A stretch of 64,000 nucleotides of DNA from Ignavibacteriota bacterium. Lineage in GTDB: Bacteria > Bacteroidota > Ignavibacteria > Ignavibacteriales > Melioribacteraceae. Positions within the stretch are counted from its first letter, which is position 1. Every line of letters begins with the position of its first letter. Positions 1 through 64,000 of the stretch are shown here, piece after piece. Under the pieces are notes generated by a model, which saw only the letters and a list, made by a program, of their open reading frames with translations, did not search any database and was not told where the DNA came from. Position numbers and translations under genes: made by a program. The stretch is taken from assembly GCA_002698995.1 (NCBI GenBank), contig PAAX01000023.1, positions 62,001-126,000 on the forward strand. The letters run 5' to 3'.

Positions 1-743
1 AAGAAGGGACTAAGTTAAGCATTATAATTACTCCTCCTTTTTGGATGACATGGTGGTTTATACTAATAATTATCTCAATAATTTTTGCAATTATAAGTCT
101 GGTTATTTATGCACAGATTAATCACCTATTAGAAATGGAGAGACTAAGAGTAAAAATTGCCGCTGACCTGCATGATGACATAGGAACAAGATTAACTGAA
201 ATTTCTATGATTACTGATATTCTTTATCATAAAAAAAGTAATTGTGATGATCCCGATAAAGAAACAATAAGAAAAGTAGGTGGAATTGCCAGAGCATTGA
301 TTGATAACATGAGTGAAATTGTTTGGTTGATAAATCCCAAAAGAGATACTCTTTATGAATTATTTATGAAACTTCGGGATACTTACGAAGAGATTTTAAG
401 TTATTCAAACATTTATCTGCAGATTAACAATTTCAATTTTCTTCAAAAGATTCGTCTTCCAATGGAATATAGAAAAAATCTTTACTTAATTTTTAAGGAA
501 GCAATGAATAATAGTTTAAAGCACAGCGGATGTACTGAAATTTCTATCAATGCAAATCTTACAGGAAAAACTTTGGAAATTACTTTATATGATAATGGAA
601 AGGGTTTTGACATTTCAGATGATTTTAACGGAAATGGATTAGTGAATATGAAAGCAAGAGCAGAAAATATTGGAGGAAGTTTAAGAATTCAATCTTCATT
701 GGAAACCGGCTCAATGATAAAATTTGTAGGAAAAATAAAATGA
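1..743 (+). CDS. Two-component sensor histidine kinase, C-terminal part (cut by window edge)
   Basis: The frame is open from base 3, upstream of the first ATG at 45. The residues encoded there (GTKLSIIITPPFW running into MTWWF) look like the end of the periplasmic Y_Y_Y-type domain that precedes the membrane helix in large Bacteroidota sensor kinases, so this is the C-terminal part of a longer protein. Counting from the ATG: a membrane helix at about 4-23, a HisKA_3-type box ADLHDDIGTRL with the likely phosphoacceptor His43, then an HATPase_c domain with EAMNNSLKHSG near 152, DNGKGFD near 183 and GNGLVNMKAR after it. It overlaps the next gene, a response regulator, by 4 bp (ATGA), which makes a cognate pair very likely. 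The input signal lies outside the window. Confidence 0.9.
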   Translation, partial: EGTKLSIIITPPFWMTWWFILIIISIIFAIISLVIYAQINHLLEMERLRVKIAADLHDDIGTRLTEISMITDILYHKKSNCDDPDKETIRKVGGIARALIDNMSEIVWLINPKRDTLYELFMKLRDTYEEILSYSNIYLQINNFNFLQKIRLPMEYRKNLYLIFKEAMNNSLKHSGCTEISINANLTGKTLEITLYDNGKGFDISDDFNGNGLVNMKARAENIGGSLRIQSSLETGSMIKFVGKIK

Positions 744-1378
744 AAGAAATTAAGGTAGCTATTGTAGAAGATACCAAAATTATCAATGATTCATTAGCAA
801 CACTGCTTGATAATTCAGACGGATTTAAATGTGTCGGACAATATTTAGATGCAGAGACTTGTATCAAAGAAATTAAAAGTACCGGAGCCGATATTTTACT
901 GATGGATATTAAGCTTCCGGGTATGAACGGAATTGAGGCAGTCAAACAAATTAAAGAAAAATTACCAGATTTAAGTATATTGATGTTAACGGTTCATGAA
1001 GAGAATGATCTGATCTTTGAAGCATTGTGTGCTGGTGCAGTTGGTTATTTAATCAAGAAAACTCACCCGGAAAGACTGCTTGATGCAATTCAAGAAGCCT
1101 ATGAAGGGGGAGCTCCGATGAGTTCTCATATTGCACGTAAAGTGACTACATTTTTTCAATCAAACAAAAAAATAACTCCAAATCAAACTGTATTAACTGA
1201 TAGGGAACAGGAAATACTTAAAGAACTGATTAAGGGAAAAACTTATTACGCAATTGCCCATTCACTAAATATCAGTAAAGACACGGTAAGATTTCACATA
1301 AAAAAAATTTACAAAAAGCTTCATGTTCATTCGCAGGCAGAAGCTGTGGCAGAAGCCATTAAAAAAGGAATTGTTTAA
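740..1378 (+). CDS. NarL/FixJ-family response regulator
   Basis: A 212-residue DNA-binding response regulator. The N-terminal receiver domain has the acidic pair E10/D11, the phosphoacceptor Asp56 in LLMDIKLPG, the conserved Thr in MLTVHEE and the Lys in YLIKKTHPERL. The C-terminal LuxR-type helix-turn-helix covers about 148-210 (LTDREQEILKELIKGKTYYAIAHSLN, then TVRFHIKKIYKKL). The start overlaps the kinase stop as ATGA, so the two are translationally coupled and should form one signalling pair. Length is normal for the family. The target promoters cannot be read from the sequence; the next gene lies only 22 bp downstream and could be in the same transcript. Confidence 0.93.
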   Translation: MKEIKVAIVEDTKIINDSLATLLDNSDGFKCVGQYLDAETCIKEIKSTGADILLMDIKLPGMNGIEAVKQIKEKLPDLSILMLTVHEENDLIFEALCAGAVGYLIKKTHPERLLDAIQEAYEGGAPMSSHIARKVTTFFQSNKKITPNQTVLTDREQEILKELIKGKTYYAIAHSLNISKDTVRFHIKKIYKKLHVHSQAEAVAEAIKKGIV

Positions 1379-1400
1379 TTAATAAAATAAAGGAAAAATA

Positions 1401-3770
1401 ATGAGTAAGAAAAAGGTGAAGAAAATTGATCCGTCTCAACCAACCTCCTTGGTTGAGCAATACTACTTAAAAGAATCAGGTAAGGAATTTATTTATAAAC
1501 CGATTGAAAAAATACCAATTATTCAAGTAAGCAACTTTCCTGAGTTAGGAAAACTTACAGCATTAAGATTTATTGAGTGGGTACAGGATAATCCCAATGG
1601 TGTTATTTCTCTTCCAACAGGTAAAACACCAGAACATTTTATTAAATGGGTTGGTCATTTCTTAAAAGAATGGGATACTCAATCGGTTAAAGATGAAATG
1701 AACAAAGTAGGAATAGATCATTCTAAAAAACCGGAAGTATCTAACTTAAGATTTGTTCAGATTGACGAATTCTATCCGATAAATGCTTTCCAGCATAATA
1801 GTTTCTATTACTATATACAAAAATACTATTTCAAAAATTGGGGATTAGATCCAGAAAAAGCATTGATGATTAATGTAAATGAAATTGGTACTGCAGAAAA
1901 TCTTCCGATGGATGTTGTTTTCCCCGAAATGAAAGTTGATCTTTCTTTAAGAACTAGATATGCAAGCAACAGACAAGAAAGACTTCAGAAAGCAACAATT
2001 GAAATGATAGATGAATTCTGTACAAACTATGAAAGAAGAATAAGAGAAATGGGGGGAATTGGTTTCTTCCTTGGCGGTATTGGTCCTGACGGACATATTG
2101 GTTTTAATGTAAAAGGAAGCGATCATTATTCAACTACAAGATTAACTGAAACAAACTATGAAACACAAGCTGCCGCAGCAACTGATTTGGGCGGAATTGA
2201 AATTGCAAGAAACAGATTAGTAATAACAATTGGTTTGGAAACAATTTCGTACAATGAAGATGCTACTGCAATAATAATAGCAGCAGGTGAAGCAAAAGCG
2301 AATATTGTAAGAGATTCAATTCAAAACGGAATGTCAAATCAATATCCGGCTACAGTTTTACAGAAACTAGAAAATTCACGTTTCTATTTAACAAACGGCG
2401 CTGCTCTGCGTCTGCAGGAAAGAAGATATGCAGATTTACTTCAGCAAGATAAATTGGCAGCAAATTCAATTGAACGTGCTGTTATTAATCTTTGTGTTGA
2501 AAAAGAGAAGAGCTTAGATGAATTAACTGATGCAGATTTTAAATCTGATAAATTTACTAAACTTGTTTTGGAAAAAACACAGAAGAAAGCTTCTGAAATT
2601 TCGGGTGAAATCAAGAAAAATATTATTAGTAGAATGGATAAAGGAATGGAATTTTTAGAAGGAGAAACATTCCTTCATACTGCTCCTCATCATGATGATA
2701 TTATGCTTGGTTATTTACCGTACATAACACACTTAGTTAGAACTCCAAAAAATTCACATCATTTTACTTATTTAACAAGTGGATTTACTGCGGTTACCAA
2801 CAATTACATGTTAACATTGTTGGAGAATCTAAGTCAGCATTTGGAAAGTGATGCTTTCTCTAAAAGATTTGAGACAAATTATTTTAGTCCAACTTTTAAA
2901 GAAGGTAAGGATAGAGATGCAAACTTATACTTAGATGGAGTTGGAGCACACAGCAGAACATTGAAAAACGAAGCTCTTGCAAGAAGACTGCTGAGAAATA
3001 TTGTGGAAATTTATGAAGAAGATAATATCAAATATCTCAAGGATAGAGTTTATGAATTAATTAATTACTTCAAAACTCAGTACCCGGGTAAAAAAGATAT
3101 CACTCACGTTCAAAAATTAAAAGGTATGCAGAGAGAATTTGAAGTGGAAATTTTATGGGGATACTTCGGATTCAATACTGATAATGTTAGTCACTTAAGA
3201 TTAGGTTTTTATCAAGGAGATATTTTTACCGAACAGCCTCAAGTTGAACGAGATGTTATTCCGGTCTATAATTTAATTAAAAAAATAAAGCCTACAGTTG
3301 TTACCGTTGCATTGGATCCTGAAGGAAGCGGACCTGATACTCATTACAAAGTATTGCAGGCAGTTTCAGAAGCTCTAAAAATGTATCAAGAAAATGAAGG
3401 TGTAAATAATATAAGAGTTTGGGGATACAGAAATGTTTGGTATCGTTTCCATCCTGCTGAAGCAAATATTTTTGTTCCAGTCAGTCTAAATTCATTTTCA
3501 ATTTTGGAGAATACATTCTTAAACAGCTTTGGTTCTCAAAAAGATGCAAGCTTTCCAAGCTGGGAGCTGGATGGACCATTCAACAGATTGGCTCAGAAAA
3601 TTCAAGTAAATCAATATCAAACAGTAAGACAATGTTTAGGTAAGGATTTCTTCTTGAATCATCAAGTGCCAAGAGTTAGAGCAGCTCACGGGATGCTTTA
3701 TGTTAAAGAACTTAATTTAGAAGAATTCTATATGCACTCAATGGAATTGAAGAAGCTTACAGAAAGATAA
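1401..3770 (+). CDS. NagB-like (glucosamine-6-phosphate deaminase family) / PIG-L deacetylase-family fusion
   Basis: A 789-residue, two-part protein. Residues 1 to about 370 resemble glucosamine-6-phosphate deaminase: SLPTGKTPEHF, the acidic FVQIDEFYP near 119 and GGIGPDGHIGFN near 225. The usual FNEP after that last motif is replaced by FNVKGSDHYSTTRLTE. The C-terminal part, from about 420, carries PIG-L/LmbE family metal-site motifs: TAPHHDDIMLG near 427 and GSGPDTHYK near 642. PIG-L proteins are often N-acetylglucosaminyl deacetylases, so the fusion could join deacetylation and deamination of an amino sugar phosphate. That coupling is inference. RBS AAAGGAAAAATA precedes the ATG. Similar fusions are known in Bacteroidota, where they are usually labelled nagB; the changed active-site segment makes the exact substrate uncertain. 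Confidence 0.85.
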   Translation: MSKKKVKKIDPSQPTSLVEQYYLKESGKEFIYKPIEKIPIIQVSNFPELGKLTALRFIEWVQDNPNGVISLPTGKTPEHFIKWVGHFLKEWDTQSVKDEMNKVGIDHSKKPEVSNLRFVQIDEFYPINAFQHNSFYYYIQKYYFKNWGLDPEKALMINVNEIGTAENLPMDVVFPEMKVDLSLRTRYASNRQERLQKATIEMIDEFCTNYERRIREMGGIGFFLGGIGPDGHIGFNVKGSDHYSTTRLTETNYETQAAAATDLGGIEIARNRLVITIGLETISYNEDATAIIIAAGEAKANIVRDSIQNGMSNQYPATVLQKLENSRFYLTNGAALRLQERRYADLLQQDKLAANSIERAVINLCVEKEKSLDELTDADFKSDKFTKLVLEKTQKKASEISGEIKKNIISRMDKGMEFLEGETFLHTAPHHDDIMLGYLPYITHLVRTPKNSHHFTYLTSGFTAVTNNYMLTLLENLSQHLESDAFSKRFETNYFSPTFKEGKDRDANLYLDGVGAHSRTLKNEALARRLLRNIVEIYEEDNIKYLKDRVYELINYFKTQYPGKKDITHVQKLKGMQREFEVEILWGYFGFNTDNVSHLRLGFYQGDIFTEQPQVERDVIPVYNLIKKIKPTVVTVALDPEGSGPDTHYKVLQAVSEALKMYQENEGVNNIRVWGYRNVWYRFHPAEANIFVPVSLNSFSILENTFLNSFGSQKDASFPSWELDGPFNRLAQKIQVNQYQTVRQCLGKDFFLNHQVPRVRAAHGMLYVKELNLEEFYMHSMELKKLTER

Positions 3771-3784
3771 TTCTAATTTTACAT

Positions 3785-3828
3785 AAGGCTGATGATATTC
3801 TATTTTTTTAGAAATTATTATCGGCCTT
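3785..3828 (+). terminator. Probable rho-independent terminator after the NagB-like/PIG-L gene
   Basis: AAGGCTGATGAT pairs with ATTATCGGCCTT across a T-rich loop, with two G-T wobble pairs and a small bulge. A CTTTATA stretch follows. It lies 15 bp after the stop codon. Confidence 0.6.
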
Positions 3829-3940
3829 CTTTATATATTTGTCTCTCTTTTCTATAAGATTTCATTAACAATTATTATTTTTTGATCGTATTTATATTCA
3901 TAAAAATAATTTTTCATTATAAGCTAAAAATGAGTTTTCT

Positions 3941-5398
3941 ATGAAATATTTTATTTCCATTTTGGTTTTAACTATTATCACACTCAATTTATCTGCTCAA
4001 CAGTTTGAATATATAAGTAAGGAAAACCTAAAGAAGAAAGTTGAATATCTCTCAAGCAAGGAATTAGCTGGAAGATTACCAGGCACAGAAGGCTATAATA
4101 AAGCGGCTGAATTTTCTGCTGAAATATTTCAAGAAGCCGGATTAAAACCTTTCGGTGATTCTGCTTATTATCAATTTCTGGAAGTTGAATCTAATGAGAT
4201 ACTTGAACCGATTGAATTTACACTGATTAATGATGAGCGTGAAGAAGAATTTGTTCTTGGTGATGATTTTATTTTTAGAGGTTTTACAGGAAATGGAAAT
4301 ATAGAAAAGGAAGTGGTCTTTTGCGGATATGGAATTTCAAGACCGGATCTTAATTATGATGATTATTCCGGAATTGATGTTAATGATAAAATTGTAATGG
4401 TATTTAAGTACAATCCTTCTTGGAAAATTAATGATGAACCATGGGGGACAAATTACCCAAGAGAAAAATCATGGACAGCTTTTAAGCATGGTGCAAAGGG
4501 AATTATTTTTATTTCTTTTCCGAATGATAAATCACCGCAAGAACATATTGGAAGTGTTTTGCATGGTTCCGGTAAACAGATAAATGATTTTCCTCAGCTG
4601 CATGCAAGTCTTAATTCTGCCGCCAAATTTTTTAAGGATACAAAACATAAATTAAGTGAAGTTCAGGCAATAATTGATTCAACAAAATCTCCTTTATCTT
4701 TTAATCTAAATACTAAAGCTAGAATTCAAGTTACATCAAAATATCAAGAGAAAAGTAAAACGATGAATGTAGTTGGATTAATTGAAGGGAGTGATGATAA
4801 ATTAAAAAATGAATTTATTGTTATTGGTGCTCATTTAGATCATGTTGGACAGCAAGGCAAAGATATTTATTTCCCCGGTGCAAATGACAATGCTTCAGGT
4901 TCTGCAGCAGTTCTTTCAATTGCACAGGAAATTTCAAAGATGGAAGTCAAACCGAAAAGATCAATAATTTTTGTGTTGTTTGCTTCTGAAGAGCAAGGAC
5001 TTTTTGGTGCAGAACATTTTGTAAAAAAATCCCCGGTTCCTATTGAAAGTATTAGTGCGATGATAAACATGGATTGTGTTGGATATGGTGATAGTATTCA
5101 AATCGGTAACGGAAAGAGTTCACCAATCTTATGGGAAATCGCTTATACAATTGACAGCAAGAATAATGATATGATGATTGAGAGGACATGGAGCGGCGGC
5201 GGTGCAGATGCTGCACCTTTCCACGAAGCTGGAATTCCGGCTTTATATTTTGTAACGACAAATAGTTATGAACATCTTCATAAAATTACAGATACTGCAG
5301 AAACTCTTAATTATGATTTATATAACAAGCTGACAAAACTAGCTCTGCTTACTTTAATTGAAACTGCTGATAATTATGAAAGAGAGATTGTAAAATAA
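3941..5398 (+). CDS. Secreted M28-family metallopeptidase with PA-like insert
   Basis: A 485-residue exported zinc aminopeptidase-type protein. The signal peptide is MKYFISILVLTIITLNLSAQ with likely cleavage after SAQ. The middle region (about 110-260) contains a PA-like segment (KEVVFCGYGIS, DVNDKIVMVF, AFKHGAKGIIFIS). The M28 catalytic domain follows with all usual landmarks: GAHLDHVG near 297, PGANDNASGSAAVL (bridging Asp), FASEEQGLFGAEHF (Glu pair), INMDCVGYG and a final His in EHLHKITDT. It probably trims peptides in the periplasm or outside the cell. It has its own 170-bp upstream region and converges with the minus-strand operon, whose stop is one base away, so the two transcripts probably overlap. 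Substrate specificity cannot be read. Confidence 0.92.
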   Translation: MKYFISILVLTIITLNLSAQQFEYISKENLKKKVEYLSSKELAGRLPGTEGYNKAAEFSAEIFQEAGLKPFGDSAYYQFLEVESNEILEPIEFTLINDEREEEFVLGDDFIFRGFTGNGNIEKEVVFCGYGISRPDLNYDDYSGIDVNDKIVMVFKYNPSWKINDEPWGTNYPREKSWTAFKHGAKGIIFISFPNDKSPQEHIGSVLHGSGKQINDFPQLHASLNSAAKFFKDTKHKLSEVQAIIDSTKSPLSFNLNTKARIQVTSKYQEKSKTMNVVGLIEGSDDKLKNEFIVIGAHLDHVGQQGKDIYFPGANDNASGSAAVLSIAQEISKMEVKPKRSIIFVLFASEEQGLFGAEHFVKKSPVPIESISAMINMDCVGYGDSIQIGNGKSSPILWEIAYTIDSKNNDMMIERTWSGGGADAAPFHEAGIPALYFVTTNSYEHLHKITDTAETLNYDLYNKLTKLALLTLIETADNYEREIVK

Positions 5399-5399
5399 T

Positions 5400-6533
5400 T
5401 TATCCGGCTAAATAAATTATGATTGTGTAAAGTACATATATTATTATTATTGAGGCAGCTGAAAGACTCACATAATTAACTGTTTTTCTTAGGTTAGAGC
5501 TTTCTTTTACCGGAGTTTGTAATTCCGGTTTCACTTCTTTTGCTGCTGCTTGTTTTTGCTTTTCGATTAATTCTTCTTTTATAATATTACCATTTTCAAA
5601 ATGAATTTCTTTTTCTAATGTGCCGTCATATTTATAATATTTTGCAATTCCGTTTTTCAACCCATCTCTATAATAAACAGTCTCTTTAATTATTCCATTT
5701 TCATAGTACATTTCCGATTTTCCGTTTTCCAAACCATCTTGATAATTTTTTTCACCAAATTTTGCACCGGAAATGTAATAGAATTTACACTTTCCATTAA
5801 GACTACCGCCTTTAAAATTCCACTCTTCTTTTAATCCGCCGCTTTCATAATAGGTTCTGGTAATCCCTTCTCTAACATCATTAAAAAGTCGTTCTTCAAT
5901 TTTCAAAACTCCATTAGAATAATAAAATTTTGATACACCAAATTTTTCTCCTTCGTTATAATTTACTTCTGCTTTTAATTGTCCTGTATCAAAATAAAAT
6001 TTTGCATTTCCGTTGGGTTGGTTTTTAATATAATTAATTTCCTTTATTTTAATTCCTTTTTCATTGTATACGGTATGGAGACCGGTTTTACCGCCTTTTT
6101 CATAAGTTATTATCTCAAGTAACTGTCCGGTTTCACTAAAATATTTTTCATGCCAATGAATTTTACCGTCAACAAAATAACGCTGTCTTTTTACTTTTCC
6201 ATTTTCATAGTAAAGTAAAGAAATACCGCTCTTTTTTATTTCATCATCTAATGAAAATGAAATTGCTGCATCAACAATACCGGATTTTTTGTAATTGATT
6301 ACTTCAAGAAGATCACCATTTTCAGAATAGATTTTTTCCTTTAACAATATTTGGTCATCCGTATATTGTCGTTCTCTTTTGACAAGTCCGTTTGGGAAAT
6401 ATTCAACTATAGGTTCTAATATTTCCTTTTCAGAATCCAGTTTATATAGACTTGTGGAAGGTGTTTCCCTCTGCAATTTCCCCTCAATCCCTATTTGAGA
6501 GACAAAATAACATCGGCAGAAAAGAATAGTCAA
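5400..6533 (-). CDS. MORN-like (YwqK-type) repeat protein with C-terminal membrane anchor
   Basis: A 377-residue protein built mostly of tandem repeats of about 23 residues with the pattern Y-[YF]-x-[NS/TG]-G-x(2)-K-x-E-x(2)-Y-x(2)-G (for example YYENGIIKETVYYRDG, FYFDTGQLKAEVNY). This is the MORN-variant family often labelled toxin-antitoxin YwqK antitoxin; I see no toxin beside it. The extreme C-terminus holds one hydrophobic helix (SAASIIIIYVLYTIIIYLAG). The only start that fits the frame is TTG at 6533, right after an in-frame stop, giving a short hydrophobic N-terminus that may be a degenerate signal peptide. It is the last gene of the GldA-like operon, 17 bp after the DUF4340 gene. Function unknown; such repeats often form elongated scaffolds. 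Confidence 0.75.
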   Translation of the reverse strand: MTILFCRCYFVSQIGIEGKLQRETPSTSLYKLDSEKEILEPIVEYFPNGLVKRERQYTDDQILLKEKIYSENGDLLEVINYKKSGIVDAAISFSLDDEIKKSGISLLYYENGKVKRQRYFVDGKIHWHEKYFSETGQLLEIITYEKGGKTGLHTVYNEKGIKIKEINYIKNQPNGNAKFYFDTGQLKAEVNYNEGEKFGVSKFYYSNGVLKIEERLFNDVREGITRTYYESGGLKEEWNFKGGSLNGKCKFYYISGAKFGEKNYQDGLENGKSEMYYENGIIKETVYYRDGLKNGIAKYYKYDGTLEKEIHFENGNIIKEELIEKQKQAAAKEVKPELQTPVKESSNLRKTVNYVSLSAASIIIIYVLYTIIIYLAG

Positions 6534-6550
6534 TCAATAGTTTTAGAAAA

Positions 6551-7480
6551 TTATTTCAGCACTTTTTCTGAATTGATAAAAATATTCTGCTTCAAATTAT
6601 TATCAGATTCAAAAATTGATTCATGGTTTTGTGATGAAGTTATAAGAAGTTTATTATTTAGCTTATATCCGTTAACGGTGATTGAGGATGTATCAGAATT
6701 ATCGATTTTTAATGAATAAGTTGGGGTTAAAAGTTGATCTTTATTTATACTATCATAAAAATTTTGATGAGATAATCTGGAAAGCTTATTCAAAAACTGC
6801 TCGGTTTTAGTTGAATCGGTTTCTATGTTATTAATAAACCATTTATTCTCTCTCTTTTCCATTCTGAAAGAAGAATCAGCTGGATAAATAAAAGTTAAAC
6901 TCTGCCAGTTATTTTTGTTATCAGAAACAATTGAATTATTTCTAAAACTATTTAAGGATTGATTAAAAGTCATGTCTAAAAAACCATCTACTTCATAAAC
7001 ATCAGTATCTTCTGCTAAACGAACAAAAGTTGACATTGATCTAGGCTGCTGAAAAGAGAATCTTCCTAAAACAATATCTAAAGTTTGTTCACCATCTTCA
7101 AAAATTTTAACTCTTGTTCCGGTTGAATCAACTTGGTAATCTTTCCATTTTAATTCATCTCTTGAAGCTAATCTTTTTGGCTTAATAGTTAACAGCTGAG
7201 CAAAAAGATTTTTGATTTTAGAATTGGGTACTTCTGCAGATTTATCTTCACCTATTTTAACTTTCCATTCGTCGTTAATTTTTTTGAGATAAACTTCATT
7301 GTAATTTTCAGCTTTCGGATATAAATAAATTTCATCTACTTTTGATGTATCAACAAGAACAAGTTCATTCCTAAAAGTTCTTTCATTCTTATTTCCGTCA
7401 AAAAGAAATAGATACAAAACAGCAATTAATAATAAACCAAATACAGCAGCTAAAGCTTTTGTTGATAATTTATTAAACAT
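6551..7480 (-). CDS. DUF4340-family protein of a GldG-type ABC operon
   Basis: A 309-residue protein with one N-terminal membrane helix (ALAAVFGLLLIAVLYLFLF) followed by a soluble, beta-rich part made of repeated WKVKI / WFINNIETDS-like segments. This layout is that of DUF4340 proteins, which regularly follow GldG-like genes. Its ATG overlaps the upstream GldG-like gene by 8 bp, so it is translationally coupled and probably acts with that membrane complex on the periplasmic side. No enzymatic motif is visible. Function in the literature is undefined, so the family call rests on topology, sequence style and context. Confidence 0.8.
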   Translation of the reverse strand: MFNKLSTKALAAVFGLLLIAVLYLFLFDGNKNERTFRNELVLVDTSKVDEIYLYPKAENYNEVYLKKINDEWKVKIGEDKSAEVPNSKIKNLFAQLLTIKPKRLASRDELKWKDYQVDSTGTRVKIFEDGEQTLDIVLGRFSFQQPRSMSTFVRLAEDTDVYEVDGFLDMTFNQSLNSFRNNSIVSDNKNNWQSLTFIYPADSSFRMEKRENKWFINNIETDSTKTEQFLNKLSRLSHQNFYDSINKDQLLTPTYSLKIDNSDTSSITVNGYKLNNKLLITSSQNHESIFESDNNLKQNIFINSEKVLK

Positions 7481-8993
7481 AACTTTCCGACATTAATTTG
7501 TTTTTCTTTCTTAAATTCTTTTGATATCTAAAAATTCCGTAAGCAATTATTAAAATTATTGGAAGAAGGAAGTTCAAATATTTGATAAATAATTTTGTCC
7601 CGTCTTCTAAAGTTGGATCTATTGGTCTAGCTGAAACCCCTTTTGTTCTTAACTCAACAAGACCGGTATCATCAGAAAGCCAATCTATAGAGTTGGACAT
7701 TAAATTGACATTATCTGGCTGTAACTGCTGAGGTCTTTGTCCGGAACCGTTAACAATAAAATCTCCGTCACTAAAAACAACTAATTTTGATTTAACATTT
7801 CCAACTAGATTTCCTTCAACTGCAACTGCAATCGGTAGAGATGATAATCCGAAATCTGTTTCAGTCCAATCTTTTGATACATCAAAGAATAGGGGAGGAT
7901 TTAATACGCCGGATTTTGAGGAAGTAACGGCAAGCGGAGTTACAGCTATTGATGTATCGGTTTGAATAAGTTTAATTGGACTAACAAATGGCATAACAAC
8001 ATTTTCTAATCCTTCTGTTACCGGATGATCTGAAAAACTAGTAATAATAGGTATATAAGGAAAACTTACCGGTGTTGAAAATGAAAATCCTCCTTGCTGT
8101 TGTCTAACCATAACATTACTGCAGTTAACATCAATTAAAAAGTTCTTTTCAACTTCAATCCCTTTGGTTTTCAGCCAATCACCAAAATTAGTTTCTACTG
8201 CATTTCCCGATCCATTCTGTAAATCACCTTCAACTGAATTATACGCAGCAACAATGTTTCCTCCTCTTGATAAAAACTGATCAAGATTATTAAAAACATT
8301 TTCTGCAATTGTATCTTTTGGATTAATAATAACCAAAGTCTTTACATCAGCCGGGACTGGTTTGTTATTTAATGTAGCTGTATCAACATCATATAGGACA
8401 GAGAGCTGTTCGCTTAACTGGATTAATTCATTTAAAGCTGGTTCTCCATTCCCTTGCAGGAAAGCAATTTTAGGTTTTACATCAACAGACAGCTTTTTAA
8501 TACTAGTTGATAAAGCATATTCCATTGCAGCACCGGGTTGGATGAATGGAATTACTTCTTTCTTTTCACCTAATTGAACTATTGCTCCTAAATATGCCCG
8601 CTGTTGTTTTAATTGATCTCTTTCTCTTACGTTTATCATCAAAGGCTGTATTCCGTTCTGCTGAGCCTTCATTTCATCTTCTTGATTTTCATTTGGATTC
8701 ACAAATTCATAAACAACCATACTTCCGGATTTATTAGAATACTCAACTAATAAATCTCTAAAATCTTGTCGTACTTTAGATATATCCGGCGGTAAATCTT
8801 CTGAAAAATATGCTGTTACCGTAACCGGTTCATTAAGGTTTTCTAGAATATTTTCTGTGGCATCACTTAAGCTGTATCTTTTATCTTCGGTAAAATCTAA
8901 TCTAAAAAATAATTTTGTAGATAAAAGATTTACCAAAATTAGTATTGCAAAAACAAGTAAAATGGTTATTTGAATTTTTCTTTTAGTAAGCAT
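7473..8993 (-). CDS. GldG-like ABC-type auxiliary protein
   Basis: A 506-residue protein with an N-terminal membrane helix (ITILLVFAILILVNLLS), a large extracytoplasmic part starting with KLFFRLDFTEDKRYSLSDAT, and a C-terminal helix near 475-493 (LNFLLPIILIIAYGIFRY). The opening phrase of Phe/Asp-rich residues followed by YSLS and the later PFIQPGAAMEYALSTSIKKL are typical of the ABC_transp_aux/GldG family. It sits 9 bp after the permease and overlaps the DUF4340 gene. In gliding Bacteroidota, GldA, GldF and GldG form an ABC transporter needed for motility; many non-gliding relatives keep a similar cluster, so the role here is not proven to be motility. Confidence 0.85.
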   Translation of the reverse strand: MLTKRKIQITILLVFAILILVNLLSTKLFFRLDFTEDKRYSLSDATENILENLNEPVTVTAYFSEDLPPDISKVRQDFRDLLVEYSNKSGSMVVYEFVNPNENQEDEMKAQQNGIQPLMINVRERDQLKQQRAYLGAIVQLGEKKEVIPFIQPGAAMEYALSTSIKKLSVDVKPKIAFLQGNGEPALNELIQLSEQLSVLYDVDTATLNNKPVPADVKTLVIINPKDTIAENVFNNLDQFLSRGGNIVAAYNSVEGDLQNGSGNAVETNFGDWLKTKGIEVEKNFLIDVNCSNVMVRQQQGGFSFSTPVSFPYIPIITSFSDHPVTEGLENVVMPFVSPIKLIQTDTSIAVTPLAVTSSKSGVLNPPLFFDVSKDWTETDFGLSSLPIAVAVEGNLVGNVKSKLVVFSDGDFIVNGSGQRPQQLQPDNVNLMSNSIDWLSDDTGLVELRTKGVSARPIDPTLEDGTKLFIKYLNFLLPIILIIAYGIFRYQKNLRKKNKLMSESYV

Positions 8994-9002
8994 GGTATTT
9001 CT

Positions 9003-9728
9003 TTAATCCGCTATATTTCTTTTTGAAAGAATTGATTCTGCTAATAACAAACCAAAGAATGTAATTGATAAGAAATATATTACATCTTTGGAATCTACAA
9101 CTCCTCTTGATATTGAATCATAGTGGGTTGCAAGACTTAGATAACTAAAAAATTGTCCGGTTTCTCCTGTAAAACTTCCTGCTAAAACATCAAAAATGAT
9201 TAAGAAAAAAACACCGACAAATAGTGATAGTAGGAACGAGACTATTTGATTATTTGTTATGCTTGATGCAAAAAGTCCGATACTTATAAAAGTCATGCTC
9301 ATTAATATCATTCCAAAGTAACCAAGCCAAACAGCACCATGATCAATTGGACCGAGCGAAGCAATTGTAAAATAATATGGAAGAGTTAGTAAAAGTGCAA
9401 TAACTATTAACATTAAAACTGCTGTAAACTTTCCTAATACAACCTGCCAATCAGAAATTGATTTTGTTAAAAGCAGTTCTAATGTACCAGATTTTTTTTC
9501 TTCGGCTAGCATTCTCATTGTCAGTGCGGGTATGAAAAAAAATAATGTCCAATAAGCAATTGAGAAGAATGGCTGAAGTGTTGCCTGACCAACGAAGAAA
9601 ATATCTGATCCGTAAAGCCAAGTGAAAAATCCGCTTATCCCAAGAAACACTACTAATAATATGTAGGCTATAAGCGAATCGAAAAATGAGTTTAATTCTC
9701 GTTTAGCAATTATCCAGATTGATTTCAT
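9003..9728 (-). CDS. GldF-like ABC transporter permease
   Basis: A 241-residue integral membrane protein with six hydrophobic segments, beginning IWIIAKRELNSFFDSLIAYI as usual for ABC-2 type permeases of the GldF/NosY kind. The phrase LRMLAEEKKSGTLELLLTKSI-like (here MLAEEKKSGTLELL near 78-91) is the conserved cytoplasmic coupling region of this family. It lies 10 bp after the ATPase gene and 9 bp before the GldG-like gene, so the three should build one membrane complex. The transported substrate is unknown. Confidence 0.88.
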   Translation of the reverse strand: MKSIWIIAKRELNSFFDSLIAYILLVVFLGISGFFTWLYGSDIFFVGQATLQPFFSIAYWTLFFFIPALTMRMLAEEKKSGTLELLLTKSISDWQVVLGKFTAVLMLIVIALLLTLPYYFTIASLGPIDHGAVWLGYFGMILMSMTFISIGLFASSITNNQIVSFLLSLFVGVFFLIIFDVLAGSFTGETGQFFSYLSLATHYDSISRGVVDSKDVIYFLSITFFGLLLAESILSKRNIAD

Positions 9729-9738
9729 ACTTAATCAT

Positions 9739-10671
9739 TTAGTTTGTTGTTAGTTGTCTAAATATATCTTCTAATTTAGTTTCAATCGGAGTCATTTCAG
9801 AAAGAATCCAATTTTTATTAACGCAAAGTTTGAAAATATCCTTTCTTGAGCTTACTCCCGGAGTACTATTTATAATAAAACTGTTTTCACTTTCCTTAAT
9901 AGGATCAACAAGTGAAACGGATTCCAGTCCCTGAAGTGCATTGATAATTTCATCTTTTGAAGATGCTTCAAGAATTTGAACTCTTAAAACTTCTTCACCT
10001 TGTGCCTGCTTTTTAAGAATTTCAGAAGTACCATCGGCAACAATTTTTCCTTTATTGATAATTAAAATTCTATCACAGGTTGCTTCTACTTCGGGAAGAA
10101 TATGAGTGCTTAGAATAACTGTTTTCTCTCTTCCTAGTTCACGGATTAATTTTCTAATTTCCACAATTTGATTTGGATCTAATCCTGTTGTAGGTTCATC
10201 AAGAATTAATATCTCCGGATCATGAATCATTGCTTGAGCTAAACCGACTCTCTGCTTATAACCTTTAGATAGTTCACCAATTTTTTTATGTTTTTCATCA
10301 TTTAAACCGGTCAGTCTAACCATTTCAATAATTCTTGATTCTATTTTAGATTTAGGAACACCTTGAAGTTCTGCAACAAATCTAAGGTAATCTAAAATCT
10401 GCATATCATAATAAAGAGGATTATTTTCAGGCAGATAACCGATTTTCTTTTTGATTAATTCTTGATTGTTGTGGATTGAATTTCCGCCGACTTTAACATC
10501 GCCGTCTGATGGTGCCATAAAGCATGTAATAATTTTCATTGTTGTTGTTTTACCAGCCCCGTTTGGGCCAAGAAATCCAACGATTTCTCCGGTTTTTACT
10601 TCAAATGAAATATTATCTACTGCTCTTTGACTTCCATATTTTTTTGTTAGGTTTTCAACAATAATGCTCAT
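9739..10671 (-). CDS. GldA-like ABC transporter ATP-binding protein
   Basis: A 310-residue ABC ATPase. Walker A GPNGAGKT is at 35-42, the Q-loop lies in GYLPENNPLYYDM, the signature is LSKGYKQRVGLAQAM, Walker B is ILILDEPTTGLDP and the switch His lies in ILSTHILPEVE. A C-terminal extension of about 90 residues is normal for the GldA/CcmA-like subfamily. It is the first gene of a five-gene minus-strand operon (ATPase, permease, GldG-like, DUF4340, MORN-like). The 106-bp gap to rpiA upstream leaves room for a promoter. Confidence 0.92.
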   Translation of the reverse strand: MSIIVENLTKKYGSQRAVDNISFEVKTGEIVGFLGPNGAGKTTTMKIITCFMAPSDGDVKVGGNSIHNNQELIKKKIGYLPENNPLYYDMQILDYLRFVAELQGVPKSKIESRIIEMVRLTGLNDEKHKKIGELSKGYKQRVGLAQAMIHDPEILILDEPTTGLDPNQIVEIRKLIRELGREKTVILSTHILPEVEATCDRILIINKGKIVADGTSEILKKQAQGEEVLRVQILEASSKDEIINALQGLESVSLVDPIKESENSFIINSTPGVSSRKDIFKLCVNKNWILSEMTPIETKLEDIFRQLTTN

Positions 10672-10777
10672 ATAAAAAGAACCAAATTTTTTAGATGCAA
10701 AAATTATAAATCGTATATAAGTTTTTCAAGAATTTGAAAAACATAATTGCTTATAAAAATTAAACTAACCTTAGGTT

Positions 10778-11470
10778 TCAATTTTTTTCAATAAACTTTA
10801 ATCCTTGTTTTGAGGCTATAATAATTTTTGTTGCAAGATGAATAAACAATCCGTGTTCAACAATTCCTGCTCTGCTGCTAAGTTTAATATCAAGTTCAAA
10901 TGGATTATGGATAATTCTAAAATCAGCATCTAAAATTCTATTACCTTCATCGGTTGCATAAGGATTTCCGTTTGAATCTAACCTCAATTTTACACTTGCG
11001 CCTAATTCCTCCAGATATATCCTTTCTGATTCTAATGCAAATTCTAAAACTTCAACAGGAACCGCCCACTTCTCACCAAGTCTATTTGAGAGTTTTGATT
11101 CATCAATTATAATGATATTTTTTTTGCTGTTCTGGGCAATAACTTTTTCACGAAGCAGAGCACCTCCACCCCCTTTAATCAGATTGAGATATTTGTCAAC
11201 TTCATCGGCACCGTCAATTGTTAAATCAATTCTCGGGTGATCGTTAATTGTACTTAATGGGATACCATATTTTTTTGCAAGCGTTTCAGTCTGAACTGAA
11301 CTGGGAATTCCAACAATATTCTCAAGCTCTTTTTCCTTGTACAATCTTCCAATTTCTTTAAGAGCATATTTTGTTGTAGAACCTGTTCCCAGTCCTAAAA
11401 CCATGTTAGATTTTACATGTTTTACTGCTTCAAAAGCAGCCATTTGTTTTAGTTCTTCTGCTTCCATCAC
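10778..11470 (-). CDS. rpiA: Ribose-5-phosphate isomerase A
   Basis: A 230-residue protein of normal RpiA length. It interconverts ribose 5-phosphate and ribulose 5-phosphate in the cytosolic non-oxidative pentose phosphate pathway. Diagnostic segments are GLGTGSTTKYAL (phosphate loop), DLTIDGADEVD (catalytic Asp), IKGGGGALLREKVIA (catalytic Glu and Lys) and a C-terminal GIVEHGLFIHLATKIIIA. Its ATG overlaps the SDR gene stop by 4 bp, so the pair is co-translated. No sign of damage or transfer. Confidence 0.96.
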   Translation of the reverse strand: MMEAEELKQMAAFEAVKHVKSNMVLGLGTGSTTKYALKEIGRLYKEKELENIVGIPSSVQTETLAKKYGIPLSTINDHPRIDLTIDGADEVDKYLNLIKGGGGALLREKVIAQNSKKNIIIIDESKLSNRLGEKWAVPVEVLEFALESERIYLEELGASVKLRLDSNGNPYATDEGNRILDADFRIIHNPFELDIKLSSRAGIVEHGLFIHLATKIIIASKQGLKFIEKN

Positions 11471-12180
11471 TTTTTTTCCTTTGGATTTGTTGCAAAGACA
11501 GTTAATTCGGTAATAAATCCTCTATCTTCCATTTCCAATGCAGAAATAACGGCATGAGCAATATCTTCGGATAACAATTTTGTTGGGTTAAATTCTCTTT
11601 CTCCATTTCCGGCATTTACTGAAAATTCGGTCTGAACTTCACTAGGATTTACAAGCATAACTCTAACATTATATTTTCTTAGTTCTGCCTGCCAGCATTC
11701 AGTCATCCCTTTTAACGCAAATTTAGTCGCAGCGTATGCAGTTCCGTATGCAAATCCTTTTTTGCCTGCCGTAGATGAAATATTAATTATATTCCCGCTC
11801 ATTTGGTTAATAAAAATTTTTGCAGATTCTCTAGCCATCAGCATTGCACCAAAAACATTTGTTGAATGGACATCCAGAAATTTATTTGAATCTATATTTT
11901 CTAATAAATCAAAATAACCATAACCGGCATTATTAATTAGAGCATCTAAGGTTTTGTAATCGGATTTGAATTCTTCAAAGAATTTCAAAACTTCATCCTC
12001 TTTGGAAACATCAAAATTATAACTTTTAATACCAAGTTCTTCTGCAGTTTTTTCTAATTTTTCTTTGTTTCTTCCGGTAATGATAACTTCTGTCCCTTTT
12101 TCTTTTGCTTTTGCTGCTATTGACTTTCCGATTCCGGATGAACCCCCTGTGATTAAGATTACTTTTTTATTCATATTCAT
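11467..12180 (-). CDS. Short-chain dehydrogenase/reductase
   Basis: A 237-residue classical SDR. The Rossmann motif ITGGSSGIGKS is at the N-terminus; NNAGYGYF follows near 86, then the catalytic Ser in INISSTAGKKG and the YxxxK pair in YAATK near 150. The stretch after the first beta strand reads IITGRNKEKLE, where an Arg suggests NADP preference. The substrate is not readable from sequence. It is the first gene of the pair with rpiA and faces the small ORF and miaB across a 157-bp divergent region. Confidence 0.9.
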   Translation of the reverse strand: MNMNKKVILITGGSSGIGKSIAAKAKEKGTEVIITGRNKEKLEKTAEELGIKSYNFDVSKEDEVLKFFEEFKSDYKTLDALINNAGYGYFDLLENIDSNKFLDVHSTNVFGAMLMARESAKIFINQMSGNIINISSTAGKKGFAYGTAYAATKFALKGMTECWQAELRKYNVRVMLVNPSEVQTEFSVNAGNGEREFNPTKLLSEDIAHAVISALEMEDRGFITELTVFATNPKEKK

Positions 12181-12337
12181 TTTATATTTTCCTTAAAAAG
12201 TTTCTTAAATAATAAAATCTAAGTTATGTAAAGAAACTATGAATTACCATTTGCCTTGTTATTAGAACATCTAATTAATAAATTTGTAAGCTGTTACAAA
12301 ATTTTATACAGCAATTTAAGGTTTAAGGATATAGGAT

Positions 12338-12487
12338 ATGCTAGCATTTTTGCAAAATAAAAATTCTGAAGAAGAAATCGATCTTAGGACAGATCAGAAA
12401 AGAAAAAGAATAACATTAACCGTTGTATTTGGTGTTATTGCTTTTATTCTTTTTAATGTTGTTATGTATTTTCTTACCAAAGTTTAA
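12338..12487 (+). CDS. Small single-pass membrane protein, 49 residues
   Basis: A short frame that begins at ATG 12338 and stops at TAA 12485-12487. It encodes a charged N-terminus (NSEEEIDLRTDQKRKR) followed by one hydrophobic helix (about 26-46, LTVVFGVIAFILFNVVMYF) and the end TKV. An AAGGAT stretch sits 6-11 bases upstream. The basic KRKR before the helix predicts an N-in orientation. It lies in the leader of miaB, 19 bp upstream of the miaB ATG, and is the only frame that explains this piece of sequence. I do not recognise a family. The clear helix with charged flank and the RBS support it as a real gene. Confidence 0.65.
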   Translation: MLAFLQNKNSEEEIDLRTDQKRKRITLTVVFGVIAFILFNVVMYFLTKV

Positions 12488-12506
12488 AAATTAGAAAGTT
12501 GTTTTA

Positions 12507-13859
12507 ATGACAAAGACGAATAACGTATATATAGAAACTTACGGATGCCAAATGAATGTTGCCGATTCTGAATTAGTTCTCGGCATTCTTAAGAATAAAG
12601 GATTTTCTGTTACTGAAACTGCTGATAATGCCGATGTAATTCTTTTAAATACTTGCAGCATTAGAGATAATGCTGAACAAAGAATTCACGGCAGATTAGG
12701 AAATCTAAAAAAAATTAAAGAGAAAAAACCAAGCACCGTTATTGGTGTATTGGGATGTATGGCTGAGCGTTTGAGAATATCTTTAATTGAAGAAAAGAAA
12801 ATGGTTGACCTTGTTGTTGGTCCGGATGAATACAGAAGGATTCCGGAATTTATTGATCAAGCATTTTCAGGTGAAAAGGGAATTGGAGTTAAACTTTCGC
12901 GAACTGAAACTTATGATGATATTATTCCTTACCGAGAAGAAGGACTTTCTGCTTGGATTTCAGTAATGCGCGGCTGTGATAAATTCTGTACTTTCTGTGT
13001 TGTTCCTTTTACAAGAGGAAGAGAAAGAAGCAGAAATTTTGACTCAATTATAGATGAAATAAAAATTCTATCGGAAAGAGGATTTAGAGAAGTTACTCTT
13101 CTTGGTCAGAATGTAAATTCTTACAATGATAATGGAAGAGATTTTGCTGATCTTCTCGCTGCCTCTGCCGCAGTTGATAGAAAAATTAGAGTTAGATTTA
13201 CAACTTCACACCCTCAGGATTTATCGGATAAATTACTCTATACAATTGCTGAAAATCCGAATTTGTGCAATTACATTCATCTTCCGGTTCAGTCCGGTTC
13301 AGATAGAATCCTTAAACTTATGAATCGCACTTACACAATAGAACATTATCTTAATTTAATTGATAAAGCTAGGAAAATAATTCCGGGTGTAAGTTTCTCT
13401 ACTGATATTATTGCCGGATTCCCTACAGAAACTTATGAAGACCATTTAACTACTTTAGATGTTATGCAGAAAGTTAAGTATGACGGAGCTTACATGTTTA
13501 AGTATTCTGCAAGAGAAGGAACTAAAGCATACAAAATGGGAGATGATGTTTCAGAGGAAGCTAAAACAAAAAGATTGAATGAGATTATAGATCTTCAACA
13601 GTCAATTTCTTTTGAAGTAAATCAAACTTTGCTTAATACCGAAGAGGTTGTTTTAGTTGAAGGAAACAGTAAAAAATCGGATGAATTTCTAGCCGGTAGA
13701 ACTGATTCAAACAAAGTAGTAATATTCCCTAAGAATGAAAAAGTGAAAGTTGGTGATTACGTTAAAGTAAGAATCAATAAAGCAACTTCGGCTACCTTAT
13801 TTGCAGATTTTTTAAGTATTGAAATTCCTTACGAAAAAGATATTGCAAAAACAGCTTAA
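12507..13859 (+). CDS. miaB: tRNA-2-methylthio-N6-dimethylallyladenosine synthase
   Basis: A 450-residue radical SAM methylthiotransferase that adds the 2-methylthio group to i6A37 of tRNA. The N-terminal MTTase domain has YGCQMNVADSE, NTCSIRDNAE and GVLGCMAERL, giving the three Cys of the auxiliary cluster. The radical SAM motif is RGCDKFCTFCVVPFTRGRERS near 153-173. A C-terminal TRAM domain covers about 375-445. The TYGCQMN and GRERSR forms separate it from RimO, which is present elsewhere in the window. It follows the small membrane ORF by 19 bp and precedes the SPOR gene by 6 bp. Confidence 0.96.
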   Translation: MTKTNNVYIETYGCQMNVADSELVLGILKNKGFSVTETADNADVILLNTCSIRDNAEQRIHGRLGNLKKIKEKKPSTVIGVLGCMAERLRISLIEEKKMVDLVVGPDEYRRIPEFIDQAFSGEKGIGVKLSRTETYDDIIPYREEGLSAWISVMRGCDKFCTFCVVPFTRGRERSRNFDSIIDEIKILSERGFREVTLLGQNVNSYNDNGRDFADLLAASAAVDRKIRVRFTTSHPQDLSDKLLYTIAENPNLCNYIHLPVQSGSDRILKLMNRTYTIEHYLNLIDKARKIIPGVSFSTDIIAGFPTETYEDHLTTLDVMQKVKYDGAYMFKYSAREGTKAYKMGDDVSEEAKTKRLNEIIDLQQSISFEVNQTLLNTEEVVLVEGNSKKSDEFLAGRTDSNKVVIFPKNEKVKVGDYVKVRINKATSATLFADFLSIEIPYEKDIAKTA

Positions 13860-13865
13860 TTATAA

Positions 13866-14573
13866 ATGAAGATAATATTACCAATATTACTTCTGGTTTT
13901 TTCAATCTTTGCACAAGAAGTAAATATTGTAGAACAATTAAAACAAATTGAAAGCGGCAATAAGGATAAAGCTGCTGCCGCTTTATCTGATTTTAAAAAA
14001 AACAATCCAAGTGATCCATCAGTTATTTTTTTAGATGCGGTCTTAACCGAAAACGGCAAAGATGCCTTAAATAAATATGAATCGGTTTATAAAAACCATC
14101 CCAATTCAAACTATGCAGATGCATCTTTATATAGAATTTTTTCTTATTACTACTCACTAGGTATTTATAACAAAGCTCAAGAATATTTGACTGCACTTGA
14201 AAATAAATATCCAAATTCACCTTATCTAAAAATCGCTGATCGCAACATTCCCGAAGAAGATTTATATGTAGAAAAACCTGCTGCTGAAAAAACTAAAGAA
14301 CCAGTTGAAATTATTGAGTCTCCTAAGAAAGTTGAGAATGCAAAATTTACTGTGCAGGCAGGAGCCTTTCTGAATCTTGCTAATGCTCAAAAATTAAAAG
14401 AGGATTTGGAAAGTGACGGTTATACATCAGAATTAAGTACAAAAGAAGTAGGGGGTTCAATATTAAATGTGGTTACTGCAGGCAGATTTGAATCAGAGCA
14501 AAATGCTCAGAAATTAATTACACATCTCAAAAATAACTACAAACTCAACGGTAGAATTATTCCGATTGAATAG
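13866..14573 (+). CDS. Exported SPOR-domain protein with TPR-like region
   Basis: A 235-residue protein with a short signal peptide (MKIILPILLLVFSIFAQE). Residues 20-125 are helical and resemble tetratricopeptide repeats (KDAL..YESVYKNHPNSNYADASLYRIFSYYY, then YNKAQEYLTALENKYPNSPY). Residues 156-235 form a SPOR domain (KFTVQAGAFLNLANAQKLKE through VVTAGRFESEQNAQKLI), a fold that binds denuded peptidoglycan glycan strands. It may therefore work at the septum or cell wall. The gene is packed between miaB (6 bp) and the MBL-fold gene (0 bp). Confidence 0.83.
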   Translation: MKIILPILLLVFSIFAQEVNIVEQLKQIESGNKDKAAAALSDFKKNNPSDPSVIFLDAVLTENGKDALNKYESVYKNHPNSNYADASLYRIFSYYYSLGIYNKAQEYLTALENKYPNSPYLKIADRNIPEEDLYVEKPAAEKTKEPVEIIESPKKVENAKFTVQAGAFLNLANAQKLKEDLESDGYTSELSTKEVGGSILNVVTAGRFESEQNAQKLITHLKNNYKLNGRIIPIE

Positions 14574-15347
14574 ATGAACAATCAAATTTTATTCATCGGC
14601 ACAAGTTCGGGCAAAACAAGCCTGAAAAGGTTTCATTCATCATTGTTATTAAATACGGAAAAATTTAGATTGTTGATTGATGCCGGCGATTCAGTTTCCC
14701 GTGCATTATTAAAGCAGAAAATCGATCTAAATAATATTAATGCAATTTTAATTTCACATTTTCATGCAGATCATTATTCCGGTTTAGCTTCTCTCGTAAC
14801 GCAAATGCATTTGTCGAAAAGAAAAAATTCATTAAAAATCTTTGTTCATAAAAAATTTGCTAAGCAGATTAAAATCTTTCTAAACCAATCATATCTATTC
14901 GAAGAAAAGTTGACTTTCAATTTAACCATTAATGGGTATGATTTCGGTAAAGAAATTGAATTAGATAAAAATTTATCTTTTACTCCAAAGCAGAATTCAC
15001 ATATAAGAAATAAACGCAATCTAAAAAATTATAATGGAATAAAATTTATTTCTTCTAGTTTTCTGTTTTCATTATATGACAAAAAAATCTTTTATACTTC
15101 TGATGTTGGGGATAAGGAAGATTTGTATTTGTTCGATCTTTCTAAAATTGATTTGTTAATATCGGAAGTAACACACATCGATAAAGAAATTTTTCAGAAA
15201 ATTTTAACTCAATTCGAAAATCTTCAAATCTATCTTACTCATTACGATGATAATGCTTTTGATGAATTAAAATCATGGCGGAAAAATTTTTCCAAATCAG
15301 ATTTAGGAAGGCTCAAAATTGCAAAAGACGGAATGAAAATTTCATAA
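14574..15347 (+). CDS. MBL-fold metallohydrolase, RNase Z-like
   Basis: A 257-residue metallo-beta-lactamase-fold protein. The metal motif HFHADH is at residues 62-67, preceded by the strand LLIDAGDSVSRAL. Further ligands are plausible in NSHIRNKRN, YTSDVGDKED (Asp) and YLTHYDDNAF (final His). The layout of a short N-terminus with RFHSSLLLNTEKFRLLIDAG is nearest to the RNase Z/ElaC and phosphodiesterase branch, but the exosite arm of true RNase Z is not evident, so the substrate is left open. Its ATG directly follows the TAG of the SPOR gene. Confidence 0.8.
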   Translation: MNNQILFIGTSSGKTSLKRFHSSLLLNTEKFRLLIDAGDSVSRALLKQKIDLNNINAILISHFHADHYSGLASLVTQMHLSKRKNSLKIFVHKKFAKQIKIFLNQSYLFEEKLTFNLTINGYDFGKEIELDKNLSFTPKQNSHIRNKRNLKNYNGIKFISSSFLFSLYDKKIFYTSDVGDKEDLYLFDLSKIDLLISEVTHIDKEIFQKILTQFENLQIYLTHYDDNAFDELKSWRKNFSKSDLGRLKIAKDGMKIS

Positions 15348-15417
15348 AAATTTTGTTGTAATATTTCAATAAAATTATAATTAATTTAGTATTTCATTTT
15401 TAAATAAATATGTCAAA

Positions 15418-16524
15418 ATGTCAGTCGAAGATTTTCAGAAAAAATTTAATATTATTGGTAAGTCAAAAGAAATTAAAGACTTAGCAGATATAACACTTCA
15501 AGTTGCCAACTCTGATATTTCTGTCTTGATCTACGGTGAAAGTGGAGTTGGAAAGGAAGTATTTGCACGAGCCATTCACGGAGCCAGCAGAAGATCAGAC
15601 AAAAAAATGGTTAGTGTAAATTGTGGTGCAATTCCAGAAGGAATTTTAGAGAGCGAACTTTTTGGACATAAAAAAGGGGCTTTTACCGGTGCAGTTGATG
15701 ATAGAAAAGGTTACTTTGAAATTGCTGATAATGGTACACTATTTTTAGATGAAATTGCTGAAATGCCTTTAACTACTCAAGTAAAACTTCTTCGAGTTTT
15801 AGAAACCGGAGAGTTTATGAGAATAGGGGGAGAAACGGTAACAAAAGTTAACGTTAGAATAATTGCTGCATCTAATAAGGATTTACAAAAAGAAGTTGAA
15901 GCAAAACATTTTAGAAATGATTTATATTTTAGATTAAAAGCAGTCTCATTGAACATTCCGCCTCTTCGTGAAAGAAGAGAAGATATCAGCAGTCTGGTTT
16001 TTTACTTCTTAAGAAATTATTCTGAATCAAATAAAATGCCCGAACCTGAAATTACACCGGAAGCACTTGATTTTCTTACGAAATATTCATGGCCCGGAAA
16101 TGTTCGTGAACTTAAAAATGCAGTTGAAACGGCAGCAGCATTAACAAAAACCGGAGTTTTAGAAATTGATTCTTTCTATCCTCTGCTTTCTAAAAATATA
16201 AGTGCAAATGAGAATAGAAATCTGCCTATACATTTAAATAAATCGCCGGAATCTTTAGACCGTGAAATGATTTTTAGAGCGTTGATTGATATAAAGAATG
16301 ATTTGATTGAATTAAAAGAAATGGCATTAAATTTCAACAAAGAAACTAAAAATGAATCAAATACAATTTCTGTTAATGAAGTAGTTCCAATAAATAAATT
16401 GGAAAAAAATGCGATAATAAATGCGCTTAATTTTACTAAAGGAAGTAAGCGTCAAGCAGCTAAATTATTAGATATAAGTGAAAGAACTTTATACCGAAAA
16501 TTAAAAGAATATGACTTACAATAA
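15418..16524 (+). CDS. Sigma-54-dependent transcriptional activator lacking a receiver domain
   Basis: A 368-residue enhancer-binding protein. The AAA+ domain starts almost at once: Walker A GESGVGKE at 40-47, the sigma-54 contact loop GAFTGA at 87-92, Walker B GTLFLDEI and arginine fingers in FRNDLYFRLKAV and PLRERREDI. A Fis-type helix-turn-helix ends the protein (GSKRQAAKLLDISERTLYRKL). No N-terminal receiver, GAF or PAS domain is present, so activity is probably controlled by level or by a partner, as for PspF-like proteins. The last 14 bp overlap lptE, a link to envelope biogenesis. No obvious -24/-12 promoter was found by eye nearby. Confidence 0.92.
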   Translation: MSVEDFQKKFNIIGKSKEIKDLADITLQVANSDISVLIYGESGVGKEVFARAIHGASRRSDKKMVSVNCGAIPEGILESELFGHKKGAFTGAVDDRKGYFEIADNGTLFLDEIAEMPLTTQVKLLRVLETGEFMRIGGETVTKVNVRIIAASNKDLQKEVEAKHFRNDLYFRLKAVSLNIPPLRERREDISSLVFYFLRNYSESNKMPEPEITPEALDFLTKYSWPGNVRELKNAVETAAALTKTGVLEIDSFYPLLSKNISANENRNLPIHLNKSPESLDREMIFRALIDIKNDLIELKEMALNFNKETKNESNTISVNEVVPINKLEKNAIINALNFTKGSKRQAAKLLDISERTLYRKLKEYDLQ

Positions 16525-17026
16525 ATTTTTTATATTAATTTCAATAACTATAGGAGGGCTTTTACTAAGCTCATGCAGTTATTCCTTTACCGGATCTTCT
16601 GTTCCTGCACATTTAAATACCATCTCCATTCCGCTGGCACTTGATAGAAGCGGTTCCGGAGAACCTGACTTGAGCGAGAATTTGACTAACGAACTTATTA
16701 CAAAATTCTTAAATGATAATTCGTTGCAGATTGCGGACAGAGTAAACGCTGATGCAATTTTAGAATGTACTATAACTTCTATTCCCGATATCCCTGAAGT
16801 TATTTCAGGCGGTGAAGAAGTTACTTTAAGAAAAATTACTCTTAATATAAAAGTAACTTACCGCGATTTAGTAGAAAGAAAAACAATATTTGATAGAAAC
16901 TTTTCAAACTTTGGTAATTATAGTGTAGATTCGCCCGATATTCAGCAGGCGAGGCTTGATGCAATTTCTCAAGCTATAGATTTAATAACTGAAGATATTT
17001 TATTAGCAGTAGTATCTAATTGGTAA
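16511..17026 (+). CDS. lptE: LptE-like LPS-assembly lipoprotein
   Basis: A 171-residue lipoprotein. The N-terminus is a lipoprotein signal with lipobox LLSSC and lipidated Cys22, followed by SYSFTGSSVPAHLNTISIPL, the usual opening of LptE in Bacteroidota/Chlorobi. The central part (LTNELITKFLNDNSLQIA, then ADAILECTI) and the end matching DAISQAIDLITEDIL fit the family. LptE plugs the LptD barrel that inserts lipopolysaccharide into the outer membrane. The start lies inside the end of the sigma-54 activator gene (14 bp overlap). lptD is not in the window. Confidence 0.85.
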   Translation: MTYNKFFILISITIGGLLLSSCSYSFTGSSVPAHLNTISIPLALDRSGSGEPDLSENLTNELITKFLNDNSLQIADRVNADAILECTITSIPDIPEVISGGEEVTLRKITLNIKVTYRDLVERKTIFDRNFSNFGNYSVDSPDIQQARLDAISQAIDLITEDILLAVVSNW

Positions 17027-17041
17027 TGGAGCCAAAATAAT

Positions 17042-18512
17042 ATGTTTGTAGATCACTTAGTTTTAGGTGTTTATGTTTTTTCACTTGTTATCATGACGAT
17101 TTTCGCAAGTCATGGTTTTATTATGTTATACTATCATAATAAATACAAAAAAAAACGAACCGATAGGAATTGATGAATTATCCGATGATACATTTGTTAC
17201 AATTCAGCTTCCTCTTTATAATGAAGTTTATGTTGCGGAAAGATTAATTAATACTGTGTGCGAAATGGAATTTCCAAAAGATAAAATGGAAATTCAAGTT
17301 CTTGATGATTCAACGGATGAAACAGTTAAGGTTGTTGCCGAACTTGTAAAAGAAAAGAAAGCAGAAGGATTTGATATTGTTCATGTTAGAAGAGAAAGTC
17401 GTGAAGGCTTTAAAGCCGGTGCATTAAAGGAAGGATTAAAAACTGCAAAAGGTAAATATGTCGCAATATTTGATGCTGACTTTGTTCCTAAAAAAGATTT
17501 TCTCTTAAAAACTTTAAAGCACTTTTCTGATGATAAAGTTGGAATGGTACAGACAAGATGGGAGCACTTGAATGAAGATTATTCTATCTTAACTAAGATT
17601 CAAGCTTTAGCTTTGAACGGACATTTTGTTATTGAACAATCTGTAAGAAATAAAGCCGGATTTTTTATCAACTTTAACGGAACAGGCGGAGTTTGGAGAA
17701 AAGATTGTATTGAAGATGCCGGAAACTGGCATGCCGATACTTTAACAGAAGATTTAGATTTATCATATAGAGCTCAACTTAAAGGCTGGAAGTTTGTTTT
17801 CTTGAGAGATTTTACTACTCCGGCTGAACTTCCTGCAGAAATGAATGCATTAAAAGCTCAACAGTTTAGATGGACAAAAGGTGCCGTTGAAACTTCAAAG
17901 AAAATTTTACCTTTGGTTTGGAAAAGTAAAATCCCTTTGAGAATTAAATTGCAGTCAACCTTCCATTTGACTAACAATATAGTTTTCCCATTTATATTGG
18001 TTGCGGGAATTTTAAATGTACCTTTGATTTTTATCAAAAACAGCGGGCCATACGAAATATTCTTCAATTTCATGTCGGTATTTGTATTGGCTTTTATTAG
18101 CTCTTTCTTATTTTATTTATACGCACAGAAAGATGTGCATTCTGATTGGAGAAAGAGAATTGCATTATTTCCTTTATTTATGGCTGGCAGTATGGGATTT
18201 TCAGTTAATAACTCAAGAGCAGTAATTGAAGGTTTATTAAGCAGAAAAAGTGAATTTGTAAGAACACCAAAATATAAAGTTGTTAATAAAGATGATTCGA
18301 TTGCAAAGAATACTTATTTTAAAAAGACTAAAGTAGATAAATCAGCTTTTATTGAGCTAATGCTTGGTTTATACTGTTTAATTGGTGTTGCAGCTTCAAT
18401 TTATTTTAGAGAAATATCTGCAATTCCATTTCAGTTTATGTTTTTCCTTGGTTATACAAGCGTTGCTTATTTCTCATTAAAGCCTAATTTTGTAAAGAAA
18501 AAAGAAGCATAA
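17042..18512 (+). CDS. GT2 glycosyltransferase, cellulose-synthase-like, interrupted by a one-base frame change at an A9 tract
   Basis: Two frames make one protein. From ATG 17042 the first frame encodes MFVDHLVLGVYVFSLVIMTI then FASHGFIMLYYHNKYKK, the N-terminal membrane helix usual for this family, and stops 8 codons later. The second frame covers the rest to 18512: QLPLYNEVYVAERL, DDSTDETV, GFKAGALKEGL, FDADFVPKKDF, TLTEDLDLSYRAQLKGW and QQFRWTKGA, all classical GT2 motifs, then several C-terminal helices. The frames join at nine A residues (17147-17155); dropping one A gives NKYKKNEPIGIDELSDD. A start at 17112 in the second frame would leave a protein without its first helix. Likely a membrane-bound enzyme making a glycolipid or polysaccharide. 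The cause of the shift is unresolved. Confidence 0.8.
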
Positions 18513-18513
18513 A

Positions 18514-19149
18514 ATGAGTATTTCATCTTTGGATAAAATAGCACTAATTTATGAGTACAATCCTTCTTCTCCTTTGTTTGCAAGGGTTGCTGCTAATGAG
18601 TTTTCCAAAGGAAATTTTGAACAAGCAGTAGAGATAATTCAAAAAGGATTAGGTCAGTTTCCTAATTATCCTACTGCTTATTTAATTTCGGCAAAAGTAA
18701 AAGCTGCAATTGGTAAAAATGATGAAGCAAAAAATGATTTATCAAAAGCGCAGTTACTTTTGAATGATAATGATTTTTATGAAAAGCATATCGAAGAAAT
18801 TGAACAGATTGCAAAGAGAAATTCTATTATAAATGAATCAAAAATTTCTTCAAAAACGAGTGAGATTGAAGATCATTTAGAAGAACTAGCTGTAAAACTT
18901 CAGAAAGCAAAAATCGAAATTAATAATGATGACTCATTTGAAATAAAACCAAAAAGAACCACTAAAGATTTTAAAGAATTAGAAATAATTTCTGATACTC
19001 TTGCTGAAATTTATTTTGCTCAGGGTAATTTTTTGGAAGCTAAAAATGTTTATCAAAAATTACTTAAAAGATTTCCCGAAAAAGAAAATCTTTACAAATC
19101 AAAAATCAGTGATATTGAAAATAAAATTAAATCACAAACTAAAAGCTGA
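18514..19149 (+). CDS. Tetratricopeptide-repeat protein
   Basis: A 211-residue, probably cytosolic protein. N-terminal repeats PLFARVAANEFSKGNFEQAV and YPTAYLISAKVKAAIGKNDE, and a C-terminal repeat LAEIYFAQGNFLEAKNVYQK, follow the TPR spacing. The middle (about 95-150) is charged and low in hydrophobic residues. No signal peptide is visible. It starts 1 bp after the GT2 stop and its own stop shares one base with the ATG of the following gene. It may be an adaptor for the neighbouring envelope genes, but nothing beyond the repeats shows a function. Confidence 0.78.
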   Translation: MSISSLDKIALIYEYNPSSPLFARVAANEFSKGNFEQAVEIIQKGLGQFPNYPTAYLISAKVKAAIGKNDEAKNDLSKAQLLLNDNDFYEKHIEEIEQIAKRNSIINESKISSKTSEIEDHLEELAVKLQKAKIEINNDDSFEIKPKRTTKDFKELEIISDTLAEIYFAQGNFLEAKNVYQKLLKRFPEKENLYKSKISDIENKIKSQTKS

Positions 19150-19766
19150 TGCCCTCTTTTGATTTATCTAAAAAACTGCCTCTAAATTTTTATCATCAAG
19201 ATTTATTAACTGCTGCACAAAAACTACTCGGTAAAATATTAGTTAGAAAAATTGATAATTCTTTTTATCTCTATACTAAAATTGTTGAAACAGAAGCTTA
19301 TTCAAAAAATGGAGATGAAGCTTCTCATTCATTCAAAGGTAAAACGAAATCAAATTCAGTTATGTTTGAAGGAGGAGGTAAACTTTATGTCTATTTTACT
19401 TACGGAATGTATTACTGTTCTAATATTGTAATCGGTAATGCAGAACAAGGTGAAGCTGTTTTAATTAGAGCAGCAGAACCTTTGAACGGATTTGATATAT
19501 TAAGTATTAATAGATTTAAGAAAAATAAGATTTCCGAAAAAGAGAAATTCAATTTAACCAGCGGACCGGGTAAACTTTCTATAGCGCTTAATATTACAAA
19601 AAATGAAAATGGAATGGATCTTTTGGGAAATGAAATCTTTATTTTAGATAATGATGATATACCAAAAAATGATATTGTAACAAGTAAGAGAATTGGAATT
19701 ACGAAATCGAAGGATTTATTATGGCGGTTTTTTATTAAAAATAATCCATATGTTTCTAAAAAATGA
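19149..19766 (+). CDS. DNA-3-methyladenine glycosylase (AAG/MPG family)
   Basis: A 205-residue monofunctional alkyl-base glycosylase of the mammalian AAG type. Family segments are ILVRKIDNSF, IVETEAYSKNGDEASHSFKG (general-base Glu in VETEAY), VMFEGGGKLYVYFTYGMYYC (the intercalating Tyr region) and LTSGPGKLSIALNI. It removes 3-methyladenine and related lesions to begin base-excision repair. ATG 19149 overlaps the previous stop by one base (TGATG), and the stop overlaps the next ATG, so coupling is tight. Confidence 0.92.
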   Translation: MPSFDLSKKLPLNFYHQDLLTAAQKLLGKILVRKIDNSFYLYTKIVETEAYSKNGDEASHSFKGKTKSNSVMFEGGGKLYVYFTYGMYYCSNIVIGNAEQGEAVLIRAAEPLNGFDILSINRFKKNKISEKEKFNLTSGPGKLSIALNITKNENGMDLLGNEIFILDNDDIPKNDIVTSKRIGITKSKDLLWRFFIKNNPYVSKK

Positions 19767-20788
19767 AAGAATATAAACACATATTAATTGCCAGAACAGA
19801 TAGACTTGGGGATGTTATTTTAACAATTCCTCTGGCTTCAATAATTAAAAAATATTTACCTGACTGCAGAATAACTTTTCTTGTAAGAAGTTATACCAAG
19901 GATTTGCTTGCCAATAATAATCATATAGATGAAATTTTAATTTGGAATGATGATGAACCACTTAGTAGTAATATAAAAATGTTCAAATCAAAAAATGTTG
20001 ATGCTGTTTTTATTGTAAATCCTTCGTTTAAAATTGCTTTAGCATTTTTCTTAAGTGGAATAAAAGAGAGAATTTCAACCGGTTATAGATGGTATTCATT
20101 CCTATTTACTAAAAAGATTTTTGAACATAGAAAATATGGTGAAAAGCATGAATTGATTCACAATGTTGAGATGCTTAAAACTATTGGAATAAATGAGAAA
20201 ACTAATTTTAACAATGTCCAATTTTCAATACAGTCTGAATTGGAATCAGAACAAAAAGTTCAAGAATTTCTCAATAAACGAAATTTTAATAATAATTTAA
20301 AAACTATTATTATTCATCCGGGAAGCGGTGGCAGCGCAGTAGATCTGCCGATTTCTCATCTAAAAGAACTAGTTACAAAGCTGGCATATGATTTGTCTTG
20401 TAATATATTATTAACCGGAAGCAAAGATGAATTTTCACTTTGCGAAAGTTTGATTACACATAAAAAAATAATTAACTGTGCCGGTGAGTTCAGCTTAAAA
20501 GAACTCATTACTTTGATAAGTTTATCAGACATATTTGTTGCAAATTCAACCGGACCTTTGCACATAGCTTCTGCAATGAATAAATATGTTATCGGGTTTT
20601 ATCCAAAAGTTGCATCTTGTTCGGAAACAAGATGGGGACCATTTACTGATAAAAAAGTGATTTTTACTCCAACTACAAAATGCAGCAATTGTACTGTGAA
20701 ACAATGCGAAGAAACTAACTGTATGAGTTCAATTAACATTGATAAAGTTTTTGAATGTATCAAAAACATAATTACTAAAGAGAGTTAA
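19763..20788 (+). CDS. Glycosyltransferase family 9 (heptosyltransferase-like)
   Basis: A 341-residue GT9 enzyme. The N-terminal RTDRLGDVILTIPLASIIKK is the hallmark of WaaC/WaaF-type heptosyltransferases. The C-terminal half shows IIIHPGSGGSAVDLPISHLKEL, ILLTGSKDEFSLCE and FVANSTGPLHIASAMNK, the nucleotide-sugar site. A Cys-rich tail (KCSNCTVKQCEETNCM) is common in GT9 of this group. It probably adds a sugar to the lipopolysaccharide inner core at the inner-membrane face. The ATG overlaps the aag stop by 4 bp. Which sugar is moved cannot be told. Confidence 0.88.
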   Translation: MKEYKHILIARTDRLGDVILTIPLASIIKKYLPDCRITFLVRSYTKDLLANNNHIDEILIWNDDEPLSSNIKMFKSKNVDAVFIVNPSFKIALAFFLSGIKERISTGYRWYSFLFTKKIFEHRKYGEKHELIHNVEMLKTIGINEKTNFNNVQFSIQSELESEQKVQEFLNKRNFNNNLKTIIIHPGSGGSAVDLPISHLKELVTKLAYDLSCNILLTGSKDEFSLCESLITHKKIINCAGEFSLKELITLISLSDIFVANSTGPLHIASAMNKYVIGFYPKVASCSETRWGPFTDKKVIFTPTTKCSNCTVKQCEETNCMSSINIDKVFECIKNIITKES

Positions 20789-20790
20789 TA

Positions 20791-21561
20791 ATGAAAACCA
20801 TATATATCATTTTAATTGCTTTTATAATAAATCTTCAAGCGCAGGATGAATTTAGAAAAATTGAAAATAATGCTTTCTTGGCTGGTGAAAAATTAACATT
20901 TGATGTGAAGTACGGATTTGTTACTGCCGGAGTTGCCGAAATGGAAATTCCAAGAGAAACCAGAATTTCTGGTAGAGATGCTTACCATGTTACTTTCAAA
21001 GTAAATACAGTTCCGAGTTTTGATGTTTTATTCAAGGTTAGAGATAGATACGAAACTTATATTGATAAAGAGGGATTATTTCCGTGGCGATTTGAACAGC
21101 ATATCCGTGAAGGAGGCTACTCAAGAGATTTCTCTGCTTTCTTTGATCAAAGAAGAGGAAAGGCAAAAACTACAGAAGGAACGTATGAAATTCCTAAATA
21201 TGTAAATGATATTCTTTCTGCTTTTTATATCACCAGAACTTTTGATTTTAGCAATAAGAAAATCGGGGATAGAATTAATCTTCAAAATTTTTATAAAGAT
21301 AAGGTTTACCCATTAGATGTTGTTTATAGAGGTAAGGAAAAAATTACTGTTGGCGCCGGTACTTTTAACTGCATAATTGTAGAGCCTTTGGTTCAAGAAG
21401 GTGGATTATTTAAGAGCGAAGGAAATATAATAATCTGGCTAACTGATGATGAACTCAAAATTCCGGTTAAAGTAAAAACCAAAGTAATTATCGGTTCTAT
21501 TGATGCAGAACTTACAGGATATGAAGGTTTAGCAGGAAAAGTTATTTCTAAAGTTGATTGA
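20791..21561 (+). CDS. Exported DUF3108-family protein
   Basis: A 256-residue protein with a signal peptide (MKTIYIILIAFIINLQAQ) and a beta-rich body. The segment GEKLTFDVKYGFVTAGVAEM at the start, then RDRYETYIDKEGLFPWRFEQ, matches DUF3108 proteins, found in the periplasm of many diderms. No catalytic motif is visible and the function is undefined. It lies 2 bp after the GT9 gene and ends the transcription block, with an 89-bp gap after it. Confidence 0.82.
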   Translation: MKTIYIILIAFIINLQAQDEFRKIENNAFLAGEKLTFDVKYGFVTAGVAEMEIPRETRISGRDAYHVTFKVNTVPSFDVLFKVRDRYETYIDKEGLFPWRFEQHIREGGYSRDFSAFFDQRRGKAKTTEGTYEIPKYVNDILSAFYITRTFDFSNKKIGDRINLQNFYKDKVYPLDVVYRGKEKITVGAGTFNCIIVEPLVQEGGLFKSEGNIIIWLTDDELKIPVKVKTKVIIGSIDAELTGYEGLAGKVISKVD

Positions 21562-21575
21562 TTTTTAAAAAATAA

Positions 21576-21603
21576 TTGACTTACGTTTCCATAATTATAT
21601 CAA
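21576..21603 (+). promoter_or_regulatory. Possible promoter before the CPBP protease gene
   Basis: TTGACT at 21576-21581 and TATCAA at 21598-21603 are separated by 16 bp, upstream of the ATG at 21651. This is a loose sigma-70-like match in AT-rich DNA and is weak evidence by itself; the 89-bp gap in a tightly packed run makes a promoter here plausible. Confidence 0.3.
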
Positions 21604-21650
21604 GTACAATCTTATAGTAAATAAAACCTCTTTTTCATATTTTCACATTT

Positions 21651-22607
21651 ATGAATCAAGACTATAATTCTCATAATGAAATTACTCCTAAGAGTATAAA
21701 TAATCCTACAATCTCGCCGATTAAGGCTGCTACGTTTGGTTTAATTGCTGTTTTTATTTTGTACCAATTTGGCGGGGCAATTTTAACTCTTTTAATTTTT
21801 GGACTCGATTTTGAAAAAGCTGATGTTAATGCAATGCGGCTTCTTACAATGGGGGGGCAAATTTTATTTATTCTACTTCCTGCACTTATTCTTTCTAAAG
21901 GAGTTTATGAAGATGTTACAAAAGTTATAAGAGCAAACAAACCTCAATTAAAAGATTTTGGATACGCAATACTTGGATTGGTGATTTTAATTCCATTCTT
22001 ACAATCGATGCTTAATATTCAAGTTTATATTCTTGATAAATTAGCCGACAACTTTTCTCTTTTTAATTCCTTCAAACTTTTTTTTGATGAATTAAATAAA
22101 CTTGTAGATGCATCTTACGGGAATCTTTTATCTGCCGGAAATGTTTTTGAGTATGCAATTGTAATTTTAGTTATTGCAGTAACTCCGGCTGTATGTGAAG
22201 AAGTTTTCTTTAGAGGATTTGCACAAAAAAGTTATGAACTTAAACTTAAACCTTGGGCGGCAATTTTAATTACTTCACTTGTTTTTGGGTTGTACCATTT
22301 TAATCCATACGGTTTAGTAGCTTTAATTGCACTTGGAATGTACTTTGGCTTTGTTGCGTATAAAACAGAATCAATTTTTGTAGTAATGGTGCTTCATTTT
22401 CTAAATAATTTCTTTTCCATCATTTTATATTGGTTTTTTGGTGAAGATGATTTCTCAACAACAAGCTTTGATCCGCCGGAGGAAATATTTACTGATTTGA
22501 CAGTTTTCATAATTTTAGGTATTCTCTTTACAGCGTATTTAGTTTTCTTTAACAAAAATTATTCTAACAAAATCAGTGAGGTAGAAAATGATATGTCCAA
22601 CTTGTGA
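21651..22607 (+). CDS. CPBP-family intramembrane metalloprotease
   Basis: A 318-residue polytopic membrane protein with about eight hydrophobic segments. The Abi/CPBP catalytic signature is present: CEEVFFRGFAQ (the Glu pair plus Arg) near 182-192, FGLYHFNPYG (first His) and VVMVLHFLNNFF (second His). Relatives process prenylated or hydrophobic substrates or serve in self-immunity; here no bacteriocin or partner is beside it, so a housekeeping role is as likely. It overlaps the next gene by 20 bp. Confidence 0.88.
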   Translation: MNQDYNSHNEITPKSINNPTISPIKAATFGLIAVFILYQFGGAILTLLIFGLDFEKADVNAMRLLTMGGQILFILLPALILSKGVYEDVTKVIRANKPQLKDFGYAILGLVILIPFLQSMLNIQVYILDKLADNFSLFNSFKLFFDELNKLVDASYGNLLSAGNVFEYAIVILVIAVTPAVCEEVFFRGFAQKSYELKLKPWAAILITSLVFGLYHFNPYGLVALIALGMYFGFVAYKTESIFVVMVLHFLNNFFSIILYWFFGEDDFSTTSFDPPEEIFTDLTVFIILGILFTAYLVFFNKNYSNKISEVENDMSNL

Positions 22608-22917
22608 ATATGAGTATGTTGAAGGAATTAAAGTTTGTCCTGATTGTAAAACTGAATTAATTCCGAATGAAGATTTTGAAGGTAACTTAACTAATCCTGA
22701 TGATTATGTTATAGTATATACATGTTCAGAAACCTACGAAGCCGAAATGCTTAAAGCTAATTTAAAAGGGGCAGAAATTGAAGCTTTGGTTTTATCTCAA
22801 AAAGATAGAAGTTATCCCGGAGTGGGAGATTTGTCAGTTGTAAAACTCTTAGTAAAAAAAGATTCTGCACAAGAGGCTTTAGAAATTATAAACGATATAA
22901 ATTCATCAATTAATTAG
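22588..22917 (+). CDS. Zinc-ribbon protein with DUF2007-like domain
   Basis: A 109-residue protein. An N-terminal zinc ribbon has two CxxC pairs (MICPTC and VCPDCK). A ferredoxin-like domain follows (YVIVYTCSETYEAEMLKANL through VVKLLVKKDSAQEALEII), which resembles DUF2007, a putative PII-like signalling fold. The start lies inside the protease gene with GAGGTAGAAA as RBS. The 20-bp overlap suggests coupled translation. Function unknown. Confidence 0.75.
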   Translation: MICPTCEYEYVEGIKVCPDCKTELIPNEDFEGNLTNPDDYVIVYTCSETYEAEMLKANLKGAEIEALVLSQKDRSYPGVGDLSVVKLLVKKDSAQEALEIINDINSSIN

Positions 22918-22924
22918 AAGGTCT

Positions 22925-23743
22925 ATGTCTAACAATACTGGAAAAAGAACTTTAGTAGCATTAATAGCAATTCCCTTTTTATTAGCTGTAAGTTATTACG
23001 GTGGAATTCCATTTTTACTATTTTCACTTTTAATTGGATTAGTTGCTAATTATGAGTTTGTAAAAATGGGTGCCGTAAAAGAAACTTTTTCTAACGGTAT
23101 TATTAGTTCTTTGATGATAATTCTTTTGGTATTAAATACTTACTACCTAGTTTTTGATCTTTATACATTACTAATTGTTTTCTCTGCTGTTTCTCTTTTA
23201 GTAGAATTATACCGCAACAAGGCATCTGCAATAAATAATTTGGGATCTACTTTTTTAGGTGTCTTTTATATTGGTTTATTCAGTTCTTCATTAGTTGCGA
23301 TAAGAGAATTTTATCAAAACCCGCTTGAATATGATCAAGGCGGATTAATAATAATTGCTATTCTCTTTACAATTTGGATTTGTGATTCTGCAGCTTATTT
23401 TCTTGGATTAGCTTATGGTAAACATAGATTGTTTTTAAGAGTTAGTCCTAAAAAAAGCTGGGAAGGTGCTATTGCCGGATTTGTATTCTCAATTATTGCA
23501 ATGATTGCTGCTAAAGTAATTATTATCGATTTTTTAAGTTGGGTTGACGTTATTGCAATTGGATTTATTATCGGTATTATTGGGCAATACGGAGATTTAG
23601 TAGAAAGCTTAATTAAGCGTGATGCCGGAGTTAAGGATTCTTCTGCAATTATTCCAGGGCATGGCGGAATTTTTGATCGGTTTGATTCTCTTTTATTTGC
23701 CGCTCCTTTTGTATTTCTATATTTGAAATATTTATCTCAATAA
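22925..23743 (+). CDS. cdsA: Phosphatidate cytidylyltransferase
   Basis: A 272-residue integral membrane enzyme that makes CDP-diacylglycerol from CTP and phosphatidate, the branch point of phospholipid synthesis. Hydrophobic helices fill most of the chain. The family signature is intact near the C-terminus: SPKKSWEGAIAG near 177, then GQYGDLVESLIKRDAGVKDS, followed by PGHGGIFDRFDSLLFAAP with the metal-binding Asp residues. It follows the zinc-ribbon gene by 7 bp. Confidence 0.95.
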   Translation: MSNNTGKRTLVALIAIPFLLAVSYYGGIPFLLFSLLIGLVANYEFVKMGAVKETFSNGIISSLMIILLVLNTYYLVFDLYTLLIVFSAVSLLVELYRNKASAINNLGSTFLGVFYIGLFSSSLVAIREFYQNPLEYDQGGLIIIAILFTIWICDSAAYFLGLAYGKHRLFLRVSPKKSWEGAIAGFVFSIIAMIAAKVIIIDFLSWVDVIAIGFIIGIIGQYGDLVESLIKRDAGVKDSSAIIPGHGGIFDRFDSLLFAAPFVFLYLKYLSQ

Positions 23744-23800
23744 AACTTTCCTTATTTTTCCAAAGCAAAATTTAGTATTAATTTCTTTTGAAAGGATTAA

Positions 23801-25096
23801 ATGGCTGGTAAAGAAAAAATAAATATTATTACACTTGGTTGTTCAAAAAACACTGTTGATTCCGAACGATTAATGAGTCAAATTAAACTGAACAATTTTG
23901 ATTTGACTGAAAACTCGAATGATGCCGATTCTGTTATTATTAATACATGCGGCTTTATTGATGCAGCAAAGGAAGAATCTGTAAATACTATTTTAGAAGC
24001 AATTCAACTAAAGAAAAAAGGGAAGATTAAAAAAGTTTTTGTAGCCGGATGTCTTTCCGAAAGATATATGAATGATCTTAAAAAAGAGATTCCGGAAGTA
24101 GATAAATATTTTGGTACAGAAGCCTACGAAGATATTGTAACTGAACTTGGCGGTGATCTTAAGTACAATCTTTTAGGTGAAAGAGAACTATCTACTCCAA
24201 AGCATTTTGCATACTTAAAAATTTCCGAAGGATGTGATAATCCATGTTCATTCTGTGCTATTCCTTTAATGCGTGGGAAGCACAAAACAAAATCTATTGA
24301 AGAGCTAGTTTATGAAGCGAAGGCGCTAGCTGAAAAAGGGGTTAAAGAATTAGTTATTATTGGTCAAGATACAACCGATTACGGTAAAGAACTTTATGGA
24401 AATAGAAATATTTCTGATTTATTAAATAGATTGAGTGAAATAAATGGAATTGAATGGATAAGACTTTTATATGCTTATCCTTCTCATTTCCCTCAAGATT
24501 TAATTGATACAATTAGAGACAATCCAAAAATCTGTAAATACATTGATATGCCTTTACAACATATTTCTGATAATGTTCTAAAATCTATGCGCAGAGGAAT
24601 TACTAAGCGTAGAACAAAAGAATTGGTTGAACAGTTGAAAAAAGAAATTCCCGGACTGACTTTAAGAACAACATTTATTATTGGTTATCCGGCTGAGACT
24701 GAAACAGATTTTGATGAGTTATGCGAATTTGCAAAAGAAGTTGAGTTTGATCGGTTTGGAGTATTTAAGTTTTCTGTAGAAGAAAATACACCAAGTTATA
24801 TTTTAGGCGATCCGGTTTCTGAAGAGGTAAAAGAGGAAAGAGTTTCTACAATAATGGAAATTCAGAAGGAAATTTCTTTAAGAAAAAATGAAGAAATGAT
24901 CGGTAAAAAAATCAAAGTTATTATTGATTCGGAAGATGGTGAATTTTATATAGGAAGATCAGAAAGAGATGCACCCGAAGTTGATGGAGAAGTTTTAATT
25001 GAAAAGTCTGATAAAAAGTTAACAATCGGCAATTTTTATAATGTTGAAATTTATGATTGTAATGAGTATGATTTATTTGGAAAAACAACAGCGTAA
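23801..25096 (+). CDS. rimO: Ribosomal protein S12 methylthiotransferase
   Basis: A 431-residue radical SAM methylthiotransferase that modifies the conserved Asp of ribosomal protein S12. The N-terminal domain has LGCSKNTVDSERL, NTCGFIDAAKEES and VAGCLSERY. The radical SAM site is SEGCDNPCSFCAIPLMRGKHKS-like (EGCDNPCSFCAIP near 143-155). The SKNTVDSE and MRGKHK forms are those of RimO rather than MiaB. A C-terminal TRAM domain ends at ATA. RBS AAAGGATTAA precedes the ATG. It heads a run of closely spaced genes (GWxTD 6 bp later). Confidence 0.96.
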   Translation: MAGKEKINIITLGCSKNTVDSERLMSQIKLNNFDLTENSNDADSVIINTCGFIDAAKEESVNTILEAIQLKKKGKIKKVFVAGCLSERYMNDLKKEIPEVDKYFGTEAYEDIVTELGGDLKYNLLGERELSTPKHFAYLKISEGCDNPCSFCAIPLMRGKHKTKSIEELVYEAKALAEKGVKELVIIGQDTTDYGKELYGNRNISDLLNRLSEINGIEWIRLLYAYPSHFPQDLIDTIRDNPKICKYIDMPLQHISDNVLKSMRRGITKRRTKELVEQLKKEIPGLTLRTTFIIGYPAETETDFDELCEFAKEVEFDRFGVFKFSVEENTPSYILGDPVSEEVKEERVSTIMEIQKEISLRKNEEMIGKKIKVIIDSEDGEFYIGRSERDAPEVDGEVLIEKSDKKLTIGNFYNVEIYDCNEYDLFGKTTA

Positions 25097-25102
25097 ATAA
25101 TT

Positions 25103-26380
25103 ATGAAAAAAATCTTTGTTATTGCATTAGTATTTTTCTTTTCGATTAATTCTGCGCAAGTGGAAAGTTCGGGAAACCTTGATGTTTCTAACTTTTATCC
25201 TCTATTTTTTATTGATGCAGCAAATTATAAATCAAATGAAATTGGCAAGACACGAGTAGATATTTTTATTCAGGTTCCTTATGCAAGTCTTCAGTTTGTT
25301 CTTGAGAATAATAAATATGCTGCTAAATATTCAATTCAGTTAACCCTTTATGATGAGGATAATGAAAAGAAAATCATAGAACGAATTTGGAATGAAGAGG
25401 TTTATGCTAACAACTTTGAGGAAACTAAAGCTCAATTTAGTTATAACTACAGTTATAAAAATTTTGTTGTTGAACCGGGGATTTATCAATTAAGATGTGA
25501 GTTAACCGATAGAGATTCAAGAAAAAATTATGCTGTTAATGCTGTTGCAAATGTAGCCGATTTTCAAAACGATCTTAATTTGAGTGATATTATTTTTATC
25601 TCAAAAAAGATTGAAACTCCTCAGGGAATTCAAATAGTACCAAATGTTTCTCACGAGGTTACAAGAAAAGATTCTGTAATTCAATTTTTTTATGAAATCT
25701 ATTCTAAAAAAAATGAGGAGATTAATCTTAATTACAGAGTTAGAGATAAGAATGGAGAATTTATTTATTCCGATTCCGAAACAAGAACAATCGATTCAGG
25801 CAAAACTAGAATTTACGCAGCTATTTCAGGCAAAACATTTAGTCTGGGAAGTTATGACTTATTCGTTCAAGTAATGGATAATGACAATAAACTAATTCAA
25901 ACAATTTCAAAGAAATTTCAATCAAAAATTTTCGGTCTTCCAACTAGTATAAATGATTTAGATAAGGCAATAGATCAGATGATTTATATTGCAAGCGATT
26001 CTGAATTAGATGAAATACAAGAAACCGAAGATTATGAAGAGAAACTTGTTAAATTTCAGAACTTCTGGAAAACAAAAGATCCAAATCCAAATACTGAAGA
26101 GAATCCGGTTTTTATTGAGTACTACAGAAGAGTTGCATATGCAGATGAACAATTTAAAAATTATGTAGAAGGCTGGAGAACCGACATGGGAATGATATAT
26201 ATTTTATTAGGTCCCCCCAGTAACGTTGAGAGACAACCGGTTGCTCTTAGTTCAAAACCATATGAAGTTTGGGAATATTATGAAATCAACAGAAGATTTG
26301 TATTTGTTGATGAAACCGGTTTCGGAGATTATCGTTTATTAAATCCAGTTTACGGTGATTGGTACAGATTTAGAAGATAA
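25103..26380 (+). CDS. Exported GWxTD-domain protein
   Basis: A 425-residue protein with a signal peptide (MKKIFVIALVFFFSINSAQ). Residues 30-270 are beta-rich and Ig-like in style. The C-terminal part (about 285-425) carries the GWxTD motif in EGWRTDMGMIYILLGPPSNV near 357, followed by YEVWEYYEINRRFVFVDETG, the family signature. GWxTD proteins are found in Bacteroidota, Chlorobiota and Acidobacteriota and have no defined biochemical role. Its placement upstream of a TamA/BamA-like barrel gene hints at an envelope role, which is inference. Confidence 0.88.
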   Translation: MKKIFVIALVFFFSINSAQVESSGNLDVSNFYPLFFIDAANYKSNEIGKTRVDIFIQVPYASLQFVLENNKYAAKYSIQLTLYDEDNEKKIIERIWNEEVYANNFEETKAQFSYNYSYKNFVVEPGIYQLRCELTDRDSRKNYAVNAVANVADFQNDLNLSDIIFISKKIETPQGIQIVPNVSHEVTRKDSVIQFFYEIYSKKNEEINLNYRVRDKNGEFIYSDSETRTIDSGKTRIYAAISGKTFSLGSYDLFVQVMDNDNKLIQTISKKFQSKIFGLPTSINDLDKAIDQMIYIASDSELDEIQETEDYEEKLVKFQNFWKTKDPNPNTEENPVFIEYYRRVAYADEQFKNYVEGWRTDMGMIYILLGPPSNVERQPVALSSKPYEVWEYYEINRRFVFVDETGFGDYRLLNPVYGDWYRFRR

Positions 26381-26382
26381 TT

Positions 26383-27351
26383 ATGATACTTACAGTTACA
26401 ATAAATCCTTTACTCGAAAAAGTACTTTACTTCAAATCATTAAATGAGTTTAGTGCAAACAGAAGTTACAAAGAAGAATTAAAAGCAGGGGGTAAAGGAA
26501 TAAATGTGAGTCGGCAGTTAAACTACCTTGGAGTTGAAAATCTCGCATTTACATTTCTAGGCAGTAATAATGGCAAAGATTTAAGAAGCACTTTAACAAA
26601 AGAAGGAATCAATTTTACTGCAATTGCTTCTAAATCCGAAACCAGATGGGGAACTGTAATTCATAATGAAAATGACAATTCAATTAAATCTTATTTCTCA
26701 CCCAATCAAGAATTAACCGAAAAAGAAGTAACAGATTTTATAGCTAAGCTTGAAAAAGTAATTCCAAATCACTCCATAATTGTACTTTCGGGAAGTTCAC
26801 CTTGTAAGGAAGCAGATAGAATTTTTCCGGCCGCAATTGAAATTGCCAATAATGAAGACAAGATTGTGGTGCTTGACACTTATGGCGATCATTTGGAAGA
26901 ATGCTTAAAAGCTGCGCCGACAGTGGTTCATAATAATGTTGATGAAGTTGAAAATTCCTTAAATATAAATTTAAAAGAGGATGAAAGTAAAATTGATTTC
27001 CTCAATAATTTATATGACAAGGGAGTTAAGCTTTCATTTTTAACAGAAGGTGGAAAACCATTTTATTCATCTAAATTTGATTTCAATTATAAAATCTTCC
27101 CAAAGCAAGTTATTGTTAAAGATGCAACCGGAAGCGGTGATGCTTTTACAGCGGGAATTGTTTACGGACTTCATTATTCATTTGTATTTGATGAGTTTAC
27201 TAAAATTGCAGCTGCCCTTGGTTCATTAAATGCTGAAAGTTTTGATACATGCAAAGTTGATAAAGAAAAGGCAATGCATTTAAGTGCTTCAATTGAAATT
27301 GAATCTATCGGAAAAAGAATGAAATTGATTGATGATTCCCCAAACTATTAA
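26383..27351 (+). CDS. PfkB-family sugar kinase, 1-phosphofructokinase-like
   Basis: A 322-residue ribokinase-fold kinase. The opening MILTVTINPLLEKVLYF and KAGGKGINVSRQLNYLG are those of the FruK/LacC/PfkB branch that phosphorylates sugar phosphates. The C-terminal catalytic signature DATGSGDAFTAG (base Asp) is present near 246-257. The substrate may be fructose 1- or 6-phosphate, or tagatose 6-phosphate; sequence alone does not decide. No PTS gene is near. It overlaps the following barrel gene by 23 bp. Confidence 0.87.
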   Translation: MILTVTINPLLEKVLYFKSLNEFSANRSYKEELKAGGKGINVSRQLNYLGVENLAFTFLGSNNGKDLRSTLTKEGINFTAIASKSETRWGTVIHNENDNSIKSYFSPNQELTEKEVTDFIAKLEKVIPNHSIIVLSGSSPCKEADRIFPAAIEIANNEDKIVVLDTYGDHLEECLKAAPTVVHNNVDEVENSLNINLKEDESKIDFLNNLYDKGVKLSFLTEGGKPFYSSKFDFNYKIFPKQVIVKDATGSGDAFTAGIVYGLHYSFVFDEFTKIAAALGSLNAESFDTCKVDKEKAMHLSASIEIESIGKRMKLIDDSPNY

Positions 27352-29092
27352 ATTATTTTTTTTTCTTTTCTTAATCTCTCTCCAGGCTCAAACAATTCAA
27401 AAGATTGATGTTATTGGTGCAAAAGAATTTTCTTCTTCCGAATATATCAATTGGTCAAAGGTTAGTATTGGAAGCAGTTTTCAAGAAGAACTAGTAGATA
27501 CTATTAAATACAACATCAAAAGAAATCTTAATGATCTTGGTTATTTTAATAGTGAATTAAAAATTTCAGTCGATTCTCTTCTTCAAGAGTCTACCTATTC
27601 AATTAACCTTAGCTATAATATAAATGAAGGTTCGCCATCATACATAAATAATATTTCTATCAGCGGGATTAATAAAATTGATTCCGCAAATATTTATCAG
27701 CAGTTCAGTTTTTTAGAAGGGGAAATTTATTCATCAAATAGATTGGAAGAAGTAATTTCAAACTCTCTTGATTACCTTGAGGATAATGGTTTCCCATTTG
27801 CAGTAATTAAAATCAATTCAGTTGTTTTTGAAAATGACACATTGAATGATGAAAGCAATGTGAATATAAATCTGATGTTTGAAAAAGGATTTCTCGGAAA
27901 AATTGATAACATCGAAATTTTAGGAAATACAAAAACCAAAGATTATGTAATAACAAGAGAACTGAGAATTGATTCCTCAGAAGTTTATTCACAAAACAGA
28001 ATTGATGAAATTCCCCCAAAGCTAAATCGTTTAAGATTTTTTCAGCCGGTTAAAAGACCCCTCTTCTACTTAAATAATAAGGATGAAGGAATACTTCAGA
28101 TATCTGTTGAAGAAAAAGAGACAAATAATTTTGATGGTGTTGTTGGTTATGTTCCGGGGAATGATAATGAAAAAGGTTACTTTACCGGATTCGTAAACAT
28201 TAGTCTTAGAAATTTATTCGGAACCGGACGCGGTGCGGCTTTCAGATGGGAGCAGCTCAGCCGCGAAACTCAAGAAATTGAAATTAAATACCTTGAACCA
28301 TGGCTCTTTAGTTATCCTTTCAATATAAATTTAGGATTGTTCCAGAGAAAGCAGGATACAACTTATGTACAGAGACATATAAATGTTCAATTAGATTATT
28401 TGGCTACTGAAGAAATTTCAGCAGGATTTATTTTTGAAACTCAGGCTACTATACCAACAGATAACGGAACAAATCAATTTACAGTTTTTAATTCATCAAC
28501 AATTACAACCGGAGTAAATTTTCAAATTGATTCACGAGATGATTTTTATGCTCCTACTTCGGGCGTTTATTTTTTGAACAGCTATAAATACAGCAGAAAG
28601 AAAATAAATGGTCCGGAAAGATTTATTACTTCGCAAACAGAAACTAATATTACTCTACAGAAAATAGAAGTTGATTTTAACACATTTTTTGAAATATTTA
28701 ATAGAAACATTATTGCAATTGGAGTTCATGGGCGAGAACTACAAGGTTCTTTCTTTGAGATTAGCGATTTATATTTTCTAGGTGGAACAAATTCTTTAAG
28801 AGGATATAGAGAAAGACAGTTCCAAGGGAACAGACTTTTATGGTCAAATCTAGAGTACAGATATTTACTAACAAGAAGATCATTTGCGTTTGCTTTTTTT
28901 GATTCTGGTTACTTTTTAAGAAGTGAAGATCAATCAAGAAATATTCAAAAAATATCAGATGTTAAATTAGGTTATGGAATTGGTATTAACTTGGAAACTG
29001 GTCTTGGCGTTTTGGGTGTCAGCTTTGCTCTTGCTCAAGGAGATTCATTTAGTGAAGGTAAAATTCATTTCGGATTATTAAACGAATTTTGA
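27329..29092 (+). CDS. TamA/BamA-like outer-membrane protein with POTRA domains
   Basis: A 587-residue Omp85-type protein. The signal peptide (about LFFFLFLISLQAQ) is followed by POTRA-like domains: IQKIDVIGAKEFSSSEY, YINNISISGINKIDSANIYQ and GKIDNIEILGNTKTKDYVIT. The C-terminal 16-stranded-type barrel includes RNLFGTGRGAAFRWEQ, LGGTNSLRGYRERQF (the lid-loop RGY motif) and ends LLNEF. With about three POTRAs it is shorter than BamA and closer to TamA. It probably inserts or translocates a subset of outer-membrane proteins. The start is within the end of the kinase gene. Confidence 0.87.
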   Translation: MMIPQTIKLFFFLFLISLQAQTIQKIDVIGAKEFSSSEYINWSKVSIGSSFQEELVDTIKYNIKRNLNDLGYFNSELKISVDSLLQESTYSINLSYNINEGSPSYINNISISGINKIDSANIYQQFSFLEGEIYSSNRLEEVISNSLDYLEDNGFPFAVIKINSVVFENDTLNDESNVNINLMFEKGFLGKIDNIEILGNTKTKDYVITRELRIDSSEVYSQNRIDEIPPKLNRLRFFQPVKRPLFYLNNKDEGILQISVEEKETNNFDGVVGYVPGNDNEKGYFTGFVNISLRNLFGTGRGAAFRWEQLSRETQEIEIKYLEPWLFSYPFNINLGLFQRKQDTTYVQRHINVQLDYLATEEISAGFIFETQATIPTDNGTNQFTVFNSSTITTGVNFQIDSRDDFYAPTSGVYFLNSYKYSRKKINGPERFITSQTETNITLQKIEVDFNTFFEIFNRNIIAIGVHGRELQGSFFEISDLYFLGGTNSLRGYRERQFQGNRLLWSNLEYRYLLTRRSFAFAFFDSGYFLRSEDQSRNIQKISDVKLGYGIGINLETGLGVLGVSFALAQGDSFSEGKIHFGLLNEF

Positions 29093-29093
29093 T

Positions 29094-29930
29094 ATGAAAA
29101 AAATTAAATACTTCATCATAATTACTAGACCTGTGAATTTTGCCATTTCATTTTTATCTCTTATTGTTGCCGGATTGATATGCAACAATAACCAGCTAAA
29201 TCTCAATATCATTTTTGCTGCTGTATCTGCTGCTTTTGTTGGTTCTGCAGGAAATATAATAAATGACTATTTTGATATTGAGATTGATAAAATAAATCGA
29301 CCTAACAGAATTCTTCCTTCAAATAAATTATCTCTTAAAGAAGTCCAAATTGAATTTATTGTCTTAAATCTGGCTGCAGTGGTTTTAAGTTACTTAATAA
29401 ATAATTATGCGCTAATAATTGTGATCTTTTCTATAACTGTAATTTTTTCTTATTCTGCATATTTCAAAAAGATTCCACTGTTGGGAAATATTTTAGTCTC
29501 ATTCTTTACGGGATTAGCTTTTATTTACGGCGGAGCTGCAGTTGAGAATATTTCAGCAGCAATTATTCCTGCTGTTTTTGCTTTTACTACAAACCTTATT
29601 AGAGAACTCATCAAAGACATTGAAGACATAAAAGGGGATTCTGCTAATAATGTTTTTACTTTTCCTTCAAAGTTCGGTATCCAAAAGACAAAATATTTGA
29701 TACTTTCTTTAACAATTATGTTAATGATTTTAACTACAATTCCATATATTCTGGAAATATATAAGATAGAATTTTTCTTAATAGCTATGAGCTTTATTAA
29801 TCCTTTATTTTTATTGATGTTGAAAAGATTATTTGAAAATGATGAATTGAGTAACATGAAATCATCAAGCAGAATAGTAAAAGTAAATATGATTATTGGA
29901 TTAATCGCAATTTATTTAGGTGCAGTGTGA
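29094..29930 (+). CDS. UbiA-family prenyltransferase, DGGGP synthase-like
   Basis: A 278-residue polytopic prenyltransferase. The first Asp-rich motif is NDYFDIEIDKINRPNRILPS near 58-77 and the second is RELIKDIEDIKGD near 167-179. The NRPNRILPSNKLS form is closest to geranylgeranylglycerol-phosphate geranylgeranyltransferases and relatives that are widespread in Bacteroidota. It could instead prenylate a quinone ring; no ubi or men gene is adjacent. It starts 1 bp after the TamA-like gene and overlaps rnhB by 4 bp. Confidence 0.82.
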   Translation: MKKIKYFIIITRPVNFAISFLSLIVAGLICNNNQLNLNIIFAAVSAAFVGSAGNIINDYFDIEIDKINRPNRILPSNKLSLKEVQIEFIVLNLAAVVLSYLINNYALIIVIFSITVIFSYSAYFKKIPLLGNILVSFFTGLAFIYGGAAVENISAAIIPAVFAFTTNLIRELIKDIEDIKGDSANNVFTFPSKFGIQKTKYLILSLTIMLMILTTIPYILEIYKIEFFLIAMSFINPLFLLMLKRLFENDELSNMKSSSRIVKVNMIIGLIAIYLGAV

Positions 29931-30562
29931 GTTTTGTAAATCCTCTTAAAAAATTTGATTTAGATTATATCAAAGATTCATCTAAACTACTAGCCGGAGT
30001 TGATGAAGCCGGAAGAGGTCCATTAGCCGGACCTGTTGTTGCTGCCGCAGTTGTCTTTAAGAATAGTATTGATATTCCTCTTGTTGATGATTCGAAAAAA
30101 ATAAAAGAGAGTGATAGAGAAATTTTATACGAAAGAATCATAAATGAATCGATTTCATTCGGGATTGGAATTGTTGATAATAACGATATTGATGAGATCA
30201 ATATTCTGCAGGCTTCTCTGAAAGCAATGAAAATTGCTGTGTATAATCTTGATGTTGAACCTGATATTATTTTAATAGATGGTAATAAATCATTTGTAAT
30301 GAATAAAGAAATTCATACTGTAGTTAAAGGAGATTCAAAATCATTTTCAATTGCTGCTGCATCAATAATTGCTAAAGTTGAACGCGATAGAATAATGAAG
30401 AATTTATCATTACAGTATCCTGAATATAAATGGGAGAAGAATAAGGGTTATCCAACTAAAGAACATTTTGAACTTGTTAGGAAATATGGAATTACTCCTT
30501 TTCATAGAAAAACTTTTTTGAAGAAATTTTTAAGTGAAGAAATACAGGAATCTTTACTATGA
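29927..30562 (+). CDS. rnhB: Ribonuclease HII
   Basis: A 211-residue type 2 RNase H that removes RNA embedded in DNA. The metal-site residues are visible in GVDEAGRGPLAGPVVAAAV near 24-42 (Asp, Glu), IILIDGNKS (Asp) and SIAAASIIAKVERDRIM (Asp). The start is GTG at 29927, overlapping the prenyltransferase stop as GTGA; no ATG lies between it and the DEAGRGPLAG motif, so GTG is the probable real start. It overlaps yraN by 4 bp. Confidence 0.95.
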   Translation: MSFVNPLKKFDLDYIKDSSKLLAGVDEAGRGPLAGPVVAAAVVFKNSIDIPLVDDSKKIKESDREILYERIINESISFGIGIVDNNDIDEINILQASLKAMKIAVYNLDVEPDIILIDGNKSFVMNKEIHTVVKGDSKSFSIAAASIIAKVERDRIMKNLSLQYPEYKWEKNKGYPTKEHFELVRKYGITPFHRKTFLKKFLSEEIQESLL

Positions 30563-30924
30563 CAAACTACAACAAAAGAGAGTTCGGTTCCAAAGGGGAA
30601 GAGTTAGCAGTAAATTTTTTAACTAAATTAGGTTATGAAATAATTGAACAGAACTATCACTTTGGGCATGGCGAAATAGATATAATTGCAAAAGATGTTA
30701 AGAAAAATCATTTGGTTTTTGTTGAAGTTAAATCAAGAAAGAATGATGAATTTGGTCCCCCCGAATTAGCAGTTACACCAAGTAAACAAAGGCAGCTTCG
30801 TAAAATTGCTTCTGCATATTTGTATGAAAAGGAGATTTCGGATATAGACTGCAGAATGGATGTTATTGCAATTGAATTTCAGCATAAACCTCCATTAATA
30901 AATCATATAGAAAATGCTTTTTAA
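30559..30924 (+). CDS. YraN/UPF0102-family nuclease-like protein
   Basis: A 121-residue protein with a restriction-endonuclease-like fold. Key residues are EELAVNFLTKLGYEIIEQNY, then GEIDIIAKD (Asp) and LVFVEVKSRK (E-x-K), the family signature. It is commonly next to rnhB, as here, with a 4-bp ATGA overlap. The true substrate is undefined; the fold suggests a DNA-processing or Holliday-junction-like activity. It ends the block; a 75-bp gap follows. Confidence 0.9.
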   Translation: MTNYNKREFGSKGEELAVNFLTKLGYEIIEQNYHFGHGEIDIIAKDVKKNHLVFVEVKSRKNDEFGPPELAVTPSKQRQLRKIASAYLYEKEISDIDCRMDVIAIEFQHKPPLINHIENAF

Positions 30925-30999
30925 CTCAACTTTAATTTTACTTTTATATTATATTAAAACTAGATTTACTATTTTGCGATAAGTAAAAAGTTAACCTAA

Positions 31000-31809
31000 A
31001 TGAAAATTCCTCAAATAAAATATTTGCGTAAACCTAAAGCAAGTGATTATATGTACTTGTTTTTTGCAAATATTACCGGATTAACAGTTTTTGTAATCGA
31101 ATTCTTTAAACAACTCTTTATTCCTCCATATGAAATAAATGAAGTAAAAAAACATATGGATGAACTGGGAGTTAAAACTTTCCCGATTGTAAGTGTAACG
31201 GGATTTATAATCGGATTAGTTCTCGCAATGCAAAGTCAGCCTGTACTTCAGAAATTTGGTGCTACCGATTTTCTTCCGGCAACGGTTTCTCTCAGCGTAA
31301 TTCGTGAACTTGGTCCCGTTATTACCGCTTTAATTTTTGCCGGCAGAGTCAGTTCGGGAATTGGTGCTGAACTTGGTTCAATGAGAGTTACAGAACAAAT
31401 AGATGCAATGGAAGTTTCTGCAATTAATCCTTTTAAGTATTTGGTTGTTACTAGAGTTATTGCAACAACTATGATTCTACCTATATTAACAATTTATGTG
31501 ATATTTCTTGCACTTATAGGTGGTTATATTGCTGTTATTATTACAGAAAATATGAGTTTTCAATATTATCAGAATGCAGTTATTGGCGCTGTTGAGTTTG
31601 GTGATTTAATTCCCGGAGTTGGTAAGACATTTGTATTCGGATTTATAGTTGGAATTGTTGGTGCTTATAAAGGTTTTACAACCGATGGAGGAACAGAAGG
31701 AGTTGGAAGGGCTTCAACAACTTCTGTGGTGATTGCTTCATTATTAATTCTTGTTTTTGATTTGGTACTTGTAAAATTAAGTTTAATGCTATGGCCGACA
31801 CTAGGGTAG
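31000..31809 (+). CDS. mlaE: MlaE-family ABC transporter permease
   Basis: A 269-residue polytopic permease of the phospholipid/MCE transport system. Typical segments are FPIVSVTGFIIGLVLAMQSQ, FGATDFLPATVSLSVIRELG, then ALIFAGRVSSGIGAELGSMRVTEQIDAMEV near 107-136, the hallmark loop of this family. It overlaps the ATPase gene by 19 bp and, with MlaF and MlaD homologues downstream, would form an inner-membrane complex that moves lipids to or from the outer membrane. Confidence 0.92.
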   Translation: MKIPQIKYLRKPKASDYMYLFFANITGLTVFVIEFFKQLFIPPYEINEVKKHMDELGVKTFPIVSVTGFIIGLVLAMQSQPVLQKFGATDFLPATVSLSVIRELGPVITALIFAGRVSSGIGAELGSMRVTEQIDAMEVSAINPFKYLVVTRVIATTMILPILTIYVIFLALIGGYIAVIITENMSFQYYQNAVIGAVEFGDLIPGVGKTFVFGFIVGIVGAYKGFTTDGGTEGVGRASTTSVVIASLLILVFDLVLVKLSLMLWPTLG

Positions 31810-32540
31810 TTGAAATAAAAAATCTTTCCAAAAGGTTTGATGAACTTGTGGTTCTCGATAACATTTCAATTGATGTTAAAGAAGCTGAGAATCTTGTTGT
31901 ATTTGGAAGAAGCGGAACAGGAAAAAGTGTTTTGCTGAAATGCATTATTGGTCTGCTTAGACCAGACAAAGGTGAGATTAAAATCAACGATAAAAATGTT
32001 ATTAACATTCCTCTTAAAGAATTAAATGAAATTAGAAAGAATATCGGTTTTTTATTCCAAAGCGGTGCATTGTACGATTCGATGAATGTAAGAGAAAATC
32101 TTGAATTTCAATTGATAAAAAATACTGATTTCACAAAAGAAGAAATTGAACATAAGGTTCATGATGCATTAAAGAAAGTATCTTTGGAACAGGCAATCAA
32201 TAAAATGCCTTCCGAACTTTCCGGTGGTATGAGAAAAAGAATTGCTTTGGCAAGATCAATAATTGCAGAACCTAAACTAATGCTTTATGACGAACCGACT
32301 ACCGGACTAGATCCGATAACATCAAAAGAGATTAGTGAATTGATTCTTAATCTGCAGAAATCATTAAATATGACATCAATAGTTGTTACACATGATTTGA
32401 TCTGCGCAAACATTATTGCAGATAGAGCAATATTCTTGAAAGAAGGACATATTGCATATCAAGGAAATATTGACGATTTAACTTCATCTGAGGATAAATT
32501 CTTACGTAATTTCTTCAGTGAAAAAATCATAAAAGAGTAA
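31791..32540 (+). CDS. mlaF: MlaF-like ABC ATPase
   Basis: A 249-residue ABC ATPase that powers the MlaE permease. Walker A GRSGTGKS near 40-47, the Q-loop in NIGFLFQSGALYDSM (the FQ-x-GALYDS form is typical for MlaF), the signature LSGGMRKRIALARSI, Walker B LMLYDEPTTGLDP and the switch His in VVTHDLICA are all present. The start lies inside mlaE. No mlaB or mlaC gene is in the window. Confidence 0.93.
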   Translation: MADTRVVEIKNLSKRFDELVVLDNISIDVKEAENLVVFGRSGTGKSVLLKCIIGLLRPDKGEIKINDKNVINIPLKELNEIRKNIGFLFQSGALYDSMNVRENLEFQLIKNTDFTKEEIEHKVHDALKKVSLEQAINKMPSELSGGMRKRIALARSIIAEPKLMLYDEPTTGLDPITSKEISELILNLQKSLNMTSIVVTHDLICANIIADRAIFLKEGHIAYQGNIDDLTSSEDKFLRNFFSEKIIKE

Positions 32541-32552
32541 TTAGGAGCTAAA

Positions 32553-33602
32553 ATGTTTAAAAATATTGAAGGAGCACGTTTAGGAATTTTTGTCTTTTTA
32601 GGAACGGTTCTTTTAGTTTTTTCAATTCTTTTAATTGGAAACAAAGATTCACTTTTTGTTTCTACTCTGCAGGTAAAAACTTATTTCCAAAGTGTACAGG
32701 GATTAAAAGCAGGAGCTCCGGTTAGATTAAGCGGTTATGATATTGGAAATGTAAGTCAAATTACTCTTGTTCCCGATGGTTCAGGTCAAGTTGAAGTTGT
32801 TATGAATATTCAGAAAGAATTAGCTCAGTTTATCAGGATTGACAGCGAAGCATCAATTGAAACCGAAGGTTTGGTTGGAAAGAAAATTATAATTATTACT
32901 GCCGGCTCTAAAGATATGGCTCCTATTCAAGAGTTTGGAATTATTAAATCGGAAGACCCGATTTCTATTTCAGAAATATTTAATGAAACAAAAGATGTAA
33001 TGAAATATTTGAATGAAATCACAAAAGAATTTTCCGAAATTGTTGCAAAGATAAATCAAGGTGAAGGTACAATAGGCAGACTGGTAAATGATGAAGAGCT
33101 TTATGAATCTACAGTTAAAATAACCAACACAGCAGATAAAAGCTTAAAACAAATCAACAAAAGATTTGAAGAAGTATCAGAGATTATTGTTGGTCTTAGC
33201 GGAAGTTATGAAAGCATAGTTATGAATATTGATTCTACTATTATTGATGTAAAACATTTAATCTCAAAAGTGGAAAAAGGAGAAGGAGTTTTAGGTGCTT
33301 TAGTTTCGGATAGAAGCTCTTACGATTCTATCAAAACTATCATTACTAATTTAGTCTCTACAACAGAACAGTTTGAAAAAGGGGCAACCGGATTTGCAGA
33401 AAACATGGAAGCCTTAAAGCACAACTGGCTGTTCAAAAAATATTTTGAAGAAAGAGGTTACTGGGATACTTCCGAATATGAAAAAGAATTGGATAATAAA
33501 ATCGAAGAAATAAAAACTCAAAACGAACTGCTTGATCAAAAAATTAAAGAATTAAAAGATTTAGAAGCCTCAATTGAGAAAGGGACTGTTTCAAAAGATT
33601 AA
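32553..33602 (+). CDS. mlaD: MlaD-family MCE protein
   Basis: A 349-residue substrate-binding subunit. An N-terminal membrane helix (LGIFVFLGTVLLVFSILLIG) is followed by one MCE domain (TYFQSVQGLKAGAPVRLSGY through VGKKIIIITAG, about 42-130). The rest is a long helical tail with repeats of KINQGEGTIGRLVNDEELYE and KVEKGEGVLGALVSDRSSYD type, then a charged coiled coil at 300-345. Longer than E. coli MlaD (about 180 residues), which suggests a longer bridge across the periplasm. It completes the mlaEFD operon. Confidence 0.9.
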   Translation: MFKNIEGARLGIFVFLGTVLLVFSILLIGNKDSLFVSTLQVKTYFQSVQGLKAGAPVRLSGYDIGNVSQITLVPDGSGQVEVVMNIQKELAQFIRIDSEASIETEGLVGKKIIIITAGSKDMAPIQEFGIIKSEDPISISEIFNETKDVMKYLNEITKEFSEIVAKINQGEGTIGRLVNDEELYESTVKITNTADKSLKQINKRFEEVSEIIVGLSGSYESIVMNIDSTIIDVKHLISKVEKGEGVLGALVSDRSSYDSIKTIITNLVSTTEQFEKGATGFAENMEALKHNWLFKKYFEERGYWDTSEYEKELDNKIEEIKTQNELLDQKIKELKDLEASIEKGTVSKD

Positions 33603-33606
33603 AGTG

Positions 33607-33743
33607 GTCATTGCGAAGCGGTTTTTGCTGAAGCCTGCCTCGCTTTGCTTTGCAAGGCGGGCAATCTGTTGAATTCAACTGGAAAATGAGATCACTTCGC
33701 TTCCTGCCTTGCGTTGCTCAGCAAGGCGGTCGCTCATGATGAC
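33607..33743. repeat. REP/MITE-like intergenic element
   Basis: A non-coding, GC-richer stretch between mlaD and uvrA. It begins GTCATTGCGAAGCG and ends CGCTCATGATGAC, which form imperfect inverted ends. Inside are two hairpin-like pieces built from GCCTGCCTCGC / GCAAGGCGGGC and CCTTGCGTTGC / CAGCAAGG. This arrangement (GTCATTGCGA...GCAATCTG...GAGATCACTTCGC) is that of a dispersed palindromic repeat found in many environmental genomes. Only one full copy is in the window. Confidence 0.7.
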
Positions 33744-33880
33744 GTAGCTGTTTTTGAGACAGCCTCTTTTCTTTCCAATATCATTTCAAATTATTCATCA
33801 CAATTCAAAAATAAATGAAACTTATTCAGTCTCAATTATTTTTGCTATTTTGAATGTTTGGATTTAACAACACTTAGAAA

Positions 33881-36667
33881 ATGAATAAGAAAAAATCAGA
33901 AGAAAAATTAGTTATAAAAGGGGCAAGACAACATAATCTCAAAAATGTTGATATTGAAATCCCAAGAAATAAATTAATTGTTTTTACCGGAGTAAGCGGA
34001 AGCGGGAAATCATCTCTTGTATTTGATACAATTTATGCAGAAGGACAGAGAAGGTATGTTGAAAGTCTTTCTTCATATGCCCGCCAGTTCTTGGAAAGAA
34101 TTAATAAACCTGAAGTTGATATAATTACAGGTATTTGTCCCGCAGTTGCTATTGAGCAGAAAACCGGTTCAAAAAATCCAAGATCAACAGTCGGAACAAG
34201 TACGGAAATTTATGATTACTTAAGACTACTTTATGCAAGAATCGGTAAGACAATCTGTTTTAGCTGCGGAAAAGTTGTTGCTAAAGATACTGTCGGTACT
34301 GTTTCGGAATGGCTTGAGACAAAAGAAGAAAGTGATAAATTCTATTTGGCGTTTCCTATTCATTCGCATGAAGGGAGAACAATTCAAGATGAAATTGATC
34401 TCTTAATTAAAAAAGGGTTTTTCAGAATTTATCATAAAAATGAAATTATTAATCTCAATGAAGAATATGCACTCCCAAAATCTAAAGATGAGATTTTTGT
34501 TGTTATTGACCGATTCAAAATCAAAAAAGGAAGAGTTCGGGAAACTTTAGCTGATTCTATAGAAACTACTTTTAAAGAAGGGGAAGGAAAATTAGTAATC
34601 ATAAATGCCGATACAAATGAAGGAAAAGATTTCAATCAATTTTATGAATGCTGCGGAATTAGATACGAAGAGCCTGAACCAAGATTTTTCTCTTTTAATA
34701 ATCCATTTGGCGCTTGTCCGGTTTGCCAAGGATTTGGAAAAACTATGGATTATGACATGGATTTGATTGTTCCTAATCCAAATCTCTCAATTATAGATGG
34801 AGCAATAGCACCTTTTAGAACGGTTAAATTTTCTAAATATGCCCGCGATTTAATAACAGCAGCTAAAACTCAAAAGATTCCTATTGATAAACCATTTAAA
34901 GAACTTACTCCAAACCAAGTTATCCTTATTAGAAAAGGGTTTAACGGGTTTATTGGAATTGACGGATATTTCAAAAAGCTTGAAGAGAAAACTTACAAAA
35001 TGCACATTCGTATTTTGCTCAGTAAGTACAGAGGTTACACAACTTGCAGTGCTTGTAAAGGATCAAGATTAAGAAGAGAAGCTCTGCAAGTAAAGATTAA
35101 TGATAGATCAATTCATGAAATAGTAAAACTCCCGATTGTAAAAGTTCTCTCATTTTTTAATGATCTTCAGTTAACCGATTATGAACTCCATGTTGCAGAA
35201 AGAATTCTAAAGGAAATCATTAAGCGATTGACGTTTCTTAACAATGTTGGTTTGGGATATCTTACATTGGATAGATTAAGTAATACTTTATCCGGTGGTG
35301 AAACACAAAGAATAAATCTTGCAACATCACTCGGTTCTGCATTAGTGGGAACATTATATGTACTCGATGAGCCGAGCATTGGACTTCATCCTAGAGATAA
35401 TTCCAAATTGATTGAACAGTTGAAAAACTTAAGAGATATCGGTAATTCTGTTTTGGTAGTTGAACATGATTCGGAAATGATGGAAGAGGCAGATTTAATT
35501 GTTGATATGGGTCCAAAAGCTGGAACGAACGGCGGAGAAGTAGTTGCAATAAATACATACGAAGATTTGTTGAAGAATGAAAAATCATTAACAGGAAAAT
35601 ATTTATCCGGCAGACTTAACATTCCATTACCGGATAAAAGAAATACAAAAGAAACAAGATCAATTAGAATAAAAGGGGCGAGAGAAAATAATCTTAAAGA
35701 TGTTAATGTTGAATTTCCTCTTAATAAATTTGTAGTTGTAACCGGAGTAAGCGGTTCTGGTAAAAGTACATTGGTACATGATATACTTTACGGCGGAACT
35801 GCAAAACTGCGAGGATTAAATCCAAACAAAATAGGGAAGTATGATTCATTAGAAGGTTATGAAGTAATTGATGAAATAGAAATTGTTGATCAATCTCCGA
35901 TTGGTAAATCCCCCAGATCTAATCCGATAAGTTATGTTAAAGGTTATGAAATAATTAGAGATTTATTTGCTTCAACTCCTCAAGCCAGATCAAGAGGATA
36001 CAAACCGGGTTATTTCTCATTTAACGTTCCCGGCGGTAGATGCGATACATGCGAAGGGGAAGGATTTGTAAAAATTGAAATGCAGTTTCTAGCCGATTTA
36101 TATCTTGAGTGCGAAGATTGTAAAGGGACAAGATTTAAAAAAGAAGTTAGAGATGTTACCTACAGAGGTAAAAATATTGTTGATGTTTTGGACATGACAG
36201 TAGATGAAGCTTTGGAATTTTTTACAAATGTTCCTAAAGTTTCAAAACATCTGCAGGTACTTGCTGATGTTGGATTGGGATATATAAAACTTGGTCAGCC
36301 TTCAAATACTTTATCGGGCGGGGAAGCACAGAGAATAAAACTTGCTCTTCATCTTTCATCACAAAAAAAGAATAAGCATACTCTCTTTATTTTTGATGAA
36401 CCGACTACCGGACTTCATTTTGATGACATTAATAAACTGCTTAAATGTTTTAATATGCTTCTTGAAAATAAAAACAGCGTTGTTATAATTGAGCATAATT
36501 TAGATGTGATAAAATGCGCCGATCATATAATTGATATGGGTCCGGATGCAGGTGAATTTGGCGGAGAAGTTTTAATAACTGGAACTCCCGAAGAAATAAT
36601 GGAATGTACAAAATCACATACGGGCTTATATCTTAAAAAGTATATTGATAATCATAAAGCAGTTTGA
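33881..36667 (+). CDS. uvrA: Excinuclease ABC subunit A
   Basis: A 928-residue UvrA, the damage-sensing ATPase of nucleotide excision repair. The first ATPase half has KGARQHNLKNVDIEIPRNKL and GVSGSGKSSL near 38-47 with the insertion SSYARQFLERINKPEVD; the second has KGARENNLKDVNVEF and GVSGSGKSTL. Two ABC signatures (NTLSGGETQRINLA and NTLSGGEAQRIKLA) are intact. Zn-finger Cys pairs are CFSCGK, CPVCQG, CSACKG, CDTCEG and CEDCKG. It stands alone after a 278-bp gap. Confidence 0.98.
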   Translation: MNKKKSEEKLVIKGARQHNLKNVDIEIPRNKLIVFTGVSGSGKSSLVFDTIYAEGQRRYVESLSSYARQFLERINKPEVDIITGICPAVAIEQKTGSKNPRSTVGTSTEIYDYLRLLYARIGKTICFSCGKVVAKDTVGTVSEWLETKEESDKFYLAFPIHSHEGRTIQDEIDLLIKKGFFRIYHKNEIINLNEEYALPKSKDEIFVVIDRFKIKKGRVRETLADSIETTFKEGEGKLVIINADTNEGKDFNQFYECCGIRYEEPEPRFFSFNNPFGACPVCQGFGKTMDYDMDLIVPNPNLSIIDGAIAPFRTVKFSKYARDLITAAKTQKIPIDKPFKELTPNQVILIRKGFNGFIGIDGYFKKLEEKTYKMHIRILLSKYRGYTTCSACKGSRLRREALQVKINDRSIHEIVKLPIVKVLSFFNDLQLTDYELHVAERILKEIIKRLTFLNNVGLGYLTLDRLSNTLSGGETQRINLATSLGSALVGTLYVLDEPSIGLHPRDNSKLIEQLKNLRDIGNSVLVVEHDSEMMEEADLIVDMGPKAGTNGGEVVAINTYEDLLKNEKSLTGKYLSGRLNIPLPDKRNTKETRSIRIKGARENNLKDVNVEFPLNKFVVVTGVSGSGKSTLVHDILYGGTAKLRGLNPNKIGKYDSLEGYEVIDEIEIVDQSPIGKSPRSNPISYVKGYEIIRDLFASTPQARSRGYKPGYFSFNVPGGRCDTCEGEGFVKIEMQFLADLYLECEDCKGTRFKKEVRDVTYRGKNIVDVLDMTVDEALEFFTNVPKVSKHLQVLADVGLGYIKLGQPSNTLSGGEAQRIKLALHLSSQKKNKHTLFIFDEPTTGLHFDDINKLLKCFNMLLENKNSVVIIEHNLDVIKCADHIIDMGPDAGEFGGEVLITGTPEEIMECTKSHTGLYLKKYIDNHKAV

Positions 36668-36700
36668 AAAATTGATTTATTCTTGATGAGATTTATAGAA

Positions 36701-36724
36701 AATGCCCGAAGCTGATCGGGCATT
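36701..36724 (+). terminator. Hairpin terminator after uvrA
   Basis: AATGCCCGA pairs perfectly with TCGGGCATT around the loop AGCTGA, 33 bp after the uvrA stop. The trailing T run is weak (GTTGAATTCATTT). It also separates uvrA from the convergent CBS gene. Confidence 0.6.
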
Positions 36725-36779
36725 GTTGAATTCATTTAGCAGTATTGAAAAATTGCCGGTAAATAAAATTAATTGAAAA

Positions 36780-37238
36780 TTACTTTTTAGGGAATCTCCA
36801 ATTTTCGTAGTACTCCCAGCTTACAATTGCATTTAAGGCTTTTAATTCTTTGGTTTTCTCATTCAGATTTGCTTTAATTACATCTCCCATTGAAAGAACA
36901 CCGATATATTCTTCATCTTTTTTAATGAGAATATGTCTGAATCTTTTTCCTAAGAAAATATCAAGAAGAGAATATAAAGAAGAATTATGCTGAGCAGAAG
37001 TTATGTTTCTGGTCATGTATTTATCTATTGTATCGTTAAGATCAAATGAATCTTGAAGAGAATTGCGGAGAAAATCTCTTTCAGTCCAAATACCTATAAT
37101 GTTGTTGTTTTCCTCAACTAAAATGGCTCCGATTTTATTCTCAACCATTTTTTTTACGGCATCTTTTATTTTAGTACCGGAAGAGGTGGAGATTATTTCA
37201 TTCCCTTTTTCTTTTAATACATCTTCTGCGGTGTACAT
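36780..37238 (-). CDS. CBS-domain pair protein
   Basis: A 152-residue protein of two CBS motifs: TSSGTKIKDAVKKMVENKIG...IIGIWTERDFLR and MTRNITSAQHNSSLYSLLDI...EEYIGVLSMGDVIKA. Such proteins bind adenosine nucleotides or act as regulators. The longest frame begins at 37271, but the start at 37238 is preferred because GGAGG lies at 37243-37247, upstream on this strand, and the product then opens MYTAEDVLKEKG, a usual CBS-protein beginning. No effector domain is fused and no partner gene is adjacent. Confidence 0.85.
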   Translation of the reverse strand: MYTAEDVLKEKGNEIISTSSGTKIKDAVKKMVENKIGAILVEENNNIIGIWTERDFLRNSLQDSFDLNDTIDKYMTRNITSAQHNSSLYSLLDIFLGKRFRHILIKKDEEYIGVLSMGDVIKANLNEKTKELKALNAIVSWEYYENWRFPKK

Positions 37239-37431
37239 ATATCCTCCATTAATTGTTTGTTTCTTTAACAATTATTTGCAAGATAGAAAAAATTTCTAAA
37301 TAAAAAATACTTTTGGTTGATTTATTATTTGTTGATTGTAACAGTCGATCTTTGATCAAGAATTTATTTTATGACTGTGTAAACGTTTCAACATCGGAAA
37401 AATATAAAATTACTTTTCATCCAATAACGAC

Positions 37432-37455
37432 CAATAATTGATTACTCAATTATTG
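37432..37455 (-). terminator. Hairpin overlapping the end of the small lipoprotein gene
   Basis: CAATAATTGA pairs with TCAATTATTG around a 4-nt loop. The structure covers the stop codon of the lipoprotein gene on the minus strand. No T run follows, so a role in mRNA 3'-end protection is as likely as termination. Confidence 0.4.
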
Positions 37456-37821
37456 AAAACCATGTCCGCCAAAAAGCAATGCAAATGTTATAATAGATGC
37501 AACAAAGGTTATCCAGAATGTAGCAAAAAATGTTTTTCCAAAATCGAATCTTTCTTCTGATATTTCCTTTATATCAAATATTGAGAAGTTCATTTGAGTG
37601 GAATCAGATTGAGAAGTAATAATTTCATTAGGATTGGAAAAATCAACAATTCCAATACTATCTAATATCAATTCTTCATTATTCTTCAGTGTAATTTTCA
37701 CTTTGTTTTGTGACTTATCTTCAACTAAGGCTTCTTTAGAAGTAAGAAAATATGAGTAGCATCCATTAAAGAACAAAGAAAGACATAAAAAAACTAATAA
37801 AACAAAACGATAATGTTTCAT
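37450..37821 (-). CDS. Small lipoprotein with C-terminal membrane segment
   Basis: A 123-residue protein when begun at 37821, where GGGAG sits 7-11 bases upstream and the product opens MKHYRFVLLVFLCLSLFFNGC. That is a lipoprotein signal with a lipobox ending at Cys21; the longer frame from 37851 adds ten residues that spoil it. The middle (KVKITLKNNEELILDSIGIVDF) resembles short beta-rich periplasmic lipoproteins; the C-terminus holds a hydrophobic helix (FFATFWITFVASIITFALLF). Family not recognised. It lies 47 bp after the DUF6261-like gene on the same strand. Confidence 0.7.
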   Translation of the reverse strand: MKHYRFVLLVFLCLSLFFNGCYSYFLTSKEALVEDKSQNKVKITLKNNEELILDSIGIVDFSNPNEIITSQSDSTQMNFSIFDIKEISEERFDFGKTFFATFWITFVASIITFALLFGGHGFQ

Positions 37822-37868
37822 TACATTACTCCCTGTCAAAATTTCAGCCATTTATTGTTGAAAAACGT

Positions 37869-38594
37869 TTAAATGCCATTACCATCAATTTTATTTTTCT
37901 TACTTCTTTTCTTTACAGATGCATTTACATCACCAATTACTTGGCTTACAAATCCCGCAAAAGCTCCATATTTATCTTCATTAACCTGAACCATCGCGCG
38001 AAGATAAACTACTAATTTGTTGTTTATTAATTCCAGTAATTCCTTTTTTAATTCCGTAGCTTTTTTTGAGTTTTTCTTCTCTGCCTTTTCATTTTCATAA
38101 TTCAATTTTGATTCTTCAAAATCTGTCTGAGCAGTTCTTAATTCAGAAATCAAATTATTTAGACCCGGTAAAACTGAAATTGAATTTTGCACATTTTCAT
38201 CAGCAAAATCTCCTAATAGAGATTCTGTTAGCGATGATTGTGTTGCATAACTTTTTCTTATTAAGTTAACGCCGTAATGCTTAAAGACCATATCGATTTT
38301 TTTAGCAGCCTCTTTTAATGTATTATCATCAAATTGCAGATAGCCGTTTACTAAAAAATAAATCCCCTTTATTTTACTGTCGCGTGCTAAATCTTTTTCT
38401 TTCAGATTACTTTCTGCTTTAACACTATTTATAGTTAAGGTAAGCATTTCGGTAAGATTTTTCATTTCACTATTTACAGAAGTTAAATATTGATCATTGC
38501 TCCAATCACCTTTGTTAAATTCCAAAATTAATCGGTTTGAAACTGCTGCTACTTCTGTAATTCTAGCATTTACTAAAAGTTTTTTCATTTTCAT
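37869..38594 (-). CDS. DUF6261-like helical protein
   Basis: A 241-residue, mostly alpha-helical protein opening MKMKKLLVNARITEVAAVSN and ending in a basic tail (KKRSKKNKIDGNG). I believe it is a DUF6261 protein from the N-terminal style and the pattern FKHYGVNLIRKSYATQSSLTESLLGDF; no enzymatic motif is seen. A coiled-coil stretch (about 155-190, rich in E and K) follows. The frame can extend to a TTG at 38606, but ATGs at 38594 or 38588 are better starts; which of the two is used is not clear. The upstream DNA carries the 41-42 bp repeat array described separately. Confidence 0.65.
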   Translation of the reverse strand: MKMKKLLVNARITEVAAVSNRLILEFNKGDWSNDQYLTSVNSEMKNLTEMLTLTINSVKAESNLKEKDLARDSKIKGIYFLVNGYLQFDDNTLKEAAKKIDMVFKHYGVNLIRKSYATQSSLTESLLGDFADENVQNSISVLPGLNNLISELRTAQTDFEESKLNYENEKAEKKNSKKATELKKELLELINNKLVVYLRAMVQVNEDKYGAFAGFVSQVIGDVNASVKKRSKKNKIDGNGI

Positions 38595-38641
38595 CTCTTT
38601 TTCCAATTTTCATATTTAGAAAAATTTTTATGGGAGCAAAA

Positions 38642-38908
38642 ATATTTGATATTTGTCTTACAATAATTTAATCCAGTTGATATCATTTGATAATTATGGA
38701 CTTTCTGTCAAAACAAATAAATATCATTTAATGTTATGCCAAATCATTATAATGAATCTTTATAACTATTTAATAATTGTATCCATTCGTAAAAATCTAT
38801 TAAATATTATTTAATAATTGAGTTCCTTTTTGTGATTCTCATAATTATTATTTGATAATTATGTGATCTATCCGTTATTCAGATATATATCATTTATAAA
38901 ATAAAATT
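38642..38908. repeat. Phased direct-repeat array with 41-42 bp period
   Basis: This 404-bp gap between the DUF6261-like gene and the transposase has no gene. It contains a core, consensus ATYATTTRATAATTRTG, repeated at a near-constant interval. The ATTT of each copy starts at 38644, 38685, 38726, 38768, 38809, 38850 and 38892, giving intervals of 41, 41, 42, 41, 41 and 42. Copies 2 and 6 (38685, 38850) share ATTTGATAATTATG exactly; the third has a one-base deletion; the seventh is weak. The roughly 24-bp stretches between cores are not alike. The core is nearly palindromic (ATTATT-AATAAT). See the finding. Confidence 0.75.
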
Positions 38909-39010
38909 CCAATTGACTAATTGTATTAAATATATATTATCGAATGAAAACCTCATCGTATTTTTTTCTTTATTTGTTTCTAATATTGTACAATTGTGAT
39001 TAACATGAAT

Positions 39011-39562
39011 TTATTGATATAAATTTTCATTCTCATTTTCCAAGTCCCATTTTAACGGATTTTGTTCAATATATTTTCTGATGTTAAAAAGTTCGGTTTC
39101 ATTTCTTATTATTCTATCGTAAAAAGATCTCTGCCATTTGAAGTTTGGATAACCGGTTTGGTGTATTTGTTTTGTTACTGCAGATTTGAATGAACCGATT
39201 ATGTTGGATAATGAAGGTGTATTGGTGGATGAATCATTTTGTTTTACATTATTCTGCTGTAAAGACGGGGCATGCCCCGTCTCTACTGTAGAATTCAATA
39301 TTATTATTCCATGCAAATGGTTTGGCATGATTACATAATAATCTAGTTCGACCATTGGGTAATGATTAATTATATTTTCCCAACAAGTTTCTGCAATTTT
39401 TCCTAAATCGTTTAACATCATTTTATACGATTCTATTCTTCCAAAATAATGTTTATGATCTTTTGTATTGATAGTAATATAATACCACCAAGGTTTTGAA
39501 TAATCCCACTCCTTTAATCTTGCTGATTCTATTTTGTATTTCTTTATTTCCTTATCGTACAT
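39011..39562 (-). CDS. REP-associated tyrosine transposase (RAYT) / Y1 transposase
   Basis: A 183-residue HUH-type transposase. The metal motif HLH is in VIMPNHLHGIIIL near 79-91, the likely nucleophile Tyr in RSFYDRIIRNETEL near 147-160, and the N-terminus (KPWWYYITINTKDHKHYFG) is typical of the Y1_Tnp/RAYT family that mobilises REP palindromes. Between the HUH core and the C-terminal part a stretch VETGHAPSLQQ is encoded by a REP-like palindrome (see next feature). The frame is intact from ATG to stop, so the protein is potentially active. Confidence 0.87.
   Translation of the reverse strand: MYDKEIKKYKIESARLKEWDYSKPWWYYITINTKDHKHYFGRIESYKMMLNDLGKIAETCWENIINHYPMVELDYYVIMPNHLHGIIILNSTVETGHAPSLQQNNVKQNDSSTNTPSLSNIIGSFKSAVTKQIHQTGYPNFKWQRSFYDRIIRNETELFNIRKYIEQNPLKWDLENENENLYQ
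39259..39286. repeat. REP-like palindrome inside the RAYT coding sequence
   Basis: A 28-bp sequence, perfectly palindromic over its inner 20 bases (39263-39282, AGACGGGGCATGCCCCGTCT) with outer arms GTAA / CTAC that differ from a full palindrome by one base. Its sequence on the minus strand starts GTAGAGACGG, the same start as the palindrome at 42731. It is read in frame as VETGHAPSL within the transposase. Confidence 0.85.
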
Positions 39563-39614
39563 TGCTTTTTCGAAAGAATTTATTTTTAACTTGGTTATTT
39601 ATGATGATACTTTA

Positions 39615-39655
39615 ACAAAGTGTTTTATTTTAAGATAAAACTGTGAACGCTTTGT
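39615..39655 (-). terminator. Hairpin downstream of the lipoprotein gene
   Basis: Outer arms ACAAAG / CTTTGT and a near-perfect inner dyad (39622-39641, GTTTTATTTTAAGATAAAAC) lie 4-44 bp after the stop of the 39659 gene on the minus strand. It may end that transcript before the transposase gene. Confidence 0.4.
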
Positions 39656-39658
39656 AAT

Positions 39659-40969
39659 TTAATTCCTTCGTCCAATGCAAATAAACCCTGTATCTGAATT
39701 ACCATATTTAGCGCCGACTGATATCGCTATGTTCTCTGTTATAGCTGCTCCAAAGAAATTTATATTAGTTCCATCGCCTATTTTGAAATTTTTCCATCTT
39801 TTTCCATTATATACTGCTACATTTCCATTTAGCCCTGCAGCAACAATATTATTTTCACCCGTGCCAATTATTTCTATATAAAATTTGTTATTTAGTTCAC
39901 TCTGTTCTATCCATTCTTTATTTATTCCTTTTACAATTCCATATCCAGCTATATAAACACTTAAACCATTTTTACTCCAGATTCCTCTAAAGAATTTATT
40001 ATTTAGTTCTAGTTTTTGAAGTGAATAAATTGAAGTCATATAATAAACTGTATTTGTTGGAGGAACTGATAAATAATATTCATATTCTTTTGTTAATATA
40101 TTCTCAACTCCAAAGATGTGACTTATATTATTATCTGTTATTCCGTTTAACTCAGTTTCTATCTTACTCCAACTATTTCCGTTGTAATGTGCTATATTTC
40201 CTTTTTTTCCAATTGCATAAAAATCATTTGTTGATTTTCCCCAAATTGCATTTAAACCAAATCTTTCTTCCCATGAGAAACTTTCGTGTATTAACTTATA
40301 TTGGTCGGAACCATTTCTAAAAACTGCTGCTTGAACATTGCTTGTTATAATGTAATCCCCATTTTCAAACTTAAATACAGAGATACATTCAGATGAGATT
40401 TTCCCAGCATTTGGCTGATCAGGATCAATATAAAAAAATATTCTTTTCAACTCCCACTCATTCCCATCCCAATGGACTGCATTGTAGGGCTGCTGCCATA
40501 CTCCGTTACTGTCATAGGTGTGTGTATCTTCTGTAAATATTTCTCCCACTGCCCAGATGTCATTCTCATTTATTATCGCTACATCACTTAAAATACTGCT
40601 GCTGCCTCCGCCAAACTCAAAAGTTTCCCAAGTAAAGTTATGGCTTGTTGTATCCATCGTTGTAAATTCAGTTTGTGTACCTATTCCATCTTGGTTTGTT
40701 AGTTTTATTGTGTAGGTTTTGTTTGGCAGTAATTCATCAAGATAAACAAGAGTATCTTTCAAATATAACTGTGTTCTGTATTCATCATTTAAGTAAACAC
40801 TTCCAAGTTTATTTGCTTGGTCGTTTGCTTTTACATCAATCCATACTTCAGTACAAGATTTATCAAGTACCTCAAGAGTAAGATTTGCTTCTGTTGGTGG
40901 TTTGGTTGGTTCTTCTTTGCATGAGAAAAAGAAGAATGATAAAAGAATTATGAGAATTAATTTTTTCAT
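39659..40969 (-). CDS. Beta-propeller-like lipoprotein, paralogue A (intact)
   Basis: A 436-residue lipoprotein. Signal MKKLILIILLSFFFFSC has lipobox FFSC. Residues 25-110 form a fibronectin type III-like domain (NLTLEVLDKSCTEVWIDVKA to YTIKLTNQDGIG). The rest (about 115-436) is built of repeats with a xxIWGKSTNDFYAIG and IAHYNGNSWSKIE pattern, typical of an exported family in Ignavibacteria and Chlorobi that public databases often mislabel as glucosyltransferase. These repeats fit a YCF48/BNR-like propeller. No catalytic residues are visible. Probably an outer-surface or periplasmic protein of unknown function. Two broken paralogues lie upstream. Confidence 0.75.
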   Translation of the reverse strand: MKKLILIILLSFFFFSCKEEPTKPPTEANLTLEVLDKSCTEVWIDVKANDQANKLGSVYLNDEYRTQLYLKDTLVYLDELLPNKTYTIKLTNQDGIGTQTEFTTMDTTSHNFTWETFEFGGGSSSILSDVAIINENDIWAVGEIFTEDTHTYDSNGVWQQPYNAVHWDGNEWELKRIFFYIDPDQPNAGKISSECISVFKFENGDYIITSNVQAAVFRNGSDQYKLIHESFSWEERFGLNAIWGKSTNDFYAIGKKGNIAHYNGNSWSKIETELNGITDNNISHIFGVENILTKEYEYYLSVPPTNTVYYMTSIYSLQKLELNNKFFRGIWSKNGLSVYIAGYGIVKGINKEWIEQSELNNKFYIEIIGTGENNIVAAGLNGNVAVYNGKRWKNFKIGDGTNINFFGAAITENIAISVGAKYGNSDTGFICIGRRN

Positions 40970-41009
40970 TAAGTAGTTTCCAGAATTTAATTTTATTGTA
41001 ATTATGGTT

Positions 41010-41031
41010 GGGACAAGTCGCGACTTGTCCC
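41010..41031. repeat. Perfect 22-bp palindrome, copy 1
   Basis: GGGACAAGTCG followed by its exact reverse complement. It lies 41 bp upstream of the paralogue A start, within the duplicated segment 40829-41055. The second copy is at 42561-42582. Confidence 0.85.
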
Positions 41032-41063
41032 TACGGTTATGAAATTTATTTTAACAATATTCC

Positions 41064-42307
41064 TTATTTTTTACCGACAATTAAAAAAGCACTTCTCTTA
41101 TTATATCTAACCGCAACAATTGTTCTTTCTCTAATATCTGTTTTATAAAATTCAATGTCTTGGAAATTGAACATCTCGCGATATGATTTAAAGGATACCC
41201 CATTGAAGTGCAAAGCTTCTCCGTATGAACCGCAAATGAATAGATTGTTTGTAGATGTCCCTCGAATAATTAGTTCTCCCCCATTTGTGCTTATTCCAAT
41301 TTTCCCCTATAAATTAAATTTAACCCCGGCTCTGAAACTAAAAAGAATACTTCGGTATCAAAAATTGCTGCTCCATATATATGTGTTCTCGGTTTATTAA
41401 AATTAAAAAGATATTCTACGTTACTTCCATTATAATGCGCCAAACCATCTTTCATTTCTAGAAAGATATCTTTGGATAGCCTTCCCCAGATATGATGGTA
41501 AAAATTTGTGTTTTCTAACTTAATTACAGTTTGAAATTGGTTATTTATTCTTCTTGCTATTTCACTTCGTAAAACAAAATACACTTCACTATTAATCAAG
41601 CTTATGTTTGCCCAATAACTATCCCAAACTGAAGTATAGAGTTTTGAATATTTCCCGTCGCTAAAATCATAAATAAATGTTGTATCATGAGTATTACTGA
41701 ATTTAACAACCTGCAAATAAAGTTTTCCGTCGGTTTTATTTTTGTATAAGCGCTCAACTATTCCTTTTAATCCATCGGTATTAAGCATTGTCCAATTATT
41801 ATTTTTATAATTTGCTATTACACTATTGTTCGCCAACCCATTGACATCAGGATAGGCACCAAAAGCAAACAAATTATTGCTGGATTCTCCCCAAATATTA
41901 TCAAAAACAATATCGATATGCCCATCTTTTGTTAATTCAGCAGATTTATTCCAATTTACTCCATCATACTTCCATATTTGTCCTCTCTCCATTCCTATAT
42001 ACATGTTGCTTGAAGAAAATCCATAAATTGAATATGGATTTATGATACCTGGTTCGCCGTATAATGACCACTTTTCTCCGTTATATTGCGCTATAGACTT
42101 ATCCCAATTACTTGAACTTATCATCCATAAATTACTGGGAGAACTTCCCCACATTCTATAGTAGGTTGTACCAGGAATATTTAACGTATCAACCGTCCAA
42201 ACATAATCTCTTCTTCCAGGTTGGGTATTATCAATTATTTCTGTTGGTGAATCACATGAGGTAATAGTTATTATTAATAATGCTATTCCGAGAATAATAG
42301 TCTTCAT
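41064..42307 (-). pseudogene. Beta-propeller-like lipoprotein, paralogue B, frameshifted near its 3' end
   Basis: From ATG 42307 the frame encodes a lipoprotein signal (MKTIILGIALLIITITSC) and a propeller-like body with repeats such as YRMWGSSPSNLWMISSSNW and IAQYNGEKWSLYG. It stops at 41291 after IYRGKLE. The next frame continues the same kind of sequence to a stop at 41064: KIGISTNGGELIIRG, STNNLFICGSYGEALHFNG, then AVRYNKRSAFLIVGKK. Adding one base in the G4A4 tract (41300-41307 complement) joins them into 414 residues, close to the 436 of paralogue A. So this is a one-base loss, a sequencing error, or a -1 frameshift. The 338-residue open part may still be made. Confidence 0.75.
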
Positions 42308-42358
42308 AAACTGAACTCCATTATGCTTTTAATTTTGCTTGTATAGTTTTTCATAAAA

Positions 42359-42520
42359 TTAGATTTTTTTGCTAATTACTTTTATATCAATCCATACTTC
42401 AGTACAAGATTTATCAAGTACCTCAAGAGTAAGATTTGTTTCTGTTTGTGGTTTTGTTGGTTCTTCTTTGCATGAGAAAAAGAGGATTGATAAAAGAATT
42501 GAGAGAATTAGCTTTTTCAT
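42359..42520 (-). pseudogene. Truncated N-terminal copy of the lipoprotein gene (paralogue A fragment)
   Basis: ATG 42520 opens a frame of 53 residues: MKKLILSILLSILFFSCKEE, then TKPQTETNLTLEVLDKSC and TEVWIDIKVISKKI. The first 45 or so residues match paralogue A (39659-40969) with a few changes; the frame then ends at TAA 42359 without any propeller repeats. It carries an intact lipoprotein signal and its own copy of the leader, so a short lipopeptide could be made, but a broken duplicate is the simplest reading. Confidence 0.8.
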
Positions 42521-42606
42521 TAAGTAGCTTCCAGAATTTAATTTTATTGTAATTATGGTTGGGACAAGTCGCGACTTGTCCCTACGTTTATGAAATTTAT
42601 CTTAAC
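42380..42606. repeat. Duplicated 227-bp segment, copy 2 (copy 1 at 40829-41055)
   Basis: The segment runs from inside the N-terminal domain, through the start codon, into about 85 bp of leader including the 22-bp palindrome. The two copies have equal length and differ only at scattered bases, for example CGGTTATG versus CGTTTATG. Both ends fall in the same relative place, so this is a direct duplication 1.55 kb apart, followed by divergence. Confidence 0.85.
42561..42582. repeat. Perfect 22-bp palindrome, copy 2
   Basis: The same 22 bases as at 41010-41031, each half GGGACAAGTCG and its complement, carried along in the duplicated leader. Confidence 0.85.
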
Positions 42607-42730
42607 AGAGCTTCTAAATCACAGTAATATGGTTAACATATCATTTTATTGAGTTTGAAATATATGATTTGATTTTAAGATGAGCAAGTGCGGTTATTGT
42701 TTTTGCATTATAAACTTCCGTAGAGACGTG

Positions 42731-42759
42731 GTAGAGACGTAGCGGCGCTATGTCTCTAC
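42731..42759. repeat. REP-like palindrome of GTAGAGAC type
   Basis: GTAGAGAC at 42731-42738 pairs with GTCTCTAC at 42752-42759 across TAGCG/CGCTA, giving a nearly perfect 29-bp dyad. An extra half-copy (GTAGAGACGTG) starts at 42720. The arms match those of the palindrome inside the RAYT gene, so this element is a plausible substrate for that transposase. Confidence 0.75.
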
Positions 42760-42789
42760 GAATACCGTTTGGCATCACAATTTTATTCT

Positions 42790-42877
42790 GTTATGCCGGA
42801 ATGGTTTTACTTTTTGAAACCAATACCGGTATCTCTGTTTTGAGATTCCGGCATTCGCTTCGCTCAGCCGGAATGAC
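42790..42877. repeat. 88-bp direct repeat, copy 1
   Basis: Begins GTTATGCCGGAATGG and ends GCCGGAATGAC. By eye, two bases differ from copy 2 at 42923-43010. The ends are imperfect inverted repeats (GTTATGCCGG / CCGGAATGAC), and several CCGG dyads lie inside, which is the look of a small non-autonomous mobile element. No gene lies in 42521-43073. Confidence 0.85.
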
Positions 42878-42922
42878 GCATTTTTTGTGCTACATGGCAG
42901 CAATGGAATAACAAGTATTATG

Positions 42923-43010
42923 GTTATGCCGGATTGGTTTTACTTTTTGAAACCAATACCGGTATCTCTGTTTTGAGATTCCGGCATTCGCTTTGCTCAG
43001 CCGGAATGAC
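42923..43010. repeat. 88-bp direct repeat, copy 2
   Basis: The second copy of the element at 42790, with GGATTGG in place of GGAATGG and CGCTTTGC in place of CGCTTCGC. The copies are 45 bp apart (133-bp period) and copy 2 ends 63 bp after the glmM stop on the facing strand. Confidence 0.85.
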
Positions 43011-43073
43011 AAAGAAAGTTCAACTATTCATTCTTGGCATTTTACATCTATATGTCTTAACGTCTCAACGTAC

Positions 43074-44426
43074 TTAGATCAATTCTTTAATTTCTGCAAA
43101 ATATTTTTCTGCGTAATTTTCCGCTTTTTCCATTGTGTCGGATTCGGCAATGCATCTAATAATAGGCTCTGTATTCGATTTTCTCAAATGAACCCAATGA
43201 TCTTCCAAATCAATTCTTAAACCGTCATCGGTGTTAATCTTTGCAGATGAATATTTTTCTATCAGTTTATTAACAATTTCATCGGGATCAGCATTTCCAA
43301 TTTCAATTTTCTTTTTAGCTATTGAGTAACTTGGAATTTCATTCTTTAACTCACTCATTGTACCACCGAACTCCAATAACTGCTGAAGGAGAATAACAGT
43401 CCCAACTAAAGCATCTCTTCCATAATGTAGCTCCGGATAAATTACTCCTCCGCTTCCTTCACCTCCAATAACTGCATTAACTTCTTTCATTATTTTTACA
43501 ACATTAGCTTCACCAACCGGCGATCTGAATACATTGCAGTTCTGTGCTTTTGCTAAATCATCAACTGCTCTAGTTGTTGAAAGATTAACTACAACATCTC
43601 CCTTTGTTTTTGAGAGAACAAATCTGACTGCCTGTGCAATTGTATTCTCTTCACTGAAAGGTTCTCCTTTTTCGGTAAGCAGAACCAGTCTATCGACATC
43701 GGGATCAACAATTACTCCAACATCAACATTATTCTCTTTTACTGCTTTCATAGTTTCGGTTAAGTTTTCTGGAATCGGTTCGGGAAGTCTTGGAAATACA
43801 CCTATCTTTTCACAATTGATTGAAATAACTTCGCATCCAAGTTTTTCTAGAAGCTGTGGCATAACATAAGATCCGGCGCCATTAACACAATCAAGCAGTA
43901 CTTTGAATTTTCTTTTCTTAATTCCTTCAACATCAATATTTTTAAGGGAAAGAACTGCATTCATGTGATTTATTAAACCATCATTATAATAATGTAGTGT
44001 TCCTAATTCATTCCACTTTTTATAGTTTGAATCAGCATTTTCCAATAATTCAAGCATTTCTTTATTCTCTTCGGGAGTCATGAATTCCCCTTTAGAATTA
44101 AGGAGTTTCAATGCATTCCATTCATTAGGATTATGACTTGCAGAGATTTGAATTCCGCCTACTGCACTAAGCTTATTAACATTGAATAGTACAGTAGGAG
44201 TAGGACAAACACCAATATCAACAACGTCATTTCCTTTAGCAAGTAAAGTACCTATTACAATATTTTTTACCATATTTCCCGAAATTCTTCCATCGCTGCC
44301 AACTACAATTTTGCCGTTTCCGCAGAAATCGGCATAAGCAGAAGTATATTTAACTAATGTATTAGGATCTAAACCATCTCCAACTATTCCTCTAATACCG
44401 GAAACACTAACCATTAAAGTTGGCAT
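43074..44426 (-). CDS. glmM: Phosphoglucosamine mutase / phosphohexomutase
   Basis: A 450-residue alpha-D-phosphohexomutase. The catalytic phosphoserine is in GGIQISASHNPNEWNALKLL near 96, the metal loop in VDPDVDRLVLL near 241, the sugar-specificity loop in GGEGSGGVIYPELHYGRDAL near 324 and the phosphate-binding region in LRKSNTEPIIRCIAES. It probably makes glucosamine 1-phosphate for cell-wall and LPS precursors, or mannose 1-phosphate; the GEGSGG loop fits GlmM-like bacterial mutases. A strong RBS (GAAGGAGGTTTTAA) precedes the ATG. Confidence 0.9.
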   Translation of the reverse strand: MPTLMVSVSGIRGIVGDGLDPNTLVKYTSAYADFCGNGKIVVGSDGRISGNMVKNIVIGTLLAKGNDVVDIGVCPTPTVLFNVNKLSAVGGIQISASHNPNEWNALKLLNSKGEFMTPEENKEMLELLENADSNYKKWNELGTLHYYNDGLINHMNAVLSLKNIDVEGIKKRKFKVLLDCVNGAGSYVMPQLLEKLGCEVISINCEKIGVFPRLPEPIPENLTETMKAVKENNVDVGVIVDPDVDRLVLLTEKGEPFSEENTIAQAVRFVLSKTKGDVVVNLSTTRAVDDLAKAQNCNVFRSPVGEANVVKIMKEVNAVIGGEGSGGVIYPELHYGRDALVGTVILLQQLLEFGGTMSELKNEIPSYSIAKKKIEIGNADPDEIVNKLIEKYSSAKINTDDGLRIDLEDHWVHLRKSNTEPIIRCIAESDTMEKAENYAEKYFAEIKELI

Positions 44427-44625
44427 TTAAAACCTCCTTCGTTATATTTATAATTCTATATAAAAATCTCTTTTTTATAATACGATTGCAAATCTACGAT
44501 TTTTATTTAGAAGAAAGTAGATTCAAAGGTTGATTTCTAATGAATACAATACTATTTTTCACGGGAAAATTAAGTATATGACTTTCTATCCACATCATCA
44601 TTAATTATTAGCGGGGTACAATGTA
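44427..44625. promoter_or_regulatory. Divergent leader region between glmM and the TonB-receptor-like gene
   Basis: A 199-bp AT-rich gap that must hold promoters for both directions. The glmM RBS is here on the minus strand, and a GCGGGGTACAATGTA stretch precedes the ATG at 44626. I see no clear operator or riboswitch. Confidence 0.4.
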
Positions 44626-47472
44626 ATGAGAGTATTTACAAACCTATTAGCACTTGTCCTCATATTATTTTTCTCAATTCAGCTTTCGGCTGGAACCACG
44701 GGAAAAATTGCCGGTACTGTTAAAGATAAAGATACCGGTGAAGGACTACCACTGGCAAATGTTTTTATTAACGGAACAGATTTAGGAGCTGCCACAGATT
44801 TTGAAGGCAACTTCACAATCTTAAATGTTCCTCCCGGCGTTTATTCTGTTACTGCTTCTGTTGTTGGTTATCAAAAAATAACTATTACAGATGTAAGAGT
44901 TAACGTTGATTTTACAACACGTTTAGAGTTTGAACTCCCTTCAGGTTCTGTTGAACTTGAAGCTATTGTTGTTCAAGGGGAAAGAAATCCTCTCATTAGA
45001 CAGGATTTAACTAACCCAACGGTTGCTATTACTTCAGAAACTATACAAGAATTACCTGTTGATCAAATATCTGATGTTATCAGATTGCAAGCAGGTGTTA
45101 CGGTTGGTGATGATGGTGACATTCACATTAGAGGCGGTTACGGTAATGAAATTGCTTATTCTTTGAACGGTGTTTCATTAAACGATCCTTATGGTAACAG
45201 AAGATCAGTTGGATTAGCTACAAATGCAGTTCAAGAAGTATCTGTTTCAAGCGGTACTTTTTCTGCTCAATACGGAAATGCTCTTTCCGGTGTAGTTAAT
45301 TATGTTACTAAAGAAGGGGGAGAGAAATATACATTTAGTTTAAGAGGTTATGCTGGTGATTATGTAACTTCTAGAACCGATTTGTATGATAACATTGATG
45401 ATATTGATCCTTTAAACAGAGGAAGAATGGAAGCTACTTTCGGCGGACCAATTCCTTTTACAGGGAACGATGTTAGAATATTTTTCTCCGGTGTTTTTGA
45501 AAATTCAAAAGGTCGTTTGTACGGAAGAAGACTTTATAATCCAACCGATTCATATTTAAGTAGAGAACAGTTTAGAGAAGGAGATTCAAGAAGAGGTTCT
45601 TCAACAGATCCTTATTTCTTTAACCCTTACAGCTCTGATACAACAGGATTACCAACCGGTGACGGTTCATGGGTTGCTATGAATCCGAACAGAAGCTGGA
45701 ACATGCAGGGAAATATAAGCTGGAAAATATCTCCAACTTTCAAATTGAAATATGAAGCTGTTTATGATCAAGCTGAATCAAAGAGCTATTCTTTTGCTTA
45801 TAAATTTAATCCGGACGGTGTAGGAACAGACTACAGCACAGGTTTAATTCAGTCTTTTGATATTACACATACAGTAAGTCAGAATATGTTCTATACATTG
45901 AAAGCTTCTTACGGTGTTAACAAAGGTAAATATTATTTATATGAAAATATAAATGATCCTGGTTATCTGCCTAATCTTTATTCATTAGGTGTTGCAAATA
46001 CCGGATTTTATTCAGGTGGAACAAGCAATTACAGATCATTTAGAGAAACTAAAACAACTACAGTAAAAGGTGATCTTGTAGCTCAGTTATTCGGAAATCA
46101 CGAACTTAAATTTGGTTTTGAAACAAGATTTCACGATTTAAGCTTTGAAGGGTATTCTGTAGAAATAGGAAAATTAAATTCTGATGGTACTTTTGGTAAT
46201 TTAACTCCTACAGATATGCTTTATGATTCAACATTAACATTAATCAGAAGAAAACCAACTTCTCCTTCATTATTAACAGAATACAGAAAATTCCCTGTTG
46301 ATATGGCAGTATATATGCAGGATAAGATTGAATTAGCTTCAACCTTAATTTTGAATGTTGGGTTGAGATATGAGTACTTTGATCCTAAAGCTGATTACAA
46401 TCCGAATTTAACACAAGATTTAAAAGATTTGCAAGCGGGATATATTAACAGAAGTAACATTCCTGCAGAAGTTAAGCATCAAGTATCTCCAAGAATTTCT
46501 GTTTCTTATCCAATTACCGATAGAGGCATAATCAGATTTTCATACGGACACTTTTATCAAAACGGATCACTTTCCAGCTTATATAGAAACAATAACTTCT
46601 ATGTAGCAAATTTTGGTGATACACCAAGTTTTGGTAATCCTGATGTAAACATGCAAAGATCAGTACAGTATGAAATCGGTTTACAGCAGCAATTAGCTGA
46701 AGATTTGAAATTTGATCTTACCGGTTTCTATAAAGATGTTAGAGATTATATATTCTCACAAACAGTATTTACTTCTACAGGAAGAGAGTTTAATGTTTTA
46801 ACAAACTTAGCTTATTCAAACGTAAGAGGTATTACACTTTCAGTTCTTAAGAGAAGAGCACCGGGAAGTCTGTTCTATGCAACATTGGATTACACATTCC
46901 AAATTGCTGAAGGAAACAGAACTTATCCTGAAGATGAATTATTCTTTAGTGAACAATCAGGTAAACAATCAGAAACATTCTTAGTGCCCCTAGGCTTTGA
47001 TAGACAGCATGTATTAAATCTAACTACCGGTTTAATGCAGCCTAATGATTGGACATTGGGACTTATCACAAATATTCAAACTGGAACTCCATATACTCCA
47101 ATTCTCCCTTCACAGTTATCACCGATTTCGTTTGAACAAAATAGTGATAGACAGCCGATGCAATGGAATGTTGACTTAAAGTTTGAAAAATATTTCACAA
47201 TAGATCCTATCGATTTCTCAATCTTTGTTCAAGTTAATAATTTATTTGATACAGAAAATGAAAGAGCGGTTTATGCAAGCACAGGTAGATCTTTAACCTC
47301 GCTTGATCCGGCAATTAATCCTAATCAATTCAATGATATAAGAAATAGAATTGAAGGTGGACAGCCAGGTTTATTCGGAATTGAAGAAATCGATAAATAT
47401 TACTCAAAGAGACCGGAGCGCGTAAGTCCTCCAAGAGAAATTAGAGTTGGATTCTCAGTACTTTTCAACTAA
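44626..47472 (+). CDS. TonB-dependent-receptor-like outer-membrane protein with carboxypeptidase-regulatory-like domain
   Basis: A 948-residue outer-membrane protein. Signal peptide LLALVLILFFSIQLSA; a CarboxypepD_reg-like beta-sandwich (GKIAGTVKDKDTGEGLPLAN to ITDVRVNVDFTTRLEFEL, about 25-112); a plug domain (VDQISDVIRLQAGVTVGDDG, HIRGGYGNEIAYSLNGVSLN, about 130-235); then a long barrel ending in PREIRVGFSVLFN with a terminal aromatic residue. A TonB box is not obvious, so energy coupling is not certain. It is followed 18 bp later by a large secreted protein and then a PorV-like gene, a gene order that recurs in this phylum and suggests surface export or uptake. Confidence 0.88.
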   Translation: MRVFTNLLALVLILFFSIQLSAGTTGKIAGTVKDKDTGEGLPLANVFINGTDLGAATDFEGNFTILNVPPGVYSVTASVVGYQKITITDVRVNVDFTTRLEFELPSGSVELEAIVVQGERNPLIRQDLTNPTVAITSETIQELPVDQISDVIRLQAGVTVGDDGDIHIRGGYGNEIAYSLNGVSLNDPYGNRRSVGLATNAVQEVSVSSGTFSAQYGNALSGVVNYVTKEGGEKYTFSLRGYAGDYVTSRTDLYDNIDDIDPLNRGRMEATFGGPIPFTGNDVRIFFSGVFENSKGRLYGRRLYNPTDSYLSREQFREGDSRRGSSTDPYFFNPYSSDTTGLPTGDGSWVAMNPNRSWNMQGNISWKISPTFKLKYEAVYDQAESKSYSFAYKFNPDGVGTDYSTGLIQSFDITHTVSQNMFYTLKASYGVNKGKYYLYENINDPGYLPNLYSLGVANTGFYSGGTSNYRSFRETKTTTVKGDLVAQLFGNHELKFGFETRFHDLSFEGYSVEIGKLNSDGTFGNLTPTDMLYDSTLTLIRRKPTSPSLLTEYRKFPVDMAVYMQDKIELASTLILNVGLRYEYFDPKADYNPNLTQDLKDLQAGYINRSNIPAEVKHQVSPRISVSYPITDRGIIRFSYGHFYQNGSLSSLYRNNNFYVANFGDTPSFGNPDVNMQRSVQYEIGLQQQLAEDLKFDLTGFYKDVRDYIFSQTVFTSTGREFNVLTNLAYSNVRGITLSVLKRRAPGSLFYATLDYTFQIAEGNRTYPEDELFFSEQSGKQSETFLVPLGFDRQHVLNLTTGLMQPNDWTLGLITNIQTGTPYTPILPSQLSPISFEQNSDRQPMQWNVDLKFEKYFTIDPIDFSIFVQVNNLFDTENERAVYASTGRSLTSLDPAINPNQFNDIRNRIEGGQPGLFGIEEIDKYYSKRPERVSPPREIRVGFSVLFN

Positions 47473-47490
47473 CGATAGGGAAAACGAATT

Positions 47491-50400
47491 ATGAATAGTA
47501 AAAAAGTTTTAATATTTCTTTTAATAGCATTAAGCAGCTTTGCTTTCTTAGTTAATGCTCAGGAAAAGGATGAATTTGGAAATCCTCTTCTTAAGAAGCT
47601 AAGCGAGCAGGATGCAATGAGAATTTTTGGAGATCAATATGCTCCTAAATTCTTTAATAAAGCAAATGGTGATCAGTCTCTTATTAAAGAGTCAATCATA
47701 AATGGTAATAAAATTACAACAATCATATTTAACTATGCATCAATATGCGCACCTAACAGATTAGGAAATATTGCGGATCTTGTTTGGAATGGTTTGGGAT
47801 ACGGATTTGAATTCGGTCCTCTTGCCGCTGCTGAAGTAGTTGGGGATTCTAATGAAGTACTGCAGATAGTTTCTGATTCTTTCATCAGAGATTTCCAAGG
47901 TGATTACAGTCCCGATGCTACTGTTAAATGGGGTTGGTTACCAAAACAAGGTTTTGTCGATCCTAATCAAGATGAAATTGCAAGATTAAACATTGCTGAT
48001 TCTGATGGTGACGGCAAACCAGATTCATGGCCGGAAGAATGGTATTCAGAAGGTGCTGGAAAATATGTTTGGCCTGCATTTTTAGGTGATCAAGCTACTG
48101 CTCCCGATGAAGAAGTATATTTTGTTGTAGATGATTTTACAAATGAAGAATTTCCTTACTATCCTTTCCCAAGTGATAGAACCAAAAGAGGTATTGGATT
48201 GGATATGGCAGTAAGAATTATTCAGTTTAACAATCCTCTTGCCGAAGATATAATGTTTTTAGTTTACTCTGTAACTAACGCTAGTGAAAAAGATCTTAAC
48301 AGAGCTTACTTTGGTATGCATGGCGATCCTCACGTTGGCGGACCTTCGGATTATGGTGATGATAGAGCGGGTTTTATTGATCCTTCAGGTTTTTCACTTC
48401 AAGATGGACAGTTTCCTCAAAGAGCAAGAAGTATGGTTTACTCTTGGGATGATGATATGAAAGGTGCAGGCGGTCGTCCGGCTGGTTATTTCGGTTGGAA
48501 ATTCCTTGAATCACCTGCAAATGTTACAGATAATATTGATAATGACTTCGATGGTATTACAGATGAATCACCATTTAACAATGCCGGTGATTTTCTTGAT
48601 GGAACAGTTAACTCTTTAACTCCTCCTTATATTACTGATTTAGCAGCATATACTGCTGTGTACGGTGCACCAAAACCAAGATATTACGGTGATGAAGACG
48701 GCGATTGGAACGGTGATAAAGATGATATAGGTATTGATGGTATTGGTCCAGATTCTCCAAACTATCCGGGACCGGATTATGGAGAAGGGGACGGAGTTCC
48801 TTCTCAAGGTTGGTTTACCGATCTTAATGATAACGGTGTTTATGATCCAGATCTTGAAGTTGGTACAGTTCAGAATTTAAGAGGACCCGGTCAATTATGG
48901 GCTGGTTCCGAACCAAACTTTGGTTTAAGAGATATTTCCGAATCAGATCAAATTGGTCTTACAAGCTTCCATGCTGCGGTTTATACAAACGCACTTCCTA
49001 ACGTACCGTTAAATGATCCGTTAATGTGGGAATGGTTATCTGCTGATTCAATTAGTGCTTCTCAAGAATTATTAGCAGAAGCTGGTGATAACGTATTTAA
49101 CTTTGGTACCGGACCTCTTTCATTGGAAGTTGGCGAAACTCAAAGATTCTCAATGGCAATTTTATTTGGAAATGATCTTCAGGATTTAACTCTAAATGCT
49201 GAGACATCAACAAAAATATTGGAAGCTGATTATAGATTTGCTCAACCACCAGCAAAACCAATTGTTTCTGTTGTTCCAGGTGACGGAAGAGTAACTCTAT
49301 ACTGGGATACAAGAGCAGAAGAATCTGTTGATCCTTTAAGCGGACTTAAAGATTTTCAAGGATATAAAATTTACAGAAGTAGAGATTATACTTTTTCTGA
49401 TGTTTATACAATTACAGATGGAAAAGGAAATCCTTTCTTAGGTAAACCTATGGCACAATTCGATTTGGATGATTCTTTAAGCGGTTTCCATCCTGTTGAA
49501 TATGAAGGACGTGCTGTAAAATTCTGGTTAGGTGAAAATACCGGTCTTGTTCATGAGTATGTTGATTCTAGTGTTACAAACGGTGTAAATTATTACTATG
49601 CAGTTGTTGCTTATGATAGTGGAACAAATGAAATTCCTCCATCAGAAACTCAAGCAATTATTCTTAGAGACGCCGTTACAGGTGAATTAACTTTTGAAAC
49701 AAATACTGCACAAGTTACACCTGGTCCTGTAGGATCTGGTATTAAAGGAGCTCAAGCTGGTGTAAACGGAAAACCGGAACAAGTTGTTGGTAATTCAACC
49801 GGTGAACTGTTGATTAAAATTCTTGATGAACTTAAAGTTGAAGATAAAATTTATACAATAGATTTTATTTCACCTTCTGCTTATAATGTTAAAGACTCAA
49901 CTGGAGTTACAGAAGAATTTGTTTCTAAAGACACAATCTTTGTTGAACTTGATAATCAAAATTTAGTAGCATCTAGTGTTAAGGTATTTACAGCAAGCGG
50001 TGCTCCGGTTCCTTCTTCCGATATAGAATTAAATGCTGCATTCGGAAGAATTAAAGGGGCTAGACGCGGTGCACTTCCTGCCGGTGAAGTATTTAAAGTT
50101 CAGTACAGCTATTATCCTGTATTTAATTCTACTTTAGTTAACTTTGAAGATGCTAATCCTTCTTTCAATGGAATTAAAGTGTATGTACAGAATGATCCGT
50201 TGGCAATAGACAGAGATAATACTGAGTTTATTGGCGAAACAGAAACAAACATTAAAGATTCTATTAAAACCGGTGCTCAATTACCTGGTGTTTTCAAAAA
50301 TTATAGAGCAGACTGGGAAATTAGATGGTTAAACTTAGATACATTAGCAGATGGTAAATGGGCAAATGTTGGCGATTCAGCTTTAACAACTCAATTTACT

Positions 50401-51033
50401 CCTGCTGTTGCACCATTTAATATTGTAAATACAACTGAAAATGTTAAAGGTGAATTTTTAATTCAAGAATCAATTCCGGCATTAAGAGGCAACGGTCAAT
50501 GGGATTTTGGTGAAACCATAGTACTAAGACCTACAAATGCTGCCGGTGCAGATGTTACTTATGGTGTACAATTTGATTTACCTAAAGATTCAACGGTAAC
50601 ACCAATATTGCCTAAAGCTGGAGATGTTTATAAAATTACAACAACTAAACCATTTGCTTCCGGTGATAAATACAAATTCGAATCCAAGAAAGCAGAATTT
50701 ACTTCTCAAGATCCTGCTGCTTTAATGGATGATATTTATGTAGTTCCAAATCCTTATGTTGGTTATAGTCCTGCCGAAGAACCGGGTAGAACTATTGGTA
50801 GAAGAGGTGAAAGAGTACTTCAATTCAGAAATCTTCCTCCAACATGTACAATTAGAATTTACACGATAACTGGTGAGTTAGTCCAAACAATTAATAAAGA
50901 TGACCAAACAAGTATAGCAACTTGGGATCTATTATCATTTGAAGGACAAAGAATTTCCTACGGTGTTTATATATATCATGTTGATATACCAGGTGTAGGA
51001 GAAAAAATAGGAAGAATTGGCGTTATTAAATAA
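47491..51033 (+). CDS. Large secreted protein with Ca-binding-like repeats, FN3 domain and T9SS-like C-terminus
   Basis: A 1180-residue exported protein (signal LIFLLIALSSFAFLVNA). It contains acidic, Gly/Asp-rich loops resembling thrombospondin-3 or EF-hand sites: ADSDGDGKPDSWPEEW near 170, DNIDNDFDGITDESPF near 350, DEDGDWNGDKDDIG near 405 and DLNDNGVYDPDLEVG near 447. An FN3-like segment follows (SVVPGDGRVTLYWDTRAEES, then GYKIYRSRDYTF). The last 95 residues (VVPNPYVGYS through ITGELVQTI and YGVYIYHVDIPG) look like a FlgD-type/T9SS type A sorting domain. Probably placed on the cell surface by the type IX system; no enzymatic motif was recognised. Confidence 0.83.
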   Translation: MNSKKVLIFLLIALSSFAFLVNAQEKDEFGNPLLKKLSEQDAMRIFGDQYAPKFFNKANGDQSLIKESIINGNKITTIIFNYASICAPNRLGNIADLVWNGLGYGFEFGPLAAAEVVGDSNEVLQIVSDSFIRDFQGDYSPDATVKWGWLPKQGFVDPNQDEIARLNIADSDGDGKPDSWPEEWYSEGAGKYVWPAFLGDQATAPDEEVYFVVDDFTNEEFPYYPFPSDRTKRGIGLDMAVRIIQFNNPLAEDIMFLVYSVTNASEKDLNRAYFGMHGDPHVGGPSDYGDDRAGFIDPSGFSLQDGQFPQRARSMVYSWDDDMKGAGGRPAGYFGWKFLESPANVTDNIDNDFDGITDESPFNNAGDFLDGTVNSLTPPYITDLAAYTAVYGAPKPRYYGDEDGDWNGDKDDIGIDGIGPDSPNYPGPDYGEGDGVPSQGWFTDLNDNGVYDPDLEVGTVQNLRGPGQLWAGSEPNFGLRDISESDQIGLTSFHAAVYTNALPNVPLNDPLMWEWLSADSISASQELLAEAGDNVFNFGTGPLSLEVGETQRFSMAILFGNDLQDLTLNAETSTKILEADYRFAQPPAKPIVSVVPGDGRVTLYWDTRAEESVDPLSGLKDFQGYKIYRSRDYTFSDVYTITDGKGNPFLGKPMAQFDLDDSLSGFHPVEYEGRAVKFWLGENTGLVHEYVDSSVTNGVNYYYAVVAYDSGTNEIPPSETQAIILRDAVTGELTFETNTAQVTPGPVGSGIKGAQAGVNGKPEQVVGNSTGELLIKILDELKVEDKIYTIDFISPSAYNVKDSTGVTEEFVSKDTIFVELDNQNLVASSVKVFTASGAPVPSSDIELNAAFGRIKGARRGALPAGEVFKVQYSYYPVFNSTLVNFEDANPSFNGIKVYVQNDPLAIDRDNTEFIGETETNIKDSIKTGAQLPGVFKNYRADWEIRWLNLDTLADGKWANVGDSALTTQFTPAVAPFNIVNTTENVKGEFLIQESIPALRGNGQWDFGETIVLRPTNAAGADVTYGVQFDLPKDSTVTPILPKAGDVYKITTTKPFASGDKYKFESKKAEFTSQDPAALMDDIYVVPNPYVGYSPAEEPGRTIGRRGERVLQFRNLPPTCTIRIYTITGELVQTINKDDQTSIATWDLLSFEGQRISYGVYIYHVDIPGVGEKIGRIGVIK

Positions 51034-51037
51034 ATCT

Positions 51038-51058
51038 ATGCCCGGAAATACCGGGCAT
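51038..51058 (+). terminator. Short hairpin between the secreted protein and PorV-like genes
   Basis: ATGCCCGG pairs with CCGGGCAT around the loop AAATA, immediately after the stop at 51033. TTAATAC follows, so termination may be partial, leaving some read-through to the PorV-like gene. Confidence 0.55.
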
Positions 51059-51090
51059 TTAATACCTGATAGCGACGGAGGAAAAATTTA

Positions 51091-52125
51091 ATGAAAAAGT
51101 TAATACAAATAATAGCAGTAACAGTAATACTTGGTTTAACAACTCAAGTATCTGCTCAGCTTTTCAGCAGTACCTCAAAAGTTGGTACTACTTCGGCTCA
51201 GTTTCTTAAAATTGGAGCCGGAGCAAGAGCTGTTGGTATGGGTGGTGCTTATTCGGCAATTGATGGTGATATTTATTCTGCTTATTGGAATCCAGCCGGT
51301 ATGGCAACTATGACGTCCGGCTCGCAGGCAACTTTTAATCATGCTAGCTGGCTTGCAGATATTACTTATGATTATGCCGGTCTCTCTTTTAATATGGATG
51401 ATATGGGTGTTCTTTTTGCTTCTTTAACTACATTACAAGTACCGGAAGAAAAAGTTAGAACATATGATAATCCTGAGGGAGACGGACGTGTTTGGGATGC
51501 AGCTTCATTAGCAATAAGTGTTGGTTATGCAAAAATGTTAACGGATAGATTCTCAATCGGTTTTAATGTTAAATATATAAGAGAATCAATTTGGAATACA
51601 AGCGCCAACGGTTTTGCTCTTGATGTTGGTACTTTATACAGAACACCTTTTAATGATCTTAAAATAGCTGCTTCTATTTCTAACTTCGGTAGTAAAATGC
51701 AGTTAGACGGAAGAGATATTCAGTTTAATTATGATCCTGATGATAACATTGATACAGGTCCAAATGATATCCCGGCTAAATATGAAATGGGTTCTTTTGA
51801 TCTTCCTTTGGTGTTTAGAATTGGTTTATCAATGGATGTTGTAAAATCAAGATTCTTTAGAGCTACAGCGGCTTTAGATGCAGTTCATCCTAATGATAAT
51901 ACCGAATATGTAAATACCGGTGCTGAATTTGCTTACGATGAAATGATATTCTTTAGAGCCGGTTTCAAACAACTATTTATGGATAACGCTGAAGGTGGAT
52001 TAACCCTTGGCGGCGGTATCAAATACGGAATTACAGATGCTCTAAAAATATTTGTAAATTACGGTTATGCTGATTACGGCAGATTAGAAAATGTTCAATT
52101 CTTTGATGTAGGTATAATTTTCTAA
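51091..52125 (+). CDS. PorV/PorQ-family outer-membrane protein
   Basis: A 344-residue barrel protein. A signal (ending TQVSAQ) is followed by KVGTTSAQFLKIGAGARAVG and MGGAYSAIDGDIYSAYWNPAG, the signature of PorV/PorQ and the related UPF0164 group. The C-terminal half has alternating hydrophobic strands and ends YGRLENVQFFDVGIIF. PorV shuttles T9SS substrates to the attachment complex at the outer membrane. RBS GGAGGAAAAATTTA precedes the ATG. The gene follows its likely partner secreted protein by 57 bp. Confidence 0.88.
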   Translation: MKKLIQIIAVTVILGLTTQVSAQLFSSTSKVGTTSAQFLKIGAGARAVGMGGAYSAIDGDIYSAYWNPAGMATMTSGSQATFNHASWLADITYDYAGLSFNMDDMGVLFASLTTLQVPEEKVRTYDNPEGDGRVWDAASLAISVGYAKMLTDRFSIGFNVKYIRESIWNTSANGFALDVGTLYRTPFNDLKIAASISNFGSKMQLDGRDIQFNYDPDDNIDTGPNDIPAKYEMGSFDLPLVFRIGLSMDVVKSRFFRATAALDAVHPNDNTEYVNTGAEFAYDEMIFFRAGFKQLFMDNAEGGLTLGGGIKYGITDALKIFVNYGYADYGRLENVQFFDVGIIF

Positions 52126-52144
52126 TAAATCTAACTTAGTATTT

Positions 52145-52182
52145 AAAGGCTGATCCTTTTATTTTAGGATCAGCCTTTTTTT
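52145..52182 (+). terminator. Strong rho-independent terminator after the PorV-like gene
   Basis: A 13-bp stem (AAAGGCTGATCCT with its complement AGGATCAGCCTTT) around the loop TTTATTTT, followed by TTTTATTTT. It clearly ends the TonB-like/secreted/PorV operon. Confidence 0.9.
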
Positions 52183-52340
52183 ATTTTAAATAGATTTCTA
52201 ATAGATGTAAGATTCCAATATTGTAAATAAAATACATAAACAGAACAGAAAAACAATTTGGTTGTTGATTTTTCTGTCATTTCAGTTCGCAAAGTATTAC
52301 CGGAATCTCAAAAAATAATAACAATAACAAAAAGTAAATA

Positions 52341-53060
52341 ATGTTAGAACTTCAAAAGCAAATTAAAAAAATCAACAAACTGTTGATTAACCATTTTGGA
52401 ATTCCCAAAAAGAATGAAAAACCACCAGATCCTCTTGAAATGATTATTGCAACAATTCTCTCGCAGAATACTAATGATAAGAATTCATATCAAGCTTATA
52501 AAAATCTAAAAAATAAATTTAAGAGTTATGAAGAACTAGCAGATGCGAAAAGAGCTTCAATTGAAAAAGAAATAAAAATTGCCGGTTTAGGTAAACAGAA
52601 ATCTGAAGCAATTAAAAATTTGCTGACTGATCTTAAAGAAAAGAGAAAAAATCTTTCTCTAGATTTTGTAATTGATATGAATAATAACGAAGCAGTAAAA
52701 GAACTTTCTTCATATAAAGGAGTTGGAGTTAAGACTGCAAGCTGCGTTTTACTATTTTCTTTGGAACGTGATGTTTGTCCGGTTGATACACACGTACATA
52801 GAACTCTTAATCGAATTGGTTTGGTAAAAACTTCTTCTCCGGATAAAACATTTTTTCAGATAAATACAAAATTCCCCAAAGGAATTGCACATTCATTCCA
52901 TACCAATTTAATAAGGCTTGGAAGAGAAATCTGCAAACCTAAAAATCCAAGCTGTGTTAATTGTCCACTTCTTAAAATGTGCAGTTATGAAGAGAAAAAT
53001 ATGAATAAACCAAAGGATCAAAAATCAAACAATTTTATGCTTTTGGATAATATAGGCTGA
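52341..53060 (+). CDS. nth: Endonuclease III
   Basis: A 239-residue HhH-GPD DNA glycosylase/AP lyase that removes oxidised pyrimidines. The helix-hairpin-helix has SYKGVGVKTASCVLL with the catalytic Lys, and the catalytic Asp is in PVDTHVHRTLNRIG. The C-terminal iron-sulfur cluster has CKPKNPSCVNCPLLKMC, which is exactly the C-x6-C-x2-C-x5-C spacing. The protein is about 20 residues longer at the C-terminus than usual, with a charged NMNKPKDQKSNN tail. Confidence 0.94.
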   Translation: MLELQKQIKKINKLLINHFGIPKKNEKPPDPLEMIIATILSQNTNDKNSYQAYKNLKNKFKSYEELADAKRASIEKEIKIAGLGKQKSEAIKNLLTDLKEKRKNLSLDFVIDMNNNEAVKELSSYKGVGVKTASCVLLFSLERDVCPVDTHVHRTLNRIGLVKTSSPDKTFFQINTKFPKGIAHSFHTNLIRLGREICKPKNPSCVNCPLLKMCSYEEKNMNKPKDQKSNNFMLLDNIG

Positions 53061-53063
53061 TAA

Positions 53064-53921
53064 ATGTGGTTAATCTTTGCATTACTAAATCCAATATCTG
53101 AAGCAATTAGAAGTGTAATTGCAAAAAAGCTTACAAGAAATATTGATTCAATTTACATTTCGCTAGCAAATAATGTTCTTCCTCTAATTTTTTTCTTTCC
53201 GGCACTATTTTTTATAGACCTGAAGTTCAACCTTAACTTTTTTATTGGTCTGTTTGGGAGCGGACTTATAAACATTGCTACTGCAATATTATACATGAAA
53301 GCAATTGAAAAAAGTGATATATCCAAAGTGATGCCGATGCTTAGTTTCACTCCGTTATTCCTTTTAGTTACAAGTCCGGTTATATTAGGGGAAACAATTC
53401 ATCTTCTTGGAATTTTGGGAATTCTTTTTGTAGTAATTGGATCATATTTACTTAATTTGGATTTATCCAAGAACTCAATTTTTGAACCTTTCAAGGGATT
53501 GTTAAGAGAGAAAGGAACAAGATACATGCTAATAGTTTCCTTCCTTTGGAGTTTTTCGGCAAACTTTGATAAGCTTTCTATTCAAAATTCATCAATACTT
53601 CAACATATAATTTTCGTTAATATAATAATTGTACTTGGTGTCTGGCTTATAATCTATTTTTGGAAAGGGATTGACTTCGGCGAGATAAAAAGAGAAATCA
53701 AAGGTTTGTCTTTAATCAGTTTTTTTACAACATTAGCATTTATATTTCACATGACGGCATTATCATTAACTTATGTAGCGTATGTAGTTTCTTTCAAGCG
53801 AATGTCCGGATTAATTGCAGTTTTTCTTGGTTATTTTCTTTTAGGTGAAGGAAAAATTAAGGAACGATTTTTAGGTTCATTCGTTATGTTTATAGGAGTT
53901 TTGCTTATTGCTTTATCATAA
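53064..53921 (+). CDS. EamA/DMT-family transporter
   Basis: A 285-residue protein with about ten hydrophobic helices in two similar halves. EamA traits are the early IRSVIAKKLTRNIDSIYISL, the first repeat end LGETIHLLGILGILFVVIGSYLL and the second repeat end LLGEGKIKERFLGSFVMFIGVLLIAL. Such proteins move small metabolites across the inner membrane; the substrate is not readable. It follows nth by 3 bp. Confidence 0.88.
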   Translation: MWLIFALLNPISEAIRSVIAKKLTRNIDSIYISLANNVLPLIFFFPALFFIDLKFNLNFFIGLFGSGLINIATAILYMKAIEKSDISKVMPMLSFTPLFLLVTSPVILGETIHLLGILGILFVVIGSYLLNLDLSKNSIFEPFKGLLREKGTRYMLIVSFLWSFSANFDKLSIQNSSILQHIIFVNIIIVLGVWLIIYFWKGIDFGEIKREIKGLSLISFFTTLAFIFHMTALSLTYVAYVVSFKRMSGLIAVFLGYFLLGEGKIKERFLGSFVMFIGVLLIALS

Positions 53922-53999
53922 TAAAGGAGTTGATGTTTCTTTTGAAGCTTTCTTTATTTATTTTTCTATATTGTTTAAAAATGAATAGGAATTTCTTAA

Positions 54000-55406
54000 A
54001 TGGACAAAAAGTATGATATTGTAGTGCTTGGCGGCGGACCCGGAGGTTACGTTGCTGCTATTAGAGCATCGCAGTTGGGATTTAAAACTGCAGTTGTTGA
54101 TAAAGATAACTTGGGCGGAATTTGTCTTAATTGGGGTTGTATTCCTACAAAATCTTTATTAAAAAATGCTGAAATGTACGATAAAATTAAAAATCATTCG
54201 GATGAATTCGGATTGTCGGTTAAGGGATTGGATTTTGATTTTTCTAAAATTATAAAAAGAAGTCGTGATGTTTCATCAAAAATTACCAAAGGTGTTGAGT
54301 TTTTGATGAAGAAGAATAAGATAGATGTAATTAAAGGGTTTGGAAAATTTAAAAGTAAAAATGAGCTTCAAATTTTAGATGAAACCGGTAAGGAAAAGGA
54401 AATAGTAAATTCAGATAAATTTATAATAGCTACAGGTGCAAGACCAAGAAAAATAGATGCTATTCCTGTTGATCATAAAAATATTATTACAAGTAAAGAA
54501 GCAATGTCTTTGGAAGCATTACCAAAAGAATTAGTAGTAATTGGAGCCGGAGCAATTGGTGTTGAGTTTGCATATTTCTATTCGGTTTTAGGAACAAAAG
54601 TTGCAATTATTGAAATGCTTGATAGACTTGTCCCTATTGAGGATTCTGAAGTTTCAAAAGAACTGGAGAGAAGTTTTAAGAAACGCGGAATTGAAATATA
54701 TACAAGCACAAAAGTTGAAAAAGCTGAAGTGAAAAAAGGAAAAGTTGAAGTAACAATTGAAACAAAAGATGGTAAAAAAGAAACGATAAAAGCTGAAAAA
54801 GTCCTTAATGCTATTGGTGTAACCGGAAATATTGAAGGAATAGGTTTAGAAGAACTTGGAATTGAGATTGAAAGAAATCATGTAAAAGTAAATAAATCAT
54901 CTTATCAAACTTCTGTCGAAAATATTTATGCAATCGGGGATGTAATTGGAGCACCATGGCTTGCGCATGTTGCTTCTCATGAAGGAATTATTTGTGTTGA
55001 AAAATTAGCCGGACATCACACACCGGACTTTGATTACGGATCGGTTCCGGGTTGTACTTACTGCCAGCCTCAAGTTGCAAGTATAGGTTTAACCGAAGCA
55101 AAAGCAAAAGAGCAAGGATATGAATTGAAAATCGGCAAGTTTCCTTTCTCAGCAAGCGGTAAAGCATCCGCAGCCGGAGAAAAAGAAGGATTTGTTAAAA
55201 TTATTTTTGATGCTAAATATGGTGAGATTTTAGGAGCACATATAATTGGAAGTGAAGCAACTGAATTAATTGCCGAGATTGGAATTGCAAAATCAATGGA
55301 AGCGACTTATGAATCTATTGTAAAAACAGTTCATGCGCATCCAACTTTATCTGAATCAATAATGGAAGCCGCAGCAAATGCTTATGGCGAATCAATCCAC
55401 ATATAG
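54000..55406 (+). CDS. lpd: Dihydrolipoyl dehydrogenase
   Basis: A 468-residue flavoprotein disulfide reductase, the E3 of 2-oxoacid dehydrogenase complexes. The FAD motif GGGPGGYVAAIRASQLG opens the protein; the redox-active pair is in GGICLNWGCIPTKSLLKN; the NAD motif is GAGAIGVEFAYFYSVLG near 181; the C-terminal interface has the catalytic HAHPTLSESIMEAA (His-Glu pair). It heads a lipoyl gene block: lipB overlaps it by 29 bp and the E1 and E2 genes follow. Confidence 0.97.
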   Translation: MDKKYDIVVLGGGPGGYVAAIRASQLGFKTAVVDKDNLGGICLNWGCIPTKSLLKNAEMYDKIKNHSDEFGLSVKGLDFDFSKIIKRSRDVSSKITKGVEFLMKKNKIDVIKGFGKFKSKNELQILDETGKEKEIVNSDKFIIATGARPRKIDAIPVDHKNIITSKEAMSLEALPKELVVIGAGAIGVEFAYFYSVLGTKVAIIEMLDRLVPIEDSEVSKELERSFKKRGIEIYTSTKVEKAEVKKGKVEVTIETKDGKKETIKAEKVLNAIGVTGNIEGIGLEELGIEIERNHVKVNKSSYQTSVENIYAIGDVIGAPWLAHVASHEGIICVEKLAGHHTPDFDYGSVPGCTYCQPQVASIGLTEAKAKEQGYELKIGKFPFSASGKASAAGEKEGFVKIIFDAKYGEILGAHIIGSEATELIAEIGIAKSMEATYESIVKTVHAHPTLSESIMEAAANAYGESIHI

Positions 55407-56082
55407 AGAATTTGAATATATAGATCTCGGATTTATTGATTATAAAGAAGCTTGGGATCTTCAAAAAACAGTTTTTGATTTAAGAGTCAAAAAGGAAATA
55501 AAGGATATATTCTTTTTGTTGGAACATCCGCATACTTACACTCTTGGAAAAACTGCAGATTCTTCTAATTTGGTATCAAACAAAGAGTTCCTTGATAAAT
55601 ATCAAATAAGTGTTTATAATATTGATAGAGGCGGTGATATTACCTATCATGGTCCTGGACAAATAGTCGGTTACCCTATTATCGCTTTATCCGATTGGAA
55701 AGAAGATACTCATCTTTATCTCAGAAGTCTGGAAGAAGTAATTATAAAAACGATTTCTCACTTTGGGCTTAAAGGAGAAAGAAAGAAAGAATATACCGGT
55801 GTTTGGCTTGAAGATAGAAAAATATGTGCAATAGGAATTAAAATTAGTCGCTGGGTAACAATGCACGGTTTTGCTTTAAATGTTAATACTGATTTAGATT
55901 TGTTTAACGGAATTATTCCATGCGGAATACGTGATAAAGAAGTTACATCAATACAAAAAGAATTGAATAAAGAAATAGATATAAATGAAGTGAAAGAAAT
56001 AATTCTACAAGAATTTAATAATGTATTTGGGTATAACTCTTTCACAAGAAGAACCAATTACTTTCACTCGGAAATTAAATAA
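55378..56082 (+). CDS. lipB: Octanoyltransferase
   Basis: A 234-residue LipB that moves octanoyl groups from acyl carrier protein to lipoyl domains. Landmarks are RGGDITYHGPGQIVGYPI near 81-98, the catalytic Lys in CAIGIKISRWVTMHGFALNV and the catalytic Cys in GIIPCGIRDKEVTS. The start overlaps the end of lpd by 29 bp; a second in-frame ATG at 55384 is equally possible. With lipA downstream it provides lipoate for the complex encoded between them. Confidence 0.95.
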   Translation: MLMANQSTYREFEYIDLGFIDYKEAWDLQKTVFDLRVKKEIKDIFFLLEHPHTYTLGKTADSSNLVSNKEFLDKYQISVYNIDRGGDITYHGPGQIVGYPIIALSDWKEDTHLYLRSLEEVIIKTISHFGLKGERKKEYTGVWLEDRKICAIGIKISRWVTMHGFALNVNTDLDLFNGIIPCGIRDKEVTSIQKELNKEIDINEVKEIILQEFNNVFGYNSFTRRTNYFHSEIK

Positions 56083-56103
56083 GAATAAGAGAGGGCAATA
56101 TAA

Positions 56104-58200
56104 ATGGCTAAGAATTCAAAAGAAGCTGATCTCGCAGTAGATATGACAAAAAAGAATGGCAAAGCTCCCACAGGGAAGATAGATTCATTTGGCGGACTCA
56201 CAAAAGACGAACTAATGAATGCATTAAGACTTATGTTTCTCTCAAGAAGTATTGATAATAAAGTTTATAATTTATTAAAGCAGGGTAAAGCATTTTTCCA
56301 TATTGCAGGTTCCGGTCATGAGGCAACTCAAGTTGCTTTCGGATTAAATATGAAGAAAGGATTAGACTGGGGTTTTCCTTATTATAGAGATATGGCTTTC
56401 TCCCTTGCTGTTGGTGTTAAACCGGATGAAGTATTTTTACACATGCTTGGTAAAGCAAATGATCCTATGTGCGGAGGCAGACAAATGCCTTGTCATTGGA
56501 CTTCAAAAGAGTTTAATATTCCTACTCAATCATCCCCAACCGGTACTCAATACCTTCAAGCTGTTGGTGCAGCATTAGCGGCGCGTAAGAAAGGAGAAGA
56601 TGCTGTTGTTTATGTCAGTTCTGGTGAAGGAGCAACAAGTGAAGGGGAATTTCATGAAGCTGTTAACTGGGCTGCAAGAGAAAAACTACCCGTAATTTTT
56701 GTTATTCAAAATAATAAGTGGGCAATTTCTGTTCCTGTTGAACATCAAACTGCCGGTAAAAATGCTTCAGTTTGTGAAATGATGAAAGGTTACGAAAATT
56801 TATTGAGAATGGAAGTTGACGGAACAGATTTTCTTGAAATGAATGCAACTGCTAAATCAGCTTTTAAGTATGCCAGACAAGGTAAAGGTCCAGTTTTAAT
56901 TGAGGCTCATGTTGTTAGACTTCTTTCTCATTCATCTTCTGATGATCAAAAAAAATATAGATCTCAAGAACAATTAGAGGAAGATTTAAAGAAAGATCCG
57001 ATTGAATTGTTCTCAAAACTACTGATCAAAAAAGGAGTATTGACTGAATTAGCTTATGCAGAATTTAAAAAGGAAATTTTGAATCATGTTAATGAAGCGG
57101 CAGACTGGGCTTTAACCCAAGAGGAACCAAAAGCTGAAACCGCGGAAAAATTTGTCTTAGATGAAAGTGGTAAAAGAGAAAGACTTCAATATGAAAAAAC
57201 AGAACCTGCCGGTAAACCTATTGTATTGGTTGACGCAATAAATCATGCTCTACGTGAAGAAATGGAACGCAATGATAAAATTTATGTTTTTGGTGAAGAT
57301 GTTGCAGATGGTAAAGGAGGTGTTTTTACTGCTACAAAAGGACTTTCAACTAAATTTGGAAACGATAGAGTTTTTAATTCTCCTTTAGCAGAAGCAAGTA
57401 TTGCCGGTGTTGGAATTGGTATGGCATTAACCGGATTAAAACCTTGCGTTGAAATTCAATTTGGTGATTACATTTGGCCTGCCTTTATGCAGATTAGAGA
57501 TGAGCTAGTAATGTTCCGTTACAGATCAAATAATCTCTTTGAAGCCCCTATGGTTATTCGTGTTGCTGTTGGTGGATATATTCATGGCGGACTTTATCAT
57601 AGTCAAAATATAGAAGCATTTTTTGCTCATATGCCCGGATTGCTTATCGCTTATCCTTCTAATGCAGCAGATGCAAAGGGACTTTTAAAAACCGCACTCA
57701 GACTTAATGATCCTGTTCTGTTCCTTGAGCATAAAGGATTATACAGACAAAGTTACGCTACAACTCCTGAACCAGATGCTGATTACTTAGTTCCGTTTGG
57801 AAAAGCGAAAGTTATAAAAGAAGGAAAAGATTTAAGCATAATTACATATGGTGCGCTGGTTCATGAATCAAGTTTTGCTGTTAAGAAATTAGAAGAAGAA
57901 GGTTATTCAGTTGAGATAATTGATATAAGAACAATTGCTCCTTTGGATGAAGAAACAATTTATAATTCAGTTAAAAAAACCGGTAAAGCTATCGTTATTC
58001 ATGAAGATACATTGACAGGCGGCTTTGGAGGTGAAATTGCTGCAAGAATTACCGAAAATTGTTTCGAATATTTGGATGGTCCTGTAAAGAGAATTGGTGC
58101 TAAAGATACTCCGATTCCTTATCATCCTATTTTGGAAAAAACTGTACTTCCTACTAGGGATAATATTTACAATACTTTGAAAGAATTATTAACATATTAA
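56104..58200 (+). CDS. 2-oxoacid dehydrogenase E1, alpha and beta subunits fused
   Basis: A 698-residue thiamine-diphosphate enzyme. The alpha part (about 25-330) has GSGHEATQVAFG, the PYYRDMAFSLAVG phosphate region and the ThDP motif GEGATSEGEFHEAVNWAARE with QNNKWAIS. The beta part (about 365-698) starts ALREEMERNDKIYVFGEDVA, continues with FNSPLAEASIAGVGIGMAL and VEIQFGDYIWPAFMQIRDEL, and ends with the transketolase C-domain (AIVIHEDTLTGGFGGEIAA). Fusion of the two subunits is common in Bacteroidota. The substrate (pyruvate or branched-chain 2-oxoacids) cannot be fixed from sequence; the PYYRD form leans towards the branched-chain/acetoin type. Confidence 0.92.
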   Translation: MAKNSKEADLAVDMTKKNGKAPTGKIDSFGGLTKDELMNALRLMFLSRSIDNKVYNLLKQGKAFFHIAGSGHEATQVAFGLNMKKGLDWGFPYYRDMAFSLAVGVKPDEVFLHMLGKANDPMCGGRQMPCHWTSKEFNIPTQSSPTGTQYLQAVGAALAARKKGEDAVVYVSSGEGATSEGEFHEAVNWAAREKLPVIFVIQNNKWAISVPVEHQTAGKNASVCEMMKGYENLLRMEVDGTDFLEMNATAKSAFKYARQGKGPVLIEAHVVRLLSHSSSDDQKKYRSQEQLEEDLKKDPIELFSKLLIKKGVLTELAYAEFKKEILNHVNEAADWALTQEEPKAETAEKFVLDESGKRERLQYEKTEPAGKPIVLVDAINHALREEMERNDKIYVFGEDVADGKGGVFTATKGLSTKFGNDRVFNSPLAEASIAGVGIGMALTGLKPCVEIQFGDYIWPAFMQIRDELVMFRYRSNNLFEAPMVIRVAVGGYIHGGLYHSQNIEAFFAHMPGLLIAYPSNAADAKGLLKTALRLNDPVLFLEHKGLYRQSYATTPEPDADYLVPFGKAKVIKEGKDLSIITYGALVHESSFAVKKLEEEGYSVEIIDIRTIAPLDEETIYNSVKKTGKAIVIHEDTLTGGFGGEIAARITENCFEYLDGPVKRIGAKDTPIPYHPILEKTVLPTRDNIYNTLKELLTY

Positions 58201-58230
58201 ATATTGAAAAATTGCACGGAGAAACTGTAA

Positions 58231-59847
58231 ATGAAAGTTAATGTTGTAATGCCTAAAATGGGTGAAAGTATTAATGAAGGGACTCTTATCAAGTGGCATA
58301 AGAAAAAAGGGGAAGAAGTTAAGAAAGATGAAATCATTTTTGAAATAAGCACAGATAAAGTTGATACTGAAATCCCAAGTCCTGAAGCCGGAATATTATC
58401 CGAGATAAAAGTTTTTGAGAATGAAACAGTAGAAGTTGATACAGTTGTTGCAGTTATTGAAACTGATGCAGATGCTTCAGTTGAAGAAACTAAGCAGGTA
58501 GAAGTTAAAAAATCTGAAGAACCGAAATCAACCACTCAAGTTGGAGGTGAACTGATTGATATTCCAATGCCAAAAATGGGCGAATCGGTTATGGAAGGAA
58601 CAATCATCAAATGGCATAAAAAGGTTGGTGATAAAGTAGGTAGAGATGAAACTATTTTTGAAATAAGCACTGATAAAGTTGACACAGAAGTTCCATCTCC
58701 GGTTGAAGGAACACTCGCCGAAATCATTCACGGTGAAAATGAAACTGTTGAAGTTGGCGGGATTGTAGGAAAAATATCCACAAGCGGAGGAATTGTAAAA
58801 CCTAAGGAAAGTCCAAAGGAAACTGCTAAAGCTGAAGAAGTTAAAGCAAAAGTAGAAACTCCTTCCGAAAATAAAAAAGAAGAAGTTAAGATTGATGCTT
58901 CATCATCTGACAGATTTTATTCTCCTTTAGTTATGAATATTGCTAAAAAAGAAAATGTATCATTCCAAGAGCTTGAATCAATAACAGGTACTGGTGTTAA
59001 CGGTAGAGTAACAAAAAATGATATTCTACAATATTTAGATGATAGAAAATCCGGTAAAGCTGTTTCTAAACCTGCACAAAAATCTGAAACAAAAACTTCT
59101 GCTCCTCAGCAGTTAGAAGCTCCATCATTTACTGAAGGAGATGGAATTAAATTAATTCCGATGGATAACATAAGACAACGAATAATGTATCATATGATTA
59201 ACAGCCGCGATACTTCAGTTCATGTTACTGCTGTTGTTGAAGCCGATATGAGTAGAATTCATAATTATATTCAAAAGGAAAAAGAAAATTTGCTCGATAA
59301 GAATGGTGTAAAACTGACTTACATGCCTTTTATATCTTATGCTGTTATTAAAGCATTAAAAGAATATCCTTATGTTAACGGTTCAATTGATGATAAAAAT
59401 ATTGTTCTTAAAAATTATATAAATCTTGGCATTGCAGTCGCAGTTGAACCTAACGGATTGATAGTTCCTAATATTAAAAAAGCAGATGAAAAAAATATTG
59501 TCGGTTTAGCTAAAGCAATTAATGAGTTGAGTAAAAAATCCAGAAATAAAGGATTGATGCCGGATGATATTATGAACGGTACCTTTACCATTACTAATTA
59601 TGGTGTGTTTGGTTCTTTATTTGGAACTCCAATCATTAACCAGCCAGAAGTAGGAATTCTTGGTGTTGGAACTGTTACTAAGAAACCTGTTGTTATTGAA
59701 GTAGAAGGAACAGATACAATTGCTATTAAACCTATGATGTATTTATCTTTGAGTCATGACCATAGATTAATAGATGGAATGCTTGGCGGTAAATTCTTAA
59801 AATCAATTAAAGATACTTTGGAAAATTTTGATACAAATATAATTTAA
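58231..59847 (+). CDS. Dihydrolipoamide acyltransferase (E2) with two lipoyl domains
   Basis: A 538-residue E2. Two lipoyl domains (about 1-77 and 107-185) each carry a lipoylation Lys in EISTDKVDTE; a peripheral-subunit-binding domain follows (FYSPLVMNIAKKENVSFQEL, then GTGVNGRVTKNDIL, about 228-270); a flexible linker; and the catalytic core (about 310-538) with SLSHDHRLIDGMLGGKFL carrying the active-site His. It takes acyl groups from the fused E1 just upstream (30 bp) and is reoxidised by Lpd. Two lipoyl domains on one chain is a normal variation. Confidence 0.94.
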   Translation: MKVNVVMPKMGESINEGTLIKWHKKKGEEVKKDEIIFEISTDKVDTEIPSPEAGILSEIKVFENETVEVDTVVAVIETDADASVEETKQVEVKKSEEPKSTTQVGGELIDIPMPKMGESVMEGTIIKWHKKVGDKVGRDETIFEISTDKVDTEVPSPVEGTLAEIIHGENETVEVGGIVGKISTSGGIVKPKESPKETAKAEEVKAKVETPSENKKEEVKIDASSSDRFYSPLVMNIAKKENVSFQELESITGTGVNGRVTKNDILQYLDDRKSGKAVSKPAQKSETKTSAPQQLEAPSFTEGDGIKLIPMDNIRQRIMYHMINSRDTSVHVTAVVEADMSRIHNYIQKEKENLLDKNGVKLTYMPFISYAVIKALKEYPYVNGSIDDKNIVLKNYINLGIAVAVEPNGLIVPNIKKADEKNIVGLAKAINELSKKSRNKGLMPDDIMNGTFTITNYGVFGSLFGTPIINQPEVGILGVGTVTKKPVVIEVEGTDTIAIKPMMYLSLSHDHRLIDGMLGGKFLKSIKDTLENFDTNII

Positions 59848-59852
59848 CAAAT

Positions 59853-59888
59853 GTCATTTCGAATCGGCTTATGCCGGTGAGAAATCTT
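59853..59888. repeat. Fragment of a dispersed GTCATTTCGAA...GAGAAATCTT repeat
   Basis: Between E2 and lipA, GTCATTTCGAATCGGC is followed by TTATGCCGGTGAGAAATCTT. This is the shape of a common intergenic repeat in Bacteroidota-group genomes, here in short, degenerate form. Little can be said beyond that. Confidence 0.45.
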
Positions 59889-59955
59889 AAAAAGATTAAA
59901 ACAATATCATGATTAAAATCATGAAAGTAAGTTTATTTTTAGAAATGAGGAAGTA

Positions 59956-60855
59956 ATGATTAATCAGCATCAGAGAAAATTTGCGGAAGTTGTTGAACAG
60001 GAAAGAGGTGATTTAGGTAAAAGACCTGAATGGTTAAAAGTACGTTTACCAAGCGGACAAAATTACAAAGATGTTCTAAACTTAATGCGCGGTTCAAAAC
60101 TTAACACTGTTTGTGAAGAAGCTAAATGTCCTAATATTGCCGAATGCTGGAACAGCAGAACGGCTACATTTATGATACTTGGAGAGACTTGCACAAGAAG
60201 CTGCGGTTTCTGCAATATTCATACGGGAATGCCGACAGAATTAGATTTAGATGAACCAAGAAGAGTTGCTGATTCTGTTGAACAGTTGAATTTAAGACAT
60301 GTTGTTATTACATCTGTTAATCGTGATGAGTTAAAAGACGGCGGTGCTTCAATATTTGCTGAAACTATTCGTTTGATTAGAGAAAAGATGGAAGATACTA
60401 CAATAGAAATTCTAATTCCCGATTTCAAAGGTGAAGAACATGCTTTTGAAATTATTATGAAGAATCCGCCTAATATTCTAAATCATAATTTAGAAACAGT
60501 AGAAAGACTTTATCACGCAGTTAGACCTCAAGCTAAATACTCAAGAAGTCTAGAATTGATTCAATGGTTTAAAGAAAAAGGACTTAGAACTAAAAGCGGA
60601 ATTATGGTTGGAATTGGTGAAACTAAGGAAGAAGTTATTGAATTGATGAATGATTTGTATGACCATGGATGTGATATAATGACAATCGGACAATATTTAC
60701 AGCCGACAAAAAAACATCTTCCGGTTCACAGATATGTAACCCTTGATGAATTTAACTACTACAAAGAATACGGAATGAAATTAGGCTTCAAAGCTGTTGA
60801 ATCATCTCCGCTGGTAAGAAGTTCTTATCATGCAGATAAGCATGCGAGATTGTAA
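59956..60855 (+). CDS. lipA: Lipoyl synthase
   Basis: A 299-residue radical SAM enzyme that inserts two sulfurs into octanoyl-lipoyl domains. The auxiliary cluster motif is CEEAKCPNIAEC near 53-64, the radical SAM motif CTRSCGFC near 79-86 in GETCTRSCGFCNIHTGMP, and the C-terminal conserved Ser is in VESSPLVRSSYHADKH. It closes the lpd-lipB-E1-E2 block, so the complex and its cofactor are made together. Confidence 0.97.
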   Translation: MINQHQRKFAEVVEQERGDLGKRPEWLKVRLPSGQNYKDVLNLMRGSKLNTVCEEAKCPNIAECWNSRTATFMILGETCTRSCGFCNIHTGMPTELDLDEPRRVADSVEQLNLRHVVITSVNRDELKDGGASIFAETIRLIREKMEDTTIEILIPDFKGEEHAFEIIMKNPPNILNHNLETVERLYHAVRPQAKYSRSLELIQWFKEKGLRTKSGIMVGIGETKEEVIELMNDLYDHGCDIMTIGQYLQPTKKHLPVHRYVTLDEFNYYKEYGMKLGFKAVESSPLVRSSYHADKHARL

Positions 60856-60866
60856 TCTCAAATTTT

Positions 60867-60898
60867 ATTGTGTTGAGAAGTTAACTTCTCAACACAAT
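60867..60898. terminator. Perfect 32-bp palindrome between convergent genes
   Basis: ATTGTGTTGAGAAGTT is followed directly by its exact reverse complement, giving a 16-bp stem with no spare loop bases. It lies 12 bp after the lipA stop and 2 bp before the kynU stop on the facing strand, so it can serve as a two-way terminator. No clear T run follows on either side. Confidence 0.75.
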
Positions 60899-60900
60899 AT

Positions 60901-62175
60901 TTATGTAACAGCATCAAACTCCAAATCAAAATTTTCAAATTCATTCATATCCAGAATTTCTTTAATCCTTTTTACTGCAATAAAAATTTCTTCAAATGAA
61001 TTGTAAAGAGAATTTAGTCCAAACCTTATATTATCCGGTTTTCTAAAATCGGGAATGATTTTAAGTCCTTTACTTTCAATCAATGCTTTGCAGATTCTGT
61101 AGCCTTCTTTATGCTTCAATGTAATATGCGATCCTCTTTCTTTACTATTCAGTGGGGTGCCGATTTCAATATGATATTCTGATAGATTTTCCTTTATTAA
61201 GAAAATTAAATATTCAGTCATAAGAATATTCTTTTCTCTGATATTTTCCATCCCGGCATCAATTGTAATTTGCAATGAACTTTCAAGTGCTGATAATGAA
61301 ATAATTGGCTGGGTACCGACATTAAATTTTTCTATGCTGCTGGATTCAGTAAATGACAGATCAAAATTAAATGGATTGTCGGCACCAAACCAGCCCCAGA
61401 TTGGGTTTTGCAAATCTTTTATTAGATTCTTATTAACGTAAAGAAATGCTGGTGATCCTGGTCCGCCATTTAAATATTTGTAAGTGCAGCCAACTGCAAA
61501 ATCACAATTCCATTCATCTAGTTTTATTGGAACAGAACCGACTGAATGACTTAAATCCCAAATAACATAAGCACCTTTTTTCTTCAATTCTTTGGTAATT
61601 AAAGGAATATCATATTTATATGCAGATTTGAAAACAACGTGAGACAAAACAACAAGTGCAGTTTTTTTAGAGCATGAATTAATAATTTCCTCTGAAGAGA
61701 TTTGTATTTCATCCTTACTTTCAATAATTCTTAATTCATGCTTATTACCAAAATTATTTATTACACTTTCAAGAATATAAATATCGGAAGGGAAGTTTAA
61801 TGAGTCAGTAATAATTTCTTTGCAATCAGAATTTAATTGTAATACAGCAGAAGAAAGTTTGAAAAGATTTATTGAAACCGAGTCACAAACATTTACTTCC
61901 GACAAATCGGCTCCAATAATTTTTGCAATTCTTTCTCTTACACTTTTCTGTCTTGGAAGCCAATTTTCATTCCAACTTCTGATTAATCTAGAGCCCCACT
62001 CTTCATCAATAACTTTCTTAAGTAATTCTTTTGTCCTAAGAGGAAGTTTACCAAGTGAATTTCCATCCAAATAAATTAAGTTTTCAGCTGGATTAAAGAA
62101 CTCATTTTTGAATTTCTTTAACTCATCTTTTGCATCAAGACTTTTGGCAAATTCTAAATTATTTTCAAAATTCAT
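60901..62175 (-). CDS. kynU: Kynureninase
   Basis: A 424-residue PLP enzyme that splits kynurenine into anthranilate and alanine. Family landmarks are YLDGNSLGKLPLRTKELL near 34, WNENWLPRQKSVRERIAKII, WDLSHSVGSVPIKLDEWN (PLP-binding Asp), and CTYKYLNGGPGSPAFLY with the Schiff-base Lys, then FNVGTQPIISLSALESSL. Length fits. No other kynurenine-pathway gene is in the window. It follows the SGNH gene by 2 bp on the same strand. Confidence 0.94.
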   Translation of the reverse strand: MNFENNLEFAKSLDAKDELKKFKNEFFNPAENLIYLDGNSLGKLPLRTKELLKKVIDEEWGSRLIRSWNENWLPRQKSVRERIAKIIGADLSEVNVCDSVSINLFKLSSAVLQLNSDCKEIITDSLNFPSDIYILESVINNFGNKHELRIIESKDEIQISSEEIINSCSKKTALVVLSHVVFKSAYKYDIPLITKELKKKGAYVIWDLSHSVGSVPIKLDEWNCDFAVGCTYKYLNGGPGSPAFLYVNKNLIKDLQNPIWGWFGADNPFNFDLSFTESSSIEKFNVGTQPIISLSALESSLQITIDAGMENIREKNILMTEYLIFLIKENLSEYHIEIGTPLNSKERGSHITLKHKEGYRICKALIESKGLKIIPDFRKPDNIRFGLNSLYNSFEEIFIAVKRIKEILDMNEFENFDLEFDAVT

Positions 62176-62177
62176 TT

Positions 62178-62843
62178 TTATTCCAAAATTGATTTTGCAA
62201 TTGGATATATTCTGTCAACCCATAAAGAATACATTTTGCCGGAAGGATGAAGTCCGTCTTCTGCGAGTATAGATAAATCATTCAATGCTTCTCGTGATAT
62301 ATCAGTCACATCAACATATTTTATATTTCTTTTTAATGTTTCTTCAAGATTAATTTTATTGAAAATTTCTATTTCGGTTGTTACTTGCTGCTGATCTTTC
62401 CCTTTTTCTTTTGCAAAAGGAGTTACACCCCAATCGGGAATGGAGATAACAATTACATTCTCTTTAGAAGATGTAAATCCGATGGCTCTTTCAAGTAGAG
62501 CGGCAAATTCATCTCTGTAGTTTGCAGTATCTCTTCCTCTATATTGATTATTTACTCCGATTAAAAGAGTGACTAAATCATAATCACTATTCGGATTTTG
62601 CTTATCAATAGCCGCATTTAATTCATCTGTGGTCCAGCCGGTTTTGGCAATTATATTTACTTCATTCAGATTTATACCGACTTCTTTTAATTTATCTTTA
62701 AGCTGAATTGGGTATCTTTCTGATTCTTTAACACCTTCACCAATTGTGTATGAATCACCCAAAGCTAAATATTTTTTTTCGTTCATAATTTTATTTGTAC
62801 TTATATTTAATGCAAGATTTAGTATTAGAAATATAATTGTCAT
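62178..62843 (-). CDS. SGNH/GDSL hydrolase
   Basis: A 221-residue esterase-type protein. The nucleophile block is LALGDSYTIGEG near 27-38, Asn is in LLIGVNNQYRG and the catalytic Asp-His pair is in EDGLHPSGKMY. The N-terminal 20 residues are hydrophobic (IIFLILNLALNISTN), a probable signal peptide or anchor. Its pairing with kynU on one transcript may be incidental or may mean the ester substrate is related; sequence does not decide. Confidence 0.85.
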   Translation of the reverse strand: MTIIFLILNLALNISTNKIMNEKKYLALGDSYTIGEGVKESERYPIQLKDKLKEVGINLNEVNIIAKTGWTTDELNAAIDKQNPNSDYDLVTLLIGVNNQYRGRDTANYRDEFAALLERAIGFTSSKENVIVISIPDWGVTPFAKEKGKDQQQVTTEIEIFNKINLEETLKRNIKYVDVTDISREALNDLSILAEDGLHPSGKMYSLWVDRIYPIAKSILE

Positions 62844-62941
62844 TTAGTCACTTTCTTTTTGTACTGCTAATTTAATAAATAGATGTAATCAAGAGATAAT
62901 AATTTGTTATTAGCTGAATCGAAAATAAATATGAGTGTAAG

Positions 62942-63766
62942 ATGTTTTCATTAAAAAGAATGGAGGATATTTATGAAACTGCCAAAGGTAAATCTGAATC
63001 TCCTCATCGACATAATTATTATGCAATTATATGGCCGACGAAATCAGCAGCCGGATTTCATCTAATTGATTTTAATAAATATCCGATAAAAGAAAACGGG
63101 ATATTCTTTATAAGACCGGGACAAGTCCATCAATTAAGCAGTAAAGAAAAACCATTTGGATTTGTACTTCTATTTACGCATGAATTTTTGCAGAAATCCA
63201 ATATAGATAATAAGTTCATCGAAGATCTCAAAATATTTAATTCATATCTATACAATGAACCGTTATTTATTGATGATATTAAAGCAAAGAAACTGCTTTC
63301 ATTTATTTATTCTATTGAAGAATCAAATAAAAGTTTGAATCAATTCAGAGATGAAATAATAGGATCATACTTAAAATTATTTTTGATTGAATGCACTTCC
63401 GTATGTGATGCGGATATTGTTAGAGATGAATCAGACAAATCAAAATTGATTACTGATGAATTTAAAAAATTAGTAGAACAGAAATTTTGTAAAGAACATA
63501 AAGTAAAGTTTTACGCTGATAAATTAGTAATTTCAGGCGGACACTTAAATCACACTATTAAAAGTGAACTTGGCTTGACGGCAAAGGAATATATACAGCA
63601 AAGAATAATACTTGAAGCAAAACGCATACTGCTGTATTCAGATTTTAATGCAAAGGAAACAGCTTTTGAATTGGGATTTATTGATCCGCATCATTTCAGT
63701 AAATTTTTTAAGAATCAAACCAATCAAAGTATTACTGAATTTATTCAGAATAACTTTCAGCAATAA
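62942..63766 (+). CDS. AraC-family transcriptional regulator
   Basis: A 274-residue regulator. An N-terminal cupin-like sensor domain (HRHNYYAIIWPTKSAAGFHL, FIRPGQVHQLSSKEKPFGFV, about 20-90) is followed by an AraC helix-turn-helix pair at the C-terminus (VKFYADKLVISGGHLNHTIK and AKETAFELGFIDPHHFSKFF). It is divergent from the SGNH/kynU pair (98-bp gap) and lies 97 bp before a dioxygenase-like gene, either of which could be its target. Confidence 0.9.
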   Translation: MFSLKRMEDIYETAKGKSESPHRHNYYAIIWPTKSAAGFHLIDFNKYPIKENGIFFIRPGQVHQLSSKEKPFGFVLLFTHEFLQKSNIDNKFIEDLKIFNSYLYNEPLFIDDIKAKKLLSFIYSIEESNKSLNQFRDEIIGSYLKLFLIECTSVCDADIVRDESDKSKLITDEFKKLVEQKFCKEHKVKFYADKLVISGGHLNHTIKSELGLTAKEYIQQRIILEAKRILLYSDFNAKETAFELGFIDPHHFSKFFKNQTNQSITEFIQNNFQQ

Positions 63767-63863
63767 ATCTTCATTTTTTACATCACAATATTGAATTTTT
63801 CCATTTAGAGATTACGTTACTATTATAAATTGGATACCAAGTATTAATAAATAGGAAAGTAAA

Positions 63864-64000
63864 ATGGAAAACAAAATAAATGGTTTACACCACATAACAG
63901 TTTTGGCAAGTGATCCACAACAGAATTACGATTTTTACACAAAAGTAATGGGGATGAGATTCGTTAAGAAAACAGTAAACTTTGATGCACCTGATGTTTA
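63864..64000 (+). CDS. VOC-family protein, possible ring-cleaving dioxygenase, N-terminal part (cut by window edge)
   Basis: ATG 63864 has AGGAAAG just upstream and opens MENKINGLHHITVLASDPQ, then QNYDFYTKVMGMRFVKKTVN. The HHITV start and FYTKVMGMRFVKKTV are those of glyoxalase/dioxygenase-fold (VOC) proteins, nearest to the quinone or ring-cleaving dioxygenase type. Only 45 codons are in the window. It lies downstream of the AraC regulator. Confidence 0.75.
   Translation, partial: MENKINGLHHITVLASDPQQNYDFYTKVMGMRFVKKTVNFDAPDV

Follow-up and report, generated by a model that had tools for sequence, protein, structure and literature searches.

A RAYT/TnpAREP-type HUH tyrosine transposase gene on the minus strand of the window, the 64,000-nucleotide stretch of Ignavibacteriota DNA analyzed here, carries within its coding sequence an in-frame REP-type palindrome. 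Palindromes occupy the same linker in most members of its subfamily that were sampled, where stem positions change in pairs, in-gene cores resemble the REPs flanking their own loci, and some cores are present at low copy number. With moderate confidence, we read the in-gene REP of subclass 2.4 (RAYT group 4) TnpAREP as a hairpin that is inherited in place and kept palindromic, and that would serve the gene as a cognate, built-in seed copy. The trait itself was described in 2018 (PMC6006769), and the window gene is a further example of it; what we add are counts in a new sample, in-place inheritance, paired changes, and the low copy number of some cores. A term search of the PMC6006769 text returned no covariation test, and a literature search on in-frame REPs within RAYT genes, with most subscription journals outside its scope, yielded no description beyond that paper.

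An in-frame palindrome in the linker of a RAYT-type transposase

The 183-residue protein encoded at positions 39011–39562 (minus strand) was assigned by profile and fold matches. It scored 58.4 bits (E 7e-16) against NCBIfam NF047646 (REP-associated tyrosine transposase) and 19.6 bits against Pfam PF01797, reaching neither the cut-off of 80 of the former nor that of 23 of the latter. Its best match among solved structures by profile was 4er8, the E. coli TnpAREP on a REP hairpin, which also headed the fold search (E 1.9e-6), followed by the TnpA proteins of ISDra2 and IS608. The predicted fold relates the protein to REP-associated tyrosine transposases. The HUH motif, NHLHG (residues 81–85; 39308–39322, minus strand), lies ahead of the palindrome on a β-strand modeled at residues 82–89, and both H82 and H84 are invariant in 62 sequences. 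In the same set W143 is invariant and Q144 nearly so, as are Y, I and N, and nearly P, of YIEQNP (residues 164–169). Y164 (39071–39073, minus strand), 80 residues from H84 and likewise invariant, is likely the catalytic tyrosine, judging by the YIxNNP motif of PMC6006769.

The structure model, computed from the 62 aligned sequences, has a mean pLDDT of 86. Confidence is low in the linker loop that joins the HUH strand to the following helix (residues 90–117; 39212–39295, minus strand), where the ten-residue blocks from residue 91, which cover the palindrome-coded peptide, score 62, 49 and 77, against 91–98 for the core blocks; the palindrome-bearing loop is unstructured in the model. The palindrome occupies positions 39259–39286 (no strand assigned), its plus strand reading GTAAAGACGGGGCATGCCCCGTCTCTAC. 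As the initial annotation had stated, it is 28 bp long with a perfect inner 20 bp, the single mismatch among the 14 pairs falling at the fourth, and its coding strand, GTAGAGACGGGGCATGCCCCGTCTTTAC, is translated as VETGHAPSL without a break in the frame of ORF 39011–39562. The assignment as a REP-type palindrome standing in frame in a RAYT gene also holds: a GTAG foot is present on the coding strand, the other foot, TTAC, is one base off CTAC, and the element sits in the loop. Among relatives with a linker palindrome, 67 of 139 have both REP feet (double foot). The arm start given in the annotation, GTAGAGACG, applies to the right arm alone, read on the minus strand, the left arm on the plus strand being GTAAAGACG.

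The palindrome is far from chance. No match to it within 3 mismatches appeared in 100 dinucleotide shuffles of the window, and the 56-nt stretch containing it folds as single-stranded DNA at −12 kcal/mol, compared with a mean of −3.3 (sd 1.4) for 200 shuffles (z −6.1). No T run follows the stem, and a role as a terminator was rejected on this ground. A hairpin in the mRNA or in single-stranded DNA might slow translation or bind the enzyme, limiting transposase production, and the stem does lie within the predicted fold of the whole mRNA (z −2.3). Such a regulatory role is nevertheless very improbable in our judgment, given that mid-gene is a poor site for initiation control, that the stem has no T run behind it, and that the REPs near many gene starts would serve better.

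Relationship to TnpAY1 subclass 2.4

According to Quentin et al. (2018; PMC6006769), subclass 2.4 took in all 100 RAYT group 4 sequences and has, as a unique feature, in-frame REPs within tnpAREP genes, located between HuH and Y and suggested to affect the protein little; double-foot REPs of the form GT[AG]G...C[TC]AC are one of its two REP types. The window gene has in common with this subclass the HUH motif (NHLH, with L where the motif table, NH[IFV]H, has I, F or V), the WQ pair, a YIxxNP motif (YIEQNP, with Q in place of N at the fourth position of YIxNNP), a long HuH–Y distance (80 residues, against a median of 88), and the in-frame REP between HuH and Y. The family studied here is likewise scattered over many phyla, and many of its members have double-foot REPs. 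The large majority of subclass 2.4 have REPs within 1 kb of the gene (PMC6006769), whereas no palindrome with an arm of at least 11 was found within 1 kb of the window gene, the nearest lying 1.4 kb off and having another core. Because the source speaks of a "large majority" only, the missing flanking REP is compatible with membership of the subclass.

The E. coli TnpAREP (4ER8), which has the fold of the window protein and is its top structure match by both profile and fold, belongs to a different subclass, 2.2 (RAYT group 2), and a linker palindrome is absent from the other-group RAYTs scored, which come from the window's phylum. The TnpA proteins of IS200/IS605 (IS608, ISDra2) are hairpin-recognizing HUH enzymes of the same fold; in these elements the hairpins lie near the element ends and are not known to lie within the transposase gene.

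Occurrence across relatives

Across 164 unique relatives from many phyla, obtained by merging two sets that together comprised 172 loci and dropping ORFs that were exactly identical, 139 have a linker palindrome, which contradicts the single self-insertion proposed in the initial annotation. In the first set, 76 of 92 family RAYT loci have a linker palindrome with a net arm of at least 9; this set consists of own-genome loci, places with long matches and some shorter ones, with many short fragments left out. The corresponding rate was 0.8% in codon-shuffled linkers and 4.8% in 775 other same-length windows of the same open frames, a control that includes open-frame parts ahead of the likely start codon. 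The second set, drawn from public genomes and partly repeating loci of the first, gave 70 of 80, with record titles naming Ignavibacteria, Bacteroidetes, Cyanobacteria, Chloroflexi, Patescibacteria, a Nitrosomonas and others. Among 30 other-group RAYT loci of the same phylum, none of the 21 scored by an HMM-based parse has a linker palindrome, the remaining 9 having no HMM hit and no score; an earlier regular-expression parse, superseded by the HMM-based one, covered 14 of the 30 and also returned none. The expectation that the stretch would be missing from most RAYTs thus holds for other groups only and fails within the subfamily.

The same genome encodes two further full RAYTs of the window gene's kind. 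At one of them (L002; C31:259623–263084), the identical 28-mer GTAGGGACAACTCATGAGTTGTCCCTAC stands upstream of the gene, within the linker and downstream, and its core is found 12 times in exact form across the genome, three times at this locus. The three identical 28-mers and the copy total suggest that the REP family of L002 may have been active recently. The third own-genome RAYT has two palindromes in its linker and, at the 5′ end, another that is related.

Some linkers contain other additions. In two (L065 and L146), a different in-frame stretch (PATAGQVA and LPAGRQG) lies near the center of the in-gene palindrome, as though other elements could insert at the hairpin tip. In five others (L140, L142, L175, L182 and L183), short tandem peptide repeats, such as GTGRDAAS three times or QSHL many times, adjoin the palindrome arms or are made from them, pointing to tandem growth in the same loop.

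Pairing is kept while letters and peptide change

Palindromic DNA is retained in the linker while the peptide varies. The palindrome cores differ between relatives (for instance GGGGCATGCCCC, CCCGATCGGG, TCGCCGCGGCGA, AACTCATGAGTT and CGAAAATTTTCG), as do the encoded peptides, and a conserved peptide motif was rejected for this reason. The initial annotation had named a peptide conserved without palindromic DNA as the outcome that would count against it; the reverse was seen, with palindromy kept and the peptide changing. GTAG-footed palindromes (n = 93) are read in one frame in 72 cases, in a second frame in 21 and in the third in none; in that third frame the GTAG foot would hold the stop TAG.

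Changes were compared in path-disjoint pairs closer than 1.2 changes per column. Distances come from a quick tree that leaves out the linker and has 65 open inner branches out of 161. Palindrome phase agrees in 9/9 pairs at up to 0.5 changes per column, in 16/24 at 0.5–0.8 and in 9/13 at 0.8–1.2, compared with 38% of random pairs. Because phase differs in 13 of 51 pairs, replacement or re-insertion of linker palindromes does occur; those 13 are not comparable for stem changes. In the 38 comparable pairs, 392 stem positions are unchanged, 55 changed on both sides and remain paired, 37 changed on one side, and 2 changed on both sides and are unpaired, a tally in which paired changes are favored by the selection of pairs for having palindromes. 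Identity is 0.84 in the palindrome versus 0.71 in the rest of the gene, and is higher in the palindrome in 34 of the 38 pairs. When 60 path-disjoint pairs were taken without selection for palindromes, both members had one in 46, one member in 11 and neither in 3. Under simulated neutral decay to an equivalent divergence, 18% of the palindromes remained.

The published view is that of a tolerated insertion (PMC6006769, PMC3733652), in which REPs would keep landing in a flexible loop, with turnover, and the copies would be neutral passengers. The unstructured loop of the model accords with it, as do the in-frame REPs in loops of other proteins of the same genomes, the two palindromes found in 8 of 92 linkers, the use of two frames, and the pairs that differ in phase. 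Close relatives, however, all keep the phase and mostly differ by paired single changes, the presence of the palindrome in 139 of 164 relatives exceeds the survival in the decay simulation, and some cores occur once per assembled genome, so that no resident source family is seen for them. Taken together, we consider tolerated insertion with turnover a possible but rather unlikely account. The intragenic GTAG and CGTC REPs and the RPE of Rickettsia (PMC3733652) are, like the palindromes described here, in-frame palindromes in coding sequences; those described in that source lie in varied host genes, whereas here most of one transposase subfamily carries them in one loop.

In-gene palindromes resemble their own flanking REPs

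In-gene palindromes are closer to their own flanking REPs than to the REPs flanking the nearest relative's gene. Both kinds are present at 80 of the 164 loci, where the identity of the in-gene core was 0.77 to the best own flank, 0.66 to the nearest relative's flank and 0.47 to permuted flanks; the own flank was the better match in 46 loci and the worse in 27, with 7 ties (Wilcoxon p 0.0008, sign test p 0.03), meaning that the nearest relative's flank beats the own flank in 27 of 73 untied loci. In an initial sample of 48 loci, the corresponding values were 0.72 for the own flank and 0.47 for permuted ones. Of 15 loci whose linker lacks a palindrome, 13 also have flanking ones. The core GACT(C/T)GCCGCGGC(G/A)AGTC was found at 24 sites, 6 of which fall at RAYT linker coordinates, the assignment of L321–L336 being made by coordinates. 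In the five genomes that hold both an in-gene and further copies of this core, 12 of the 14 other copies share the base-pair variant of the in-gene one, with two of the five genomes disagreeing.

This likeness bears on the possibility that palindromy is maintained by mutation, without use, through template switching in the hairpin at replication that would repair mismatches between the arms. Template switching is reported to fix the base pairing of existing stems (PMC8794818) and would act on any palindrome. It would, however, leave unexplained the likeness of the in-gene core to its own flanking and genomic copies, and in one case pairs have been lost from a near-copy of the window's core that lies in a different gene of this genome. 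We therefore regard mutational upkeep as improbable.

Copy number and other sites of the cores

No second exact copy of the window's core, AGACGGGGCATGCCCCGTCT, occurs in the assembled 4.23-Mb genome, a result valid for the assembled contigs alone, given that the first 129 bases of contig C30 (L005) match window positions 39135–39008 at 95% and represent the 3′ end of a second gene copy whose linker is unassembled. Two near-copies are present, one with 1 mismatch and one with 2. The C30 likeness ends 3 bases beyond the stop codon, a possible sign that the gene was copied whole. For the window copy, recent insertion from a resident repeat family finds no support in the assembled contigs, where the core has no second exact match, a negative made less complete by the C30 gene copy. 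The TTTAC foot, which the window copy has in common with the near-copy at C24:208290, was dropped as a sign of direct copying, the variant being found in other RAYTs too.

In five relatives, 23 exact GTAGAGAC-N12-GTCTCTAC sites were found, of which 7 lie in RAYT linkers, and for 5 of these 7 the linker holds the sole copy of its 28-mer among the 23 sites. In Cyclobacterium, one site of the wider pattern was present among the matches listed, and it lies within the RAYT locus. Across 79 genomes, GACGCCCGATCGGGCGTC occurs at 6 sites, one each in 6 genomes: four in RAYT linkers (one in a broken gene), one at a RAYT 5′ end and one elsewhere. The sequence GACGGGGCATGCCCCGTC, the window's core, has 13 sites in 8 genomes. 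Of these, 4 fall in RAYT linkers (one within a gene fragment) and 1 next to a RAYT, whereas 7 are read in frame in a loop of the type IX secretion sorting domain and 1 lies in no long ORF. Some genomes do have many copies, with at least 51 sites of a general pattern in Planktothrix and at least 54 in Adonisia.

REP palindromes also stand in frame in type IX secretion sorting-domain proteins, repeatedly at the same loop, after "IEYTIP" and before "NVTLKVYDILG" (C24:310562, C17:67297 and C24:208290 in the own genome), and in a second loop, "NNYGFEIQR...QWEK" (C21:32047, C24:194061 and C36:107). These come from 70 of the 134 sorting domains in the genome that were fetched, mostly the best-scoring and longest, of which 57 were parsed. 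Corresponding sites in relatives (L306 and L309–L314) were found in domains recognized by eye. The encoded peptides, VETGHAPSL and VGTTHELSL, are the same as in RAYTs. Of the 7 copies of one core found in such loops, 6 belong to a single relative (G037); five of these share an orientation and the sixth is reversed, suggesting more than one insertion. A literature search for REPs in sorting-domain loops returned nothing fitting. The REPs in sorting-domain and other loops speak against the built-in hairpin, in that tolerance alone brings some REPs to such places.

Other repeats in the window

An intergenic REP-type palindrome at 42731–42759 (no strand assigned), to which the initial annotation had likened the in-gene one, shares its outer arm and differs in its core, TAGCGGCGCTA, which is of another class and resembles palindromes both in and beside a different RAYT of the same genome. 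A further REP-type palindrome, with the core AAGTCGCGACTT, lies at 41007–41034 (no strand assigned) and has a second window copy at 42558–42585; other places in the genome hold 8 exact copies with a GTAG foot. A direct repeat of 232 nt (94% alike; 40825–41056 and 42376–42607, 1551 nt apart) covers the start of a gene that appears lipoprotein-like by eye, together with its upstream REP. Another of 88 nt (98% alike; 42790–42877 and 42923–43010) lies near the palindromes at 42720–42759 and resembles a small repeat element.

A proposed built-in hairpin and its implications

In the reading that we favor, the palindrome would probably have entered the gene as an insertion that the loop could tolerate, given the similar in-frame palindromes in tolerant loops of other proteins, and its peptide would probably do little harm at this place. 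It would then have been inherited in place with the gene, its core letters drifting while pairing was kept. Whenever the gene becomes single-stranded, as on the lagging strand, its palindrome could fold into a hairpin that the gene's own enzyme may recognize and process. Wherever it moved, the gene would in this way always carry a cognate REP as a seed copy, and the presumed advantage of a built-in copy lies there. Binding of the linker hairpin by the enzyme is suggested by analogy with other TnpAREP groups (PMC8266576), and it is plausible, on the same analogy, that the palindrome is a substrate of the RAYT enzyme, as the initial annotation supposed. For two TnpAREP enzymes of another group, a mismatch in the stem strongly lowers cleavage (PMC8266576). 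That the hairpin has stayed near-perfect and cognate, while often being rare, is in our inference better accounted for by use, in the simplest case as a substrate that the gene carries along in its own sequence.

The subfamily bears on how REPs remain linked to their transposase and how new REP families arise. We tentatively propose, as something short of probable, that the hairpin is no passenger repeat and instead a standing, selected part of this subfamily: a cognate hairpin within the coding sequence that would co-evolve with enzyme specificity, be the sole copy in some genomes, and seed REP families after moves to a new host. With a likely cognate hairpin in the gene itself, the subfamily offers natural enzyme–substrate pairs in one reading frame, well over 100 in our sample and with many cores, and recognition rules could be read from the sequence of such pairs. 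It is also an example of coding sequence in which a DNA structure is preserved as the encoded peptide changes.
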